Positions 1 to 64,000 of a DNA stretch of 64,000 nucleotides are shown one piece after another. Every line of letters begins with the position of its first letter. Position 1 is the stretch's first letter. The position numbers and the translations under genes were made by a program. The stretch is taken from positions 2,108,001 through 2,172,000 of the forward strand of contig NZ_CP025198.1 in the NCBI RefSeq assembly GCF_003325455.1. Direction: 5' to 3'. Source of the stretch: Acidipropionibacterium virtanenii. GTDB lineage: Bacteria > Actinomycetota > Actinomycetes > Propionibacteriales > Propionibacteriaceae. The notes under the pieces are model-generated. The model made no database searches. It was given only the letters and a program-made list of their open reading frames with translations, and was not told the origin of the DNA.

Positions 1-1298
1 GCCGAGCCGGGTTTCTTGGGCATCGCGGGCAGGCTCGTCACCTGCATCGCGCCGGTCTCGGTCTGCCACCAGTTGTCGATGACCGCGCACCGCCGTTGCC
101 CGACGACGTCATGGAACCAGCGCCAGGCCTCCGGGTTGAGCGGCTCCCCGGCGCTCACCAGGATTCGTAGGCTCGAGGTGTCATGCTTGGTGACCCAGGC
201 GTCCCCGAAGCGCATCAGGGTACGGATCGCCGTGGGAGCGGTGAACATGCCGTTGATGCCGTAGCGCTCCACCAACTGCCACCAGACGTCCGGATACGGG
301 TAGACCGGGCTGCCCTCCGCCATGAAGGCGGTGGCGCCCCGGATCAGCGGTGCGTAGATGACGTAGGAGGTGCCGGTGATCCAGCCCGGATCGGCGGTAC
401 ACCACCACCGGTCCGCCTCGTGGATGTCCAGACAGTTCTTCATCGTCGAGGACAGGTGCACCTGATAGCCGCCGTGGGTGTGCACGGCCGCCTTCGGCTT
501 GCCGGTCGATCCCGAGGTGTAGAGGATGAACAGCGGATCCTCGGCGTCGACCTGCACCGTCTCGCAGTGGCCCTGGGCGATCGGCAGCCGGGCGAGTTCG
601 TGGTACCAGTGGTCACGGGTGGGATCCATCGTCACCTCGGTGCCGGTGTTGCGCACCACGATGACGTTCTCGACGCTCGGGGAGAACTTCACCGCGTCGT
701 CGACGATCTGCTTCATCGGGAACACCGAACCGTTGATCCACGACCCGTCGACGGTGATCACCAACTTCGACTCCGAGTCGTCGATGCGGGCGTTGAGGGC
801 CTCCGAGGAATATCCGGCGAAGACCACCGAGTGGATCGCACCGATCTTGGCACAGGCCAGCATCGCGAAGTAGATCTCCGGGATTCGCGGCAGGTAGATG
901 GTGACGACGTCGCCCTTCTCCACACCCATCGAGCGCAGGATGTTGGCCATCTGCTCGACCTCGCGGTTGAGCGAGAAGTAGGAGAAGGTCCGCACCTTCG
1001 AGGTGTCCTCCCCCACCCAGATGAGCGCCAGCTTGTTGCGCCGAGCGGTGGTCAGATGACGGTCGACGGCGTTGGTGACGATATTGGTCCTGGCCCCGGT
1101 GAACCAGTGGTAGAAGGGGGCCTGTGAGTCGTCGAGCACCTTCTCCCAGGGCTTCGACCATTCGAGTTCGGCGGCCTCCTGCTCCCAGAAGGCGACCGGG
1201 TCGGCACCCGCGGTGGCCAGCAGTCCCTCCCAGTCCTGGACATTGGCCTCGTCCAGCACCTCCTGGGGCGGGCGGATCAGGGCGTTGTCATCGGTCAT
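1..1298 (-). CDS. acsA: acetate-CoA ligase, copy 1 (C-terminus cut by window edge)
   Basis: Activates acetate to acetyl-AMP and then acetyl-CoA in the cytoplasm. The minus-strand frame is open from an ATG at 1298, behind a good AGGAGG, to the first base of the window, so the C-terminal part with the catalytic lysine is not seen. The protein begins MTDDNALIRPPQ and carries the AMP-binding core YTSGSTGKPKA and the WWQTETG motif. It is closely similar along its length to the neighbouring complete copy, with the same length between motifs, so the two are a tandem duplication. It lies 72 bp downstream of that copy and is probably co-transcribed with it. Family assignment is firm; substrate preference (acetate or propionate) cannot be read from the sequence. 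Confidence 0.93.
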   Translation of the reverse strand, partial: MTDDNALIRPPQEVLDEANVQDWEGLLATAGADPVAFWEQEAAELEWSKPWEKVLDDSQAPFYHWFTGARTNIVTNAVDRHLTTARRNKLALIWVGEDTSKVRTFSYFSLNREVEQMANILRSMGVEKGDVVTIYLPRIPEIYFAMLACAKIGAIHSVVFAGYSSEALNARIDDSESKLVITVDGSWINGSVFPMKQIVDDAVKFSPSVENVIVVRNTGTEVTMDPTRDHWYHELARLPIAQGHCETVQVDAEDPLFILYTSGSTGKPKAAVHTHGGYQVHLSSTMKNCLDIHEADRWWCTADPGWITGTSYVIYAPLIRGATAFMAEGSPVYPYPDVWWQLVERYGINGMFTAPTAIRTLMRFGDAWVTKHDTSSLRILVSAGEPLNPEAWRWFHDVVGQRRCAVIDNWWQTETGAMQVTSLPAMPKKPGS

Positions 1299-1370
1299 GC
1301 GTCCTCCTCGTTGCGAATGCGTGATAGCTGATGAGCGGATCGGCCGGACGAGCCGGCCGGGAACCGGTGG

Positions 1371-3263
1371 TCACTCGTTCTCCAGAGTCGACAGGTCGCC
1401 CTCGTCCTGGCCCAGCGCCCGGGCCCTCAGGACGCGGCGCATGATCTTGCCCGACCGGGTCTTGGGCAGCTTCTCGGGGAAGTCGAAGCCGTCGGGCTTT
1501 GCGATCGGCGAAAGGGTCTCGGCGACGTGCTGTCGCAGCGACTCCTCGAGCTCCTTGCTGGGCTCGTAGCCCTGGTTGAGGATCACCGCGCAGTGGATCG
1601 CATTGCCCTTCACCTCGTGGGGCAGGCCGATCGCGGCGGCCTCCGCGACAGCCGGGTGGGAGGCCAGGGCCGACTCCACCTCCGCGGTGCCGAGCCGGTG
1701 CCCGGACACCTTGATGACGTCATCGGTGCGCCCGATCACCCAGATGTAGCCGTCCTCGTCGCGTTTGGCGGCGTCCCCGGTGAGGTAGACCCCCGGGTAC
1801 TTCTCCCAGTAGGTGCTGACATAGCGGTCGGGGTCCTTGTAGAGCGTGCGCATCATGGCCGGCCAGGGGTTCTTCAGCACCAGGAAGCCCTCGGTGCCGT
1901 CCGGCACCTCGTGGCCCGCCTCGTCGAGGATGGCGGCCTCCTGACCGAAGACCGGCCGGCCCGCCGATCCGGGTTTCTGGGGCATGGTCGGCACGGTGGT
2001 GATCTGGAACATCCCGGTCTCGGTCTGCCACCAGGTGTCGATGATCGGGCAGCGGTCCTTGCCCACCACGTGGTGGAACCAGCGCCAGGCCTCGGGATTG
2101 ATCGGCTCGCCGACCGAGCCGAGCAGCCGCAGGCTCGACAGGTCGTGCCGGTTCACCCAGGCGTCACCGAAGCGCATCAGGGTGCGGATGGCCGTCGGAG
2201 CGGTGTAGAGGGCGCTGATCCCGTAGTACTCGACGAGCTGCCAGAAGACGTCGGGGTAGGGATAGGTCGGGCTGCCCTCGGACATGAAGACGGTGGCACC
2301 GTTGAGCAGTGGGCCGTAGACCAGGTAGGAGTGGCCGGTGACCCAGCCCGGATCGGCGGTGCACCACCACCGGTCGGACTCCTTGATGTCGAAGGAGTAC
2401 TTCAGGGTCGTGTAGGTGCCGACCTGATACCCGCCGTGGGTGTGCAGGATGGCCTTCGGCTTCCCGGTGGAACCGGATGTGTAGAGGATGAAGAGGGGAT
2501 CCTCGGAGTCCACCTGGACGGTCTCGCAGTGGCCCTTGGCGATGGGCAGCTTGATCAGGTCCTCGAACCAGTGGTCGCGCACCGTGTCCATCGAGACGTC
2601 GCTGCGGGTGTTGCGCACCACCACGACGTTCTCGACGCTCGGGGAGAACTTCACCGCGTCGTCGACGATGTCCTTGAGCGGGAAGACCTTCCCGTTCACC
2701 CAGGAGCCGTCGGCGGTGATCACCAGCTTCGACTCCGAATCGTCGATGCGGGCGTTGAGGGCCTCGGCGGAGTATCCGGCGAAGATCACCGAGTGGATCG
2801 CGCCGATCTTGGCGCAGGCCAGCATCGCGAAGACGATCTCGGGTATGCGGGGCAGGTAGATCGTGACGATGTCGCCCTTCTCCACGCCCATGGCCAGCAG
2901 GATGTTGGCCCACCGGTCGATCTCGCGGTTGAGCGCGAAATAGGAGAAGGTCCGCACCCTCGAGGTGTCCTCCCCCACCCAGATGAGCGCCAGCTTGTTG
3001 CGCCGGGCCGTGCGCAGGTGCCGGTCTACGGCGTTGGTGACGATATTGGTCCTGGCCCCGGTGAACCACTTGTAGAACGGTGCACCGGACTCGTCGAGCA
3101 CCTTCTCCCAGGGTGCCGACCACTCGAGCTCGTTGGCCCGGGCCTCCCAGTAGGCTCGGGGATCGGCGGTGGCCTCGGCCTCGATGGCCTTCCAGTCCTT
3201 CACCCAGGCGTCGTCGATGATCTCGGCGGGCGGTTCGAACACTTCCTGCTGCTCACTCGTCAT
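1371..3263 (-). CDS. acsA: acetate-CoA ligase, copy 2
   Basis: AMP-forming acetyl-CoA synthetase of 630 residues, close to the usual length of about 650. The P-loop-like core YTSGSTGKPKA is near residues 261-271. The acylation-sensitive catalytic lysine lies in TRSGKIMRR near residue 606, so the enzyme looks intact and open to control by lysine acetylation, as is known for this family. The chosen start is the ATG at 3263, directly after GGAGGACCC; an ATG 21 bases upstream lacks an equally placed ribosome site. It is followed by the second, truncated copy. A propionate-specific role is possible in a propionic acid bacterium but is not shown. Confidence 0.95.
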   Translation of the reverse strand: MTSEQQEVFEPPAEIIDDAWVKDWKAIEAEATADPRAYWEARANELEWSAPWEKVLDESGAPFYKWFTGARTNIVTNAVDRHLRTARRNKLALIWVGEDTSRVRTFSYFALNREIDRWANILLAMGVEKGDIVTIYLPRIPEIVFAMLACAKIGAIHSVIFAGYSAEALNARIDDSESKLVITADGSWVNGKVFPLKDIVDDAVKFSPSVENVVVVRNTRSDVSMDTVRDHWFEDLIKLPIAKGHCETVQVDSEDPLFILYTSGSTGKPKAILHTHGGYQVGTYTTLKYSFDIKESDRWWCTADPGWVTGHSYLVYGPLLNGATVFMSEGSPTYPYPDVFWQLVEYYGISALYTAPTAIRTLMRFGDAWVNRHDLSSLRLLGSVGEPINPEAWRWFHHVVGKDRCPIIDTWWQTETGMFQITTVPTMPQKPGSAGRPVFGQEAAILDEAGHEVPDGTEGFLVLKNPWPAMMRTLYKDPDRYVSTYWEKYPGVYLTGDAAKRDEDGYIWVIGRTDDVIKVSGHRLGTAEVESALASHPAVAEAAAIGLPHEVKGNAIHCAVILNQGYEPSKELEESLRQHVAETLSPIAKPDGFDFPEKLPKTRSGKIMRRVLRARALGQDEGDLSTLENE

Positions 3264-3460
3264 GGGTCCTCCTTGACCGGCCACGTGGACTTCGCATCAT
3301 GTGATGTCATCGAGGAAAGCACAGTCGACAGGTGGATGTGAAGTAATTCACAAAAGAAGTTCGCCGACAGCGTGACATCGTCGCCGCGTGTCGGAGTGAC
3401 GCAGAGATTCAGGGCCCGCTCAGGGGCCGGTGCTCCGAGTGATCGCGCACACTGGACAGT

Positions 3461-4111
3461 ATGAGCGAGCTGCAACCGCGTCGTCGCGGACTTCCCACGA
3501 CCACGAACCCGGCCGGACGTTCGGCCCTGGTGATGGCCGGCGTGGTCGGCCTGATGTGGCTGCTGGAGGTGATCGACACCATTGCCGGCGGTGCTCTGGA
3601 CAGTCTCGGCATCCACTCCTGGAGTCTGCAGGGCCTCTGGCAGATCTTCACCGCCCCGTGGCTCCATCACGGCTGGGCCCACCTGGCCGGCAACACGATT
3701 CCGCTGCTGGTCCTGGGCTGGCTGGTGCTTGTCGACTCGACCCGCACCTGGGTGGCGTCCGGACTGGTCATCACGGTGTGCTCCGGTCTTGCCGCCTGGC
3801 TGGGGTCCGGGCCCGGGACAGTCACCCTCGGCGCCTCGGGAATCATCTTCGGCTGGCTGACCTTCCTGCTGGTCAAGGGAGTGTTCACCCGCAGCATCGG
3901 CGACGTCGTGCTCGCAGTCATCGTCTTTCTCGTCTACGGAGGAGTGCTGTGGGGCATCCTGCCCGGCGCCACCGGCATCTCCTGGCAGGGACACCTCGGA
4001 GGCGCGATCGGCGGCGTGCTGGCCGCATGGCTGCTGACCCGCCGCGAACGCGAGCAGCGCAGGTCCCGCAGACAGGCCCTCGCCGAACGGCCGGCCGGGG
4101 CGAGCTGGTGA
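3461..4111 (+). CDS. rhomboid family intramembrane serine protease
   Basis: A polytopic membrane protein of 216 residues with about six hydrophobic segments. It shows the rhomboid signature: HLAGN (H-x3-N) after the first membrane segments, the catalytic serine in GASGIIFG, and the catalytic histidine in HLGGAIGG near the C-terminus. All three elements are present, so it should be an active protease that cleaves transmembrane substrates. The C-terminal tail is arginine-rich and cytosolic in character. It ends 13 bases before menB, which has its own promoter-like hexamer, so the two may not form one operon. The natural substrate is unknown. Confidence 0.88.
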   Translation: MSELQPRRRGLPTTTNPAGRSALVMAGVVGLMWLLEVIDTIAGGALDSLGIHSWSLQGLWQIFTAPWLHHGWAHLAGNTIPLLVLGWLVLVDSTRTWVASGLVITVCSGLAAWLGSGPGTVTLGASGIIFGWLTFLLVKGVFTRSIGDVVLAVIVFLVYGGVLWGILPGATGISWQGHLGGAIGGVLAAWLLTRREREQRRSRRQALAERPAGASW

Positions 4112-4124
4112 TAGCTTCGCGGGC
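4112..4124 (+). promoter_or_regulatory. leaderless-type promoter of menB
   Basis: TAGCTT at 4112-4117 is followed by 7 bases and then the GTG start at 4125. There is no Shine-Dalgarno sequence. This matches the TAnnnT plus 6-8 bases plus start-codon pattern seen at many genes in the window, so the transcript probably begins at the start codon. Confidence 0.55.
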
Positions 4125-5114
4125 GTGAGCAGCCTGCCCTTCGTCTCAGACACCTTCGATCCGGATCGCTGGCGCGACGCCGATCTGCCCGGCAGCCCCC
4201 TGACCGACATGACCTACCACCGGCTCATCTCCCGGGGAGCCGACGACGGCGTCCCCGCCGATGAGGAACTTCCGGTGGTGCGCATCGCCTTCGACCGGCC
4301 CGCGATCCGTAACGCATTCCGGCCCCACACCGTCGACGAGCTCTACCGGACCCTGGACCACGCTCGGTGCTCGGCCGATGTGGCTGCGGTCATCCTCACC
4401 GGCAACGGTCCCTCGCCCCGTGACGGCGGGTACTCCTTCTGCTCCGGGGGGGACCAGCGGATCCGGGGAGCGGCGGGGTACCAGTACGAGACCGACGAGG
4501 CCGCCGGCGACGAGGCGCTGCCCACCGACGCCCGCCACAAGCGACTCGCCGCGGGACGGCTGGGACGCCTCCACATCCTGGAGGTGCAGAGGCTGATGCG
4601 CGCCACCCCCAAGCCGATCATCGCGGCGATCCCCGGCTGGACCACCGGTGGCGGCCATTCCCTCATGGTGGTCGCCGACCTGGCCGTCGCCAGCCGCGAG
4701 CACGCCCGGTTCAAACAGGTCGACGCCAACGTCGGCTCCTTCGACGCCGGTTACGGATCGGCGCTGCTGGCCCGCCAGATCGGCGACAAGAGGGCCCGCG
4801 AGGTCTTCTTCCTGGCAGACACCTACGACGCCGAGCAGGCCGAGCGCTGGGGGGTGGTCAACCGGGCGGTCGGCCACGCCGACCTGGAGACCACCGCGAT
4901 CGAGATGGGCCTGTCGGTGGCCCGACGCTCCCCCCAGGCGATCCGGATGCTCAAGTACGCCTTCAACATGGTCGACGACGGCATCGCGGGCCAGCAGGCC
5001 TTCGCCGGGGAGGCCACCCGGCTGGCCTATATGACCGAGGAGGCCCAGGAGGGGCGCGACGCCTTCCTGGAGCACCGGTCCCCCGACTGGTCGTCCTTCC
5101 CCTACTACTACTGA
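4125..5114 (+). CDS. menB: 1,4-dihydroxy-2-naphthoyl-CoA synthase
   Basis: Crotonase-fold enzyme of 329 residues that closes the ring of O-succinylbenzoyl-CoA to give 1,4-dihydroxy-2-naphthoyl-CoA in menaquinone synthesis. Visible landmarks are the N-terminal crotonase strand RIAFDRPAIRNAFRPHTVDEL, the oxyanion-hole region SGGDQRIRG, and the MenB-typical C-terminus ending in FPYYY. The start is GTG at 4125, supported by the hexamer just upstream; the length is slightly over that of the mycobacterial enzyme. menE begins 11 bases after its stop, so menB-menE form a transcription unit for the same pathway. Confidence 0.95.
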   Translation: MSSLPFVSDTFDPDRWRDADLPGSPLTDMTYHRLISRGADDGVPADEELPVVRIAFDRPAIRNAFRPHTVDELYRTLDHARCSADVAAVILTGNGPSPRDGGYSFCSGGDQRIRGAAGYQYETDEAAGDEALPTDARHKRLAAGRLGRLHILEVQRLMRATPKPIIAAIPGWTTGGGHSLMVVADLAVASREHARFKQVDANVGSFDAGYGSALLARQIGDKRAREVFFLADTYDAEQAERWGVVNRAVGHADLETTAIEMGLSVARRSPQAIRMLKYAFNMVDDGIAGQQAFAGEATRLAYMTEEAQEGRDAFLEHRSPDWSSFPYYY

Positions 5115-5124
5115 TCGGCCTGAG

Positions 5125-6345
5125 ATGGTGAATCCACTGTCCAACGCCCGCGTGGTGCGGGTGGAGCGCTCCGACGAGGACGTCGCCTGGCTGATGGGAC
5201 GCCTCGACGTCCTGTTCTCGGGCTCCACGACCTCGGTTCTGGTACCGGTCGGAGGCGACGAGATGCCCCCTGCCGTGGTGACCGACGTCGAGAAGAGGGC
5301 GGTCCGCGACCTGGACGACGTCCGGCTCATTGTGCGGACCTCCGGCTCGACCACCGGCCACGGCCGGATGGTCGGCCTGTCGGCCGACCAGCTGCGGGCC
5401 TCGATCCACGCCACCGACGAGCGGACCGGAGGGCCGGGAACCTGGGTGCTGGCGCTGCCTCCCCATCACATCGCGGGACTCCAGGTGGTGGCCCGCTCCG
5501 TCCTGGCCGGCACCACCCCGCAGGTCCTCGCCGGCTCATTCTCCGCCGGTGACCTCGCCGACGGCATCGAGTCGGCGCTCACCCGCGACGATCGGGTGCA
5601 TGTGTCTGTGGTGCCCACCCAGCTGGTCGACGCCCTGGCCGATCCTCGCGCCGCTGAGGCCCTGACCGGCTGCACATCGGTTCTGGTCGGAGGTGCCGCC
5701 GCCGACCCGGCACTGATCGACCGCGCCCGGGCCGCGTCGGTCCCGGTGCTGCTCACCTACGGGATGAGCGAGACCTGCGGGGGCTGCGTCTACGACGGTG
5801 TTCCCCTGGCGGGGACGCGGATCGCCGTCGGGGAAGGACCGGGTTCGACGGAGACGTCGGGCAGGGTGTGGCTCGGCGGGCCGATGGTCATGAGCGGCTA
5901 TCTGGACGGCGACCTCGGGATCACCGTCGAGGACGGGATCCGCTGGCTGGCCACCAGCGACCTCGGTCACCGGGAGGGAGACCGGCTGGTCGTCGACGGG
6001 CGGATCGACGACGTCATCATCACCGGCGGGCTCAAGGTCAACGCCTCGCAGGTGGCTGCCGCGGTGCGCGCCACCGAAATGGTCGAGCAGGCCACCGTGG
6101 TCGGGCTGGAGGATTCGCGCTGGGGCCGGGTGGTCACGGCGGTCGTCGTGCCCTCGGCCTCCTGGAGCGACGCTTCGGCCCTTCGCGAGGCGGTGGCCGA
6201 ACAGCTGCCGCGCACCCATGCGCCGCGCGTCGTCGTCACGGTTGGTGCGGTGCCGATGCTCGCCTCCGGCAAGGTGGACCGGGTCGCCGCCGTTCGAGCC
6301 GCCCGGCAGGCGCGAGACACGGGCTCGGCCTGGTGCCGTGACTGA
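5125..6345 (+). CDS. menE: O-succinylbenzoate-CoA ligase
   Basis: Acyl-CoA synthetase that activates O-succinylbenzoate and supplies the substrate of MenB. The 406-residue protein has the AMP-binding P-loop VRTSGSTTGHG near residue 70, LLTYGMSETCGGCVYDG in the middle, DGRIDDVIITGGLKV in the hinge region and the C-terminal lysine motif ASGKVDR. It is shorter than many AMP ligases, as is usual for actinobacterial MenE, because the N-terminal subdomain is reduced. It follows menB by 11 bases and menF starts just after or overlapping its end. Confidence 0.93.
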   Translation: MVNPLSNARVVRVERSDEDVAWLMGRLDVLFSGSTTSVLVPVGGDEMPPAVVTDVEKRAVRDLDDVRLIVRTSGSTTGHGRMVGLSADQLRASIHATDERTGGPGTWVLALPPHHIAGLQVVARSVLAGTTPQVLAGSFSAGDLADGIESALTRDDRVHVSVVPTQLVDALADPRAAEALTGCTSVLVGGAAADPALIDRARAASVPVLLTYGMSETCGGCVYDGVPLAGTRIAVGEGPGSTETSGRVWLGGPMVMSGYLDGDLGITVEDGIRWLATSDLGHREGDRLVVDGRIDDVIITGGLKVNASQVAAAVRATEMVEQATVVGLEDSRWGRVVTAVVVPSASWSDASALREAVAEQLPRTHAPRVVVTVGAVPMLASGKVDRVAAVRAARQARDTGSAWCRD

Positions 6346-6395
6346 ACCGACGCCCGCTCCGGCCCTCCCGGCACGGACCTCCCGCGCGACCGCCA

Positions 6396-6409
6396 TAGAA
6401 TCGGGGATC
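6396..6409 (+). promoter_or_regulatory. possible leaderless promoter of menF
   Basis: TAGAAT at 6396-6401, then 8 bases, then GTG at 6410. No ribosome site precedes either this GTG or the alternative GTG at 6338, so the hexamer favours the downstream start. No clear -35 element is seen. Confidence 0.4.
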
Positions 6410-7648
6410 GTGCCCGTTCCTGACCTCCCGCCCCTCATCAGCAGGGACCTGTCCGGCTCAACCGGCCTGGCGGATCTCGACGGGTCCGCCTGGCTCGTCC
6501 GGGTGGCGGGCCTCCTGCCCGCCGGGATCGAGCGCCCCCGGGTGTGGGTGGCCCCCGATGCCGACGACGCCCCTTGCATCCTGGGCTGGGGGGCGGCCGC
6601 CCGGTTCACCGGATCGAGCGCCGGCGGCGTCCTCACCTCATGGGAGGCCTTCCGACAGTGGGCTCGGCACACGGACGCAGATCCCGTCGCACTCGGCTCC
6701 TTCCCGTTCGCCCGCGAGCAGACCGGGGACCTGGTGGTACCCGCGGTGACCCTCATCCGCAGGGCCAAGGGCCGGCCGACCGAGGTGCTGTCGAGCCCCG
6801 ACGCGCCGATGCCTCACCCCGCCGCCGGTCGCGAGGCCCTGCCGGCCGTGCTCACTGAAATCCCACAGCCCGGGGCCGAGGATGCCTGGCGCACCGCCGT
6901 GGAGTCAGCGGTTGCCGCTCTGGACGCCGACCCCCGGATGCAGAAAGTGGTGCTGGCCCGCGCTCTGGAGCTGTCAGCCTCGCACCCGATGGACCAGATG
7001 GCGGTGGCCACGGCACTGGCGTCCAGATTCACCGGCTGCTGGACCTACGCCCACGACGGACTGGTCGGGGCCACACCCGAACTGCTGGTCGACCTGCGGG
7101 CCGGCCGGTTACGCAGCCGGGTGCTGGCCGGCACCCGAAAGCCGGCCTGGTCCGAGGAGCTTCTCAGCGATCCCAAGGAGCAGCGCGAGCACGAGCTCGC
7201 GGTCGCCTCGGTGACGCAGGTGCTGGAGTCCGACGGCGTCCTCCCCCGGGTCGACGGGCCGTTCCTGCTGAGACTCCCCAATGTCACCCACCTGGCCACC
7301 GACATCACCGCCCAGGCCGGCGGCACCGGTGCGGCACACTTCTCCGCGGCGCGCATAGTGGACGCTCTTCACCCCACCGCCGCCGTCTGCGGCACTCCCC
7401 GCGAGGAGGCCTACCGGGTCATCGACCGGGTCGAGGAACTCGACCGTGGACGGTTCTCCGGCCCTGTCGGCTGGATGACGGCCGACGGCTCGGGGCAATG
7501 GGGCATCGCGCTGCGCTGCGGCCAGTTCGCACCCGGCTCGCGCAACGTGAAGGTGTTCGCCGGGGCGGGCATCATGCCGTCCTCGGATCCGGCCAAGGAG
7601 TGGCTGGAGACGGGCGCCAAGATGGAGGCGTTCCTTCATTCGCTATGA
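6410..7648 (+). CDS. menF: isochorismate synthase
   Basis: Chorismate-binding enzyme that converts chorismate to isochorismate, the entry step of menaquinone synthesis. The family core is present: MQKVVLARALEL, the LAGTRKP stretch, the E-Q-R-E-H-E-L region, HPTAAVCGTPRE and the C-terminal VFAGAGIMPSSDPAKEW, which together bind Mg and chorismate. From GTG 6410 it has 412 residues. An alternative in-frame GTG at 6338 would overlap menE by 8 bases and add 24 low-complexity residues; the TAGAAT hexamer favours the shorter form. It converges on menD across a 132-bp gap. Confidence 0.9.
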   Translation: MPVPDLPPLISRDLSGSTGLADLDGSAWLVRVAGLLPAGIERPRVWVAPDADDAPCILGWGAAARFTGSSAGGVLTSWEAFRQWARHTDADPVALGSFPFAREQTGDLVVPAVTLIRRAKGRPTEVLSSPDAPMPHPAAGREALPAVLTEIPQPGAEDAWRTAVESAVAALDADPRMQKVVLARALELSASHPMDQMAVATALASRFTGCWTYAHDGLVGATPELLVDLRAGRLRSRVLAGTRKPAWSEELLSDPKEQREHELAVASVTQVLESDGVLPRVDGPFLLRLPNVTHLATDITAQAGGTGAAHFSAARIVDALHPTAAVCGTPREEAYRVIDRVEELDRGRFSGPVGWMTADGSGQWGIALRCGQFAPGSRNVKVFAGAGIMPSSDPAKEWLETGAKMEAFLHSL

Positions 7649-7780
7649 GGGGGACGACCCCCTTCAATCCCCCGGGCGGTAGGTCCGCATCGAATCCCGT
7701 CTGCGCCGCAGGCCGGGAGACACCCCTGCACCACCGGGCGGCACCCCCCACCGGTCGGGTATGCGTCGCAGGTCATCCGG

Positions 7781-9373
7781 TCACAGCGTCGGCAGGGGCA
7801 CCTCGATGATGCTGCGCCCGCGGATCGGACGGGCCAGCAGTTCCGGAAGGTCATCGACGTCGACCTTGCTGAAGCCGGCCCCGAGAGCCGCGGCAAGGTG
7901 CCCCACGTCCAGCACCTGAGGGGTGAGGAAGAACCGTTCCAGAACGGGTCTGGGCGCGCTGCCGTGCTCCAGGCCGCCGAAGATCGCACCGCCGGAATCG
8001 TTGAGGACGATCACCTGGAGGTCGGGCTCGTCCTCGAGTCTTCCGGTCATCAGGCCGGTGGCGTCATGGGCCGCGGTGAGGTCCCCCACCACGACGCGCA
8101 CCGGTCGTCGGAGTCCTGCGGCCAGCCCGACGGCCGTCGACACGGTGCCGTCGATGCCCGCCAGGCCGCGGTTGGCGACGGCGATGGGGGTCCGCGCGCG
8201 GGGGACGGCATGACGGTCGAAGGAGCGGATGACCGCCGAGGCCCCGATCATCAGCGCCGGGGTCTGCGGGTCGACGCCCTGCCGGCAGCCCTCGTCCCAG
8301 ATCAGAGCGCAGGCGCGGTCCTTGGCGGTGGGTTCTTCGCCGTCCCGATCCGCGTCCTTCCATCGCTCCAGCCAGGAGGGGTCCCGCGGCTCTGGACAGG
8401 CCACCTCCTCGGGGGGCGTCATGATCGTCGCGCGGCCGGCCACATCGGCCCACCGCGGCGAGTCGGTGATGACGGTGATCTCGGCGGTGGCACCGGTCAG
8501 CAGCCGGGAGACCGGCCGGGAGAGGGTGGGGTGTCCGAGCACCAGAACGGCTCGGATCTCATCAGTCAGGCCGGTACCGAGAAGACGCTGGTAATCGGTG
8601 ACGGCGTTGGGGCCCAGCCGGGCCCCGGAGGTGGGCTCGGCCAGCAGCGGCCATCCGGCCCGCTCCGCCAGCCGGGCGGCCAGCAGGCCGGCGCCGTCTC
8701 CGGCGACCACGACGCCGCGGGCCGGCAGCGTCAAACGCCCTCCGCCCGCCGTGCTACCCGACACGTGGATGCCGGTCGGTTCCGGCAACGGGCCCGGGGC
8801 CGGGTGATCGACCGGGACGAGGGGGTCCCGGAAGCACACGTCGAGATGCACCGGCCCGGGATCCTGGGTGAGGGTTCCCGATGCTGTGGCGAAGGCACGG
8901 CTGATGAGCCCCGTCAGCCGGGAATCGGATGGGTACTCGGCGGGGATCGTCGCCGAGAACCGCGCGGCCCGGCCGTAGATGTTGGACTGCAGGGTGGTCT
9001 GGTTGGCGCCGGTGTGCCACATCTCGTGGGGTCTGTCCGCGGTGAGCACCAGCAACGGGATGCCACTGGCATCGGCCTCCAGAACGGCAGGATGGAGGTT
9101 CGCGACCGCGGTACCCGATGTGGTGACGACGGCGGCAGGGGCCCGGTCGTCGGCCAGCACCGAGGCTCGTGACAGTCCCAGGGCTGTGAAGGCGGCCGAA
9201 CGCTCGTCGATGCGCACATGGACGCGCAGCCAGCCGGCCTTTTCGGCCGCGGCGAGCGCGTAGCCCAGGGGGGCGTCGCGGGAGCCGGGGCAGTACACGA
9301 CCTCGCGCAGCCCTTGGGCCACCAGTGCCCTCACCAGGCGGCGGGATCGCTGGGCGGATTCTGCCTCAGGCAT
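7781..9373 (-). CDS. menD: SEPHCHC synthase (2-succinyl-5-enolpyruvyl-6-hydroxy-3-cyclohexene-1-carboxylate synthase)
   Basis: Thiamine-diphosphate enzyme that adds 2-oxoglutarate-derived succinic semialdehyde to isochorismate. The 530-residue protein shows the N-terminal Pyr domain ([21 protein letters not shown], with the TPP-activating glutamate region) and the C-terminal PP domain with VGDLTAAHD and [12 protein letters not shown]. It starts 8 bases before the end of menC on the same strand, so menC-menD are translationally coupled. The product feeds MenC through MenH, whose gene is not in this window. Confidence 0.94.
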
Positions 9374-10364
9374 CGAGGGCCTCCATCATCTCCGCCAGTC
9401 GGGCGGCCCAGCGGGCGCACAGCTCCTCGTCGCCGGTCTGCACACCGGACGTGTCAACCTCGGCCCGTCGCACCGGGATGGAGCCGTTCTCGGGTGTGAT
9501 CGAGGCCTCGGTGACGTCGCCGGTGAACAGCCGGGTGGTGGCCAGTCCGCAGGCGTGGTCGAGCCGTGGCAGGGCTGCCGCCAGGTGGGCCGCCAGGCCG
9601 ATGCCGACGCCGGTGTCCAGGGCCGAGGAGACGATGGCGGGCAGCCCGGCCTCCTCGACGACGCGCAGGGCCCGCCGCACCCCGCCCAGGGGCTGGGCCT
9701 TGACGATGATGAGATCTGCGGCCCCGGCACGGGCCACCGCCAGGGGGTCCTCGGCGCGGCGCACCGACTCGTCGGCGGCGATGGGCACGTCGACGCGGCG
9801 CCTCACCGCGGCCAGGTCGGCGACGCTCGGGCAGGGCTGCTCGGCGTACTCCAGCTCCCCGGCGGCGCGGCGGAGCTCACCGATCGCCGCGACGGCCTCA
9901 TCGACCGTCCAGGCCGCGTTGGCGTCGATCCTGATGCGGCCGTCCGGGCCGAGGGCGTCGCGGACCGCCTCGAGGCGCGCGCAGTCCGCCGACAGCCGGG
10001 AGCGCGGATCGGCGACCTTCACCTTGGCCGTGGCGCACCCCGAGGAGGCGACGATGCGGTGCGCCTGCCCGGGATCGACGACGGGGACGGTGGCGTTGAC
10101 CGGGATGCGGTCGCGCAGCGGGTCCGGAAGCGACGACGTCGCCCCCTCGAGGCCGGCCCGCAGCCAGGCCGAGGACTCGGCGGCGTCGTAGTCCCAGAAC
10201 GGCGAGGTCTCCCCCCAGCCGGCCGGGCCGTGGAGCAGCAGACCGTCGCGGACGTCGATGCGACGGAACCGGACGGTGAGCGGCACGCGGTAGACCAGCA
10301 GGTCGTCGATCCCCCTGTCGACCAGACGTGCGGGTACGGGGAGCCGGTGGAGGATCAGTGTCAC
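9366..10364 (-). CDS. menC: o-succinylbenzoate synthase
   Basis: Enolase-superfamily dehydratase that forms O-succinylbenzoate for MenE. The 332-residue protein keeps the lysine of [10 protein letters not shown], metal ligands in [14 protein letters not shown] and AADESVRR, and the second lysine in [10 protein letters not shown], all needed for catalysis. The GTG start at 10364 is preferred because TACGAT lies exactly 6 bases before it on the minus strand; an ATG 33 bases upstream would add a non-conserved leader. It overlaps menD by 8 bases. Confidence 0.92.
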
Positions 10365-10376
10365 GGCGCCATCGTA
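10365..10376 (-). promoter_or_regulatory. leaderless-type promoter of menC-menD
   Basis: On the minus strand TACGAT (10371-10376) is followed by 6 bases and the GTG of menC. No Shine-Dalgarno sequence is present. It would drive menC and menD together. Confidence 0.5.
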
Positions 10377-10439
10377 GGACGGATCACCGTGCCGCAATCA
10401 CTGGCACAGTGGTCCCCACGACGAGAGGAAGGCACCAAC

Positions 10440-11024
10440 ATGACCACCGCATCGAGATCCTGGCCCGAACAGCTCGCCGCACAGCTGCGATGGCACTGGG
10501 ACAATCAGCTGCACGCACGGCTGACCGGCCTGACCGACGAGGAGTACTTCTGGGAGCCCGTCGCCGACTGCTGGAGCGTGCGCCCGCGCGGCACCGGCAC
10601 CGCCCAGATGCAGGCCGGGTCGGGGGAGATGACGATCGACTTCGCGTTCCCCGAACCCTCCCCCGCCCCGTTCACCACCATCGCCTGGCGGCTGGGCCAT
10701 GTGATCGTCGGGGTGCTCGGGGCGCGCAACGGCCTGCACTTCGGCCACGAGCAGGTCACCTACGACTCGTTCGAGTACGCGCCGACCGCCGACGAGGCGC
10801 TGGCGCAGCTGGAGCGGGAGTACCAGCGCTGGACGGACGGCGTCGCGGCGATGGGCGAGGACGAGCTCTGGGCTCCCTGCGGCCCCGGTGAGGGGGCATG
10901 GGCCGATCATCCGATGGCCGAGCTGGTGCTCCACATCAACCGGGAGGTCATTCACCATCTCTCCGAGGTCTGCCTGCTGCGCGACCTCCACCTCCACACC
11001 ATCGGCACGCAGAGCGCGTCATGA
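10440..11024 (+). CDS. DinB-like (DinB_2) family protein
   Basis: A 194-residue protein of the DinB/YfiT-like four-helix fold, a group that in actinobacteria includes mycothiol-dependent enzymes and many uncharacterised metal-binding proteins. Histidines expected to bind the metal are in QLRWHWDNQ, AWRLGHVIVG and REVIHHLSEV, in the right order for the family. The ATG at 10440 follows AGAGGAAGG. It ends with ATGA overlap at a decayed VOC gene, suggesting the two were once an operon. The substrate is unknown. Confidence 0.78.
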   Translation: MTTASRSWPEQLAAQLRWHWDNQLHARLTGLTDEEYFWEPVADCWSVRPRGTGTAQMQAGSGEMTIDFAFPEPSPAPFTTIAWRLGHVIVGVLGARNGLHFGHEQVTYDSFEYAPTADEALAQLEREYQRWTDGVAAMGEDELWAPCGPGEGAWADHPMAELVLHINREVIHHLSEVCLLRDLHLHTIGTQSAS

Positions 11025-11166
11025 GCAGAGCGTTCCAGGTGACCTTCGACACCCACGACCCGATCGCCGTGTCCAGATTCTGGGCCGAGGTGCTCGGCTA
11101 TATCCTCCCGGGCCGCGGCTGTACGTCCAGAAGGTCCCCGAGGGCAACGAGCTCTGCCTCGACTGA
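11021..11166 (+). pseudogene. remnant of a VOC (glyoxalase/bleomycin-resistance fold) protein
   Basis: The first 27 codons from ATG 11021 read MSRAFQVTFDTHDPIAVSRF then WAEVLGY, a typical VOC N-terminus. The frame then shifts: a different frame gives PPGPRLYVQKVPEGNEL followed by CLD and a stop at 11166. The usual family spacing of about 50 residues between WAEVLGY and GPRL is missing, so there has been an internal deletion plus a frameshift, and the C-terminal half is gone. Confidence 0.75.
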
Positions 11167-11170
11167 ATCC

Positions 11171-11190
11171 GGTATTGGTACCATTTTGGT
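11171..11190 (+). promoter_or_regulatory. promoter and likely autoregulatory operator of mazE-mazF
   Basis: TACCAT at 11179-11184 is followed by 6 bases and the ATG at 11191. It overlaps the palindrome TGGTACCA (11177-11184), and TTGGTA occurs twice, ten bases apart. Ribbon-helix-helix antitoxins usually repress their own promoter at such short palindromes; direct binding here is inferred. Confidence 0.5.
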
Positions 11191-11433
11191 ATGACTACTC
11201 AGATCGCGGTCCGCCTTCCCGACGACGTCGTCTCATGGGTCGATTCCCAGGTGAGCGGCGGCGCGGCGCCCAGTCGTGCCGCCGTCGTCTCCCACGCCCT
11301 CGAACGAGAGTTTCGCCGCGCCGCGGCCGAACGCGATGCACAGATCCTCCGGGAGAATCCGAACGACGACCTGGACGGTTTCGTGTCCTGGACTGCGGAG
11401 CATTTCACCATGGACGAGGATCCGGAGTCATGA
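11191..11433 (+). CDS. ribbon-helix-helix antitoxin (MazE-type)
   Basis: An 80-residue protein whose N-terminus TTQIAVRLPDDVVSWVD is a ribbon-helix-helix DNA-binding strand and helix. The acidic C-terminus (NPNDDLDGF... TMDEDPES) is the part expected to block the toxin. Its stop overlaps the start of the toxin gene as ATGA, the usual arrangement for translational coupling. The start is leaderless-like. Confidence 0.85.
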   Translation: MTTQIAVRLPDDVVSWVDSQVSGGAAPSRAAVVSHALEREFRRAAAERDAQILRENPNDDLDGFVSWTAEHFTMDEDPES

Positions 11434-11744
11434 GGCCGATCCATCTCGCCCGCATCGAGAAGACACGCCCGGTCCTCGTCCTCACCCGGGACCTCGCGCG
11501 CCCGGCCATGTCGAAGGTGACCGTGGCACCCATCACATCGACTGTCAAAGGACTGTCGACCGAGGTGCCGGTGGGTCCGGCGAACGGCCTGGACCACGAC
11601 TGCGTCGTGAGCTGTGACAACATCGCCACGATCTCCACGACGAATCTTGGCCGCCAGATCGGATGGTTCACCGATCAGCAGGAAAGGGCGCTGGCCGCGG
11701 CGCTCGTCGTCGCCTTCGACCTGGACCTCCCTCTCATCAGCTGA
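11430..11744 (+). CDS. MazF/PemK-type endoribonuclease toxin
   Basis: A 104-residue toxin of the MazF family, known to cleave mRNA at short sequences. It begins MRPIHLARIEKTRPVLVLTRD, the conserved first strands with the PVLVL core, and continues with VTVAPITSTVKGLSTEV and a C-terminal helix DQQERALAAALVVAFDL. It overlaps the antitoxin by 4 bases and converges on lepA 23 bases away. The specificity of cleavage is not readable. Confidence 0.87.
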   Translation: MRPIHLARIEKTRPVLVLTRDLARPAMSKVTVAPITSTVKGLSTEVPVGPANGLDHDCVVSCDNIATISTTNLGRQIGWFTDQQERALAAALVVAFDLDLPLIS

Positions 11745-11767
11745 TCAATGATGAGCAACGAGAGGCC

Positions 11768-13621
11768 CTACTTCTTCTCGGAGGTCTCTCCTGTCCTCAG
11801 CGCCGCGACGAAGGCCTCCTGAGGCACCTCCACCGAGCCGACGACCTTCATCCGCTTCTTGCCGGCCTTCTGCTTCTCCAGGAGCTTGCGCTTGCGGGAG
11901 ATGTCGCCGCCGTAGCACTTGGCCAGGACGTCCTTGCGGACCGCGCGGATCGTCTCGCGGGCGATCACCCGCGAGCCGATGGCCGCCTGGATCGGCACCT
12001 CGAACTGCTGGCGCGGGATGAGCTCCTTGAGCTTGCCCGCCATCGCCACCCCGTAGGCGTAGGCCTTGTCGCGGTGGACGATCGAGGAGAAGGCGTCGAC
12101 CGGTTCGCTGTTGAGCAGGATGTCGACCTTCACCAGGTCGGAGGCCTGCTCGCCGGCGTCGTGGTAGTCCAGCGAGGCGTAGCCCTTGGTCCTGGACTTC
12201 AGCACATCGAAGAAGTCGAAGACGATCTCCGACAGGGGCATCGTGTAGCGGATCTCCACCCTGCTCTCTGACAGGTAGTCCATCCCCTTCTGGACGCCGC
12301 GGCGCTGCTGGCACATCTCCAGAATCGGGCCGATGAACTCGCTGGGAGTGAGGATCGTGGCGTCGACCACGGGTTCGTACACCTCGGCGATGCGCCCCTC
12401 GGTCGGGTACTCCGAGGGGTTCGTGACATGAACCTGCGATCCGTCCTCCATCACCACCCGGTAGATCACCGACGGAGCGGTGGAGATGAGATCCAGATCG
12501 AACTCGCGTTCCAGGCGCTCGCGCACGATCTCCATGTGCAGCAGGCCCAGGAACCCGACCCGGAAGCCGAACCCCAGGGCGGTGGAGGATTCCGGCTCGT
12601 AGACCAGGGATGCGTCGTTGAGCTGGAGCTTGTCCAGGGCGTCGCGAAGCTCTGGGAAGTCCTTGGCATCGATGGGGAAGAGCCCGGAGTAGACCATCGG
12701 ACGGGGCGGGGCGTATCCACCGAGATCCTCGGGCGAAGGGTCGGCGGCCCGCGTGACCGTGTCGCCGACCCGGGACTGGCGGACATCCTTGACCCCGGTG
12801 ATGATGTAACCCACCTCGCCGGCGCCCAGGCCCTCGGCGGGCACCATCTCCGGGGAGATGACGCCCATCTCGAGTACCTCGTGGGTGGCACGGGTGCTCA
12901 TCATGAGCACCTTCTCCCGGGTGCGCAGCTCCCCGTCGACCACCCGCACATAGGTGACGACGCCGCGGTAGGTGTCGTAGACCGAGTCGAAGATCAGCGC
13001 CCTGGCCGGGCCGCCGTCAACGCCCCGGGGGCCGGGGACCCGGGAGACGATCGTGTCGAGCAGTTCGGGCACCCCGTCGCCGGTCTTGGCGGAGACCTTG
13101 AGGATGTCGGCGGGGTCGCATCCGATGATGCCGGCGATCTCCGCGGCGTGCTTCTCAGGTTCGGCTCCGGGCAGGTCGATCTTGTTGAGGACCGGGATGA
13201 TCTCCAGATCGGCCTCCAGGGCCAGGTACAGATTGGCCAGCGTCTGGGCCTCGATGCCCTGGGCGGCGTCGACAAGCAGCACCGCCCCCTCGCAGGCCTG
13301 CAGGGAGCGTTCCACCTCGTAGGTGAAGTCGACGTGGCCGGGGGTGTCGATCATGTTGAGGATGTGGACGCTCCCGTCCACCGCCCAGGGCATCCGCACC
13401 GCCTGGGACTTGATGGTGATGCCGCGTTCCCGCTCGATGTCCATCCGGTCGAGGTACTGTGCCCGGGCACTACGCTCGTCCAGCACCCCGGTGAGTTGCA
13501 GCATCCGGTCGGCCAGCGTGGACTTGCCGTGGTCGATATGGGCGATGATGCAGAAATTCCGGATCAGCGGGGGCTCGGTCGCCCCCGGCTGTGGGACGTT
13601 CGCAACGGTGGGCGCGGGCAT
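11768..13621 (-). CDS. lepA: elongation factor 4
   Basis: Translational GTPase that back-translocates stalled ribosomes. It has 617 residues from the ATG at 13621, which follows an AGGGAG ribosome site. G1 is AHIDHGKST at residues 27-35, G3 is DTPGHVDF and G4 is NKIDLPGA. The C-terminus carries the lysine-rich LepA-specific domain ([25 protein letters not shown]). A longer frame back to 13825 is a non-conserved leader. It is divergent from rpsT, a common actinobacterial arrangement. Confidence 0.96.
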
Positions 13622-13784
13622 CTGCTCCCTCGGTCTGGTCGGTCGGTGATGGACGCCGCCCAGTCTCTCACGACCACGGAGACGCCGTGGATTTGGAGCG
13701 TCCTGCCCCGACTGGTAGCGTTTCCTGTCGCGTCGTGCCACGGCGTATACCCACGTACATCTACAGGAAACACGAGGCTGCCCA

Positions 13785-14051
13785 GTGCCCAACATCAAGT
13801 CCCAGGTCAAGCGCGTCAGGACCAACGAGAAGGCCCGTCAGCGCAACAGGGCCGTCAAGTCGGCCCTGCGCACCTACGTGCGCAACTTCCGTCGCGCCGC
13901 CGAGGCCGGCGACCAGGACAAGGCTGCCGAGTACGCCAGGATCGCCAACCGGCAGCTCGACAAGGCTGCCTCGAAGGGCGTCATCCACAAGAACCAGGCC
14001 GCCAACCGCAAGTCCGCAATCTCCAAGAAGCTGGACTCGCTGGCCGCCTGA
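13785..14051 (+). CDS. rpsT: 30S ribosomal protein S20
   Basis: An 88-residue, very basic protein that binds 16S rRNA early in 30S assembly. The sequence [20 protein letters not shown] is the typical S20 start and the alanine-rich second half with [11 protein letters not shown] is complete. The GTG at 13785 follows an AGGAAA ribosome site. A strong terminator follows 16 bases after the stop. It is divergent from lepA. Confidence 0.97.
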
Positions 14052-14067
14052 GCGCACCCGCGCATAC

Positions 14068-14110
14068 AGCGCCTCGACCCACTGGGTGGTCGAGGCGCTT
14101 GTTGTGTTCC
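14068..14110 (+). terminator. rho-independent terminator of rpsT
   Basis: A perfect 12-bp stem, AGCGCCTCGACC (14068-14079) with GGTCGAGGCGCT (14088-14099), has an 8-base loop and is followed by the T-rich TTGTTGTGTT. It lies just after the rpsT stop. Confidence 0.85.
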
Positions 14111-14151
14111 CGTCGTCTGATGCCGTCGCGCCTCCCGTTCCGCATTGATTC

Positions 14152-15234
14152 TCAGCGCGAGCGCGTCGGCAGAGCGCCCCGCCGGGCGGCGTCAACCTCC
14201 AGGAGTACTGCCTCGAGGGCGTACTCGGCGTCGACCGATGCTCCCTTGACGCCGGCATCGGCGCGGGCGACCGCCGTGATCGCGTGCGCCAGGCCGGCCT
14301 TGTTCCATGCCCTGGCGATCCTCGAGTACTCCTTGATCTTGCCGGGATAGGTGCCGATGGCCTTGGCGATGTCCATGTCGCTCATCCGTGCGGTGCGCAG
14401 GTCCAGGTACAGGCCGAGGCCGCGCAGCCCGAAGGACAGCGCGCTGGTGACCTGGACCGGGGCCGTACCGGTGGACAGGGCCCATCTCAGCTGCTCCAGG
14501 GCACGGGCGACGTCGCCGGCCAGCAGCGCGTCGCTGACCGCATAGCCCTTCACCTCGGCACGCCCGCCGAAGTAGGTGGTCACGGCCTGGGCGTCTATCC
14601 GGGGGCTCTCGCAGTCGGACTCGAGCTGGGCGAGCGCCGATGACAGTGTTCTCAGATCGTTGCCCAGGGCACGGTGGAGCGCCTCAGCGGCCTGCCCGTC
14701 CATCTGGAGACCGTTGGCGCGGGCCTCGTCGCGGATGAAGTCGGGGATCTTCCACGGCTTCGGGGCCCCGGCGTCGACCCTCTCGACGCCGGCCTTGCGA
14801 AGCCTGTCCACCAGTCCCCTGCCCTTGGTCCCGCCCGGATGGACGAGCACCAGGCAGAGTTCGGCAGGCGGATTCGCGGCGGTGGCTGCGACCATCTCGA
14901 ACAGGTCCTTGTCGACGTCGCAGAGCTCGGTGACAACCAGGACGGTGGCCTCGCTGAACAGGGACCCGCCGCTGGCCTCGAGGAAGGCTGCGCCGTCCAT
15001 CCCGGTTCCGGACAGTCTCACGACCTCGGCGGCCGGGTCCTGCGCCCGCGCGGCACGGATTCGGCGGGCGACGGCCCGGTCGGAGAGCAGGGTCTCCGGC
15101 CCATGCACCAGAAGCGTGCTCCCGAATACGGATTCCTCGAATGCGCGCCCCTGCTGCGCCGCCGGCGCCGTCCCGGACACACCTCTGCCACCTCGACCAG
15201 TCACGGCCACCAGCATGCCAGCTCGCACCGACAC
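14152..15234 (-). CDS. holA: DNA polymerase III subunit delta
   Basis: Clamp-loader delta subunit that opens the beta clamp. From 15234 it has 360 residues; conserved HolA elements include LLVHGPETLLSDRAVARRI near residue 42, LRKAGVERVDAG, the helical domain III region LGNDLRTLSSALAQLE, and a C-terminal collar. The first 25 or so residues are low complexity, so the true start may be an internal GTG or ATG. It sits between rpsT and the comEC region, the standard place in actinobacteria. Confidence 0.9.
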   Translation of the reverse strand: MSVRAGMLVAVTGRGGRGVSGTAPAAQQGRAFEESVFGSTLLVHGPETLLSDRAVARRIRAARAQDPAAEVVRLSGTGMDGAAFLEASGGSLFSEATVLVVTELCDVDKDLFEMVAATAANPPAELCLVLVHPGGTKGRGLVDRLRKAGVERVDAGAPKPWKIPDFIRDEARANGLQMDGQAAEALHRALGNDLRTLSSALAQLESDCESPRIDAQAVTTYFGGRAEVKGYAVSDALLAGDVARALEQLRWALSTGTAPVQVTSALSFGLRGLGLYLDLRTARMSDMDIAKAIGTYPGKIKEYSRIARAWNKAGLAHAITAVARADAGVKGASVDAEYALEAVLLEVDAARRGALPTRSR

Positions 15235-15299
15235 CGTTCACCCCGTATCCGGACGCAGACCCCACCCGCCCGAGGTCGCAAGGGGTCGTCCCTTTGCAA

Positions 15300-17045
15300 C
15301 TAGTGCTTATGCAACCAGGTGAGCCTCTTCTGGAGCAGCGCCATCGGGGCGGCGTCGTTCTTCTCGCCGGGGATCTCCCGGTAGAGCTGGCCCCACGCGG
15401 CCTGCGGGGACAACGCATGATCACGGGCGTAATCCAGGACGGCGGTGGAGATCTCCCGGCGCATCTCGTGGGGGTCGCTGATCTCGTCGTAGACCGATCC
15501 TCCGGAACGCTGCAGGGCGACCAGATCCTCTCGTCTCTCCTGGCGCTCATCGGCCTCGCGTGCGGCCCGGGATGCGCGGCGGGCGGAGGCCACAGCCTTG
15601 GCCTTCTCGGCACGGGCCTTCTCGTCGCGGGCGAACAGGGCCCGTTCCTGATCGGGTGTGAGCAGCCCGTCGAGGGCGAACAGACCCCCGTCGTCGACGG
15701 GTTCGGAGTAGGTGTCGATGACCTCGCCGAGGATCGCGTCGGAGGCCACGGCACGCCATCCCTGTCCCTCGGGGCCGGGCTCGCTGCGCTCCCTGGCCGC
15801 CTCCTCCAGCAGATCGCCCTCCTGGGGCGGGCCGATGACGTGATCGCGCTCCTCCTCCATCTCGGAGGCCAGCGCCAGCAGTCGGGTGACGGTGGGCAGG
15901 AAGACGGTGGCCCTCTCCCGCCGGTTGCGGGCGCGCACCACCCGGCCGACCATCTGGGCGAAGAAGAGCGGGGTGGAGGCGGTGGTGGAGTAGATGAGGA
16001 CGGCCGCGTCGGGCACGTCGACGCCCTCGGTGATGAGCCGTACGCAGACCGCGCAGATCCTGTCGGGGTCGTCGCGGTACTCGGCGAGCTTGCGGGCCGA
16101 TGCGGCGTCCTCGGACAGGATGACGCTCGGCTCGTCCCCGGTGACCTGGGCCCACACCTCGGCGTACTCCTTGGCGATCTCCTGGTTCGAGGCCGGGATG
16201 AGCACCTTCGCGTGGGGAATGCGGCCCGAGTCCCGCAGCCTGCCGACCCTGGCCCAGGCGGCCGCCATGACATGGGCGATCCATTCCCCGTCGGAGTCCA
16301 GGGCAGTGCGCCAGGCCATCTCCTCGGAGGTCCTGGTGAGCTCAGTGTCGCCCAGGATGGCGGTGTGCTCCTCCCCCGCGGAGTCGTTCCAGGTGGAGCG
16401 GCCCGAATAGGTGGCGAAGGTCACCGGGCGCACCACGCCGTCTCGCAGAGCGTCGGCGTAGCCGTAGCTGTGGTCGGAGACCGATTCGAGGATTCCTTCG
16501 CCGACGTCCTCGTAGCGGACGTGGGCGATCTTCGCCTCATCGGAGCGGAACGGGGTACCGGTGACGCCGATCCGCCGGTTGGCACCGGAGAACGCGTCGA
16601 TGACGGCCGACCCCCAGCTCATCTGATCGCCGGCGTGATGGATCTCGTCGAAGATCACCAGGGTGCGGTGGCTGGTGGCCCTGGCCGCATGCACCGCGGG
16701 CTTCTGGGCCACCTGGGCGTAGGTGACGACGCATCCGTGGGCATCGGGTGGAAGCTTCTCCGAGTTGGGGGTGTCGCGCAGGTCGAAGCCGAGGGCGCCG
16801 GCGGCCCCGATCCACTGGGTGCGCAGATGGTCGGTCGGGCACACGACGATGACCCGGTTGATGACATGTGTCTGCCACAGGTGCGCGGCGACGGCCAGGG
16901 TGAATGTCGTCTTGCCGGCACCGGGGGTGGCGCACTCGAGCCAGTCCCTGGGATCGGCGGCGATGTACTTGTCCAGAGCCTCCCGCTGCCATGTGCGCAG
17001 CCGGACCGGCATCCTCGGGCCTTTGGCCGTGAAGCGTGAAACCAC
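15300..17045 (-). CDS. superfamily 2 DEAD/DEAH-like helicase
   Basis: A 581-residue ATP-dependent helicase or translocase. Motif I is ATPGAGKT near residue 41, motif II is DEIHH, motif III is TGTPFRSDE, and motif VI is QMVGRVVRAR. The C-terminal 150 residues are charged and helical with a run rich in Ala, Arg and Glu. Proteins of this type are widespread in actinobacteria without an assigned function; a DNA-repair role is plausible but is not shown. It lies between holA and comEC on the same strand with independent spacing of 65 and 115 bp. Confidence 0.82.
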   Translation of the reverse strand: MVSRFTAKGPRMPVRLRTWQREALDKYIAADPRDWLECATPGAGKTTFTLAVAAHLWQTHVINRVIVVCPTDHLRTQWIGAAGALGFDLRDTPNSEKLPPDAHGCVVTYAQVAQKPAVHAARATSHRTLVIFDEIHHAGDQMSWGSAVIDAFSGANRRIGVTGTPFRSDEAKIAHVRYEDVGEGILESVSDHSYGYADALRDGVVRPVTFATYSGRSTWNDSAGEEHTAILGDTELTRTSEEMAWRTALDSDGEWIAHVMAAAWARVGRLRDSGRIPHAKVLIPASNQEIAKEYAEVWAQVTGDEPSVILSEDAASARKLAEYRDDPDRICAVCVRLITEGVDVPDAAVLIYSTTASTPLFFAQMVGRVVRARNRRERATVFLPTVTRLLALASEMEEERDHVIGPPQEGDLLEEAARERSEPGPEGQGWRAVASDAILGEVIDTYSEPVDDGGLFALDGLLTPDQERALFARDEKARAEKAKAVASARRASRAAREADERQERREDLVALQRSGGSVYDEISDPHEMRREISTAVLDYARDHALSPQAAWGQLYREIPGEKNDAAPMALLQKRLTWLHKH

Positions 17046-17160
17046 CTGTCCCCTTCCCCGTCATGGGCACATCCGTTGATCCGGCACCCGACCCGCACGG
17101 GTGTGGTGCCAGCGGACAACCGTAGCCCACCCGCCCGACATCTCCGCAACGTCGCGACCT

Positions 17161-19524
17161 TCAACGTCGGGTGCGCACCGAGAGCGCATCTCCTGAGCCC
17201 GTCATCCCAGAGCCCCCCGCGCGCGACAGCAGGACGGTGCCCTGCTGGTCCGTCCGCGAGATCGTCATGCCGAGTCGGGCCGCCAGGGCGAGAGCGGCGC
17301 GCGACGGGTGTCCGTAGCCGTTGTCGACCCCTGCCGAGGCCACGACGGCGCGGGCCCCGGTGAGGCGCCAAAACAGTTCGTCCTGTCTCGATGAACCGTG
17401 ATGGGGCATCACGAGCACATCCGCCCGTAGCGGCGATCCGGTGCGCCTGGCCCTGGCCTGGCCTTCCGGCTCGGCGTCTCCAGGCAGCAGGGCCGTCAGC
17501 CCGCCGGACTCGGCGCGGATGATCACCGAGGAGTCGTTCTCGGCCGAGGACTCCACGTTCTTCTCGTCGCTTGCCTGCTGCGGGACGCCGGGAGCCCCGG
17601 AACTCACCACCTGGATCCGGGCCTGTCCCAGAGTCAGGGCGTCCCCGGCACGGGCCGTGCGGACGGCTGCCCCGGCTCCACGGGCCGCAGCGGCGACCCG
17701 GGACGCGTCTGCTGCCGGGGAGGCCAGCGGGGAGACGAGCACCAGATCGGGATGGCGATCGAATGCGGCCGACAGTCCGCCGACGTGGTCGGCGTGGTAA
17801 TGGCTGGCGATGATCACCGGCAGGCTGCGGATCCCCAGCCCCGCGAGGCAGTCGGCCAGCGGCTCCGGCTCCGGCCCGGCGTCGATGAGCACCGCGGAGT
17901 ACCGGTCGGCGCGCACCAGGGCGGCGCTGCCCTGTCCGACGTCGCAGATCGCCACCTGCCAGGGGCCGGGCCAGCCGGGTACCGGCGGGCGGATCACAGA
18001 TGCGGCCAGCACCAGGACGCCGGCGAGGACGGCCCGCAGCGGCGAACTCAGCAGCCACGGCGTCAGTAGCGCCAGGCCCAGGCACAGGCCGGCCAGGACC
18101 GCCAGCGTCACAGGACGGGCCGGCCAGCTCAACGCCGCGGCCGGAGCCCGGGCGCCCGCCGCGGCGATCATGAGGATCGGCTGGACGCACCAGCCCGCGA
18201 GCCATCCGGGGACGATGCCCAATGGCGCCCACAGGGCCCCGAGCAGGGCCGCGGCCATGCCGAGAGCGGTCGCCGGGGCCACGAACGGGGCGGCCGTGAG
18301 GTTGGCGATCAGTCCCGTGGTGCTCACCTGTCCCGACAGCCACGTGATCGCCGGCTGGGTGGCCAGCTGGGCGGCCCAGGGCACCACGACCGCCCGAGCC
18401 AGGTTCTCCGGCATCCAGGCCGACATGGCGCGGGCCCATCCGGTGGTCCACCACAGGATGCCGGCAGTGGCGCAGACTGACAGCCAGAATCCCACCGATC
18501 GGCTCAGCCACGGGTCGACCAGCATCAACGACATCACGGCCACGCACAGGGCCCGGAGGCCGGCGGCGCGGTCGAAGGACAGCCCGGCGGCCGCCAGCGT
18601 CACCACTCCCATGGCCGCGGCCCGCACCACCGAGGGCTCCGACCTGCAGACGATGACGAAGCCCGCCACCCCGACCACCGACAGCGCCCTCAGCGGGCGT
18701 CGTCGCAGACCCAGCCAGGATCCGGCCCACCACAGCAGCGCGGTGGTGGAGGCCAGGTTCGCCCCCGAGACGGCCATCAGGTGAGTCAGGGCGGTGGCCC
18801 GGAACTCCTGGTCGATCTCGTCGCTGACCGCCGAGGTGTCGCCCACCACCAGGGACGGCACCAGGGCCCGCTGGTCGGCGCTGTTGAACCGGACGGAGGC
18901 GACCAGAGCCCCCCGGATCCGGTTGACCCCACGGTCCAGCGCCCCGGGGGAGGCCAGGGTCCGCGGTGGCGAGCGCAGCCTCAGAACGGCCGCCGTGGGA
19001 TCGCGACGCTCGGAGGGCGCCAGCACCCCGGCGAGTTCCACCCGGGCTCCCACCGGCAGTCGTGCCGCGGCGGCGCGGGTGGCCCCGGAGGCTGAGACCA
19101 GGACGGGCGCCGTCTGGGTGACCCGGGCGCCCCGGGCGCGCACCTGCTCGGCGGTGAGGCTGATCAGTACCGCCTCGGGGAGGGAGCCGTGAGCGCTGAG
19201 GGCCCGCGGGTCCGAGGCGATCCGTCCGGTCACGGTGACAGCGGCCCGGTCCCGGGCCAGTGAGGCGATGGCCGAGTCGTCCAGTCGATCGACGCGCATC
19301 CACGAGGCGAGGGCCACCACGGCGAGTACCGCCGCAGCGGCGCACACCGGCCAGCGGCGTCGCCAGGCTGCGATCAGGCAGGCGACCACGGCCGCGGTGG
19401 CCAGCCCGGTCATGACACGATCCGCCGCGGTGGTGGCCACCACCGCCGCGATCACCGCCGACACCGCCAGCGGAAGGGTTCTCAGATCCGGGCGGGGCGC
19501 CGGAGGCGGATCAGACTCGGACAT
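17161..19524 (-). CDS. comEC: ComEC/Rec2 DNA-uptake channel protein
   Basis: Inner-membrane channel for single-stranded DNA in natural transformation. The 787-residue protein has an N-terminal membrane and OB-like region, a central competence domain of many hydrophobic helices, and a C-terminal metallo-beta-lactamase-like domain whose SHYHADHVGG motif near residue 570 is intact (H-x-H-x-D-H). The ATG at 19524 overlaps the end of comEA by 14 bases and is preferred over a longer frame starting inside comEA. Full length suggests a functional uptake system or a retained repair role. Confidence 0.93.
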   Translation of the reverse strand: MSESDPPPAPRPDLRTLPLAVSAVIAAVVATTAADRVMTGLATAAVVACLIAAWRRRWPVCAAAAVLAVVALASWMRVDRLDDSAIASLARDRAAVTVTGRIASDPRALSAHGSLPEAVLISLTAEQVRARGARVTQTAPVLVSASGATRAAAARLPVGARVELAGVLAPSERRDPTAAVLRLRSPPRTLASPGALDRGVNRIRGALVASVRFNSADQRALVPSLVVGDTSAVSDEIDQEFRATALTHLMAVSGANLASTTALLWWAGSWLGLRRRPLRALSVVGVAGFVIVCRSEPSVVRAAAMGVVTLAAAGLSFDRAAGLRALCVAVMSLMLVDPWLSRSVGFWLSVCATAGILWWTTGWARAMSAWMPENLARAVVVPWAAQLATQPAITWLSGQVSTTGLIANLTAAPFVAPATALGMAAALLGALWAPLGIVPGWLAGWCVQPILMIAAAGARAPAAALSWPARPVTLAVLAGLCLGLALLTPWLLSSPLRAVLAGVLVLAASVIRPPVPGWPGPWQVAICDVGQGSAALVRADRYSAVLIDAGPEPEPLADCLAGLGIRSLPVIIASHYHADHVGGLSAAFDRHPDLVLVSPLASPAADASRVAAAARGAGAAVRTARAGDALTLGQARIQVVSSGAPGVPQQASDEKNVESSAENDSSVIIRAESGGLTALLPGDAEPEGQARARRTGSPLRADVLVMPHHGSSRQDELFWRLTGARAVVASAGVDNGYGHPSRAALALAARLGMTISRTDQQGTVLLSRAGGSGMTGSGDALSVRTRR

Positions 19525-20353
19525 GGTCCTTGATCCGGGCGTAGGTCTTGGGGCCGATGCCGTCGATCTCCTGGAGCTCGGAGACGTCGGTGAACCGGCC
19601 GTGGGTCGTTCGCCAGGCCAGGATCTTCGCGGCGGTGGCCGGGCCGACACCATCGAGCGTCTGGAGCTGGTCGGAGGTGGCGGAGTTGAGATCGATGCGC
19701 TGGTCCGCAGGATTCGCGGAAGATCCCGGCATGGTGGTCGAGGAGCTCGCTGCCGCGGGCGATGTCCCGGCCGCCTGGGCGTCGGGCCCGACGATCCGTC
19801 CGTTTCCCGATGCCGGGATCTGCACCTGACACCCGTCGCACACGGGTGCGGCGAGGTTCAGATCGCCCGGATGGGCTCCCCGCGTCAGGCCGCCCGCCGC
19901 CCGCAGGGCATCGACGACCCGGGCGCCGGCGGTCAGGGCGTAGACGTCGGGGCGGGCGACCTTCCCGGTGACATGCACCCGGATGGTCGCCGCGGGACTG
20001 GCCGGGGACAGGGACGACGAACTGCTGGGCGACGAGACCGGGGCGGCGGCCGGGGACACCGATGCGACGAGCGGCACGACGGTGGCCCGGGAGCGCATCA
20101 GCATCACGGCCACCACGGTGAGCACCAGGACGAGCACGATCCCCAGGGCCGACAGGTGGGTGCGGCCGAGGACAAGCGGGGGTCTGGCCCGCGGTGCGGG
20201 GCCGGCGCCGTCCTCGGCAGCACCGACATCCGGTTCGGGTTGTGTGTCCGGCCCGTCCCGTCCGGTGCCATGGCGGGGCCCCACATCGCGGGCGGGCAGC
20301 CCGGCGAGCAGGTCCTCGAGTCTGTCGCGGTAACTGTCGTGAGTGTTCTTCAC
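19511..20353 (-). CDS. comEA: ComEA-type DNA-binding competence protein
   Basis: Membrane-anchored DNA receptor that passes DNA to ComEC. Order of domains: a short acidic cytosolic part, one membrane helix (LSALGIVLVLVLTVVAVML), a Ser/Pro/Ala linker, an SLBB domain (IRVHVTGKVARPDVYALTAG) and a C-terminal helix-hairpin-helix pair (LNSATSDQLQTLDGVGPATA and LQEIDGIGPKTYARI). I choose GTG 20353 (280 residues) because the same position carries the start in the DUF4192 gene under an identical 16-nt upstream block; an ATG at 20377 is the alternative. It is followed by the overlapping comEC. Confidence 0.92.
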   Translation of the reverse strand: MKNTHDSYRDRLEDLLAGLPARDVGPRHGTGRDGPDTQPEPDVGAAEDGAGPAPRARPPLVLGRTHLSALGIVLVLVLTVVAVMLMRSRATVVPLVASVSPAAAPVSSPSSSSSLSPASPAATIRVHVTGKVARPDVYALTAGARVVDALRAAGGLTRGAHPGDLNLAAPVCDGCQVQIPASGNGRIVGPDAQAAGTSPAAASSSTTMPGSSANPADQRIDLNSATSDQLQTLDGVGPATAAKILAWRTTHGRFTDVSELQEIDGIGPKTYARIKDHVRV

Positions 20354-20410
20354 ACCCCAGTTATCGCTGCCGGACACCCCGATTTGCTCGATCGCCGGGA
20401 ATCTGTGGAA
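20351..20410 (-). promoter_or_regulatory. comEA promoter shared with the DUF4192 gene
   Basis: On the minus strand CGATAACTGGGGTGTG (20366 down to 20351) is identical to the block at 24195-24180 and contains the GTG start. ATCTGTGGA in plus-strand sense (20402-20410) and a CCGATtTG stretch between also match the other copy in order and nearly in spacing. ATAACT is the likely -10. Confidence 0.6.
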
Positions 20411-20411
20411 A

Positions 20412-20460
20412 CAGCGGGCGCCGGTCCCGGGAGTTTTCCACAGGATCGGCGCCCGCTGTC
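20412..20460 (-). terminator. inverted repeat after leuS, probable terminator
   Basis: ACAGCGGGCGCCG (20412-20424) and CGGCGCCCGCTGT (20448-20460) form a perfect 13-bp stem with a 23-base loop, 17 bases past the leuS stop. The loop holds TTTTCCACA, a DnaA-box-like sequence. No T-run follows, so it could instead act at the DNA level upstream of comEA. Confidence 0.55.
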
Positions 20461-20477
20461 GTCACTTCACGACGGAG

Positions 20478-22961
20478 TCACTTCACGACGATGGAGATCA
20501 TCTTCGGGAGACGGGCGATGACCTTGACGATCTGCTTGTCGCCGATGTGCCGCTTGACGTTGGGATCGGCGGTGGCGGCGGCCACGGCGTCGGCCTCGGC
20601 GATGTCGGGGGGCACCTGGATCTTGCCGCGCACCTTCCCGGCGACCTGCACCACCATCGTCACCTCGTCGGCGACCAGCAGTGCGGGGTCCGCAGTGGGC
20701 CAGGAGGAATTGGCCACCGACGGCTCGTTGCCGATGGCGGCCCACATCTCCTCGGCGACGTACGGCGCGAACATCGACAGCGCCTGGGCGGTGAAGGACA
20801 CCGCCTCGCGCACGGCCGGGTCGGCGGGTCCGCAGCCCGAGTCGATGGCCTTGCGGGTGGCGTTGACGAGTTCCATGATCCTGGCGACCACCACATTGAA
20901 CCGGCCGGACTCCAGCAGATCGGTGATCTCGGCGACAGCGTGGTGGGTGGCGCGCCTCAGAGTGAGGTCCCCGGCGGCGGGATCGGCGTCGGAGGGGGCG
21001 GTGACATCGGCGGCCACCCGGTAGGCCCGCTGGAGGAATTTCAGGATCGAGGCCGGGGACACGTCGGCCCAGTCGATGTCCTCCTCCGGCGGCCCTGCGA
21101 AGATCACCGTGGTGCGCACGGCGTCGACCCCGAAGGCGTCGATCTGCTTGCCGAGATCCACCCCGTTGCCCAGGGACTTCGACATCGCCCGGCCCTGGTT
21201 GATCACCTGGCCCTGGTTCATGAGGGCCGAGAAGGGCTCGTCGAAGTCGATCATGCCCATGTCGTGCAGCACCTTGGTGAAGAACCGGGAGTACAGCAGG
21301 TGCATGGTGGCGTGCTCGACGCCGCCGACATACTGAGCCACCGGCATCCAGCGCCTCACGGCCTCGGGGTCGAAGGGCCCGTCGGAGTAGTGCGGGGAGC
21401 AGTAGCGGATGAAGTACCACGAGGAGTCCACGAAGGTGTCCATCGTGTCGGTGTCGCGTTCGGCGGGGCCGCCGCACTTCGGGCAGGAGACCTCGCGCCA
21501 GGCGCGGGCCTCCTCGCCGGCCAGCGGGGAGACGCCCTTGGGAGCCAGGTCGGCGCCGCGCAGGTCGGGGAGTCTGACCGGCAGCTGGTCGTCGGGCACC
21601 GGCACGTCGCCGCAGGCCGCGCAGTGGATGACGGGGATCGGGCATCCCCAGAACCGCTGGCGGCTGAGCAGCCAGTCGCGCAGCCGGTAGGTGATGGTGG
21701 CCTCGCCGATGTGGTTGTCGTCGAGGAAGCGGCAGATCCGGGAGATGCCCTCGGCCTTGTTGGCCAGCCCGTCCAGGTCGCCGGAGTTCTGGTAGGCGCC
21801 GTCGCCGGTGGTGGCGATCCCGGACTCGCGGGGGTCGGCCTCCCCGGTGTCGATGACCGGGATCACCTCGATGCCGTACTTGTTGGCGAAGTCGAGATCG
21901 CGCTGGTCATGGGCCGGCACCGCCATGATGGCGCCGGTGCCGTAGTCGGACAGCACGTAGTCGGCGGCCCACACCGGGATCTTCGCGCCGTTGACGGGGT
22001 TGGTCGCCATGACGCCCAGGTCGACGCCGGTCTTGACGTGCTCGGTGGACTGCCGTTCGATCTCAGTCTTCTTCTTGACCGCCTCCAGATACTCCTCGAA
22101 GGCGGGACGCCGTTCATCGGAGACCACCTCGTCGGCCAGGGCCGAATCAGGGGCGACCACCATGAAGGTGGCGCCGTAGAGGGTGTCGGGGCGGGTGGTG
22201 AAGACCCGCACCGGCTCGTCGTGGCCGTCGATGCGGAAGTCGACGTAGGCACCCTCGGAGCGGCCGATCCAGTTGCGCTGCATCGCCAGGACGCGCTCGG
22301 GCCAGTGGCCCTCGATCTCGCCCATGTCGTCCAGCAGCCGCTGGGCGTAGTCGGTGATACGGAAGTACCACTGGTTCAGCTGGCGCTTGGTGACGACGGC
22401 GCCGCAGCGCTCGCAGCGTCCCTCCTTGACCTGCTCGTTGGCCAGCACGGTCTGGTCGTGGGGGCACCAGTTGGCCCAGGAGTCCTTGCGGTAAGCCAGG
22501 CCGCGCTCCTTGAAGCGCAGGAACAGCCACTGGGTCCAGCGGTAGTACTCCTCGTCGGAGGTGTGCAGCCGCTTGCTCCAGTCGAAGGAGATGCCGTAGC
22601 GGCGGAAGGACGCCGCCTGGGTGTCGATATTGGCGTAGGTCCACTCGGCGGGGTGGGTGCCGTGGTTGATGGCGGCGTTCTCGGCGGGCAGCCCGAAGGA
22701 GTCCCAGCCGACCGGGTGCATGACGTCGTAGCCCTTCAGCCGCCAGTAGCGGGCCACCACGTCGCCGATGGCGAAGGCCTCCGCATGGCCCATGTGCAGG
22801 TCGCCCGAGGGGTAGGCGAACATGTCGAGCATGTATCGACGTTCTTTCGACCCGTCGTCGAGCGCGGCGAAGGTCCCGTGCTCTGACCAGTAGCGGGACC
22901 ACTTCTCCTGGGCCGCCGCGGCGTCATATCCCGCTCGGCTCGTCTCCACGCCGTCGCTCAC
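20478..22961 (-). CDS. leuS: leucyl-tRNA synthetase
   Basis: Class I aminoacyl-tRNA synthetase that charges tRNA-Leu. The HIGH motif appears as [10 protein letters not shown] and the KMSKS motif as AMSKSLGN; the CP1 editing domain with [14 protein letters not shown] lies between, and the zinc-like CAACGD and CPKCGG clusters are present. From GTG 22961, which follows AGAGGT by 6 bases, it has 827 residues. A frame open to 23003 adds 14 residues without a better ribosome site. The two-part tandem GTCACTTCACGACG repeat covers its last codons. Confidence 0.96.
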
Positions 22962-23066
22962 CGTCACACCTCTCGTCGAATGGCTGCCAGGTCCGGCAGC
23001 CACATACCCGACGAATCCTAGCGAAGACGCCGTGGCGGGCGGAGATCCGCCCGCCGCCTGACCGTC

Positions 23067-24182
23067 TCACCCGCGACGGCGCCTCCGGTCTGAGCGGCGT
23101 CCGGGCCCTCCACCGGCCCGGCGTCGGCGCTGTGGCCCCGATCTGCCGGGCCTCTGCCGGGGACCGGGCCTGTCGGGCGGCTCCTGGACGCCGGTGAGAT
23201 CCGCCAGGATCCCCGCGGCGAGCAGGTTGGGGTCCGGGTTGATGTCGAGCCAGTCGGCGGGGTGGAGGACGCTGCGCTGGAGGAAGTCCAGGGCTCCGAA
23301 GAGGTTGTCCTTCGGGTCCAGCCTGGCCGCCCTCTCCAGGCAGCAGCTCTCCAGGGCTCCGTCGCCGGCCAACCATGCCGCCAGCCCGCACAGCATCAGG
23401 GGCCGGGTGGCCAGTTCTTCGGGGGTGTGGGCGAGCACCGCAGTCCACACCTCCAGCAGCGGGCGGGCAGCGCTCTGGCAGGTGGAGACCCACACCGTCG
23501 TGGCGAGGCGGTCGTCGGCCAGCAGGCAGGCGATCCGCAGCGCCGCCTCGGGGCCGGGCGGGGTCTGTGTCCCGAAGGCCTGCCCGACGATCTCGGTGAG
23601 GGCCTCGGTCGCCTCGTCGTTGGTGAGGCCGGCGGCGAAGGCACGGGCCTGTTCCAGGAGCTGCGACTCCGAGGCGAGCAGCTCGGCATCGGGGCCGGAG
23701 ACGGTGGCGGCGAGGGTCTTGCGGTCGGTGAGCACGCCCAGGCCCCGGTACACCGCCTCCGCCTGGATCGCGGCGTCGGTCTGGATCTGATGACCGTCGA
23801 CGCACTCGGGCCGGTCCTCGCAGTAGAGGCTCCACCAGCGGTCGCCGTCGGTGGCGATGGCATCGCAGATGCGATCGGGGCCGAGGCCGGCCTGGGCGAG
23901 CAGGAGCACGCTGCGCGCGTGATCGATGTCGCGGGAGTAGGCGATCACCAGGAACTCTGCATCGGGGAATCTCAGGGCGACCGGGCCCAGCTGATGGGCG
24001 AATCCAGCGGGACTGTCCACCTGGTCGAGGGAGGCGCGCACCGTCACCTCGAGAGTGGGGCCGACCACCAGGACGATCAGGTCCTCCTCGGGCCGGTAAC
24101 CCAGCAGGTGGGGGACGATGCTGATGGCCTGGTCGACGGATCGGATCCGGACGGGGGGCATGGAATCTGTGTCTGTTCTCAC
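23067..24182 (-). CDS. DUF4192 family protein
   Basis: A 371-residue protein of the actinobacterial DUF4192 family (start VRTDTDSMPPVRIRSVDQAI, then PHLLGYRPEEDLIVLVVG), a family with no assigned function. A long helical body follows and the last 40 residues are a Pro/Arg/Gly tail likely to bind nucleic acid or be disordered. GTG 24182 is chosen because TAACTGGGGT lies just before it exactly as at comEA. The shared promoter hints at a role connected with DNA uptake or its control. It is not co-directional with an operon partner. Confidence 0.8.
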   Translation of the reverse strand: MRTDTDSMPPVRIRSVDQAISIVPHLLGYRPEEDLIVLVVGPTLEVTVRASLDQVDSPAGFAHQLGPVALRFPDAEFLVIAYSRDIDHARSVLLLAQAGLGPDRICDAIATDGDRWWSLYCEDRPECVDGHQIQTDAAIQAEAVYRGLGVLTDRKTLAATVSGPDAELLASESQLLEQARAFAAGLTNDEATEALTEIVGQAFGTQTPPGPEAALRIACLLADDRLATTVWVSTCQSAARPLLEVWTAVLAHTPEELATRPLMLCGLAAWLAGDGALESCCLERAARLDPKDNLFGALDFLQRSVLHPADWLDINPDPNLLAAGILADLTGVQEPPDRPGPRQRPGRSGPQRRRRAGGGPGRRSDRRRRRG

Positions 24183-24237
24183 ACCCCAGTTATCGTGGCC
24201 GCGGAGCCGATCTGTCGCTCCGGCGCAGATCTGTGGA
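24180..24237 (-). promoter_or_regulatory. promoter of the DUF4192 gene, copy of the comEA element
   Basis: Contains CGATAACTGGGGTGTG (24195 down to 24180) and plus-strand ATCTGTGGA at 24229-24237, spaced 33 bases apart against 34 at comEA. A CCGATcTG stretch between corresponds to CCGATtTG there. Confidence 0.6.
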
Positions 24238-24240
24238 TAA
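24232..24240 (-). promoter_or_regulatory. consensus DnaA box
   Basis: TGTGGATAA on the plus strand is the exact complement of TTATCCACA, the consensus DnaA box. It overlaps the upstream block of the DUF4192 promoter. A second weaker TGTGGACGA lies about 30 bases further. A single box does not make an origin. Confidence 0.55.
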
Positions 24241-24296
24241 CTTCTCGGATTCGTCATGAACGGCCCGGCCTGTGGACGACGTATCGTGTGAGCCCT

Positions 24297-24881
24297 ATGA
24301 CTTCGCCGCAGTGGCCCGGCCCGGATCATGGACGCCCGGCCAGTATCGACCAGTACGCACCGCCTCGCCGACGCGGCAGGTGGCTTCTCGTCGCCGCCAT
24401 CGTCGTGGTGGCCACAGTCGGCCTGGTGCTCGCGGCCACACAGCTCAACCGCCCGTCGCAGCCCACGGCGACCTCCTCGTCCTCGGCGTCGTCGGCCACC
24501 CCGGCCAGGACCGTTGCGGTCCCCACGCCGGGTGCCGACGCCAGCTCGATACCCTTCGTGTCCAGCAGCGACGGGGCCGAGGGCACGTGGACCATCACGA
24601 AGGTGACGTGGAGCGATGTCGGCGTCGAGGTCTCGATGCGCATCAAGGTCACCCGGGGGACGCTCAGCGGCTATTCCTTCTACGTCATGGAGAACGAGTC
24701 CACCCGGATTCACGAGACTGAACCGCAGGGGTGGCCCGATGACATCTCCGGGGGCACCATCGAGTCCGGGCGGACGGAGACAGGACGAGTCTTCTTCGAG
24801 ATGCCCAAGGAGGAGTCCACCATCGTGCTGGCCCATGAGAACGGGTTGAGCCCGATCACGGCTCTGATCCTTCCGACCTGA
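24297..24881 (+). CDS. membrane-anchored hypothetical protein
   Basis: A 194-residue protein with a short Pro/Arg-rich cytosolic start, one membrane helix (RWLLVAAIVVVATVGLVLAA, about residues 28-47), a Ser/Thr-rich linker and an extracellular beta-rich domain of about 110 residues (GTWTITKVTWSDVGVEVSM onward) resembling DUF4352-type or immunoglobulin-like domains. TATCGT 9 bases before ATG 24297 may be its -10. It is divergent from the DUF4192 gene and shares the 114-bp region with the DnaA box. No function is recognised. Confidence 0.7.
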   Translation: MTSPQWPGPDHGRPASIDQYAPPRRRGRWLLVAAIVVVATVGLVLAATQLNRPSQPTATSSSSASSATPARTVAVPTPGADASSIPFVSSSDGAEGTWTITKVTWSDVGVEVSMRIKVTRGTLSGYSFYVMENESTRIHETEPQGWPDDISGGTIESGRTETGRVFFEMPKEESTIVLAHENGLSPITALILPT

Positions 24882-24965
24882 GCGCCCTGGAACCCGCACG
24901 CCGGTAGGATCTGCTGACCGTCCGCACCGAACGACGTCCCCTTTTCTCGACGAGGAGTCCGCACC

Positions 24966-25208
24966 ATGCCGTCCTTCCAGCAGCCTCTCGACCCGTCACA
25001 GCTCGACCGCATCGAGTCCAAGCTCGATGCGATCATCGCCGCTCTCGCCATCCCGGTCGACCTGCCTCCCGCCCCCCAGCCCTCGACAATGGATCAGGAC
25101 CTGCGCAGCATCCGGATGCAGGAGGGTCCGATCCAGGCGATCAAGCGGTGCCGGGAGATGACCGGCTGGGGCCTCAAGGAGGCCAAGCTGTACGTCGAGG
25201 CCCTCTGA
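24966..25208 (+). CDS. small protein with an L7/L12 C-terminal-like domain
   Basis: An 80-residue protein. The first 40 residues hold a helix DRIESKLDAIIAAL; the rest (IQAIKRCREMTGWGLKEAKLY) has the L7/L12 C-terminal pattern, in which the lysine and glycine positions of the factor-binding helix are kept. Such stand-alone proteins are common in actinobacteria, with no assigned role. ATG 24966 follows GAGGAG by 8 bases. It is not the real rplL, which is longer and lies with rplJ. Confidence 0.75.
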   Translation: MPSFQQPLDPSQLDRIESKLDAIIAALAIPVDLPPAPQPSTMDQDLRSIRMQEGPIQAIKRCREMTGWGLKEAKLYVEAL

Positions 25209-25234
25209 TCCGGATGATCGGGGCGGGCGGACTC

Positions 25235-25936
25235 TCAGTCGCAGCCCTCGACCCCGCAGGACTCCCCGGCGGGACCGCTCACCGGCACCAGCGGGGACTT
25301 CTCGGTGAGATTCCACACCTGCTCGAGAACGTCGACGAGGGTGTCGACGGGCTGGGCGCCCGAGACGGAGTACTGGCCGGCGAGCACGAAGGTCGGCACT
25401 GCGGAGATCCCGTGGTCCCGGGCCCGGTCCTCGTCGGCGCGCACCTCGTCCGCATATCTGTCGGAGGTCAGGACGGTGTCCACCTCGTCGGTGTCCAGGC
25501 CGATGCCCACGGCCAGATCCCGCAGCACCCGGTGGTCACCGACGGCCTGTCCGTCAGTGAAGTAGGCCTTCTCGAAGGCGGTCTGAGCCTCTTCCGACAG
25601 GCCTCGTGCGGCCGCGAGGTGGGCGAGGCGGTGTGCGTCGAAGGTGTTGGCCGGGTGGGCGTCGCGCCAGTTGAACTCGAGACCGACGGCCCCCATCGCC
25701 TCGGCGACCTGCTGCTGGTTGGCCTCGGCCTCATCCCGGGTCATCTGGTACTTGGCGGCGAGCTGATCGGTGAGGTCGGCCTGAGGATCATTGACGGCCC
25801 CCGGGTCGAGTTCGAAGCTCCGCCAGACGACCTCGACCTGGTCGGCGTGATCGAAGCGCTCGAGTGCGAGCTGGAGATGGCGTCCTCCGATGTAGCAGAA
25901 GGGGCAGACGATGTCGGACCAGATGTCGATTCTCAC
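25235..25936 (-). CDS. DsbA-family oxidoreductase (FrnE-like)
   Basis: A thioredoxin-fold protein of 233 residues. The N-terminus VRIDIWSDIVCPFCYIGG holds the CPFC redox centre, followed by the helical insertion and the cis-proline segment ISAVPTFVL. A second cysteine pair is in SCGVEGC at the C-terminus. No signal peptide is present, so it acts in the cytosol. GTG 25936, directly after GCAGAGG, matches the family start; an upstream frame is the complement of an unrelated remnant. Confidence 0.88.
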   Translation of the reverse strand: MRIDIWSDIVCPFCYIGGRHLQLALERFDHADQVEVVWRSFELDPGAVNDPQADLTDQLAAKYQMTRDEAEANQQQVAEAMGAVGLEFNWRDAHPANTFDAHRLAHLAAARGLSEEAQTAFEKAYFTDGQAVGDHRVLRDLAVGIGLDTDEVDTVLTSDRYADEVRADEDRARDHGISAVPTFVLAGQYSVSGAQPVDTLVDVLEQVWNLTEKSPLVPVSGPAGESCGVEGCD

Positions 25937-26011
25937 CTCTGCGCAACGCTGCTCAACGGCGTGAGATTCCCGACCCCCGTTCAGCGGTGCCCGGCCGGCA
26001 GATGCGTCCAG

Positions 26012-26206
26012 GTGCCGACCGCGGTCCCCCGGTTCGCCAGGATGCAGGACTTCGTGGAGGATCCGCCCCGCACCTGGCTGGAACGCATGTTCCACCTGGT
26101 CCGCCACATGGAGATGCCGCACGGCGGACACTTCGCCGCGCTGGAGGCGCCGGACCTCCTGGCCGAGGACCTGCTGGCATTCACGAGTTCACTCGATCAG
26201 GGATGA
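26012..26206 (+). pseudogene. C-terminal remnant of an epoxide hydrolase (alpha/beta hydrolase)
   Basis: About 64 codons read VPTAVPRFARMQDFVEDPPR, then TWLERMFHLVRHMEMPHGGH and FAALEAPDLLAEDLLAF. This is the family C-terminus: the catalytic histidine in MPHGGHFAALE and the preceding arginine-tryptophan region. The N-terminal 300 or so residues with the nucleophile are missing; the DNA upstream belongs to the opposite-strand FrnE gene. It is therefore a truncated gene left by a deletion. Confidence 0.72.
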
Positions 26207-26243
26207 GATCCTGTCCCCACCGGTCTTGGAAGGGAGAACCGCA

Positions 26244-27236
26244 ATGTCCGTCTACCTGACCAGCGATCTCCACATCAGTCACCGCAAGGTCGCGGGCATC
26301 CGCGGCTTCGACGATCTGGCCGCACATGACCGGACCGTCATGTCGAGCCTGCACAAGAAGTTGAGAGCCGAGGACGACCTGTGGATCCTGGGCGACCTGT
26401 CGGCCAGCACCGACGGCGAGGCGGAAGCGCTGGCGCTGCTGGCCGAACTTCCCTGCCGGCTGCACCTGGTGTGCGGCAATCACGACCGTGTCTCGGCCAT
26501 CCACCGCGACGGCTGGAAGCACCAGCGCCGGTTCATGGAGGTGTTCACCTCGGTCTCCGAGTTCGCCCGGCGCCGCGGCCCCGACGGGGTTCAGGTGCTG
26601 CTGTCCCACTATCCCTACGGGGACGCCGACCACACCGACCGGGCGCGCTACACCCAGTGGCGGCTGCCCGATGAGGGCGCGTGGCTGTGCCACGGCCACA
26701 CCCACCAGCCCGAGCGCATCTCCGGCCCGCGGCAGATCCACGTCGGCTGGGACGCCTGGCACCGGCCGGTGGCCTGGCACGAGATCGAGAAGATCATCGG
26801 CGACCCGCTGGCCCGTCCTCCTGTCCCCTTCGAGGTGTTCCGGCCCGGTGTGTACCTGCACGGCACGAAGGCCACGCTGGCTCCCGGTGACGGGGTCGCC
26901 GCCGGACACCGCTCCAATTTCGAGGACGGGCGCGTCAGCAACCACGTGTACATCTCCCAGACCCTGGACGCGGCGGAATGGGGCGCCGAGCTGGCTGTCG
27001 GCGACGGCCCGGGACGCATCTACATCGTCGAACCCACCGGCGACGTCGAGGACGACCCGAACGTCACCGACAAGCGCTTTCCTGGCAATCCGACCCTCTC
27101 CTTCCGCAGCCGCGAACCGGTGCGCGTGGTCGGCGAGCTGGAGAGCTGGACCGGTCACTCCCCCGCCCAGATCTCGGCCATGCGCGACGGGCTGGCCGAG
27201 CTCCGTCGCCGCGGGGAGGCCGTCATCATCGACTGA
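26244..27236 (+). CDS. metallophosphoesterase-Arr (rifamycin ADP-ribosyltransferase) fusion
   Basis: A 330-residue protein with two complete domains. Residues 1-180 form a calcineurin-like phosphoesterase: SDLH (7-10), ILGDLS (48-53), GNHD (78-81), SHYPYGDADH (121-130) and GHTHQ (151-155), all metal-binding blocks present. Residues 196-330 form an Arr domain, with YLHGTKA (H206), NHVYIS (Y236), the central D271 in EDDPN, and KRFPGNPTLSFRSREPVRVVG. In known Arr enzymes this domain transfers ADP-ribose from NAD to rifamycins. ATG 26244 follows GGGAGA. The joint role of the phosphoesterase is unknown. Confidence 0.85.
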   Translation: MSVYLTSDLHISHRKVAGIRGFDDLAAHDRTVMSSLHKKLRAEDDLWILGDLSASTDGEAEALALLAELPCRLHLVCGNHDRVSAIHRDGWKHQRRFMEVFTSVSEFARRRGPDGVQVLLSHYPYGDADHTDRARYTQWRLPDEGAWLCHGHTHQPERISGPRQIHVGWDAWHRPVAWHEIEKIIGDPLARPPVPFEVFRPGVYLHGTKATLAPGDGVAAGHRSNFEDGRVSNHVYISQTLDAAEWGAELAVGDGPGRIYIVEPTGDVEDDPNVTDKRFPGNPTLSFRSREPVRVVGELESWTGHSPAQISAMRDGLAELRRRGEAVIID

Positions 27237-27254
27237 CGACATGCGCCGAACCGA

Positions 27255-28202
27255 TCAGGCATCGGGCGTGACGACCGCCCGGCCCGGCCCGCTGTACGCC
27301 CAGGCGCGGTCGACGCGGGACAGTGGGAAGCCGACATACGGCGCATCGAGGGTGCCGTCGGCGATCGACGCGATGATGTGCGGTATCTGCCCGCGGACGG
27401 TCTCGAAGGACGTGCCTCCGGCCCCGCTGCCGCTGATGCGTATCCGGCGGCTGCGCAGCAGGTCCGCGGGGACCGTCGCCCCCTGTCCGGCGAGCGCGCC
27501 GATCTGCACGTAGGAGATGTCGGTCCGGTCGTCGTCCATCCCGTGCCGACCGAGCGCCGCGAAGGCCGACTCGGCAGCCGCACCCCAGACGTAGTCGAGC
27601 ACGAGCAGTCTCTCCGGATCGCCGATCTCCCGCGCCAGCGCATCCGCGCCGTCGCTGAGGGGGACCGTGACCGCGCCGAACCCGGCGAGACGGGCGAGGG
27701 CCTCGGGATTGCGACCCGCGGCCACCACCCGGTCGGCGCCCATCGTGATCGCCGACTGGACGGCCATCCCGCCCGACATGCCGGTCGCACCCACGACGAC
27801 GACCGTGCCGAGGCCGCCCGGCCGGTCCCGATGCGCGACGAGCGGCATCCACCCCGACATCCCCGGATTGACGCCGGCCGCGATCGCGAGGGGATCGGCG
27901 TCGGGCGGCAGGTCGATGGTCATCGGCATCGCGAGCCGCTCGGCGAAGGTGCCCCACGGCGCCCGGGCACCCGCGGTGTAGACGAGCCGACCCTCCTCCG
28001 TGCGGGCCACCGCGTCGATCCCCGGCACCAGGGGGTAAACGCCCTCGCTGCCGTAGTGCGTACCCGCGGCCAACGAGCGCACGACCTGGTGGATGCCCGC
28101 GGCCACCAGGGTGAGCGGCTCAAGGCCGGGAGCCGGAGAAGGTTCGGGAAAGTCGCCTGCGGCGGGGCCGGTACCGGGCGCCGGGATGACTGCAGCATGC
28201 AT
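27255..28202 (-). CDS. zinc-independent alcohol dehydrogenase / quinone oxidoreductase-like protein
   Basis: An MDR-superfamily enzyme of 315 residues. The Rossmann nucleotide-binding loop is VVVVGATGMSGG (GATGMSGG, about residues 140-149), followed by MGADRVVAAGRNPEAL. The zinc-binding cysteines of classic alcohol dehydrogenases are absent, so a NADPH-quinone or enone reductase-type reaction is likelier. ATG 28202 follows AAGGAG by 7 bases. It is divergent from a TetR repressor and shares an operator region with it, so it is probably induced by a small lipophilic compound. Confidence 0.82.
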   Translation of the reverse strand: MHAAVIPAPGTGPAAGDFPEPSPAPGLEPLTLVAAGIHQVVRSLAAGTHYGSEGVYPLVPGIDAVARTEEGRLVYTAGARAPWGTFAERLAMPMTIDLPPDADPLAIAAGVNPGMSGWMPLVAHRDRPGGLGTVVVVGATGMSGGMAVQSAITMGADRVVAAGRNPEALARLAGFGAVTVPLSDGADALAREIGDPERLLVLDYVWGAAAESAFAALGRHGMDDDRTDISYVQIGALAGQGATVPADLLRSRRIRISGSGAGGTSFETVRGQIPHIIASIADGTLDAPYVGFPLSRVDRAWAYSGPGRAVVTPDA

Positions 28203-28213
28203 GATGCAACTCC

Positions 28214-28254
28214 TTAACATTGTTAACCTGGCATCAGTGTACCTAACGTTGTTA
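28214..28254. promoter_or_regulatory. two TetR operators between the reductase and tetR genes
   Basis: TTAACATTGTTAA (28214-28226) is a perfect palindrome about a central T, and TAACGTTGTTA (28244-28254) is a second one with the TAAC...GTTA arms. Their centres are 29 bp apart. The second overlaps the TAAGCT hexamer (28253-28258) before the tetR GTG. Confidence 0.7.
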
Positions 28255-28265
28255 AGCTGCCAAGA

Positions 28266-28883
28266 GTGAAGGGCATCACCCGGGAAGGGATCGTCGAGGC
28301 CGCGCTCGAGGTGCTCGACGACGGCGGCATCGACGCGGTGACGGTGCGAGCGGTCGCCACGCGCCTCGGCATCAAGGCACCGGCGCTGTACCACCACGTG
28401 CGCAGCAAACAGGATCTGCTGGACGAGATGGGCACCGTGATGCAGCGGCGCGTCAATGCCGCATTCCAGGCCTCGGGAGCCGATCTGCCATGGCCTCAGG
28501 CGCTTGCGGCCTACGCGAGAGCGCTGCGCGCCGAGTACCTGCGACACCGCGACGGCGCCCGGATCTTCAGTGGGACCCGGCTCACCGATCCCGAGGTGCT
28601 GCGCGCGCAGGAGCCCTGGCTCGAACGCGCAGTCGCCGGTGGAGCCGAACTGGATCGCCTGATCGACGCCGCCGAGGCGATCACCGCATTCGTGGTGGGC
28701 TTCGTGATCGAGGAGCAGGAGCGCCGTCAGTCCGGCGGCACCCTGCGCTACTCCGTCGAGGGGCGGGATGCCGCACTCGGCCCTGACGTTCCCCTGGTCA
28801 TCGCGTCAGGACACGGACGATCCGATCATGACGCGCGCTTCGCACGCCAGCTCGACCTGCTGCTGATCGGCATCACCTCGTAG
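28266..28883 (+). CDS. TetR family repressor (TetR_C-type)
   Basis: A 205-residue regulator with an N-terminal helix-turn-helix (REGIVEAALEVLDDGGIDAV and then VRAVATRLGIKAPALYHHVRSK) and a C-terminal ligand-binding domain similar to tetracycline-repressor-like proteins. GTG 28266 lies 7 bases after TAAGCT, a leaderless-type start. The two palindromes between it and the divergent reductase suggest it represses both genes. Confidence 0.85.
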   Translation: MKGITREGIVEAALEVLDDGGIDAVTVRAVATRLGIKAPALYHHVRSKQDLLDEMGTVMQRRVNAAFQASGADLPWPQALAAYARALRAEYLRHRDGARIFSGTRLTDPEVLRAQEPWLERAVAGGAELDRLIDAAEAITAFVVGFVIEEQERRQSGGTLRYSVEGRDAALGPDVPLVIASGHGRSDHDARFARQLDLLLIGITS

Positions 28884-28978
28884 GAGAACCCCTGACGGGG
28901 ACGCCGGACCGCGGGATGCGACCGCGACTCAGGCCTTCGGAACGGCCGCCTCGGCGATCGACCGGATGCCCTCGACAC

Positions 28979-29428
28979 CTACGCGGCGTTCGTTCGTGAA
29001 CGGCCCGCGATCAGGTACGCCGGCACGGCCACGAGGATCACGACGACATGCATGGCCATAAGGCCGAGGACCCCGGACCAGTTGGCGCCGGGGATGAAGC
29101 CCAGGGTTCCCAGCGCGACGTCGGGGATGAACGACAGCACGCCGACCACGGGCACCAGCCAGCGGAGGAGGCGTTCGGGGCGCCGGGAGCGGTGCTGGAT
29201 GATCCGCCAGCCGGCCCAACCTGCCAGGATGCCGACGAGCGTGAAGGCGCCGAAGACAGGCAGCGTGAGCGGCGAGAAGCCGGGCGTCGCTCCCCCGGCC
29301 GTCGCCAGTCGTGCAACCACGGCGTTGACGGCTGCCGCGACGATCACGGCCGCCGTCAGCACGAGACTCGTACGACCCGCCGAGACCCTGGGGACATTGC
29401 GATCGAGTGCGTCGGTCTGAGTTGTCAT
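28979..29428 (-). CDS. four-helix membrane protein (DUF6069-like)
   Basis: A 149-residue membrane protein with four predicted helices, among them SLVLTAAVIVAAAVNAVVAR, LTLPVFGAFTLVGILAGWAG and VLGLMAMHVVVILVAVPAYL. It resembles small DUF6069-type proteins. ATG 29428 follows GGAGG by 7 bases. It is divergent from the TetR gene at 29513, across an 84-bp gap with operator-like sequence, and is probably its target. Function unknown. Confidence 0.72.
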   Translation of the reverse strand: MTTQTDALDRNVPRVSAGRTSLVLTAAVIVAAAVNAVVARLATAGGATPGFSPLTLPVFGAFTLVGILAGWAGWRIIQHRSRRPERLLRWLVPVVGVLSFIPDVALGTLGFIPGANWSGVLGLMAMHVVVILVAVPAYLIAGRSRTNAA

Positions 29429-29473
29429 GATGACCACCTCCCGAGATTCGGAACTGATGAGTTCCATATTAAA

Positions 29474-29512
29474 ACGAGACCGGTCAGTTTCGAAACGCGC
29501 TAGGGTGATGCT
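29474..29512 (+). promoter_or_regulatory. operator and leaderless promoter of the second tetR
   Basis: AAACGAGACCGGTCAGTTT around 29473-29491 has a GACCGGTC palindrome with partly matching AAAC/GTTT flanks. TAGGGT at 29501-29506 is followed by 6 bases and the GTG at 29513. It sits between the divergent membrane protein and this tetR. Confidence 0.45.
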
Positions 29513-30097
29513 GTGAGCGAACAGGAGCCGACGCCGGGGCGCCCTCAGGATCCCGCCATCGACGAGGCGATCCTGAGAGCGGCCCAGGATCTCCTCATCG
29601 AGCGCGGCGTCTCCAGGATGACGGTGGACGCCGTCGCCCGGGCGGCCGGCTCGGGCAAGGCGGCGGTGTACCGGCGCTGGGGCAGCAAGAACGCCCTCGT
29701 CGTAGCCGCGGTGCGCGCCCTCTACGACCCCCCCGAGACGCCGGACACCGGCTCTCTGCGCAGCGACCTCATCGCCTGCGCCCGGCACTACGCCAATGAC
29801 GACCACCGGGCGCTCCTGATCCTGGGCAGCGTGCTCAGCCAGCTGGGCACCGACGCCGAACTGGCGAAGGCCGCCTATGAGGCGGTCGGCTCACCGCCCG
29901 CCCGGATGCTCGAAGCTGTACTCAGACGCTGGACGACGGCAGGCGTCATCCCCCACCGGGCGCCAACCGACCTGGTGGCCGCAGTGCTGCCATCGATCGC
30001 ATTCACCAATGTGGTACTGCGCCGCGAGACCTTCGACATGGCGACGGCCGAAGAGCTGGTGGATCAGGTCATGCTGCCCGCACTGCTGAGCCACTAA
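29513..30097 (+). CDS. TetR/AcrR family regulator
   Basis: A 194-residue regulator. The DNA-binding part reads AILRAAQDLLIERGVSRMTV then AVARAAGSGKAAVYRRWGSK, close to the AcrR pattern; the rest is an all-helical ligand domain similar to TetR_C_16-type. It starts at GTG 29513 after TAGGGT. It likely represses the divergent membrane protein gene at 28979-29428. The inducer is unknown. Confidence 0.82.
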   Translation: MSEQEPTPGRPQDPAIDEAILRAAQDLLIERGVSRMTVDAVARAAGSGKAAVYRRWGSKNALVVAAVRALYDPPETPDTGSLRSDLIACARHYANDDHRALLILGSVLSQLGTDAELAKAAYEAVGSPPARMLEAVLRRWTTAGVIPHRAPTDLVAAVLPSIAFTNVVLRRETFDMATAEELVDQVMLPALLSH

Positions 30098-30172
30098 CAG
30101 CAATTCGTGCCCCCACATCACCAGCGGTATGCGCTGTCCTCTGCTCGGCAGGATCCATCCGTGTGGACGCCG

Positions 30173-30178
30173 TATGAT
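30173..30178 (+). promoter_or_regulatory. -10 element upstream of the 408-residue unknown gene
   Basis: TATGAT is a near-consensus -10. It lies 58 bases before ATG 30237, leaving a leader that ends in AGGAG. The -35 region (GGATCC) is weak. Confidence 0.35.
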
Positions 30179-30236
30179 CCTTGTGAACACGTTTCCGCAG
30201 GGCTCTTCCCTGTCCGGACGCAGGCAGGAGATTCCG

Positions 30237-31463
30237 ATGAATGACGAGATCGAGCTGATCAACGACGGTGACGGACTGGCTGTGATCGGCAAGCTGTCCG
30301 CCGTCGATCAGTTCCTCGACGCCGAGGGCCTGTCGTCAAGGGACCTCGGTCTCCACCGCCTCGGAACCACGCTCCAGGCGACATCCGGCGCCATGAAGGT
30401 GGGTTCCGAACTTGCAGCCAACTCCGGGCGCTGGGTGAAACTCACGAGGGAGTCCGCCGAAGCCATCAGGAAGTACGGACTGATGAAGGGTTCCACATCC
30501 GGTGTCAGCCGGGCCGTCGTCTACGCGAAGGGCCAGCCCCAAGGGATCAAGAGCATCGTGGAGTTCAGTTCCAGGGCGGGAACCGGCATCGGAAGTGTCC
30601 TGGCCGGACCGGCCGACCTGGCTCTGGCGGCGAGCGTGATGAACCAGGTCGCGATGCAGCAGACGATGGATGAGATCACCGACTACCTGGTCGCCATCGA
30701 CCAGAAGGTCGACGACATCCTCCGTGCCCAGAAGGACTCCGTACTCGCAGGCATGATCGGGGTCGGTGACGTCATCGAGGAGGCCATGACGATCCGCGCC
30801 GAGGTGGGAAGCGTCGGCGATGTCACCTGGTCGAAGGTCCAGGGCACCACCCTGGCTGTCGCGAAGACCCAGGCCTACGCCCTTCTCCAGCTCGAGGCGC
30901 AGGCCGAGAAGTTGGAGAAGGAGCAGGGCATCAGCGATCTCAGAGAGATGGCTCCGGAGGTCGAGGAGGCGACCAAGGAGTGGCTCGCGGTGCTTGCCCG
31001 GTGCGTCCAGCTTCAGGACGCCGTGGCGGTGCTGGAGCTTGACAGGGTCCTTGAAGACTCACCAGAAGATCTTGAGCAGCACAGGATCGGTCTGAAGACC
31101 ACTCGCCGCAATCGCCTGGAACAGATCACCCGGGACACCGGGCGCCTTCTCGACAGGATCGATGCCGCCGCGACAGCGGGCCGATCGACCTGGAATGTCC
31201 TCCAGCACCCCAAGGACTCCGGATTCGTGGTGACGGCGAGCAATCGCATTGCTGACAATATCCTCAGCTTCTGCCATCCGCTCGGCATCGAACAGGATCG
31301 AAGCTCGATGGACAGCAAAGGGTGGATGCAGGCCGTCGCCGAGGTGAAAGACAAGGCGGTCGAAACTGGGGCCAATGGCGTGGATCAGGCCAAGAGTGTC
31401 GGACGGAGGCTCTCCAGCGGAGTCCGCGCGTTCCGTGAGGCCGTCAAGGACGAGTCCGACTAA
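30237..31463 (+). CDS. hypothetical helical protein of unknown function
   Basis: A 408-residue, mostly helical protein that I do not recognise. A hydrophobic stretch near residues 117-150 (SSRAGTGIGSVLAGPADLAL, ALAASVMNQVAMQQTM) is followed by long amphipathic helices: DEITDYLVAIDQKVDDILRA, then a coiled-coil-like LLQLEAQAEKLEKEQGISDL. ATG 30237 follows AGGAG by 6 bases. It stands alone, with a 277-bp gap downstream in which I see only a terminator-like hairpin. The helix-rich build with a hydrophobic centre could fit a membrane-associated or pore-type protein, but this is a guess. Confidence 0.6.
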   Translation: MNDEIELINDGDGLAVIGKLSAVDQFLDAEGLSSRDLGLHRLGTTLQATSGAMKVGSELAANSGRWVKLTRESAEAIRKYGLMKGSTSGVSRAVVYAKGQPQGIKSIVEFSSRAGTGIGSVLAGPADLALAASVMNQVAMQQTMDEITDYLVAIDQKVDDILRAQKDSVLAGMIGVGDVIEEAMTIRAEVGSVGDVTWSKVQGTTLAVAKTQAYALLQLEAQAEKLEKEQGISDLREMAPEVEEATKEWLAVLARCVQLQDAVAVLELDRVLEDSPEDLEQHRIGLKTTRRNRLEQITRDTGRLLDRIDAAATAGRSTWNVLQHPKDSGFVVTASNRIADNILSFCHPLGIEQDRSSMDSKGWMQAVAEVKDKAVETGANGVDQAKSVGRRLSSGVRAFREAVKDESD

Positions 31464-31705
31464 TCGCAACACCACGACCTGGATCAGTGCCGGATCGCCT
31501 CACTCGCACGACTCGCCGATAGCCGATCACCGGTTGCGCGGCCACGCTCAAGCCGCATATTCAGCGGTCACGACACCTGCTCGCAAGTATCGTTCTCGGG
31601 CCTTGCCTGACGCCCCGATCAGGGTCACTCGTCATGCGATCAACGCTAGCCGAGCAGCGCACCGGTTCATGGGGCGAACGTCAACCGAGAGCTGGCGAAG
31701 ATTCC

Positions 31706-31733
31706 GGGCCGGGGATCCGAGGGCCCCCGGCCC
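31706..31733 (-). terminator. GC-rich hairpin after the lipoprotein gene
   Basis: GGGCCGGGG (31706-31714) pairs perfectly with CCCCGGCCC (31725-31733), a 9-bp stem with a 10-base loop, 7 bases past the lipoprotein stop. No clear T-run follows. Apart from it, I see no recognisable feature between 31464 and 31740. Confidence 0.55.
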
Positions 31734-31740
31734 GGGCCAG

Positions 31741-32190
31741 CTACTTGGACTTGAGCGTCCCCTTCATCTGGGTGATCTTGATCGTGTAATCGGCCTGCTT
31801 GTAGGAGACGTCCATCAGGATGACCTTTCCCGCCTCGGTCGACTTCGTCGCGAGCTGGGCCTTGCCCGGAATCTCCTCGAGGTTGAAGTCCACAGTGGGG
31901 GTCCATCCATCCTTGACCAGTGTCTTGAGGAGGTAGTCGACCAGATCCTTCGTCACGGTCTGGCTCTCATAGCTGTACTGCTTGTAGGACGACCCGTTGT
32001 TCTTACCGCTCGAGACCCCGCTCACCGTACGTGTGCCGACCACAGAGTTCACCGAGGCGACGCTGTCATTCCCGATTTCATACGCTTCCAGCTTCTCCGC
32101 GTTTCCGCAACCCGTCATGAGGAGAGCCCCACATGTCAGGATGATCGCAAGAACGGTGGATACCGTCCTGCGTGACTCTCGTGATTTCAC
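31741..32190 (-). CDS. putative lipoprotein
   Basis: A 149-residue secreted protein with a lipoprotein signal: a basic start VVKSRESRR, a hydrophobic helix TVLAIILTCGALL and the lipobox LMTGC, giving a lipidated cysteine near residue 27. The mature part has a DUF4853-like or other small beta domain pattern but no family is recognised. GTG 32190 is favoured by AAGGAA 8 bases upstream; a longer frame to 32277 would bury the signal. It follows the 151-residue gene by 59 bp. Confidence 0.68.
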   Translation of the reverse strand: MKSRESRRTVSTVLAIILTCGALLMTGCGNAEKLEAYEIGNDSVASVNSVVGTRTVSGVSSGKNNGSSYKQYSYESQTVTKDLVDYLLKTLVKDGWTPTVDFNLEEIPGKAQLATKSTEAGKVILMDVSYKQADYTIKITQMKGTLKSK

Positions 32191-32249
32191 GACTCTATTC
32201 CTTTCATCGTGACCGTACCACTGCTGATAATCGTCAGAACAATCCGTGG

Positions 32250-32705
32250 TCAGCCGAACAGCCCGGCCTTCTTCCATCCGCAGGCGCTCAGGTAGTCGCG
32301 GACCGGGCGCTTGACCGCTGAGGTGTCGAAGGCGAACCCCATCGCGCCGACCTCACCCGTCTGTCGATTCTTTCCGACGCCGAATTCGAATGACTTCTCC
32401 GTGGTCTTTCCTCGGAAGCCGCTCGTCGACTTGCCGAAGCTCACCTTTCCGCCTTCGAATCGGACATTCGCACTCGCGCTCTTCTTCTTGTCCGATTCCT
32501 TCCACGTTCCCCTGTCGGTCAAGGTGGCCGTGAACGTGTACTGCCGGACCTCGTCGTTCACCTGCTGGGGCGAGAAGAATCTCGCGTCCATCCACTTCCA
32601 TCGGGCCACGATCGAGTCTCCATCGACCATGACCTCCCACGGCTGATCGGGGCGGTTCAACGCGGCGGGCGCCCCAGCCAGCACCGCCTGTTTGTCTCCA
32701 CGCAT
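32250..32705 (-). CDS. hypothetical protein
   Basis: A 151-residue soluble protein of unknown function. Conserved-looking features are WEVMVDGDSIVARWKWMD, FFSPQQVNDEVRQYTFTATL and a glycine-rich beta part ending in SACGWKKAGLFG. The ATG at 32705 follows a good AGGAGG. It precedes the lipoprotein on the same strand, so the pair may act together at the cell surface or in an envelope response, but this is inference. Confidence 0.6.
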   Translation of the reverse strand: MRGDKQAVLAGAPAALNRPDQPWEVMVDGDSIVARWKWMDARFFSPQQVNDEVRQYTFTATLTDRGTWKESDKKKSASANVRFEGGKVSFGKSTSGFRGKTTEKSFEFGVGKNRQTGEVGAMGFAFDTSAVKRPVRDYLSACGWKKAGLFG

Positions 32706-32800
32706 GCCTCAACGCCTCCTGTGATCAACAACGACACCGTCCTGAAATCATCTCAGCGCCCGGGCGCACCCGGTGTCGGCCGGACAGACGTCATCCGACC

Positions 32801-33697
32801 ATGTTCAGTGCGGATATGACCATTCCCATCCCCGGGACTCACCGCGTCATCACGCCCGCCGCCACTCCCGTGGTGAAGGATGGGACCATGCCCTCATCGC
32901 ATGCCGCCGGTACGGCCGAGCAGACCCCCTGGACCGGTCCGGGGTCATCCGGCTCGCCCGATGCCGCCGACCAGGACGCCCTGCTCGTGAGGGCGATCAA
33001 GCAGTCCCCCCTGCTTATCAACATATTCTCCCATGACGGCACTCTCGTATACGCCAATGATGCCGTCTGCTCCCAGTATGGAATCACGAGGGACCAGATC
33101 GATGATGAGGCCATCGGCAAATATAACGTGCTCGAGGATGAGTCCATCCTGTTGATCGAGCCTGCCAGGGATCTTCAACGTGCCTTCCAGGGCGAGACGG
33201 TTCACTGCACCGATGTCAAGATCCCGCCGGAGGTCCTCGCGACCCGCTATCGCGAACTCGACGATGACATGGAGGCCATCTACCAGGACATCATGAATTT
33301 TCCTCTCACCGACAGTGAGGGACAGGTGATCTACGTGGTAGGAGTCCAAGTCGTCAAGAAGGTCTATCGCGGACGGCTCGAGATCGAGCGCGCGAAGAGA
33401 TATATCGAGGAGCACTGGAGAGATGATTTCAGTCTGCTTCGGACAGCTCAGGTTTCCGGTCTCAGCAGGACTCATTTCTCGCGTCTCTTCAAGAAGAACG
33501 CCGGCATGACTCCGCATCGATACTACGTCGATATCAAGATCAAGCGGATCAAAGCCTTCCTAGCCGATCCGAATCTCTCCGTGTCCCAGGCGTTTTCCGC
33601 CTGCGGAGTGCAATATCACGGTCATTCTGCGAGGGTCTTCAAGGAGCGGACCGGCCTCTCCCCGTCCCAGTACCGCAAGTCGTTGGGGCAGGCCTGA
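32801..33697 (+). CDS. AraC-family regulator with a PAS sensor domain
   Basis: A 298-residue regulator. A PAS domain (about residues 60-180) is seen in QSPLLINIFSHDGTLVYAND, then YGITRDQIDDEAIGKYN, and MNFPLTDSEGQVIYVVGVQV. The C-terminal 110 residues form two helix-turn-helix motifs of AraC type (RTAQVSGLSRTHFSRLFKKN and AFSACGVQYHGHSARVFKER). The first 60 residues are low complexity and the start is uncertain; ATG 32888, after AAGGATGGG, is an alternative. The gene is divergent from the preceding pair. It could respond to a small ligand or redox cue. Confidence 0.82.
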   Translation: MFSADMTIPIPGTHRVITPAATPVVKDGTMPSSHAAGTAEQTPWTGPGSSGSPDAADQDALLVRAIKQSPLLINIFSHDGTLVYANDAVCSQYGITRDQIDDEAIGKYNVLEDESILLIEPARDLQRAFQGETVHCTDVKIPPEVLATRYRELDDDMEAIYQDIMNFPLTDSEGQVIYVVGVQVVKKVYRGRLEIERAKRYIEEHWRDDFSLLRTAQVSGLSRTHFSRLFKKNAGMTPHRYYVDIKIKRIKAFLADPNLSVSQAFSACGVQYHGHSARVFKERTGLSPSQYRKSLGQA

Positions 33698-33749
33698 CCG
33701 GGCGTCCGGGAGCCGCGATGCCCGAAGCCCGATGTCACGGCCCCTCCGA

Positions 33750-33761
33750 TAGAGTGCCGAG
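33750..33761 (+). promoter_or_regulatory. leaderless-type promoter of the PemK-like gene
   Basis: TAGAGT at 33750-33755 is followed by 6 bases and the GTG at 33762, the spacing seen repeatedly here. Confidence 0.5.
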
Positions 33762-34319
33762 GTGAGTTCGCTCCTCTCGACCATCGCCCACGGCCTTCTG
33801 AACGCCCTGACCAGCAACTCCTCCCCGAGGCGTCGGGCCCAGAAGACCCCAGCGGCGACCGCACGTCAGACCGGTGCCGTCCAGGAACCGACGGCGGGGC
33901 GCCAGGCCGGGCGCGAGACGCTGCGCGTCGATCCGGACCGGATCAACGATCTGAGAGTGAGTTACGCTCCCCAGCCTGACGGGAACCCCGACGCCGGTGA
34001 GGTGATCTGGACGTGGGTGCCCTACGAGGAGGGTGACGGGCGCGGCAAGGACCGGCCCGTGCTGGTGATCGGGCGACTGTCGCCCGATCGTGTCTACGCC
34101 GTGCGGATGACGAGCAAGGCTCATGCCGGCGACCGGGACTTCCTTCCGATCGGCTCAGGTGCCTGGGACCCCCAGGCCCGGGACTCCTGGGTGGACGTCG
34201 AGCAGCTCTACAGTGTCCACACCAAGGGCATGCGCCGGGAGGCGGCCGTCCTGGATCGCGGTCGCTACGACCGCGTCGCGCGGGCCCTCATCGACCGTTA
34301 CGGCTGGGCGCGCGGCTGA
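33762..34319 (+). CDS. PemK/MazF-like protein with a basic N-terminal extension
   Basis: A 185-residue protein. Residues 1-55 are a helix plus an Arg/Ala-rich, probably disordered linker. Residues 60-185 follow a PemK-like barrel: the first strand region VIWTWVPYEEGDGRGKDRPVLVIGRL carries the R-P-V-L-V core and WVDVEQLYSVHTKGMRREA the second. No antitoxin gene adjoins it, so it may be a solitary relative. The start is GTG after TAGAGT. Confidence 0.72.
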   Translation: MSSLLSTIAHGLLNALTSNSSPRRRAQKTPAATARQTGAVQEPTAGRQAGRETLRVDPDRINDLRVSYAPQPDGNPDAGEVIWTWVPYEEGDGRGKDRPVLVIGRLSPDRVYAVRMTSKAHAGDRDFLPIGSGAWDPQARDSWVDVEQLYSVHTKGMRREAAVLDRGRYDRVARALIDRYGWARG

Positions 34320-34424
34320 TCCGGACGTCGTCGGATCGTCGGGAGACGACGACCCATCACCACCCCCACCGGTCGCGGTAGGACCGGATGATCTGCGCCC
34401 TGGTCGGCGGTGGAGGCGGCTGGT

Positions 34425-34430
34425 AGCCTC
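34425..34430 (+). promoter_or_regulatory. probable -10 of the leader peptide and ABC-F transcript
   Basis: TAGCCT lies 36 bases before the leader ATG. The region about 17 bases upstream is weakly TTG-like. The position fits a transcript that starts near 34437 and includes leader and hairpin. Confidence 0.35.
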
Positions 34431-34466
34431 AGTGGCACTGGGAATCGACAAGCGGGAGTGATCACC

Positions 34467-34508
34467 ATGCTGATCTTCGAGCGTCTGGCCGCGTCCATCA
34501 CGCGCTGA
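34467..34508 (+). CDS. 13-residue leader peptide of the ABC-F gene
   Basis: ATG CTG ATC begins the peptide MLIFERLAASITR, which ends in TGA at 34508. GGGAG sits at a proper distance upstream. It lies 64 bases before the ABC-F start, ahead of a hairpin that covers that gene's ribosome site. Leader peptides of this size with such hairpins are known to control inducible ribosome-targeting resistance genes by drug-dependent stalling. Confidence 0.6.
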   Translation: MLIFERLAASITR

Positions 34509-34531
34509 CCTCGTAGTTCGCCCTGCCCAGG

Positions 34532-34568
34532 GCTCCGGTGTCAGTGCGTCCACTGACAGCCCAGGAGC
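34532..34568 (+). promoter_or_regulatory. ribosome-site-sequestering hairpin (attenuator)
   Basis: TGTCAGTG (34539-34546) and CACTGACA (34551-34558) form a perfect 8-bp stem with a CGTC loop. The flanking GCTCC (34532-34536) can pair with GGAGC (34564-34568), which is the ABC-F ribosome site. GCCCAGG occurs twice, before and inside the hairpin, giving an alternative pairing. Confidence 0.6.
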
Positions 34569-34572
34569 AATC

Positions 34573-36180
34573 ATGTCCATCACCCAGAAGCCGGCCGTGA
34601 CGCTGGCGGATCTCTCCTTCACCTGGCCCGACGGCGCACCCGCGATCAGTCATCTGTCGGCCACCTTCACCGTCGGGCGCACCGGCCTGATCGGGGACAA
34701 CGGCACGGGCAAGACCACCCTGCTGCGCCTCATCGCCGGCGACCTGGCCCCGACAGCCGGGACCGTGAGCGTCACCGGGCGCGTCGGATACCTGCCCCAG
34801 CACCTGACCCTGCGCACCGGTGCGACGGTCGCCGAACTGCTCGGCGTCGACCAGCACCTGACGGCACTGCGCGCCATCGAATCGGGAGACGCCGATCCCG
34901 CGCACTTCGAAGCACTGGCCGATGACTGGGACGTCGAGGCACGCAGTCTCGCCGAACTCCACCGGATCGGTCTTCCCGGCATCGGCCTGGACCGCCCGGT
35001 CGCCACCCTGTCGGGAGGCGAGACCGTCCTGGCCGCCCTGACCGGTCTGCGCCTGTCGAGGGACGACGTCGTGCTCCTCGACGAACCCACCAACAATCTC
35101 GACCGCGACTCCCGACACCTCCTGTACGAGGCTCTCGGATCGTGGACAGGCTCCGTCGTCGTGGTCAGCCACGACGTCGCCCTGCTCAACCTCATGGACG
35201 CCACCGCGGAGCTGCGCGACGGTTCACTGACCGTCTTCGGTGGACCCTACGACGCCTATCAGGACCATCTGGCCACCGAGCAGGCCGCCGCGGAACAGGC
35301 CCTGCGCTCGGCCGAGCAGCAGCTGCGGACCGAGCAGCGCCAGCGTATCGAGGCCCAGACGAAGCTTGCGCGACGCCGGCGCTACGCCCGCACCGACTTC
35401 GAGAACAAGCGCAAGCCGAAGATCATCATGAACAACCGCAAGCAGGAGGCCCAGGTCTCGGCCGGCAAGCTCCGCGGGCAGCTCGACGCCTCCGTCGACG
35501 CCGCGAAACAGGCGGTGGACGAGCAGGGGCGGCGGATCCGCCGCGATGCCACGATCTCTATCTCCCTGCCCGATCCTGACGTGCCCGCCGCCCGCCGCCT
35601 CGCCGAACTGAGCGACGACCAAGGCCACCGGATCTTCGTCCAGGGGCCCGAACGCGTCGCACTGACCGGTCGCAACGGGATCGGCAAGACGCGGCTCCTG
35701 GAGACCCTCATCCACTGCGCCGGCGCCCCGGGGACGGGAGGCCGGGCGGAGGCCTTCACCGACCGGATCGGGTATCTCCCCCAGCGTCTCGATCTCGACG
35801 ACGACGCCACGATCCTCCAGATGCTCCGCGGCGCGACACCCTCGGCCACCGAGGGCGAGCTGCGGGCCGGGCTCGCGCACTTCCTGTTCCGCGGCGACGT
35901 CGTCGACCGTCGCGTCGGGGACCTGTCCGGTGGGGAGCGCTTCCGCGTCGCCCTGGCCGAACTGCTGCTGACCGACCCGCCCAACCAGCTGCTCATCCTG
36001 GACGAGCCGACCAACAATCTGGACCTGCACAGCGTCGATGAACTCGTCGACGCCCTGTCCGCCTACCACGGCGGCCTGATCGTCGTCAGCCACGACGACG
36101 CCTTCCTGAGCCGTCTGGGGATCGGCACCTGGATCGCCATGGACGACGACGGCCTGCACCAGGACGCCCCCGTCAGGTAG
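34573..36180 (+). CDS. ABC-F family ATPase, ribosome-protection type
   Basis: A 535-residue protein with two ATP-binding domains and no membrane segments. Domain 1: Walker A GDNGTGKTT, signature LSGGE, Walker B VVLLDEPTNNLD. A lysine/arginine-rich linker (RRRYARTDFENKRKPKII) lies between. Domain 2: GRNGIGKTR, LSGGE, LILDEPTNNLD. Known ABC-F members of this build eject antibiotics such as macrolides, lincosamides or pleuromutilins from the ribosome; the drug here is unknown. The leader and hairpin upstream support an antibiotic-inducible role. It overlaps the convergent tetR by 8 bases. Confidence 0.88.
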   Translation: MSITQKPAVTLADLSFTWPDGAPAISHLSATFTVGRTGLIGDNGTGKTTLLRLIAGDLAPTAGTVSVTGRVGYLPQHLTLRTGATVAELLGVDQHLTALRAIESGDADPAHFEALADDWDVEARSLAELHRIGLPGIGLDRPVATLSGGETVLAALTGLRLSRDDVVLLDEPTNNLDRDSRHLLYEALGSWTGSVVVVSHDVALLNLMDATAELRDGSLTVFGGPYDAYQDHLATEQAAAEQALRSAEQQLRTEQRQRIEAQTKLARRRRYARTDFENKRKPKIIMNNRKQEAQVSAGKLRGQLDASVDAAKQAVDEQGRRIRRDATISISLPDPDVPAARRLAELSDDQGHRIFVQGPERVALTGRNGIGKTRLLETLIHCAGAPGTGGRAEAFTDRIGYLPQRLDLDDDATILQMLRGATPSATEGELRAGLAHFLFRGDVVDRRVGDLSGGERFRVALAELLLTDPPNQLLILDEPTNNLDLHSVDELVDALSAYHGGLIVVSHDDAFLSRLGIGTWIAMDDDGLHQDAPVR

Positions 36181-36874
36181 CCGACGCCGAGTGCTCCCCT
36201 CGCACCGAGGAACCGTCTGCGGAGTCTCGATCATCGCGGGCGCGGGCTGGACGCATGCCGCGCAGCGCCTCAAGGTGCTCGACGACCACCCGGCGCATGA
36301 CATCGGGGCCGAGGAGGTCGGGATGCAGCACGGATCGAAGGGTCAGTCCGTCGAGCAGCGCGGACAGGCGTGCAGCCTCGAGCGCGAGGTCGAGGCCGAG
36401 GTCACCCCGTGCTCGGATCGACTCGAGAATCGTCCCGATCAGATGTGCCGTCCGCGCGGCCGCCCGGGTCGACGTCTCCGCCAGCCGCGGGTCGGTGCGG
36501 GCGGCGACCTCGAACTCGACCCACACCACGGCCTCGTCGCGCCGGGCCCCATCCATCGGGAGGAACTCGCACAGCAGGTCGGCCGTCGCCCCCAGTCTGG
36601 CCTCCGGTCCCAGTCCCCCGCCGTCCAGATCGGCACGAAGCGCCCGGGCACGGGACAGGACGCGGTCCCGGAACCGCTCGGAGATGGTGTCGAATGCGAA
36701 GACCATCATCTCCTCGTGGGTGCCGAGGAAGTGGCGCACCGAGCCGATCGCCAGACCGGCCCGCTCCGCGACACCCGCCAGGGTGATCTTCGAGACGCCC
36801 CCTTCGCGCAGCACCGCGAACAGCGCGTCGGCGATCTCTGCGCGGCGCTGCTGGGGATCCACAATTTTCGGCAT
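36173..36874 (-). CDS. TetR family regulator
   Basis: A 233-residue regulator with the start RRAEIADALFAVLREGGVSK and recognition region AGVAERAGLAIGSVRHFLGT, close to BetI/TetR types, followed by an effector domain. On the minus strand TATAAA stands 6 bases before the ATG, a leaderless-type promoter that overlaps the palindromic operator at 36885-36900. It probably represses itself and the divergent membrane protein. The C-terminus overlaps the end of the ABC-F gene. Confidence 0.84.
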   Translation of the reverse strand: MPKIVDPQQRRAEIADALFAVLREGGVSKITLAGVAERAGLAIGSVRHFLGTHEEMMVFAFDTISERFRDRVLSRARALRADLDGGGLGPEARLGATADLLCEFLPMDGARRDEAVVWVEFEVAARTDPRLAETSTRAAARTAHLIGTILESIRARGDLGLDLALEAARLSALLDGLTLRSVLHPDLLGPDVMRRVVVEHLEALRGMRPARARDDRDSADGSSVRGEHSASAT

Positions 36875-36884
36875 GCTGCTTTTA

Positions 36885-36900
36885 TAGCATGTTCGTGCTA
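36885..36900. promoter_or_regulatory. TetR operator between tetR and the membrane protein
   Basis: TAGCA (36885-36889) and TGCTA (36896-36900) form a palindrome with a 6-base centre, placed over the TATAAA promoter of tetR. TAAACT at 36899-36904 serves as a -10 for the other gene, 8 bases before its ATG. Confidence 0.6.
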
Positions 36901-36912
36901 AACTATTTTGGC

Positions 36913-37425
36913 ATGGACATGCTACTTAGATTCTGGCCCCTACTCGTCATCGCCCTCCTGACCGTCGTCGTGGTGCGTCGCGTCCGAGGCGAACCACTCG
37001 ATCTCAAGGACGCCGCGGTCACACCGTTGGTGCTCCTCGCGATCGGGACGAACATGATCATCGGCATCGGGCCGACCTCGATCGACCTGGCATGGCTGGC
37101 GGGACTCTCCGCGGTCAGCCTGGCGTTCGGAGCGGCACGCTCGGCCACCATCGTCATCGAGCGGCGCGCCGACCAGTTCGTGCAGCGCTACCGATGGACG
37201 ACCTTCGCCCTGCTCGTCGCCTCGCTGGTGGTGGGCGCGGCACTCGGCCCGGTGGCCCAGCACTTCGGCATGCACGAGGCCGCCAGGCCACTGACCTTCA
37301 CCATCGGCATCGGGCTGGCCGGAGAGGGCGCCGTCACACTCGTCCGAGCGGCCAGGCGCGGCATCGAGATGCCGTGGAAGGATCTCGGCCAGCAGCTCCA
37401 ACAGCGTCTCGCCGACCGCGGCTGA
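36913..37425 (+). CDS. small membrane protein
   Basis: A 170-residue protein with four membrane segments, among them RFWPLLVIALLTVVVV, DLAWLAGLSAVSLAFG, FALLVASLVVGAALG and TFTIGIGLAGEGAVTLVRA. It looks like DUF1453-type proteins. ATG 36913 is chosen because TAAACT is 8 bases upstream; ATG 36889 lies inside the operator. It is divergent from the TetR that probably controls it. Function unknown. Confidence 0.72.
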   Translation: MDMLLRFWPLLVIALLTVVVVRRVRGEPLDLKDAAVTPLVLLAIGTNMIIGIGPTSIDLAWLAGLSAVSLAFGAARSATIVIERRADQFVQRYRWTTFALLVASLVVGAALGPVAQHFGMHEAARPLTFTIGIGLAGEGAVTLVRAARRGIEMPWKDLGQQLQQRLADRG

Positions 37426-37567
37426 ACCGGGCTCGTCCGCCTCATCGGGCGGAGCACCTGATGCTCGCCGACGACCCCTTCAATTCTGCCTCCCCCAGCG
37501 ACCCGGAGCGCCATAGAGTACAAGTGATCAATGCCCCTGCGTCACCGAAGGACAAGGAGCCGAGCTC

Positions 37568-38146
37568 ATGGAACTCATGGTCGACTACATCGCCTCGCTC
37601 GACGGCTACGGCGCCGCCGAGGGCTGGCCCGGCTGGTGGGGCCTGGAAGGTCCTGAATACCTCGGCTGGCTCGGTGAGGATTCCGCCGCGCACCGCACCC
37701 TCCTGATGGGCGCGAACACCTATCGCCTCTTCCACGGCTTCGCGGCGTCGCAGACCGAAGGTGTCGACGAACTCGGAGCGGTGCAGAAGATCGTCTTCTC
37801 GAGCACCCTCGACGAGCCGCTGGAGTGGGAGAACAGCCGGCTCATCCGCGGCGACGCGGTCGAAGCGGTCCGGGAGCTGAGGGAGACCAGCGATCATCCG
37901 TTGTCGACCATCGGCAGCCTCTCGCTGGCCCGTTCTCTGTTGTCCGCGGGCCTCGTCGACCGCTTCCGGGTCGTCGTCTTCCCGGTGATCACCGGGAAGA
38001 CGGGACAGGATCGGATCTATGACGGCTACCCCGATATCGCCCTCGATCTGATCGAGACGCGCACGTTCGACGGCGGCACGCTGCTCCTCGACTACCGGCC
38101 GCATGTCCTCGACGCCCCGCTCCCCCCGGGGCCTGGCAGCGCATAA
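37568..38146 (+). CDS. dihydrofolate reductase-like (RibD C-terminal domain) protein
   Basis: A 192-residue NADPH-binding oxidoreductase of the YwjB/YyaP group. Landmarks are DYIASLDGYGAAEGWPGWWG at the start, the nucleotide loop LLMGANTYRLF, IVFSSTLDEPLEW and LIETRTFDGGTLLLDYRP. ATG 37568 follows AAGGAG. The catalytic role of this family is unknown. A broken second copy follows 27 bases downstream, so the gene was duplicated. Confidence 0.8.
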   Translation: MELMVDYIASLDGYGAAEGWPGWWGLEGPEYLGWLGEDSAAHRTLLMGANTYRLFHGFAASQTEGVDELGAVQKIVFSSTLDEPLEWENSRLIRGDAVEAVRELRETSDHPLSTIGSLSLARSLLSAGLVDRFRVVVFPVITGKTGQDRIYDGYPDIALDLIETRTFDGGTLLLDYRPHVLDAPLPPGPGSA

Positions 38147-38173
38147 CCGTCCTCACGACCAAGGAGGCTCATC

Positions 38174-38395
38174 ATGACCGCCACCTACACCTGGGACGTC
38201 TTCTGCAACCTCGACGGCTACGGATCCTATGGGCCGCCCGGTGACTGGGGCGGTTACTGGGGCAAGCAGACGCCCGAGTTCCTGGAACACCGGCTCGCCC
38301 AGTACAGCGCGGACCTGCGCCTGGTGCTCGGCACACACATACCGCGCCTTCGCGCACATGAAGGCGGCGAGCGACGACGATTCTGAGGGGAGCAC
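38174..38395 (+). pseudogene. broken duplicate of the dihydrofolate reductase-like gene
   Basis: After a good AGGAGG, ATG 38174 reads MTATYTWDVFCNLDGYGSYG and continues like the upstream gene through LRLVLG. At about 38333 a small indel shifts the frame; the second frame gives HTYRAFAHMKAASDDDSE, then the homology ends near 38395. The C-terminal half is lost and a new gene starts 50 bases on. It is a decayed paralogue. Confidence 0.7.
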
Positions 38396-38444
38396 CATCG
38401 TTGTAAACTCCCTATTGACATCGCAGGACGGAACGGTGGGCGAC

Positions 38445-38864
38445 ATGGCAACAAGGAATGCATCGGAGCCCGTGACTCGTGCGTGGTCTGATGTGCTCGG
38501 TCATCGGGAGCCGGACCAGGTGCCTGAGATCGCGAGCCGCTTGGCAAGCGCAGGAGTCACCCCCGAGATGGCAGCCATGGCACTGGCCGACTCGGGTGAG
38601 ATGCTTGCGCGCAGGATGGAGTCGGGCGGTCCGGGCTGGGAACAGGACTTCGGGGGCATGCTCGGGGTCGCTCTGCTCGCCGGGGAGGTGTCAGCACAGG
38701 CCGCCTTCCGGGTGTCGCAGGCCTCGAAGGTGCGCAGTGCTGCGGTCAATGCCCTGCTGGAGGATTTCAGCGCGGTGTTCGTGGCGTCCCAGCTCGGGAT
38801 CTCACGGCAGAAGGTCTACGAGATCGGCCGGACGGCGTCCACAACCCGCAGGGGACGGCGGTGA
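38445..38864 (+). CDS. hypothetical protein with a C-terminal helix-turn-helix
   Basis: A 139-residue helical protein. The C-terminus FVASQLGISRQKVYEIGRTA is a helix-turn-helix of the resolvase or HTH_23 kind; the body is helical and Ala-rich. ATG 38445 follows GGTGGGCGAC, a weak ribosome site, and a GTG nine bases upstream is possible. It is 6 bases ahead of a membrane protein gene with which it forms an operon. It may regulate that gene or sense membrane stress; no family is recognised. Confidence 0.6.
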   Translation: MATRNASEPVTRAWSDVLGHREPDQVPEIASRLASAGVTPEMAAMALADSGEMLARRMESGGPGWEQDFGGMLGVALLAGEVSAQAAFRVSQASKVRSAAVNALLEDFSAVFVASQLGISRQKVYEIGRTASTTRRGRR

Positions 38865-38870
38865 ACCACG

Positions 38871-39593
38871 ATGTCGGAGAATCTCGATGCGAAACGGGGA
38901 CGCGAGACCGCTGATCGGCTACTTCATCCGCTCGACATTCCTCGCGAGATCGCTCCGGCCCGCGTCTACTACCTCACCGCCATGGCGATGCGGATGCTGG
39001 CCTCACCAGCCGTGCTGACGGCGGCGGTCCTTCTTCTGCTGACGATCAGCAACAACGTCTGGACGCCGATCATCGGCCCCGTGGTGGCACTTTCACTGGT
39101 CTGCTACACGGAACAGCGGTTCCGAGCAGACGCATGGGCCTACATCGCCCGACGCGAGCAGGACCTCACCAGACCCGATCCCGCACCATGGACACGACTG
39201 GCCCTCCTTGCCCAGGCCCTGCTCCTGGGCGCAGCGATCTGGGTATTCGTCGCCCATTCCGGCGGCGACCCGCTGTCGGCCGCCCGGGTGCTCGCCACCG
39301 GTGTGCTCGGCGGGTTGATCCTGGTGGAGGTCGCCGGGCTCGTAGAGATGGGATACCGGCCGGGGCGCCGTGGCATGCCCGGTTCGTCGATGGCGTCTCG
39401 CGCGATCCAGACGGTTGCCATCATCGTGATCGCAGGCCTCGGGGCTGCCCGGCTGGCGCCGTGGCAGAGCGAGGACACGTGGGTGGTCGGAGCCGGGGCC
39501 CTGATACCGGTTCTGGCGGTCGTCGCCTGGTGGATGCTCCGTAGGATTCCCGAGCACGTACGCTGCCTGCCGGAATCGCTCCTCCTGCCATAG
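38871..39593 (+). CDS. multi-pass membrane protein
   Basis: A 240-residue protein with about six membrane helices (for example VLTAAVLLLLTISNNVWTPI, LALLAQALLLGAAIWVFVAH, TVAIIVIAGLGAARLAPW). No known family is recognised. Its partner in the operon is the small helix-turn-helix protein 6 bases upstream. It precedes the ABC exporter by 114 bp, but that has its own promoter. Confidence 0.6.
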   Translation: MSENLDAKRGRETADRLLHPLDIPREIAPARVYYLTAMAMRMLASPAVLTAAVLLLLTISNNVWTPIIGPVVALSLVCYTEQRFRADAWAYIARREQDLTRPDPAPWTRLALLAQALLLGAAIWVFVAHSGGDPLSAARVLATGVLGGLILVEVAGLVEMGYRPGRRGMPGSSMASRAIQTVAIIVIAGLGAARLAPWQSEDTWVVGAGALIPVLAVVAWWMLRRIPEHVRCLPESLLLP

Positions 39594-39615
39594 GGGCAGT
39601 GACCCTCGCCCAATT

Positions 39616-39688
39616 GTCACCCCGGGGTTGACACCGTGTCCGGATGTCGCCTACCCTCATGTCAAGCGACTGTCACCCCCGGGGTGAC
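39616..39688 (+). promoter_or_regulatory. promoter of the ABC exporter with two flanking operators
   Basis: TTGACA (39628-39633), an 18-base spacer and TACCCT (39652-39657) form a sigma-70-like promoter. GTCACCCCGGGGTTGAC (39616-39632) covers the -35 and GTCACCCCCGGGGTGAC (39672-39688), an 8+1+8 perfect palindrome, lies just after the start of transcription. Both look like sites of one repressor or activator. Confidence 0.7.
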
Positions 39689-39707
39689 TCTCTAGTGAGG
39701 GGGCACC

Positions 39708-40472
39708 ATGCAACCCGCCGAACCTGCCATCGACGTCAAAGCACTGCGCAAGCAGTTCGGTGCTGTGCGAGCGGTCGAGGATGTGACATTCCACGTTTCC
39801 CAGGGCGAGGTATTCGGTGTCCTCGGCCCCAACGGGGCAGGCAAGACCACCACGGTCGAGTGTCTGGTCGGTGCGATCAGCCGAGACGCAGGGAAGGTCT
39901 CGGTCCTCGGCGTCGATCCCTGCGCTGACCGCAAGGTCATTCGACAGAGCGTGGGCTACCAGCTCCAGTCGGCCGTGCTGCCACCGCTGCTGACCGTGGC
40001 AGAGGTCATCGCGATGTTCGCCGCACTCTATGCGAACCCGGCCGACGCGTCCGGACTCATGAATCTGATCGGCCTTGACGATCTTGCCCGCAGAAAGGTC
40101 CGCGCCCTGTCAGGCGGCCAGCGTCAGCGCCTGTCGATCGCCGTGGCACTGGTCGGTAATCCGCGCATCGCGGTCCTCGACGAGCTGACCACCGGCCTGG
40201 ACCCGCAGGCCCGTCGTGACACGTGGGGGCTCATCGCCGACATCCGGGGCCGTGGAGTAACGATCGTGCTGGTGACCCATGCACTCGACGAAGTAGACCA
40301 GCTCTGCGATCGCCTCGTCGTCATCGACCAGGGGCGGACTCGCTTCACGGGCACCCCCTCCGAGTTGCGTGATCGCGTCGCGAGCGAGACCGGTCACGCA
40401 CTGTCGTTGGAGGACGCCTATCTGCGGCTGCTCGACGACTACTCGACCGCGTTTGACGAGGAGAGGGTCTGA
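39708..40472 (+). CDS. ABC transporter ATP-binding protein (exporter type)
   Basis: A 254-residue ATPase of the DrrA/CcmA-like group. Walker A is GPNGAGKTT (about residues 43-51), the signature is LSGGQRQRLS, Walker B is AVLDELTTGLDP and the switch histidine is in VTHALDE. It overlaps nothing but lies 1 base before the permease start, forming an exporter with it. Such pairs move lipids or drugs; the substrate is not known. The operators upstream show tight control. Confidence 0.9.
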   Translation: MQPAEPAIDVKALRKQFGAVRAVEDVTFHVSQGEVFGVLGPNGAGKTTTVECLVGAISRDAGKVSVLGVDPCADRKVIRQSVGYQLQSAVLPPLLTVAEVIAMFAALYANPADASGLMNLIGLDDLARRKVRALSGGQRQRLSIAVALVGNPRIAVLDELTTGLDPQARRDTWGLIADIRGRGVTIVLVTHALDEVDQLCDRLVVIDQGRTRFTGTPSELRDRVASETGHALSLEDAYLRLLDDYSTAFDEERV

Positions 40473-40473
40473 C

Positions 40474-41214
40474 ATGCGTGCCCTACGTGCCCTCGTCAAG
40501 GCGGAATGGCTTCAACTCATCCGCAACCCCACGGCATTGTTCATGGCTCTGATCCTGCCGTCCGGCCTGCTCCTCATGCAGGCCTACCTCATTCCCGGCA
40601 CGCGCCAGCCGATCGCCCTGACCGGGATGACGGCGATGGACTACTTCGTCGTCGTCGCGCTGGTCGTGGCCACCACGAGCGTGACCATCACCAACTATCC
40701 CGCATCGGTCGCCGGGCATCGCGAGCTGGGCGTGCTCCGTCGCCTGGACGCGACTCCCGCCGGGGCCGTACGGCTTCTACTTGCGCAATGGCTGATCACT
40801 CTGGCCTCCCTTCTCGGCGCAACGCTGATAACGCTCATCGTCGCGGCCCTCACGTTCGGGATGGCGCCACCGAGCGACGTTCTGATGGTCGCACTCGTCC
40901 TCGTCCTCGGAGCGATCGCCATGACGGCGATCGGGTCCGTGATCGCCGCCACCGCGGCTACGTCTCAGATCGCCTACGGCTCCGGCGTCCTGGTCTTCAT
41001 GCTGTGTCTCTTCCTGGCCGGAATCTGGACGCCGGGCCCCCTCATGTCCGAATCGTTGAGGACCATTGCGGCCTTCACCCCGCCGGGTGCCATGGCCCAA
41101 TCCCTCCAGGCCGCCTGGTACGGCGGGCACGCGTCCATCACGCCGCTGCTGATCCTGATGGTCTGGACCGTGCTGTCGGGCGGACTGTCCGCCCGCATAT
41201 TCAGGTGGAGATGA
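40474..41214 (+). CDS. ABC-2 type transporter permease
   Basis: A 246-residue membrane protein with six helices (such as ALFMALILPSGLLLMQAY, YFVVVALVVATTSVTITNY, LLLAQWLITLASLLGATLI) and the ABC-2 pattern ELGVLRRLDATPAG in the first cytosolic loop. Its ATG follows the ATPase stop by one base. It forms a homodimeric exporter with that ATPase. Function in drug or lipid export is inferred from family. Confidence 0.87.
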   Translation: MRALRALVKAEWLQLIRNPTALFMALILPSGLLLMQAYLIPGTRQPIALTGMTAMDYFVVVALVVATTSVTITNYPASVAGHRELGVLRRLDATPAGAVRLLLAQWLITLASLLGATLITLIVAALTFGMAPPSDVLMVALVLVLGAIAMTAIGSVIAATAATSQIAYGSGVLVFMLCLFLAGIWTPGPLMSESLRTIAAFTPPGAMAQSLQAAWYGGHASITPLLILMVWTVLSGGLSARIFRWR

Positions 41215-41315
41215 CGGGATGTTGCCTTCACAGACCAGACTCCGAACTTCTCCGATCATCATCGCGACCCTGGGCCACCGATTGTCCGCATCACCCACTC
41301 GATGAAGGATCCCTG

Positions 41316-41957
41316 ATGACCACACCATCCGCCATCACGATCACACCAGTCCACGTCGCGGACCTGCTCGCCGAAGGCGAGAAGATGCCCGTCTACGTCC
41401 ACCTCATCGATCATCCCGACGCCCGTGTCCTCGTCGACACCGGCATGACGCAACTCCACCCCGCGGTGGCGGACCTCGACCCTCGTATTCATCCCCTCGA
41501 CAAGCAGGACATCGATCTGGCCAGCATCGACATCGTCATCAACACCCACCTGCACTTCGACCACTGCGGCGGAAACCACCTGTTTCCGAGCACACCGATC
41601 TACGTCCAACGCCAAGAACTCCACGATGCCCGGAGTCAGAACGACTACACCGTCAAGGACTGGGTCGACCCGCCGGACGTCCCGCTGCGGTACATGCCAC
41701 TCGACGGCGAATACGAACTGCTGCCGGGGATACGACTCATCCCGGCGCCGGGCCACACCCGCGGCTCCCAGATCGTCCTCATCGATGATGCCGACGGGCC
41801 GACCATCATCGCCGGGGACACCGCCGTCTGGTCCGGCGAACTCGACGTCCCTCGGACCGAGGGCCAACGGCTCATACGGGCGCTGAATCCCGCTCGCGTC
41901 TGGCTGTCTCACGAGAGCGGGCCGTGGAGCGAAGAGACCGGAGCGAACCTGACCTGA
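41316..41957 (+). CDS. metallo-beta-lactamase-fold hydrolase, lactonase-like
   Basis: A 213-residue protein of the AttM/AiiA type. It has the metal motif NTHLHFDHCGG (H-x-H-x-D-H), a later ligand in APGHTRGSQ, another in AGDTAVW, and LSHESGPW at the C-terminus. This set of ligands and the length of about 250 match N-acyl homoserine lactonases, enzymes known to open signal lactones, though other MBL hydrolases look alike. ATG 41316 follows AAGGA. It sits next to the exporter but with its own ribosome site. Confidence 0.75.
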   Translation: MTTPSAITITPVHVADLLAEGEKMPVYVHLIDHPDARVLVDTGMTQLHPAVADLDPRIHPLDKQDIDLASIDIVINTHLHFDHCGGNHLFPSTPIYVQRQELHDARSQNDYTVKDWVDPPDVPLRYMPLDGEYELLPGIRLIPAPGHTRGSQIVLIDDADGPTIIAGDTAVWSGELDVPRTEGQRLIRALNPARVWLSHESGPWSEETGANLT

Positions 41958-42123
41958 CTTCGCGCTGTGAGCCACGGCGCCGGACGTCATGGGTGTCCTC
42001 ACTCAATCGTTCACTGTGGCGTGATGGCCGACGTGGGGCTGATTTCGACGGTGGCGGCCCGGGGCCCTGCGCCTGACACCGACCTTGCCTTCCACCCCAC
42101 CGTTGAGCGGGCGCCCAGCAGGT

Positions 42124-42486
42124 TCAGGATCGCAGGATCTTCTCCATCGCCTTGCCCCGGGCCAGCTCGTCGACCAGTTTGTCGAGATACCGGACCTTCT
42201 GCATCAACGGATCCTCGATCTCCTCGACCCGCACACCGCAGACGACGCCCTTGATGAGTGAAGTGTTCGGATTCAGCCGGGCGCCAGCGAAGAACTCCTC
42301 ATAGGTGGTTCCGCTCGTCGCATGAAACTGGATCTGATGCTCGTCGAAGCCGGTAAGCCAGCTGATGACCTGATCGAGTTCCTCCCTGGTGCGGCCCTTC
42401 CGCTCAACCTTGTTCACCAGGAGTGGGTACACGCTGGAGAACTTCATCGCGGAAACGCGCTTGAGCGTCTTCTCGTCGGTCTTCAC
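42124..42486 (-). CDS. DUF2200 family protein
   Basis: A 120-residue protein of the DUF2200 family, seen in [18 protein letters not shown], the [20 protein letters not shown] segment, and [20 protein letters not shown]. No function has been assigned to the family. TAGAGT lies 7 bases before the GTG on the minus strand, a leaderless-type start. Confidence 0.8.
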
Positions 42487-42556
42487 CCGCAGGACTCTAC
42501 CCGGGACCCGGGCTGCCGGACGTCACGATGGCGCCGTCTGCGCATACGACATCGTG

Positions 42557-42640
42557 ATGTCACGCACCGCTCCGGCATCTCGGCTGATCGAGGCCTCGCC
42601 CGAACGCATCTACGCTGCCTTCGTCGATCCGTCGGAGGTA
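42557..42640 (+). pseudogene. N-terminal fragment of an SRPBCC-domain protein
   Basis: ATG 42557 begins MSRTAPASRLIEASPERIYA then AFVDPSE, the normal start of an AHSA1/SRPBCC protein. The homology stops near 42640, where the sequence turns into the promoter of a different small gene. The rest of the domain is not in the window. The break marks the left edge of the defence island. Confidence 0.65.
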
Positions 42641-42651
42641 GTAGTTCGTGC

Positions 42652-42663
42652 TACTTTTCGAAA
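42652..42663 (+). promoter_or_regulatory. leaderless-type promoter at the island edge
   Basis: TACTTT (42652-42657), 6 bases, then ATG 42664. A GTAG...CTAC inverted repeat spans the upstream side. Confidence 0.45.
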
Positions 42664-42957
42664 ATGTCACTTCTGGTGGGCCTGAGTGAGCGCTGCGGGA
42701 ACAAGCGACAGGTGGTCAAGAGGCTGGTCACGGCATGGAATCGCGGTGTTCGCGAGATCCACAGTCCAGTCGACCCGGTATCCTCCACCGAAGACGAGGT
42801 AGTAACCGAGCCAAGGATACGGTCTCGAACACCGCTGACAGACAACGAAGTGGACGCCATGCGAACAGCCCGCGCCAACGGGATGAGCGTCTCAACGATC
42901 GCACGGCAGTTCGGCGTCCACCGCGGCACGGTATGGGAGAAGATCAAAGGAACGTAA
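42664..42957 (+). CDS. small helix-turn-helix protein
   Basis: A 97-residue protein whose C-terminus ARANGMSVSTIARQFGVHRG and following TVWEKI is a helix-turn-helix of the resolvase/Hin kind. The N-terminus MSLLVGLSERCGNKRQVVKR is basic and helical. It resembles the DNA-binding tail of a serine recombinase without a catalytic domain. It lies at the left end of the island and may serve in excision, repression or element control. Confidence 0.65.
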   Translation: MSLLVGLSERCGNKRQVVKRLVTAWNRGVREIHSPVDPVSSTEDEVVTEPRIRSRTPLTDNEVDAMRTARANGMSVSTIARQFGVHRGTVWEKIKGT

Positions 42958-43036
42958 ATATCGTGGCCTCTTGACTTTCCTGATCAATGGTCAACTATCT
43001 CTCAAGCGACCACGCTCGTTTTCGACACTTAACGCA

Positions 43037-44491
43037 CTACTTGTAGCTGAGCTGGAGGCGCGGGCTACTACCAATCACAGTTACAGAAGATCTCGCACGG
43101 CTTAACGCCACATACAATTGACGGGGATCGGTAAAGTTCTGGACATTCGCGATGATCACGTGGTCAAACTCCAACCCTTTCACCAGCAGAGTCCGCGAAG
43201 CTATACGCAGGCGGTCACTCCTCCCGGCCCGACGTAGGCGGTCGCGGACGACTGCGAGAGCTTCTTGCACAGATGTACGGTCTTCGATGCTCCTGGCAAC
43301 TGCGCGAAACATGTCGTCCCACGCCTCCTGCCGATAGAGTGCCAGCCCCGGCGTAGCGCGAATCTCCCTAGCGGATGTCAGCAGCTGCGCGTAGACGGGC
43401 AGTTTCACAAGATTGTCTAGCGCCGCAAGCACTGGCTCTATACCCGCGCGTTTGAGGTCCGAAACTGTCCGACCACTTTCAAGACGTCGCTGAACAGTTC
43501 TGTCAAGCCCACTAAGCCCGACAAAACAATTCTTTGCTGCTTGAACGAGCCACGTCGCAAGCGACGTATCGTTTTCAGCAGGGAGCGTATTGAGTTGGTC
43601 GATCATGAAACGGCCGCCCACATCTTCCATGACCGAGTAAGAGCCCCGAAGATACATGGCATGCTTGGCAACATCGTGTGGCCACTTGTCGAGTAGAACT
43701 ACCGACCCCCCAGCCCTCGACAGTTCATACGCTGCGGAACTGACGATTCTCGCGGGATTCTTGGGGTCACATCCTCTCCAGGAAAGACCAGGGATCGAGT
43801 AGCGCGTGAAATCAAATGTTCCCCCGTCGACCAATTCGGGACGAATATCAAGCAGCCATTGCCCATAGAGGAGGTTGTGATCTCTCCAGCGATGCGGAGC
43901 AAATATCACACCCTTCGGTGGGTAATTTGGAACGACATCGGTATCCCAGTCCACTATTGGCCGGTCCCGTTCGAATCCGAAAATCGCTTGTAACCGGTCT
44001 CCCAAAATGACCGTTCGGCATATTGCCTTGGAGATCTCCAGTATAAAGTTATGTTGATCAATTGTGCAGTCTTGGTACTCATCGACGAATAGGCATTCAA
44101 AGCTTGCCGCATGGACACCGTGAACCACCGAGCTGGCCGCAACCATGGCAGCAGCTTCGACATAAGTACGAGAGTCATTCCAGTTCGGAACTTCCGGGAC
44201 CATGATCTCCGCGATCCCGGGGTATGCCCGTGAGAGTGTGAAGGCCCAGCTTGTGATCGTCTCGACTCGCACCATACTCGGTGGGACACCGAAGCGTCTT
44301 AGGCGCTTGCGGATAGCATCCACGCCAGCGTTGGTGTGGGTGAGAACGAGCGACCTGCCACCCTGAGTTGCCACGGTGTCCACGCACGCAGACAAGAGCT
44401 CGGTCTTCCCGGTGCCAGCGGGCATCTCCAGCGAGCACGGCGCTTCAGCAACTACTTCAGCAGCGAGGTTGGTCAGCTCATCTCTGCTCAT
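43037..44491 (-). CDS. gajB: UvrD-like helicase, Gabija GajB-like
   Basis: A 484-residue superfamily 1 helicase. Walker A is PAGTGKTEL (about residues 24-31), motif II is LFVDEYQDCT near residue 139, motif III-like GDRLQAIFGFE follows, and motif VI is YVALSRARSS near the C-terminus. It overlaps the end of the OLD-family nuclease by 14 bases. Nuclease plus UvrD helicase in this order and these lengths is the Gabija phage-defence pair. The GC content is clearly below that of neighbouring core genes, a sign of transfer. The gene name is assigned by architecture. Confidence 0.78.
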   Translation of the reverse strand: MSRDELTNLAAEVVAEAPCSLEMPAGTGKTELLSACVDTVATQGGRSLVLTHTNAGVDAIRKRLRRFGVPPSMVRVETITSWAFTLSRAYPGIAEIMVPEVPNWNDSRTYVEAAAMVAASSVVHGVHAASFECLFVDEYQDCTIDQHNFILEISKAICRTVILGDRLQAIFGFERDRPIVDWDTDVVPNYPPKGVIFAPHRWRDHNLLYGQWLLDIRPELVDGGTFDFTRYSIPGLSWRGCDPKNPARIVSSAAYELSRAGGSVVLLDKWPHDVAKHAMYLRGSYSVMEDVGGRFMIDQLNTLPAENDTSLATWLVQAAKNCFVGLSGLDRTVQRRLESGRTVSDLKRAGIEPVLAALDNLVKLPVYAQLLTSAREIRATPGLALYRQEAWDDMFRAVARSIEDRTSVQEALAVVRDRLRRAGRSDRLRIASRTLLVKGLEFDHVIIANVQNFTDPRQLYVALSRARSSVTVIGSSPRLQLSYK

Positions 44492-46241
44492 CAACGGTTC
44501 CTGCCCACACGGCCTCTGTGGCTAAAGACTCCCCGTAGGCGAATGTACGGATCTGGTCGAGTCTGGAGACTATCGCTTTGAGGCTCGGGGAACCGCACCG
44601 TGCTAACAGCCACCCGCCAAGTGCACGACCACTGTCAACACTCTTGAACCATCCGCGCTTACCGTGAGACGCCGCAGTCGCGACGATGTTGCGTGCTTCA
44701 GCCATATCGATATCGTTGGTGCGAAGCCAATCCTGCACGTTCAGACTTGACACCTCAGCTTGACAAACGGCCCTGAGGTCATCAATTACAGTGCTCTCTG
44801 CGCCGCGGCATTCAATACCCAATGAGATAAAGTCCTGAAGTTCGTCGGCGTCAAGCCGGGAGCAGACCTGGGCCTCGATACAAAGGCCATGCTCCCAGCG
44901 AACGACTGTTGCGCCTGCTTGCTCAGCTTTGATCACGTGCGGGTCTGCTGTGCGAACGTCGTTGTCAATCAGAGCTAAAACGGAGCAACCGAGCGGGGCC
45001 ATCGCCTCAGCCCGGTTCACTGCCTTTTCGCCACCATTGCCATCCTGAATTGCGAGGCCTTCCCCAGCCGCTGTGGTGAGCCCTACCGAACTTCGCTGCC
45101 GGTCCCAAGCCTCGAAGCAAGAGATCAAGACACCATGCTCCGTCTTTCCTTCTCCGATAATTACCTTACGAGCCAACAATGACGAAGGAGCGGCTCGCCG
45201 CAGTGCATTCATTACGTCGCCCGCACCCCTAAGTGACGTGATATTGACCTCGCCGCTAGCAGACTGGACAACCGACAGACTCTCGATTGGCGCCTGTTCA
45301 ACGACAACCGGAGAGTGTGTGGTCACAAACACCTGAGAGTATGGGTCGCTGTCTAGGTAGCTAAGCAAGCGGACAGCCCGATGAGGTTCGAGTCCGTTCT
45401 CAAGCTCATCGATGACTGCAATAGCCCGATCGCCAGCTGCCATCTGCTGGACGGCAAGACTCACGAGACGGCGACTTCCAAGACCGTAAGCCATCAGCGG
45501 TACTGTGTCCTCGTATAGTGCAAGGTTGGCACCCATGCCGGAGCGTGAGGAATCCAGACCAGCATGGATCGCGTTGAAGCTGCTGCCACCAACTTCATTG
45601 GCATGGTTCTGAATGGCTTTGGCCAAGTCGTTCATGGCCGAGCTCTTGTGTCCATTCAGTGCGGCACGAGCAGCTCGCTCGGCTTCTGCTAGGGCTTCGC
45701 GTTCAGTACCATCTTTGGCTGACATTCGCCCAAGAGCAGATGTGCGACTCCATCGAAGCTGGGCGTCGGTTCTGTCGTCGACTCGGAAGGTAGAGAAGGC
45801 GCGCCGTTGGCTCGATGTAATACTGCGCGTCTCACCGTCGCCTCGCACGACCTCCCACTGAGGCTCAAGCGACTCATCGACGGTAAGACGAACAACTAAG
45901 CACGGCTCGAGACCGTCCTCAGGCTCCTGTCTGAGACCTCCACCATCATCCAATCCTCTTTGCCAGAAGCCGAACGTGTTGTCTTTGAGTAACGATGTAG
46001 GGACGTCCGTCAAGATGGCCTTGATTTGAATAGACGCCGATAGGTCGACGTGATAGAAATCGACATCTGAAAAGGAGACGCTCCACCGGTCGCCGAGCAA
46101 AAGATGAATAGCTTCAAGGATCGTTGATTTACCGCTGTCACCAGGACCAATCAACGTGATCAGACGTTGATCTGGGGGCAAAGTCCAGTCAAGTCGCTTG
46201 ATACCGCGGAAATTCTCGATTTTGAGCCTACGGATTCTCAT
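44478..46241 (-). CDS. gajA: OLD-family ATP-dependent nuclease, Gabija GajA-like
   Basis: A 587-residue protein. The N-terminal ABC-like ATPase starts MRIRRLKIENFRGIKRLDW with Walker A GPGDSGKST at 32-40 and ends with VIDELENGLEPHRA and FVTTHSP. A TOPRIM nuclease domain follows, with the glutamate in IGEGKTEHG near residue 360 and LALIDND near 425. This is the GajA arrangement; the family nicks invading DNA when nucleotides run low. ATG 46241 follows AAGGAG. It is 65 bases downstream of the restriction subunit. Confidence 0.8.
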   Translation of the reverse strand: MRIRRLKIENFRGIKRLDWTLPPDQRLITLIGPGDSGKSTILEAIHLLLGDRWSVSFSDVDFYHVDLSASIQIKAILTDVPTSLLKDNTFGFWQRGLDDGGGLRQEPEDGLEPCLVVRLTVDESLEPQWEVVRGDGETRSITSSQRRAFSTFRVDDRTDAQLRWSRTSALGRMSAKDGTEREALAEAERAARAALNGHKSSAMNDLAKAIQNHANEVGGSSFNAIHAGLDSSRSGMGANLALYEDTVPLMAYGLGSRRLVSLAVQQMAAGDRAIAVIDELENGLEPHRAVRLLSYLDSDPYSQVFVTTHSPVVVEQAPIESLSVVQSASGEVNITSLRGAGDVMNALRRAAPSSLLARKVIIGEGKTEHGVLISCFEAWDRQRSSVGLTTAAGEGLAIQDGNGGEKAVNRAEAMAPLGCSVLALIDNDVRTADPHVIKAEQAGATVVRWEHGLCIEAQVCSRLDADELQDFISLGIECRGAESTVIDDLRAVCQAEVSSLNVQDWLRTNDIDMAEARNIVATAASHGKRGWFKSVDSGRALGGWLLARCGSPSLKAIVSRLDQIRTFAYGESLATEAVWAGTVDEQR

Positions 46242-46306
46242 GGCATTCTCCTTCCCACCCTTTGCAATAATCGATTCGAATACTCCCGGTTGTCCGGCCC
46301 ATTTCG

Positions 46307-48880
46307 CTACAGCGCGTTGTTGACGGGTTGGGCGAGGGCTTTGAGGTCGTCCCAGGAGTCGGCTCGGGCGGTGTCTTGTTCGTAGGCGACGAGGTAACCC
46401 CATTTCTCGCCAGCGTAGGCGTCTTCGGCGACCAGGCGGCGCACGAGGGATTCGGCGGCCTGGCGTTTGGCTTGGACGCGAGCGTCATCACGGCCGCGTT
46501 CGTCTTTGCCTTCGATGATCCAGTGCACGCCGTCGGTGTCGAGGGCGACGAAGTCGGGTAAGTAGCGGTCCTTCGCGGTGTAGTACACGTACGCCCCATC
46601 CTGTGGGTGCAGGCGGTGCCACCACACGATGTGCGGCGACGTGTTCAACAACCGGGCCAGCTGGTATTCGCCGGTGTAGGAGTCGAAGGACTCTTCGGCG
46701 AACAGGGATTTGAACCAGCCGCCATAGACTCGGCCCCGCACGAACTCAGCGCGGGATTCGATCTGGTCGTGCACCCTGTCTCCCAGGGCCAGGGTGTAGC
46801 CGTCGCCGGGCATGGGTTTCGGGTGGATGCTGGGGACCTGGCGGATCGCCCGCAGGGTCTCGACAGCGTAGGTGTGGACGAGCTGCTGGAGCTGGGTTCG
46901 CGCGGACACCAAGGACTTGACGGTCCACCCAGTAAAGGTCACGTTCTGCATAAACCGCGGCACAAGGAAACTCTCGACGTACCGGGCTGTCCCGGCCTGC
47001 TTGGGCACGAGCGGCATGTTGATGACCAGCTTGACCAGTGCATCCTTGGCGTGGGCATCGTTGATGTGGACCGAGTCGACCTCCGCGCTCTCCCGGTCCT
47101 CGGCACGCAGCTTTTTGCCCAGCGCAGCGATAACCTCCTTGCGCAACAGGACGTCACCGGTCGAGGTGACCTTGCGGGCTGCCTGCTCCACCTCGGTGTC
47201 CCCGATCTCCGACAGGTCGATCGGCGGCTGCTGCACCGTCATCGAGGTCACCGGGAACAGATACGACACGTCCGCGAACCGCTTGTTGCGCTCGATGAAG
47301 ACCGGCTCCCAGGCCTGGTCCTCGGTCGTGTCCGTTTCGTCAATCGCGCGCACACCAACTCCGGGCCCGCCGCTGGTGGTCCCCTCCACCGGCGTCGCGA
47401 CCGGAACAACACCCGAACCCGAACCTTCCGGTGTGGACGTCTGGCCGACGCCCAGCCCCGCCGTGTCACCGCCAGTGGTCGCAGACGCGGTGCCTGTCCG
47501 CTCGGAGTGCTCTGCTGCCCGACGGATCGCATCCTCAACCGTCGCCTTGTCCGGCTGGTTGACCGCGTCCTCCAGGCCGAACTGGGCCAGCACGTTCTCC
47601 GCCGCGAGCAGCTCGGTGAAGGACTGGTGGGCGATGATGTCGAGCTGGTCGATCTGCCCCACACCCGTGTACCTCCCGAACGGAAGGCGCAGGCCCCGGC
47701 CCATTGTCTGCTGGGTCAGCACCTCGGAGGCCATCGCCCGCAGCGTGACCACCACGGCGATGTTCTTGACGTCCCAGCCCTCCTTCAACTTGTTCACGCT
47801 CACCACCGCCAGCACGGGCGAGTGAGGCTGGTCGAGTTCCTCAAGGCGGCGCTGCGTGAGATCGTCCTCGTGCTTGGAATCGACTTGCAAGACGGCTTTA
47901 TCGTTGCCGAAGTACTCCGGCGTCCGCAGCAAGTCGGCGACCTGGGTGGCGTGGTCGACGTCGGAGCACACCACGAACATCACGGCGTTGACGTGACGAC
48001 GGCGCTCCGCCTCGGCGTAGGTGTCGTAGTAGGTCTGCTTGAGGGCCCGCAGCTGCACCGCATCGCGCAATTGCTGCTCCTCAGAGTTCTGGTCGGTCCC
48101 GTATCCGCCTTTGCGGAATGCCAGCACCGGGGCCTTGACATACCTGTCTCGGATCGCCAGGTACAGCGGGTACTCAAAGATCACATGATCCGTGTTCTTG
48201 TCCACCGATGCCGTCAGCCCCACTGCGGCGGCGGGCTCAAGCTCCCGCAGAGCCGCGTTGAACGCCACCGCGCTGGAGCCGTACAGGTGTGACTCGTCGG
48301 CGATCACGACCAGATCGTCCAGGCCTTTGAGGTAGTCGAACAGGACCCCAGCGTTCTCGTCGAACCGGCGCGGCTTGCGGCGCATCGCGTCCTGCGTGGC
48401 GCCGTGCGTGTCGCCCTCCTCCGACTTCGGGGCGATGAGCTGCTGGATGTTGAAGATGAACGCCAAGACCGGCACCTCGCGGCCGAACGCCAGGCGGGCG
48501 GGCCCGTTCTGGCGGACGACCCACTGCGAGTAGTCCTGCGGGGTCACCACTTCGGGCGGCACCGGCGAACCCGCAATGTAGCGACTAGAGCCGTGCGTGA
48601 AGTTCTGCACGGTCTTGTGCTGGACTGTTTTGCCCGGGGTCACGATCATCACGTTGCCCACGCCCTGACGGCGCAGGTACTCCACGAACGCCGCCATCAA
48701 ATAGGTCTTGCCCACACCCGTGGCCAGGTTCAGCACCTGCATCACGGCCGGGTCATAGTCCCCGTCCAGGGTGAACACGAGCTTGCGCAGCGCTTCCTTG
48801 TTCGGGGCCCGCAGGTCGAACTCGGAACTGATCGCCTCCAGCATGTCCGAGTCGAAACTGATGTTCAGTCTCCGGGTCAT
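46307..48880 (-). CDS. res: type III restriction enzyme, Res subunit
   Basis: An 857-residue helicase-nuclease. Walker A is LATGVGKTYL, motif II is IADESH (DESH box), and motif VI is QTMGRGLRLP. The C-terminus carries a PD-(D/E)xK nuclease, YLPDFVALDTDG then IIEGKDE. The middle has a linker rich in Gly/Thr/Ser near residues 465-515. It overlaps the mod gene by 4 bases (ATGA), so the two are translated together as a Res-Mod complex that cuts DNA after translocation. Confidence 0.9.
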   Translation of the reverse strand: MTRRLNISFDSDMLEAISSEFDLRAPNKEALRKLVFTLDGDYDPAVMQVLNLATGVGKTYLMAAFVEYLRRQGVGNVMIVTPGKTVQHKTVQNFTHGSSRYIAGSPVPPEVVTPQDYSQWVVRQNGPARLAFGREVPVLAFIFNIQQLIAPKSEEGDTHGATQDAMRRKPRRFDENAGVLFDYLKGLDDLVVIADESHLYGSSAVAFNAALRELEPAAAVGLTASVDKNTDHVIFEYPLYLAIRDRYVKAPVLAFRKGGYGTDQNSEEQQLRDAVQLRALKQTYYDTYAEAERRRHVNAVMFVVCSDVDHATQVADLLRTPEYFGNDKAVLQVDSKHEDDLTQRRLEELDQPHSPVLAVVSVNKLKEGWDVKNIAVVVTLRAMASEVLTQQTMGRGLRLPFGRYTGVGQIDQLDIIAHQSFTELLAAENVLAQFGLEDAVNQPDKATVEDAIRRAAEHSERTGTASATTGGDTAGLGVGQTSTPEGSGSGVVPVATPVEGTTSGGPGVGVRAIDETDTTEDQAWEPVFIERNKRFADVSYLFPVTSMTVQQPPIDLSEIGDTEVEQAARKVTSTGDVLLRKEVIAALGKKLRAEDRESAEVDSVHINDAHAKDALVKLVINMPLVPKQAGTARYVESFLVPRFMQNVTFTGWTVKSLVSARTQLQQLVHTYAVETLRAIRQVPSIHPKPMPGDGYTLALGDRVHDQIESRAEFVRGRVYGGWFKSLFAEESFDSYTGEYQLARLLNTSPHIVWWHRLHPQDGAYVYYTAKDRYLPDFVALDTDGVHWIIEGKDERGRDDARVQAKRQAAESLVRRLVAEDAYAGEKWGYLVAYEQDTARADSWDDLKALAQPVNNAL

Positions 48881-50871
48881 CGCGTTTCACCGTCCTCTGT
48901 GTAGTGGAACACGTCATCAGGCAGGGCAACCACCCGCGACCCCCTGCACGACCTGCGCAAGTGCTCACGGACCCCATCCATGACGCTCGTCGCGGCCAGC
49001 ACGATCGTCTCTCCGGGCGTCACGTGGCTGACCAGCGAGTCGACAATCTCGATGGTCGCCACCCCGTCGATGACCTTCAACAGGGAGTTGCCGCGCTGGG
49101 CGTCGAAAATGTAGTCATCATCAGGATGCAGGAGCCGGAATCCTAGGTTCGCGGCCACTGACTCCACGAGCGTCTCGCCGGTCGCCTCCGCAGTCAGCAT
49201 CACCCGGTCCAGATCCGGGTCGTAGTCGAAACAGGCAGGCGACAAGTGGGCGACCTGGAAGCCGCCGCCCCCACGCCAGTTCACCACGTCCTTTGTGCGC
49301 CGCGTCTTCGCCGCAGCCTTCAACGTCTTCACGTCAGCGCTCTTCTTGAGGGCCGGATCGTCGGCGATCAACTTGTTCAGCACGCTCGTGAATATGGCTG
49401 CGTCCTCCGCCGAGACGCCCTCGGGCAGATCCACATCGTCCGCCGGGATGCGTTCGCCCTTCGTCCGTGTGATCCCGCCGGGGTCCTCATCATTGACCAC
49501 CTTCTCCAGCCGCGGCCTGGTGAACGTCGTGAACGTCGATTCCAGCAGCTCACACGTCACCCACCTGCGCCCCATCTTCTGCGCCACAGCAGCCGTCGTC
49601 CCCGAACCCGCAAAGACGTCCAACACGATGTCACCCGGATTCGAGCCGATGTGAATGATCCGCTCCAGAAGCCGTTCAGGCTTTGGTGTGGAAAATGCAT
49701 CCGAGTCTGGAAATAGTCGTTTTATCTCCGCTTTGCTGTTTCGATTGCTACCAACATCTGAGAAGCTCCATATTGTGCGGGGAGTTGTGCCCCCTTCAGG
49801 CAAATAGCCTTTGACTTGGATTCGCTTCCCACGGTTGATAAAGAAAACTGACGGCCATGGGGACTCGAGCGCCCGCTCAGCATGCCTCCTCGCTACATGA
49901 ATATCGTCAGAGAGAACAAGCGCTGACACGTCTGGACGAACATCTTCCGCTGAGACTCCGCAAACGAATGCTCGTTCTTGGGCGTCGTCAAGAATCCTTC
50001 GTTCATATCTGGCCCATCCATTGAGGCCGTCCAGCATCGCATCTTGGCCAAGTCTCCAACAGCCGCCTTTGGGCGGATATAGCAACTCTCCCGTGAACGG
50101 GGACTGGATGGCGTACACCATGCCCTGATGCGTCGCAGCTCCAGGGGCGTGCCCCGGCTTCGCGATCCAAGGCACCCTGTCTCCATCTGGGTTCTTGTAG
50201 ATACTGTCTTGCGCCGCTGTTCGCAGTAACCGGTTCACTCCCCATTCAGGGCGTTTGGAGTATACGCAAAGGTAGTCTTGGTCCACCGAAAATTGCTTTG
50301 CGTCATTGCGACTCGTATCAGCTTTTCCCCAAATTACTTCCGTCACAAAACAGTCAGCACCAAATGTTTCATCAAGCAGGAGCCTCATCCGATGGACTTC
50401 TACTTGGTCTAGGTGCACCCAGATTGAACCATCCGCGGCGAGCAGCCTCTTCATGTTCAGGAGCCGGTCGCGCATCATCGTGAGCCAGATCGAGTGCTCC
50501 AGGTTGTCCTCGTAGGAAGCGAAGGTCTGAGCGGTGTTGAAGGGCGGGTCGATGTAGATCAGCTTCACCTTGCCCACGTACTTCTCGGCCAACTCGGGAA
50601 CGCGGGTCAGGGCCTCCAGGACGTCCCCGGATTCGCCGAGGATCATGAGGTTGTCGTCCTGCGGTGCCAGGTCGGCTCTCTCCGAGTATGCGAACTCGTC
50701 GCTCTTCGGGGTCTGGACGCCGTGGACGTAGTCGTCCATGACCAGCGCGTGGGTCTCGCAGTAGCGGGGATCAGACGGGTCGACCCACGTGTATCCGTAC
50801 TTGCCGGTCTCGGTGGGGATGAGCGCCTTGTCTTTATTGAACCACGTGAGCTGGAGCCGCTGCTGCGCCAT
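48877..50871 (-). CDS. mod: type III DNA methyltransferase, Mod subunit
   Basis: A 664-residue beta-class adenine methyltransferase. Catalytic motif IV is DPPFN near residue 105 and the SAM-binding motif I is DVFAGSGTT near residue 420, an order typical of Mod. The target-recognition region between them (about residues 195-395) is markedly lower in GC than the flanks, suggesting replacement. It modifies the recognition site and guides Res. It starts ATG 50871 and lies divergent to a TetR gene. Confidence 0.9.
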   Translation of the reverse strand: MAQQRLQLTWFNKDKALIPTETGKYGYTWVDPSDPRYCETHALVMDDYVHGVQTPKSDEFAYSERADLAPQDDNLMILGESGDVLEALTRVPELAEKYVGKVKLIYIDPPFNTAQTFASYEDNLEHSIWLTMMRDRLLNMKRLLAADGSIWVHLDQVEVHRMRLLLDETFGADCFVTEVIWGKADTSRNDAKQFSVDQDYLCVYSKRPEWGVNRLLRTAAQDSIYKNPDGDRVPWIAKPGHAPGAATHQGMVYAIQSPFTGELLYPPKGGCWRLGQDAMLDGLNGWARYERRILDDAQERAFVCGVSAEDVRPDVSALVLSDDIHVARRHAERALESPWPSVFFINRGKRIQVKGYLPEGGTTPRTIWSFSDVGSNRNSKAEIKRLFPDSDAFSTPKPERLLERIIHIGSNPGDIVLDVFAGSGTTAAVAQKMGRRWVTCELLESTFTTFTRPRLEKVVNDEDPGGITRTKGERIPADDVDLPEGVSAEDAAIFTSVLNKLIADDPALKKSADVKTLKAAAKTRRTKDVVNWRGGGGFQVAHLSPACFDYDPDLDRVMLTAEATGETLVESVAANLGFRLLHPDDDYIFDAQRGNSLLKVIDGVATIEIVDSLVSHVTPGETIVLAATSVMDGVREHLRRSCRGSRVVALPDDVFHYTEDGETR

Positions 50872-51034
50872 CTACTTGGTCCCTCCTTCAGCCGATCGGA
50901 CCGGCCCTTCTGGGACCCGTTGAACTACACCTCATCGTATCGGGGACCACCGACACGCTCCCCCCGAGACGCGCCCCGCATCCAGCGCCGATACCGCCCA
51001 CTCGCGAGTCACCACGCCTCTTGCAGATCGAGGA

Positions 51035-51052
51035 CCATACTACCCTGTATGG
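51035..51052. promoter_or_regulatory. palindrome upstream of the island tetR
   Basis: CCATAC (51035-51040), TACCCT, GTATGG (51047-51052) is a perfect inverted repeat with a 6-base centre, 28 bases before the TetR start. CCATAC recurs near 51697. It is a likely autoregulatory operator. Confidence 0.5.
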
Positions 51053-51080
51053 AACTCGAGACGGTGGATCGGAGGCACTG

Positions 51081-51677
51081 GTGACGTCGCAGCGACGCAA
51101 GCCCGGTAGGCCCGCGCACGGCTCGCGCGAGAGGCTCGTGGCCGCCACGTGCGAGCTATTTGCGGAGCGGGGGTTCACAGCGACCAGTCCCACCATGGTG
51201 CTCGATCGCTCCGGCGTGGGCCATGGAAGCCTCTACCACCACTTCGACGGCAAGGAAGCCTTGGCACTGGCGGCGATCGAGCAGATGCGCGCCGACGTGA
51301 TGGACAAGCTCGGGCTTGAGACGAGCGAGGACCGAGGTGGCGAATCCGACGCCGCGGACAACGAGTTGATGGACCGCGACGCGGTCTTCGACCACTACTT
51401 CACTCAGACCGAGGGTCGCGCGCTGCTGCACCTGCTCACCGATCCCGGCGTCAGCGACAGTGATGCGCTCTCGCGTCAGGTTCGGGCGTGGTGCGACGAA
51501 CTGCGATCAGCTATTCATGTGGCCGTCACCGGAGAGAACGCTGAGGGCTCGGCCGACGACTCAAAACTGACCAGAGTCCACGAGGTTGCCGACCCGCACT
51601 TGGCTGCCGCGTTGGGGCGCGGATTGCTCGCACTGCCGCGCACGGTGGACCTGTTGCATCCGGACGATCCCAGGTAG
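51081..51677 (+). CDS. TetR family regulator of the island
   Basis: A 198-residue regulator with HTH residues GSRERLVAATCELFAERGFT and the recognition segment DRSGVGHGSLYHHFDGKEAL, followed by an acidic, helical effector domain. GTG 51081 follows GGAGG by 5 bases. It is divergent from the mod gene and upstream of the recombinase, so it may control either. A clear palindrome sits upstream. Confidence 0.82.
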   Translation: MTSQRRKPGRPAHGSRERLVAATCELFAERGFTATSPTMVLDRSGVGHGSLYHHFDGKEALALAAIEQMRADVMDKLGLETSEDRGGESDAADNELMDRDAVFDHYFTQTEGRALLHLLTDPGVSDSDALSRQVRAWCDELRSAIHVAVTGENAEGSADDSKLTRVHEVADPHLAAALGRGLLALPRTVDLLHPDDPR

Positions 51678-51837
51678 TCTGACCGTACCGACAATTCCAT
51701 ACCGATAGGTACGTTCCTGGATCTGCCAGAGGCGTGCCACATCCTGACGGGGTCTTCACGCACTTCGTTCGTCGCGGCGCCGACGGATTTTGCGGCACCG
51801 ATTTTGCGGCGTGGGAGACCGTGCGCACCTACCTGGC

Positions 51838-52089
51838 ATGAACCGTGATGCGTCGAATCTGCGCTTGAGGGTCTGGCGGCGAGACAGCCCGGACCGGCAC
51901 CGGCTGGTCAAGCTGGTGCTGAACATCGCCCAGGCGCGGCACCGGGCCTGGCTGGCCGGGGAGCCGGACCCCTACGGGCTCCCGATTCCCTACGGCATCG
52001 AGCGGCCGGTCTCGTGCGTTATCGACGGTTCCGCAAAGTTTGCGGCACCGTCACCGACACCGGAGGACCATCCTGAGTCCACAACCTGA
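51838..52089 (+). CDS. small hypothetical protein ahead of the recombinase
   Basis: An 83-residue protein of unknown function, basic at the start (NRDASNLRLRVWRRDSPDRH) with an alpha-helical VLNIAQARHRAWLAG. It ends 20 bases before the serine recombinase start and could be co-transcribed. The region before it has GATTTTGCGGC direct repeats, and the palindrome at 52031-52045 lies within its last codons. Confidence 0.5.
   Translation: MNRDASNLRLRVWRRDSPDRHRLVKLVLNIAQARHRAWLAGEPDPYGLPIPYGIERPVSCVIDGSAKFAAPSPTPEDHPESTT
52031..52045. repeat. 15-bp palindrome before the recombinase
   Basis: CCGCAAAGTTTGCGG is a perfect palindrome (7+1+7). The arm TTTGCGGC also occurs twice at 51786-51810 as GATTTTGCGGC in tandem, spaced 14 bases. 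It may be a recombination or repressor site for the element. Confidence 0.5.
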
Positions 52090-52109
52090 CGGCGAGAGGA
52101 GCACCCGCC

Positions 52110-53870
52110 ATGGAACCCACATCCGACGAAGCATCGGCCACGCAGGAACCGCAGCTACTGGCGGTGTCCTACCTACGGGTGTCCACACGTGAGCAGGCCG
52201 AGCGCGGCGGCACCGAGGAAGGCTTCTCCATCCCCGCCCAACGCGAAGCCAACGCAAGGAAGGCCGCCGACCTCGGTGCCCGGATCGTCCGCGAGTTCGT
52301 GGATGCGGGCGAGTCCGCACGCTCCGCCGACCGGCCAGCACTCCAGGAGATGCTCGCGTTCATCGCCGCAACGCGGGTCCAGGTGTGCCTGGTGCACAAG
52401 GTCGACCGGCTGGCCCGCAACCGCCTCGACGACGTCCACATCCAACAAGCACTCATGGAAGCAGGCGTCACCCTTGTCTCCGCGACCGAGTCCATCGACG
52501 AGACCCCCTCAGGGATGCTGGTCCACGGCATCATGTCGTCCATCGCAGAGTTCTACAGCCGCAACCTCGCCACCGAAGTCACCAAGGGCATGACGCAGAA
52601 GGTCGCCCAGGGCGGCACCCCCATGCGAGCCCCCATCGGTTACCTCAACGTCCGCCGCACCGACGAGCAAGGCCGGGAAGTCAGGACAGTCGAGATCGAC
52701 CCGGAGCGTGCCCCGCTGATCCGGTGGGCATTCGAGACCTACGCGCGCGGTGAAACCTCCGTCGTCCAGTTGCTGCTGGACATCACCGCCCGCGGCCTGG
52801 TCACCGTGCCGTCGCCGAAGCGCCCCTCCAAACCACTCGGGCGGAACACGCTGTACAAGCTGCTGTCCAACCCGTACTACGCCGGGATCATCCGCTACAA
52901 GGGCGCCCTTCACCCCGGAGCCCACGAGCCCCTCATCGAACCGGCCCTGTTCGACCAAGTCCAATCGCTTTTGAAGGCCCGCAACGCCCATGCGACGCGG
53001 CACGTGCAGCACGCCCACCACCTCAAAGGCCTGCTCTTCTGCGGGAACTGTGGGTCACGGATGCTGTTGGACTATGCGACGAACCCGCGCGGCACGACCT
53101 ACGCCTACTTCGTCTGCTCCGGGCGTGCCGCCAAGAAGACCGCCTGCACGCGGCGTGCCGTGCCCGTCCAGGTGGCCGAACGCCTCGTCGAAGACTCCTA
53201 CGCCAGCATCACCATCAGCGAAGCCGACTACCAACATCTCGCCGCCGACATCGACACCGCCTTCGACCAGCGCTCCGCCGCGCGGGACCAAGAACTCGCC
53301 GACCTCACCGCGAACCGTGGGCGTCTCGAATCAGAAAGCGACAAGCTGCTGGCCGCGCACTTCGCCGACGCCATTGACCTAACCACCTTGAAACGTCATC
53401 AGGATCGCATCCGTGCCGGGCTCGCCGACATCGACCAGCGCCTCGCCGCCCACACAGAGCAGTACACGGGAGGCCGCGCGTTCCTGCACGACTCCCTCAG
53501 CCTGCTCACCGACGCCCACCACATGTACGCCCACTCCGATGACGCCAACCGGCGACTCGCATGCCAGGCCTTATACGAGCGTCTCGAGATCACCGACGAC
53601 GAACACCTCCGCCCGCACCTGGCCGAACCGTTCGCCACCCTCATCGGCAACGACACCAGCACCGGCGCATCAGAAGACCCCGGAAACGCCGAACGGGAAC
53701 ACCCCACATCTACCGATGTCAAGTGTTCCCGTAAGGAACTTTTGGTGGAGCATAGGGGATTCGAACCCCTGACCTCTTCCATGCCATGGAAGCGCGCTAC
53801 CAACTGCGCCAATGCCCCAGAATGCGGCCTCGCGGCCTTTTCTGGCATTTCCTGTCAGAGTGGAGCATAG
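52110..53870 (+). CDS. large serine recombinase running into tRNA-Ala
   Basis: A 586-codon frame of a large serine integrase. The catalytic serine is in SYLRVSTREQ near residue 25; the recombinase core holds KVDRLARNRLDD; then a domain with the zinc-ribbon pair CGNCGSRML and VCSGRAAKKTACTRR, and a long coiled-coil. The last 45 codons read antisense through the first tRNA-Ala (residues VEHRGFEPLT...), so the true end is unclear; the biological C-terminus may be shorter or the frame may have been fused by insertion. It probably mobilised the 42.6-53.7 kb island. Confidence 0.85.
   Translation: MEPTSDEASATQEPQLLAVSYLRVSTREQAERGGTEEGFSIPAQREANARKAADLGARIVREFVDAGESARSADRPALQEMLAFIAATRVQVCLVHKVDRLARNRLDDVHIQQALMEAGVTLVSATESIDETPSGMLVHGIMSSIAEFYSRNLATEVTKGMTQKVAQGGTPMRAPIGYLNVRRTDEQGREVRTVEIDPERAPLIRWAFETYARGETSVVQLLLDITARGLVTVPSPKRPSKPLGRNTLYKLLSNPYYAGIIRYKGALHPGAHEPLIEPALFDQVQSLLKARNAHATRHVQHAHHLKGLLFCGNCGSRMLLDYATNPRGTTYAYFVCSGRAAKKTACTRRAVPVQVAERLVEDSYASITISEADYQHLAADIDTAFDQRSAARDQELADLTANRGRLESESDKLLAAHFADAIDLTTLKRHQDRIRAGLADIDQRLAAHTEQYTGGRAFLHDSLSLLTDAHHMYAHSDDANRRLACQALYERLEITDDEHLRPHLAEPFATLIGNDTSTGASEDPGNAEREHPTSTDVKCSRKELLVEHRGFEPLTSSMPWKRATNCANAPECGLAAFSGISCQSGA
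53743..53818 (-). tRNA. tRNA-Ala (GGC), first copy with encoded CCA
   Basis: The minus strand reads GGGGCATTGGCGCAGTTGGT at the 5' end and ends with TTCGAATCCCC and the 3' arm ATGCTCC, pairing with GGGGCAT, then A and CCA. The anticodon stem is CTTCC/GGAAG with loop ATGGCAT, so the anticodon is GGC. It is 76 bases with CCA. The recombinase frame runs through it antisense. Confidence 0.95.
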
Positions 53871-53933
53871 GGGATTCGAACCCCTGACCTCTTCCATGCC
53901 ATGGAAGCGCGCTACCAACTGCGCCAATGCCCC
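53861..53933 (-). tRNA. tRNA-Ala (GGC), second copy without encoded CCA
   Basis: Identical to the first copy over the 73-base body, but the bases after the discriminator A are CTC rather than CCA. The copies are separated by 42 bases. Different 3' flanks suggest that one was brought or duplicated with the mobile element. Confidence 0.95.
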
Positions 53934-54032
53934 GCAAACGACCATTCCTGGCCGTCCGCGCATCCCCGGAACGCGTCCGGCGACCCGATGAACTATAGAG
54001 GATCGCCCGCCTCGACGACAAATCAGGACCCC

Positions 54033-54734
54033 TCACACCCCGACGATCGGCGGCCTCCCGACCCGCCCTTCACCTGCCGGGTCGCCGGGCTTCTCGGGAA
54101 CGGTGCAGTTGTAGGCCCGAAGACGCCACCTCCCGTCCAGACCGCGCCGGGAGGCCTCCTCGTCGCTGAACCGGTCCATCAGGCTCCAGGAGCAGTTCAA
54201 CAGTCCTCCCCACAGCCGCGACTCGGTGTAGTCGCCACCCAGCAGCCGGCACATGCCGGTGCGCAGCGCGAAGCCGTGACTGACCACCACCAGGCGCCCA
54301 CCCTGGTGCTCGGCCGCGATGGCGTCGATCGCGCCGGCGATTCGCTCCATCACCTCGGTGCCGGTCTCCCCGCCCGGCCTCCGGAAGTCCGATCCGCTGA
54401 CCATACCGGCCTCGTAGCGCGGATCATCGCGGAGCAGGTCCTCGGCGCGCAGCCCGCTCCACTCGCCGACGTCGATCTCCATGAGACGCGGATCATCCAC
54501 CGGCTCGACGCCACAGGCCTCGCCGATCGCCGCCGCCGTCTGGTGGGCTCGCTGGAGCGGCGAACACACGATCACCCGCGGCCTGAGCCAGGAGATCACC
54601 GGGGCCACCCTGGCCGCCTGGGCCTCCCCCTCCGACGACAGCGGCACGTCGAGCTGGCCCTGGAGCCGGTTCTCGGCGTTGAAGTCGGTGCGGCCGTGCC
54701 GCACCAGGATGAGCTGGGTGACGCCTTCTCTCAC
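54033..54734 (-). CDS. histidine phosphatase family protein
   Basis: A 233-residue enzyme with the phosphohistidine motif ILVRHGRTDFN near residue 9, the arginine in CSPLQRAHQTA and the second histidine in VVVSHGFALR. It belongs to the phosphoglycerate mutase-like superfamily. In this actinobacterial cluster such proteins are annotated as phosphatases acting on phosphosugars or phosphoglycerate derivatives; the substrate is unproven. It begins at GTG 54734 with a 4-base overlap with rsfS. Confidence 0.88.
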   Translation of the reverse strand: MREGVTQLILVRHGRTDFNAENRLQGQLDVPLSSEGEAQAARVAPVISWLRPRVIVCSPLQRAHQTAAAIGEACGVEPVDDPRLMEIDVGEWSGLRAEDLLRDDPRYEAGMVSGSDFRRPGGETGTEVMERIAGAIDAIAAEHQGGRLVVVSHGFALRTGMCRLLGGDYTESRLWGGLLNCSWSLMDRFSDEEASRRGLDGRWRLRAYNCTVPEKPGDPAGEGRVGRPPIVGV

Positions 54735-55132
54735 TCGGCCCGCTCCTCGTCCTCGGCGTCCTCCTGGGGAGCCTGCGGCAGCTCCAGGTCGATCCGCGGG
54801 CAGTCGCCCCAGAGCCTCTCCAGGGAGTACATCTCTCGCGCCTCCGCGTGCTGCACATGCACCACCACGTCGAGGTAGTCCAGCAGCACCCAGCGGTTCG
54901 CCTGCTCCCCCTCGCGCCGCGTCCGTCTGGTGCCGGCGGTGATCAGGGCCTCGTCGACGGCGTCGACGACGGCACCGACCTGGCGCTCATTGGCCGCCGA
55001 GATGATGAGAAAGATATCGGTGATCGCGAGTTTCTCGGACACGTCGAGAGCGACAATGTCGGTTCCTGACTTTCCCGCCGCGGCATGCGCCGCGATGCGG
55101 GAGAGTTCTATCGCGTGATCGGTCGCGCTCAA
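54731..55132 (-). CDS. rsfS: ribosome silencing factor RsfS
   Basis: A 133-residue protein that binds L14 and blocks subunit joining in poor growth. The conserved regions are [20 protein letters not shown] and [20 protein letters not shown], with the typical C-terminal tail [15 protein letters not shown]-like region ([11 protein letters not shown]). The start is TTG 55132, overlapping the nadD stop by 4 bases. It lies between nadD and the phosphatase. Confidence 0.95.
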
Positions 55133-55818
55133 TGGTCCTCCGGATAATCGGGCTCGCTGTAGAGCCCGCGCTTGTTGATGTACTGCACAATGCCGTCGGG
55201 CACCAGATACCAGATGGGCATGCCATGGTGGACGCGCCGCCGGCAGTCGGTCGAGGAGATCGCCATCGCGGGCACCTCGAGCAGGGTCACTTTACCCGCA
55301 GGCAGGTGAGAGATGTCCCTGGCTCCCAGCGGCACCCCGGGCCGCGAGACGCCGATGAAGTGAGCCAGGTCGAACAACTCGCCGGCCCCCCGCCAGGTGA
55401 GGATCTGGGTGAGGGCGTCGGCGCCGGTGATGAAGAACAGGTCGACGTCGTTGCCGCGCTCCCGGCGCAGATCCTTGAGAGTGTCGACGGTGTAGGTGTC
55501 GCCCGCCCGGTCGATGTCGACCCTGGAGACCGAGAACGACGGGTTCGACGCCGTGGCGATGACGGTCATCAGATACCGGTCCTCGGCCTGGGAGACGTTC
55601 CTGTCCTTCTTCTGCCAGGGCACCCCGGTGGGTACGAAGACGACCTCGTCGAGGCCGAACCGTGCAGCCACCTCGGAGGCGGCGACCAGGTGGCCGTGGT
55701 GGATCGGGTCGAAGGTTCCGCCCATCACTCCCAGGCGGTATCGGCGTCCGTCGTGGGCGCGAGCCAGTCCGAGTTCCACTGTCTGATGTCCAAACTGCGT
55801 GTCGTGTACCAATGTCAT
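55129..55818 (-). CDS. nadD: nicotinate-nucleotide adenylyltransferase
   Basis: Forms deamido-NAD from nicotinate mononucleotide and ATP. The nucleotidyltransferase motif [12 protein letters not shown] and the C-terminal ISSTDCRRR are intact. From ATG 55818 it has 229 residues; GTG 55779 is an alternative start nearer the conserved core. It overlaps rsfS by 4 bases. Confidence 0.94.
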
Positions 55819-55861
55819 GGACGCCGGGACCCACCGTCGTGGCACGCCCCCGCGCTGCCCG

Positions 55862-55984
55862 TCAGCTGTGCGGCCTGCCGTTGCCGATGGCCCGCACGAC
55901 CATCAGGGCGCCCAGCAGGACCACCAGCACGACGACGGCGACGACCCAGGTGGGCAGGCCTGCGAGGAGGGGAAGCATGCTCAT
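55862..55984 (-). CDS. 40-residue membrane microprotein
   Basis: Starts ATG 55984 and reads [20 protein letters not shown] then [16 protein letters not shown], a single hydrophobic helix with a basic end. TAATCT lies 6 bases before the start on the minus strand, so it is leaderless-like. It fits between nadD and proA. Its coding status is supported by promoter and helix only. Confidence 0.5.
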
Positions 55985-55996
55985 GGGCACAGATTA
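55985..55996 (-). promoter_or_regulatory. leaderless-type promoter of the microprotein
   Basis: TAATCT (55991-55996, minus strand) overlaps the proA stop codon and is followed by 6 bases and the ATG at 55984. Confidence 0.45.
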
Positions 55997-57238
55997 GCCG
56001 AGTCGCACCTGACCGGTACCCACCAGCCGGTAGCTGGTCGACGTCATCTCCCTCAGCCCCATGGGCCCCCGGGCATGCATCTTCTGGGTCGAGATGCCGA
56101 TCTCGGCCCCGAAACCGAACTCCCCGCCGTCGACGAACCTGCTGGAGCAGTTCACCAGCACGGCGGCCGCATCCACGCTCTGCTGGAAGGCCCGGGCCGA
56201 TTCCAGGTTCTCGGTGACGATCGTCTCCGAATGGCCTGAACTGTGCTCGGCGATGTGTTCCAGTGCGGCCGGCAGATCGTCGACCACTTTCATCGCCAGG
56301 TCCATCGACAGGTACTCGGCGTCGTACTCATCGGGACCGGCCGGCACCACCCGGGCGTCCAGCGCCACGCTGGCCGGATCCCCGTGAACGGCGACGCCCG
56401 CCCCGGTGAGTGCCCCGACCAGCCGCGGCACGGCCTCCTCGGCGATGCCCTGGAGCACGAGGACCGTCTCCAGGGCGTTGCAGACGCTGGGACGCTGGGT
56501 CTTGGCGTTGACCACGATGCTCTCGGCCATGCCGAGATCCGCCGACGTGTCGACGACCAGGTGGCAGTTGCCGGTCCCGGTCTCGATCACCGGGACGGTG
56601 GATCCCCCGACCACCGCGTTGATGAGCCCTGCGCCGCCGCGCGGGATGAGCAGATCCACCAGACCGCGGGCACCCATCATCTCCTGGGTGGTCTCGTGCC
56701 CGCCCTCGACGAGGTTCACAGCGTCGGCCGGCACCCCGGCGTCGACCAGGCCGGCGCGCAGCGCGGAGATCACCGCGCGGTTGGACTCCAGAGCCGAGGA
56801 GGAGCCGCGCAGCAGCGAGGCGTTGCCGGACTTGAGGCAGATCCCCGCCGCGTCGGCGGTCACATTGGGCCGGGCCTCGTAGATGATCCCGATCACCCCG
56901 ACGGGAACTCTCACCTGCTCGATCCGCACCCCCTGTGCAGTGTTCCATCCGCGCACCACCTCGCCCACCGGATCCGGCAGTGCGGCCAGGGACTCCAGCC
57001 CGGCGGCCATGCCCTCGATCCTGTCCTCGGTGAGACGCAGCCGGTCCTGGAGTCCCTCGGCCATCCCGGCGGCCCGGCCGCGCTCGAGATCGGCGGCATT
57101 GGCGGCCAGCACACCCCGGGCGGCCTCGCGCAGCCGCGCGGCCATCGCGGACAGGGCGTCGTCCTTGGCGGCCCGGGAGAGCCGGCGCAGCACGGTCGAC
57201 GCGGCCTTCGCGGCGCGTGCCTGATCCTGGAAAGTCAT
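55994..57238 (-). CDS. proA: glutamate-5-semialdehyde dehydrogenase
   Basis: NADPH-dependent reductase of glutamyl-5-phosphate in proline synthesis. The 414-residue protein carries the aldehyde dehydrogenase cysteine in RPSVCNALETVLV and the family segments GVIGIIYEARPNVTADAAGI and GAEIGISTQKMHARGPMGLR. It starts at ATG 57238, overlapping the proB stop as ATGA, so the two steps are coupled. Confidence 0.96.
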   Translation of the reverse strand: MTFQDQARAAKAASTVLRRLSRAAKDDALSAMAARLREAARGVLAANAADLERGRAAGMAEGLQDRLRLTEDRIEGMAAGLESLAALPDPVGEVVRGWNTAQGVRIEQVRVPVGVIGIIYEARPNVTADAAGICLKSGNASLLRGSSSALESNRAVISALRAGLVDAGVPADAVNLVEGGHETTQEMMGARGLVDLLIPRGGAGLINAVVGGSTVPVIETGTGNCHLVVDTSADLGMAESIVVNAKTQRPSVCNALETVLVLQGIAEEAVPRLVGALTGAGVAVHGDPASVALDARVVPAGPDEYDAEYLSMDLAMKVVDDLPAALEHIAEHSSGHSETIVTENLESARAFQQSVDAAAVLVNCSSRFVDGGEFGFGAEIGISTQKMHARGPMGLREMTSTSYRLVGTGQVRLG

Positions 57239-58443
57239 GGCGCAATCGTACGTGCCGGCCGCGCCGAGGCCTCCCTGTGCTCATCGGGGCGGCGACGCCG
57301 GCGGGTCAGCACCATCGCGTCGCGGTGCACCACCTCCCGGGACGCTCCGTCCCCCATCTCCCGGGCCAGCCAGGCGCTGGAGCGGCCTCGCATCTCGCGC
57401 ACCTCGTCATGGGAGTAGGAGACGAGGCCACGGCCCTCGGTGCGCCCGTCCGGTCCGATCATCAGAACCGGGTCCCCGGCCTGGAAATCGCCGTGCACCT
57501 CGGTGACGCCCACCGCCAGCAGGGATGCCTTGCGGTCCCGCAAGGCCTTCACGGCCCCGGCGTCGACATGGATCTCGCCCTGCGGCGAGGCGGCATGGGC
57601 CAGCCACAGCAGCTTGCGGGGACGCCGCCGGGTGCCCGGCGCGAAATAGGTGCCGACATCGTCCCCCCCGATCGCCTGGATGGCGTCCGCCGCCTCGGCC
57701 AGCACCACCGGTATGCCGGAGGCGGTGGCGATCCGGGCGGCCTCCAGCTTGGTGGCCATCCCGCCGGTCCCGACCCCCGAGCCCGACCGGGAGGTGTCGA
57801 CCGACAGGGAGTCGACGTCATCGACCCGGGAGATCCTCTCCGCGCCGGGTTCGGAGGGGTGAGCGGTGTAGAGGGAGTCGACGTCGGAGAGCAGCACCAG
57901 GGCCTGGGCGCGGACGAGCTCGGCCACCAGGGCCGCCAGCCGGTCATTGTCGCCGAAATGGATCTCTCCGGTGGCGACTGTGTCGTTCTCATTGACCACC
58001 GGCACCACGCCCAGGGCCAGCAGCTTGCCCAGCGTCGACCAGGCATTGCGGTAGCTCTTGGGGCGCACCAGATCCTCCACCGTCAGGAGCACCTGCCCGG
58101 TCGTCACGTGGTGTCGGGCGAAGTCCTCCTCATAACGGTGCAGAAGAATGCCCTGGCCGACCGATGCGGCAGCCTGCCGGCCGGCGAGATCGCGCGGCGG
58201 CCGGGACATCCCCAGCGCCGGGAACCCGGCGGCGATCGCCCCCGAGCTCACCAGGACCACCTGACGCCCGCCGGTGCGTGCGGCGGCCAGGGTCTCCACC
58301 AGGGCGTCCACCTTGGTGACGTCGATGCCTCCCCCGGGCTGGGTGAGGGAGGAGGACCCGACCTTGACGACGATCCGGTCGGCCCCGGCGATGTCGGCCC
58401 GCCCGGAGACGGGTGTACCGGTGACCCGATCAGTCGTCGCCAT
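57235..58443 (-). CDS. proB: glutamate 5-kinase
   Basis: Phosphorylates glutamate as the first step to proline. The 402-residue protein has [11 protein letters not shown] at the start of the kinase fold, [35 protein letters not shown] and a C-terminal PUA domain ([16 protein letters not shown]). ATG 58443 overlaps the obgE end by 14 bases. The kinase is probably inhibited by proline, as known for the family. Confidence 0.96.
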
Positions 58444-59950
58444 CGGAACGGTCTCTCTCCTCCGCCAACCGGGCCCGCCAGGACCTGCCCCTGGGATCGC
58501 GCCCCTCGACGCCGAACTCGTCGCGGGCCTCGTGGTACTCCTTGTCCTCCTGGCGGCGCCGGGACGCCGAGGGGCGCTCCCCCTCCAGCCGCTGGTCCTT
58601 GCCGCGGCGCGAGAGGATCTCGGCCCCGGACTCGACCTGGGGAGCGAAGTCGAAGATGACGGCGTCCTCCCCGCCGACGGCGACCGCGTCGCCGGCCTGG
58701 GCCCCGAGGGCCAGCAGTTCGTCCTCAACCCCCAGCCCGTTCAGCCGGTCGGAGAGGTATCCCACGGCCTCCGGGTTGGAGAAATTGGTCTGGGCGACCC
58801 ACCGCTCGGGCTTGGCGCCGCTCACCTTCCACAGGAAGCCGCCCTCGCCGTCGCCCTGCTTGCGGATCGTGAACTCCTTGCCGCCGCCGACCGGGACGGG
58901 CCGCAGTACGATCCGGGCGGCGGGAGCCTCGGGTTCGTTCTCCCTGGTCCGGGCCACGATCTCGGCCATCGCGAATCGCAGTTCGTTGAGACCCTGCCCG
59001 GACTTCGTCGACACCTCGAAGACCCGCAGTCCGCGCGCCTCGATGTCCGGCCTGACCATCTCGGCGAGTTCGGCGGCGTCGGGGATGTCGACCTTGTTGA
59101 GGACCACCATCCGGGGCCTGTCCTCCAGGCCACCGTGCGCCGTCAACTCCCCCTCGAGGACGTCCAGGTCGGTGACCGGATCGCGCCCCGGCTCGTAGGT
59201 GGCGCAGTCGATGACATGGACCAGCGCCCGACAGCGCTCGATATGGCGCAGGAAGTCGAAGCCCAGTCCCTTGCCCTGGCTGGCGCCCGGAATAAGACCG
59301 GGCACGTCGGCGACGGTGTAGGTGGTCTCCCCGGCGACCACCACCCCGAGATTCGGGACCAGGGTGGTGAACGGGTAGTCGGCGATCTTCGGCCGGGCGC
59401 GAGAGATCGATGCGATGAGGCTGGACTTGCCGGCCGAGGGGAATCCGACCAGCCCGATATCGGCGACGACCTTGAGCTCGAGAGTGACCTTGCGCTCCTC
59501 GCCGGCCTCCCCGAGCAGGGCGAAACCCGGGGCCTTGCGCGCCTTGGTGGCCAGCGCGGTGTTGCCCAGACCGCCACGGCCCCCGGCGGCCACGACCAGC
59601 TCCGCGCCCGCCCCGGTGAGATCGGCGAGCACCTCGCCGGTCTGAGCGTCGGAGACGACGGTGCCGTCGGGCACCGCCAGGACCACATCCTCGCCGTTGG
59701 CACCGTTCTGGTCGTCACCGCGGCCGGCCTCCCCACGACTGGCCTTGCGCACCGACAGGCGGTGGTAGTCGACGAGTGTGGTCAGCTGCGGATCGACCCT
59801 CAGCACCACGGATCCGCCCCGTCCGCCATTGCCACCGTCGGGGCCGCCGAGCGGCTTGAACTTCTCCCGACGCACCGAGGCGCAGCCATCGCCTCCCTTG
59901 CCGGCTACGGCGAGAAGGCTCGCTCGGTCGACGAAAGACGGGATGGCCAT
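58430..59950 (-). CDS. obgE: Obg GTPase
   Basis: Essential GTPase linked to ribosome assembly and growth control. The 506-residue protein has the glycine-rich Obg fold ([32 protein letters not shown]), G1 [10 protein letters not shown]3 DVPGLI, G4 NKVD and the OCT C-terminal domain seen in actinobacteria. ATG 59950 follows AGGAGG. It precedes proB on the same strand. Confidence 0.97.
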
Positions 59951-60017
59951 CCGGATCCTCCTGATAGGTGGTGTGGCGGGACGGGCCCACCGGTGAGGCC
60001 AACCCTACTTGGAGGGT

Positions 60018-60905
60018 TTACCTCACCGCCGCCTTCCAGGCCTCCTTGAGGTAGGGCCAGGCCTGGTCCCACATCTCCCGGACCTGATACCCGGAGCTGG
60101 TGACGTTCACCAGCTCCTGCGACAGGGATCCGCCGGCCTCCTTGCTGAGGATCACCGCACCGATGACCCCGGTGAGAATCGTCAACAGCAGCCCGATACC
60201 GGCCGTGCGGGCCCAGATGCCGCGCTGCTTGCCGCGGTCGGCCCGCCTGCGCCCCTTGGAGAACATCTTGACGAAGACCGCACCGGCGATCGCGATGACG
60301 ATGCTCGTCATGGCGCTGCCGAACACGGTGCCGCCCACTCCCAGACCGGAGGTGACGCCGGTGGCCAGAGCGGATGCGCAGGCACCGGCGATGAGCTCGC
60401 TGCCGTGCAGCCCCAGACCCCGGGACTTCTCCTTGGCGGTGTCGGCGGCCTTCCTGGCCGCCTGTACCCCCGACTCCACCGGCGACGTGGCCGCAGTACC
60501 GGCCTCGGAGGGAGAAGCCGCAGGCGAGGACACGGACGCGGGAGGATCCACCGTTGCCTGGGCAGGAGAGGGGGAGACGGCGGCGACCGACGGCGTGACG
60601 AGTGGTGACGACGGGACCGGACGGGAGGGCCGTCCAGCCGCCGGACGGTGGCCCGCGGCCGTTCTCCCGGCGGTGGTGCCTGTCCGAGCCGGGCGGTAGA
60701 TGCCCAGCGGATCATCATCGGCGGTCAACGGCCTGATCGTGGTGGCCTCCGGATCTGCCTGGCGATGGTCCATCCCGGGGTGCCGGTAGTGGGACCCCCA
60801 CCCCGCGGGCACTGTGACCCGCCCGCCAGAGTGAGTGCTGTCGATGTGGGCACCGGAACCTCCACCGGAGGTCTCGTCTGGTGCCGGCCTGGTCACCTGA
60901 GCCAT
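60018..60905 (-). CDS. hypothetical membrane protein
   Basis: A 295-residue protein with a long Pro/Ser/Ala/Thr-rich N-terminal half (likely disordered), a helical repeat region and three hydrophobic helices near the C-terminus (ELIAGACASALATGVTSG, SAMTSIVIAIAGAVFVKMFS, RTAGIGLLLTILTGVIGAVI). ATG 60905 follows AGGAG with wide spacing. It lies between rpmA and obgE in a cluster where a small membrane protein is often seen. Function unknown. Confidence 0.6.
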   Translation of the reverse strand: MAQVTRPAPDETSGGGSGAHIDSTHSGGRVTVPAGWGSHYRHPGMDHRQADPEATTIRPLTADDDPLGIYRPARTGTTAGRTAAGHRPAAGRPSRPVPSSPLVTPSVAAVSPSPAQATVDPPASVSSPAASPSEAGTAATSPVESGVQAARKAADTAKEKSRGLGLHGSELIAGACASALATGVTSGLGVGGTVFGSAMTSIVIAIAGAVFVKMFSKGRRRADRGKQRGIWARTAGIGLLLTILTGVIGAVILSKEAGGSLSQELVNVTSSGYQVREMWDQAWPYLKEAWKAAVR

Positions 60906-61099
60906 CAGTTCAGCCGCTCCTGTTCACATAAAATGTCCTACCAATCCCGCCACCGACGCTAGGCGTGCGGACTCCGCATCTCAACCCGGCTTCCGGATCT
61001 GGTACCTGGGGCAGAGGTGGATCTGCCACCGGAGTCGCAGCGAGGGCCCCGCCCATGGTGGACGGGGCCCTCGGCGCTGAGAGCGATCATTCCGGTCGC

Positions 61100-61369
61100 T
61101 CAGACCTCCACGGTCTCCTCAGCGGGAACGATGTCGACGACGCGGCGGCCACGACGGCTGCCGAACTTCACGTTGCCGGCGCGCAGCGCGAACAGCGTGT
61201 CGTCCTTGCCGCGGCCGACTCCCTTGCCGGGATGGAAGTGGGTGCCGCGCTGCCGGACGATGATCTCGCCGGCGTTGACGAGCTGGCCACCGAAACGCTT
61301 GACGCCCAGGCGCTGGGCATTCGAGTCGCGGCCGTTGCGGGACGAGGATGCGCCCTTCTTGTGTGCCAT
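61100..61369 (-). CDS. rpmA: 50S ribosomal protein L27
   Basis: An 89-residue protein, complete, beginning [20 protein letters not shown] with a glycine-rich start that reaches into the peptidyl transferase centre. It lies 12 bases downstream of rplU, the normal pair. Confidence 0.97.
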
Positions 61370-61381
61370 ATCTAGCTACCT

Positions 61382-61690
61382 TCAGCCTTTGATTCCGGTG
61401 ACCTTCACCTGGGTGTACTTCTGACGGTGCCCCTGGCGCTTGCGGTATCCGGTCTTGTTCTTGAATTTGAGGATGTGGATCTTCGGACCCTTGGCCTCGC
61501 CCAGCACCTCGGCGGTCACCGAGACCTTGGCGAGCGCATCCCTCTGGGAGGTGACAGACTCGCCGTCCACCAGCAGAAGGGGAGTCAGCTCGATGCTGCT
61601 GCCCACCTCATCGGTGACCTTGTCGATCTCGACGACGTCACCCACTGCCACCTTGTGCTGGCGGCCGCCACTACGCACAATCGCGTACAC
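61382..61690 (-). CDS. rplU: 50S ribosomal protein L21
   Basis: A 102-residue protein with the L21 pattern [20 protein letters not shown] at the start and [20 protein letters not shown] at the end, which binds 23S rRNA. It starts at GTG or ATG 61690 and is followed by rpmA. Confidence 0.97.
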
Positions 61691-61812
61691 GCCTGACCTA
61701 CTCTCGTTCGATGTCTTCTCACAGGACCGGAGTCACGGGGACCCCGGGCGAAGTTGACCGACGCTGGGGCGGGAACGCACCGTACAGGTCGGACCGGCCG
61801 CCAACTTTACCT

Positions 61813-61842
61813 CCGGCCCGATTCGTGGTCAAACCGGGCCGG
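61813..61842 (-). terminator. inverted repeat after rne, possible terminator
   Basis: CCGGCCCG (61813-61820) and CGGGCCGG (61835-61842) form an 8-bp stem with a 14-base loop, 7 bases past the rne stop. No T-run follows, so termination is only possible. Confidence 0.45.
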
Positions 61843-61848
61843 ATTCAG

Positions 61849-64000
61849 TCAATTCTTCTTGGAATTGTGATTCGGATGCTTGCCTGAATGCGACCGGTTC
61901 GGGCGCCCCTTGTGGGAGGACCGGTCCCCGCCATCGGCTGGAGCCTGGGAGTCCACCGGTTCGGTGTGACGGTGGTAACCACGGCCACCGCACTCCTGGC
62001 ACTCCTCGGTGAAGGCCTCGGCCAAACCTGTGCCGATCTTCTTGCGCGTCATCTGGACCAGGCCCAGAGACGTCACCTCGGAGACCTGGTGACGGGTCCG
62101 GTCCCGGCCCAGGCATTCCACCAGCCGGCGCACGAGCAGCTCCCGGTTGGCGGGCAGCACCATGTCGATGAAGTCGACGACGATGATGCCGCCGATATCG
62201 CGCAGCCTGAGCTGCCGGACGATCTCCTCGGCCGCCTCCAGGTTGTTGGCGGTGACCGTGGCCTCCAGGTTGCCGGCGGTTCCGGTGAACTTTCCGGTGT
62301 TGACATCGATGACCGTCATCGCTTCGGTCCGGTCGATGACCAGGGATCCGCCCGAGGGCAGGAAGACCTTCCGCTCCAACGCCTTGGCGATCGCCTCATC
62401 GACGCGGTACTCCGCGAACGGGTCGCCCTGGGACTCCGTGTCCCACCGGGTCAGCCGGTCGCCCAGATCGGGAGCGACGTGATCGATGTAGTCCTTGATG
62501 GTCTCGTACGCGTCATCGGGGCCGCCGTTGCCGGCCACCACGAGTTCGGTGAAATCAGCGGTGAACAGATCCCGGATGATCCTCACCGTCAGATCGGGCT
62601 CGGCGTACAGCAGCACCGGGGCATGGGCCGATCCGGCCTTCCTCTCGATGCCCTCCCACTGCGCCTTCAGTCGGCTGATGTCGCGGACCAGATCCTCCTC
62701 GGACGTCCCCTCGGCCGCAGTCCGCACGATGACCGATGCATCCGACGGGATGTTCTCGTCGATGACCCTCTTGAGCCGCTTGCGCTCCGTGTCGGCGAGC
62801 TTGCGGGAGATCCCCGACAGGTGGCCGCCCGGCGAGTAGACGATGTAGCGTCCCGGGATCGAGATGTGGCTGGTCAGACGCGCGCCCTTGGCTCCGACGG
62901 GATCCTTGGAGACCTGGACCAGCACCTGGTCGCCGGACTTCAGCACCTGCTCGATGCGCTTGTGCTCCCCCTCCTTGCCGAAGTGGTTCCAGTCCACCTC
63001 GCCCGCGTAGAGGACGGCGTTGCGCCCCCGTCCGATGTCGATGAACGCGGCCTCCATCGACGGGAGCACGTTCTGCACCTTGCCGAGGTAGACGTTGCCG
63101 ATCGAGGAGGCGGCCGAGCTGCGGTCGACGTAGTGCTCGACGAGGACCCCGTCCTCCAGCACCGCCAACTGGGAGTACTCGTCGGACTGGCGCACCACCA
63201 TGCGGCGCTCCACCGACTCCCGACGTGCCAGGAACTCCGCCTCGGTGAGGACGGCGCTGCGACGGCGGCCTGCGGCACGGCCCTCGCGACGGCGCTGCTT
63301 CTTGGCCTCCATCCGGGTCGAACCCTCGATCCCGGTCACCTCATCGGTCACCGAGTGGCGCGGGCGCGGTTCGCGGACCTTGACGACGACGTCGCTGGGA
63401 TCGTCCTCGGACCCCGAGGTGTCCTCCCCGCGACGACGGCGACGGCGGCGACGACGACGGGTCGCACCGCCGTCCTCAGCCCCCTCTCCATCAGTCCCGT
63501 GACCGTCATCGGAGTTCTTCTCGCCGGACTCCTTCTCGTCGGAGTCCCTGTCCTGCGACCTCCTGTCACCGGCCTCCTCCGAGTCCTCGGACTCCGAGGA
63601 GGAGTCCTCCTCACCGTTCTCGGCGGCGTCCCCGCGACGGCGACGACGCCCGCCGCGACGACGACGCCGACGGGCGGCATGGGAGTCCTCCTCGGGCTCC
63701 TGATCCTCGGAGTCGTCGGTGGAGGCGGCGGCCGTCTCATCGGCGGGCTCCTCCTTGCGACCCTCGTCCGCGTGGTCGCCCTCGGCGGCCGCGGGGTGCT
63801 TCTCATCGGAGTCCACCCGCTCCGCCTTGTCAGTCCGAGTGCTCGAACCGGTGGTCCGGCGGCGACGGCGCTTCACCGGGGTCTCCTCGCCGCCGATCTC
63901 AGCGGCGAGGGAGTCCAGGATGTCGGTGGCCGATCCGGCCTCGGCGGCGTCGAACGGATTGGCCAGGGTGCCCTCGACTCCGCGCCCCTTCTCGGCCGCC
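61849..64000 (-). CDS. rne: ribonuclease E/G family protein (N-terminus cut by window edge)
   Basis: Endoribonuclease for mRNA decay and rRNA processing. An N-terminal region rich in alternating Arg, Asp, Glu and Lys runs (residues of the RRRRRR and EEDSSSESEDS kind) precedes an S1 domain (NVYLGKVQNVLPSMEAAFID), the catalytic DVNTGKFTG and the zinc-link CQECGG. A GTG at 63876 could start a 675-residue form, but the frame stays open to 64000 with coding character (NPFDAAEAGSATDILDSLAA), so the real start is outside the window. Confidence 0.93.
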   Translation of the reverse strand, partial: AAEKGRGVEGTLANPFDAAEAGSATDILDSLAAEIGGEETPVKRRRRRTTGSSTRTDKAERVDSDEKHPAAAEGDHADEGRKEEPADETAAASTDDSEDQEPEEDSHAARRRRRRGGRRRRRGDAAENGEEDSSSESEDSEEAGDRRSQDRDSDEKESGEKNSDDGHGTDGEGAEDGGATRRRRRRRRRRGEDTSGSEDDPSDVVVKVREPRPRHSVTDEVTGIEGSTRMEAKKQRRREGRAAGRRRSAVLTEAEFLARRESVERRMVVRQSDEYSQLAVLEDGVLVEHYVDRSSAASSIGNVYLGKVQNVLPSMEAAFIDIGRGRNAVLYAGEVDWNHFGKEGEHKRIEQVLKSGDQVLVQVSKDPVGAKGARLTSHISIPGRYIVYSPGGHLSGISRKLADTERKRLKRVIDENIPSDASVIVRTAAEGTSEEDLVRDISRLKAQWEGIERKAGSAHAPVLLYAEPDLTVRIIRDLFTADFTELVVAGNGGPDDAYETIKDYIDHVAPDLGDRLTRWDTESQGDPFAEYRVDEAIAKALERKVFLPSGGSLVIDRTEAMTVIDVNTGKFTGTAGNLEATVTANNLEAAEEIVRQLRLRDIGGIIVVDFIDMVLPANRELLVRRLVECLGRDRTRHQVSEVTSLGLVQMTRKKIGTGLAEAFTEECQECGGRGYHRHTEPVDSQAPADGGDRSSHKGRPNRSHSGKHPNHNSKKN

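Follow-up and report, generated by a model that had tools for sequence, protein, structure and literature searches.

Does an enzyme that marks rifamycins work together with a phosphoesterase when the two are carried on one polypeptide, or do they merely share a chain? The question is raised by an open reading frame (ORF) of Acidipropionibacterium virtanenii in which a metallophosphoesterase (MPE) is followed by an Arr-type ADP-ribosyltransferase. The ORF lies at 26244–27236 on the forward strand of the stretch of DNA analysed here (the window; 64,000 nucleotides of contig NZ_CP025198.1), opens with an ATG at 26244 and encodes a single protein of 330 amino acids, with no internal stops. From the sequence of the window, an initial annotation had proposed that the phosphoesterase processes what Arr has modified, in a coupled mark-and-remove enzyme.

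A single ORF encodes two complete domains

The gene is a real, intact, in-frame fusion of MPE and Arr, and both sets of active-site motifs are complete (Table 1). Its description as two complete, joined domains holds: the Pfam and NCBIfam cut-offs are passed and all of the motifs are present. So does the reported lack of a stop or frameshift between them, as one ORF covers both domains. GC content at third codon positions is highest in one and the same frame at each 90-base step through the gene and the junction, with a single tie, and this one-frame signature, running through the junction, disfavours a frameshift artefact. An error in assembly or sequencing, or a pseudogene in decay that only appears fused, would fit the fact that the same fusion was found in no homologue, but is highly improbable. 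The source genome is a single contig with a completeness of 100, the codon-position signature stays steady across the junction, and both halves are conserved as they are in their relatives. The MPE half departs from the consensus at 1 of the 27 columns that are at least 90% conserved (P85A), compared with 0–9 departures in its relatives (15 sequences), and the Arr half at 2 of 46, compared with 0–7 (25 sequences); by this measure, neither half looks decayed. Of the two findings that together had been named as counting against the fusion, a lack of fused homologues was indeed observed, but signs of an assembly error were not. Promoter- or terminator-like sites were not found in 26000–27400, and a search of a defence-system library gave no match.

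Table 1. Features of the fused gene in the window, and viral proteins that combine Arr-like and 2H phosphoesterase domains.
Feature	Source	Positions	Strand	Basis or remark
Shine-Dalgarno-like GGAAGGGAG	window	26228..26236	+	7 bases upstream of ATG; read from sequence
MPE half, residues 1–188	window	26244..26807	+	profile matches, motifs, alignment, predicted fold
Arr half, residues 189–330, complete, close to Arr-ms	window	26808..27233	+	Pfam, NCBIfam, PDB alignment, motifs
Stop codon of the fused ORF	window	27234..27236	+	ORF reading
Arr-like + 2H protein	IMG/VR, L164	5938–7701		
Arr-like + 2H protein	IMG/VR, L167	5917–7026		
Arr-like + 2H protein	IMG/VR, L168	5794–8697		
Arr-like + 2H protein	IMG/VR, L165	1375–6849		
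Arr-like + 2H + NUDIX protein	IMG/VR, L154	5929–12126		
Arr-like + 2H + NUDIX protein	IMG/VR, L162	541–6081		four Arr-like stretches

The metallophosphoesterase half

The calcineurin-like metallophosphoesterase superfamily is marked by five metal-site motifs, DxH, GD, GNHD/E, H and GHxH. All five were located in the N-terminal part of the protein, in agreement with the five metal-binding blocks of the initial annotation: D8-x-H10, G50-D51, G78-N-H-D81, S121-H122 and G151-H-T-H154. In an alignment of 15 family members, H10, D51, N79, H80, H122, H152 and H154 are invariant, while D8 and D81 are at least 90% conserved. The Pfam family Metallophos_2 matches residues 1–157 with 43.9 bits (cut-off 27), and Metallophos matches residues 1–156 with 37.2 bits (cut-off 21.5).

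The AlphaFold2 model of this half (10-residue mean pLDDT 84–98) has the fold of the superfamily. Its nearest solved structure is AQ_1665 of Aquifex, a functionally unassigned protein of metallophosphoesterase fold (1XM7; Z 20.3, rmsd 2.5 over 164 residues by VIA-align), which is also the sole phosphoesterase that a sequence search of the PDB matched at E ≤ 0.01. Unlike the fusion, AQ_1665 has 186–195 residues and no Arr domain. LpxH fills the next VIA-align rows with Z 11.4–12.1, and GpdQ, PptH, PolD DP1 and Mre11 follow little below it with Z 10–11. Because the LpxH value of about 12 barely exceeds those of GpdQ, PptH, PolD and Mre11, the substrate specificity of the MPE half cannot be read from its fold, and the resemblance of the predicted structure to LpxH is one of superfamily level. 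The LpxH sequence model PRK05340 (NF003743) likewise places the protein outside its family, with 18.3 bits against a cut-off of 134.

Relatives of the MPE half are common in actinobacterial phages and are also present on plasmids and chromosomes. The phage phosphoesterase profile phrog_547 matches residues 1–185 (4.4e-43), and its phage, plasmid and chromosomal members share the metal motifs of the MPE half and have a similar C-terminal end. The profile is a broad one: of 14 named control genomes, 11 contain matches to it, so a phage origin of this half is not demonstrated by the match. In the source genome, the one match to it lies inside the fused gene. An alignment-based scan gave 60 viral MPE proteins with 31–53% identity to the MPE half. 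In contrast to the fusion, all 60 have at most 48 residues following the domain, which leaves no C-terminal partner, and none of the 60 loci has Arr nearby, in flanks that reached up to 6 kb; the survey covered the C-terminal side, and some of the 60 ORFs have long N-terminal stretches.

The Arr half

Residues 204–302 match the Arr-ms profile PF12120 with 154.9 bits (cut-off 25), and residues 203–329 match the NCBIfam rifampin_ARR equivalog NF033144 with 188.2 bits (cut-off 130); the narrower exception model NF000318 gives 217.7 bits, which is below its cut-off of 250. Residues 189–330 align without a gap to residues 2–143 (of 143) of Arr-ms (2HW2), with 67% identity, so that the whole enzyme is covered. 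The alignment places H206, Y236 and D271 of the fusion at H19, Y49 and D84 of Arr-ms, and KRFPGNPT stands at residues 277–284, so the identities of the residues named in the initial annotation are verified. According to the available text of PMC13246000, H19, Y49 and D84 (Arr-ms numbering) are required for Arr activity. The closeness to Arr-ms suggests that the Arr half would be placed in subgroup Arr-1 rather than Arr-X under the scheme given in that part of the article.

The fusion differs from known Arr enzymes in what precedes the domain. Solved Arr chains are single-domain proteins of 143–151 residues, whereas here a second enzyme sits directly on the N-terminus. A typical Arr is a stand-alone protein of about 140 residues, a property that does not define the fold and from which the fusion, with its ORF of 330 residues, departs. 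The only PF12120 match in the source genome is the one inside the fused gene. Residues 200–274 (26841–27065 of the window) also weakly match phrog_17296, a phage family of unknown function (E 0.00046).

Two whole proteins abut without a linker

In the AlphaFold2 model, the MPE half ends in a helix at residues 178–186. For 12 of the 14 other MPEs aligned with it, the C-terminus falls no more than about 6 residues from residue 188; the remaining two (L090 and L068) extend about 11 and 21 residues further. On the other side of the joint, the column of residue 189 holds a methionine in 5 of 24 other Arr rows, which are trimmed to BLAST extents, and 9IAF also has a methionine there. With the last MPE helix ending at 186 and Arr proteins beginning at 189, two whole proteins abut, and the linker that had been assigned to residues 181–195 disappears into the two enzymes. 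The arrangement of the two domains in space is not claimed here, as the model of the Arr half is poor (10-residue mean pLDDT 39–82, with two Arr rows in the alignment).

The usual initiator position of Arr is occupied in the fusion by a CTG leucine codon, with no ordinary start codon at that place. In-frame GTG codons occur near the joint at residues 176, 198 and 203; starts at 198 and 203 would truncate Arr, and 176 falls within the MPE. Given the CTG codon and the positions of these GTGs, separate translation of Arr does not appear to be favoured.

The genomic setting is variable

The fused gene stands alone, flanked on one side by a divergent DsbA-like gene and on the other by a convergent dehydrogenase-like gene, the latter followed by a TetR regulator. 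The ADH_zinc_N match of the dehydrogenase-like neighbour is under its cut-off. In a sister species (G001), the DsbA-like gene is conserved, as are the ORFs at 28979–30097, and between them lie another dehydrogenase gene and one resembling a deaminase (both named by eye from their translations). The stretch 26131–28979 of the window, between the DsbA-like gene and the conserved ORFs that start at 28979, is thus a variable spot, in which no sign of a mobile element was noticed. Elsewhere in the window, at 53743–53933 on the reverse strand, there are two tandem tRNA-Ala (GGC) genes with equal Rfam scores.

The fusion was found in one genome

Whole-protein searches of five overlapping genome samples, in the three largest of which at most 5 candidates per genome were scored, returned numerous matches to Arr and some to the MPE. 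Among the matches listed, the fusion occurs in the genome of the window alone (1 of 57, 198, 391, 394 and 396 genomes). When the whole protein was searched with tblastn, 1842 plasmid records and 210 phage records matched, none of them over 80% of the query; the phage, plasmid and contig collections may omit the window's own species or very near genomes. A search for related loci by pattern gave 73 stretches in genome contigs and 2 in viral contigs, with no confirmed fusion among them. A spacing-constrained DNA pattern, in which the HGHxH and DAW motifs of the MPE are tied to the HGTxA of Arr with gaps of -3 to +7 codons (first) and ±5 codons (second) relative to the window, recovers the window and has no match in viral contigs or GTDB genome contigs. 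Its MPE half finds 5 of 10 MPE loci of other genomes (12 before the own-genome rows L079 and L082 were dropped), and its Arr half finds 58 of 64 Arr hits, a figure that includes some genes twice, where two loci span the same gene. Since the pattern is only about half-sensitive to divergent relatives, a divergent fusion could escape detection, and the status of the fusion as a singleton may be overstated.

The loci themselves give the same picture. In the 10 MPE loci and 4 Arr loci that were read as ORFs, the two domains are always separate, and the 1.5 kb flanks of 61 Arr loci (L003–L063) contain no MPE hit that spans residues 20–160, shorter hits being left out. Adjacent but separate MPE and arr genes, of the kind that might be ancestral to a fusion, were not seen among the matches listed. 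One genome alone (G461) holds both genes among these matches, at a distance of about 0.84 Mb. Two long matches were considered as further fusions and rejected: the match to residues 2–235 in G621 is an MPE alone, and that to residues 4–241 in G657 is an MPE with a C-terminal Xre/MbcA/ParS domain in place of Arr. In this second protein (L065, 1828–2631), the Xre/MbcA/ParS toxin-binding domain scores exactly the Pfam cut-off of 24.5 bits, and its domain content makes an antitoxin-phosphoesterase fusion possible.

As far as its text was available, the literature searched does not report an MPE-Arr fusion, and the words fusion, fused and phosphoesterase are absent from the available text of PMC8492726. 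The fusion is most likely lineage-specific, and these searches turned up no other like it.

Other unusual Arr arrangements were seen in the genome searches. Tandem Arr matches occur at G1049:C43:8961-9635 and G811:C12:235248-235892. In G1049, both matches lie in a stop-free open frame of 301 amino acids, suggesting a putative double-Arr protein; one of the G811 matches is interrupted by stops. Two members of one genus (G099:C31:292471-292830 and G100:C1:2743648-2743960) carry arr matches split into adjacent pieces, as if from broken genes.

What the two halves may do

In this end-to-end fusion of two complete genes, we rate as somewhat better than even the chance that the two halves are merely tethered. 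Under such tethering, the Arr half would move ADP-ribose from NAD onto a hydroxyl group in the ansa bridge of rifamycin, the ADP-ribosylated drug would be inactive against RNA polymerase, and the MPE half would be an active two-metal phosphoesterase with a substrate of its own. Judged by family membership, rifamycin is most likely the substrate of the Arr half; judged by its motifs, the MPE half is most likely active. The available text of PMC8597724 records that ADP-ribosyl-rifampicin did not inhibit RNA polymerase.

The neighbourhoods of other arr genes bear on whether the two activities belong together. Around 60 arr genes, 117 neighbouring ORFs were chosen by length and codon-position GC, some of them wrongly, and the 25 commonest of their 150 Pfam families were considered. 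HAD-type hydrolases account for 2 of the 117, and metallophosphoesterase, 2H and NUDIX families are not among these 25. HAD-type hydrolases include phosphatases. With no second fusion found and no metallophosphoesterase, 2H or NUDIX among the commonest neighbour families, a routine coupling of Arr to phosphoesterases is not borne out. If the halves are uncoupled, the protein simply exemplifies the fusion of two enzyme genes within a single lineage. Against mere tethering, it counts that both active sites are kept intact, which may well reflect selection for joint action.

One form of joint action would be to mark the drug and then trim the mark. The Arr half would ADP-ribosylate rifamycin, and the tethered MPE would cut the pyrophosphate, with release of AMP, and/or take off the phosphate still left, so that phosphoribosyl- or ribosyl-rifamycin results; the cell would thereby regain AMP and obtain an exportable conjugate. 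We regard this as unlikely, although it has points in its favour. Both active sites look intact, and the LpxH structures that come next after 1XM7 belong to a UDP-sugar pyrophosphatase (UDP-2,3-diacylglucosamine diphosphatase). Set against this are the small lead of LpxH over GpdQ, PptH, PolD and Mre11 in fold score, and its sequence score far under the cut-off. Three observations make tethering without coupling likelier than trimming: the searches gave no second fusion, members of the MPE family are found without Arr, and the commonest families among arr neighbours lack metallophosphoesterases, 2H and NUDIX. Arr confers resistance of clinical relevance, and the fate of its product speaks for trimming: phosphatases can convert rifamycin ADP-ribose conjugates to ribose conjugates, which leave the cell, and ribosyl-rifabutin built up in the medium and was undetected in an arr deletion strain (PMC8370238, available text). 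That text credits phosphatases and names no enzyme, and the literature searched, as far as its text was available, likewise names no catalyst for the step from ADP-ribosyl- to ribosyl-rifamycin. If the halves do mark and trim, this one-chain enzyme would be a named catalyst of that step, and separate phosphoesterases of the MPE family would become candidates for it elsewhere. As a natural Arr-phosphoesterase fusion, it offers a single protein in which the ribosyl-rifamycin step can be tested directly.

Removal of the mark is another matter. The bonds cut by metallophosphoesterases are phosphoesters or pyrophosphates; the removal of ADP-ribose from its acceptor needs a glycosidic hydrolase. The MPE half could therefore trim the mark and would not be expected to take the ribose off the drug, and the proposed mark-and-remove activity does not suit the bond chemistry of the superfamily. 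What stands of the earlier interpretation is the completeness of the two domains and their fusion; mark-and-remove and routine coupling find no support.

Arr-like domains and phosphoesterases in viral proteins

In a second form of joint action, the substrate of the fusion would be an NAD derivative or nucleic-acid ends, with the MPE preparing or repairing phosphate ends and Arr modifying them, as in the processing of RNA or DNA ends. Viral proteins lend this some support. Among viral ORFs longer than 300 amino acids, 15 have an Arr hit; 12 of these were scanned, and all 12 score over the Arr cut-off. A 2H (2′-5′ RNA ligase-like) phosphoesterase domain is present in 6 of the 12, and 2 of those 6 also have a NUDIX domain (Table 1). 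These multidomain proteins resemble the fusion in carrying an Arr-family ADP-ribosyltransferase and a phosphoesterase in one chain. They differ from it in that the phosphoesterase belongs to another superfamily, the Arr domain is divergent and the protein is usually large. 2H phosphoesterases are metal-independent. Taken with the MPE-Arr fusion, the viral 2H proteins show that the joining of an Arr-type transferase to a phosphoesterase is not limited to a single setting. Such a recurrent pairing across superfamilies is suggestive of a chemical reason, though not proof of one. A link of this kind is also described for phage RNA repair, where KptA/sirtuin ADP-ribosyl transfer goes with 2H and calcineurin-like enzymes (PMC9503650, available text).

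Action on nucleic-acid ends is nevertheless decidedly improbable for the fusion. Its Arr half is close to Arr-ms, at the identity to 2HW2 given above, whereas the viral domains are divergent, with 27–40% identity in the best hits of the 12. The viral proteins are mostly large and multidomain, so that the co-occurrence of domains in them says little about a shared substrate, and rifampin is described in the available text of PMC3138739 as the only known Arr substrate. In PMC5512222, 2H domains are described in polyvalent proteins of this kind, and the words Arr and rifampin do not occur in the available main text. In alignments, the viral Arr-like domains retain the H of the H-Y-D residues but often have F or H in place of the Y, and the D stands opposite a gap in L167.
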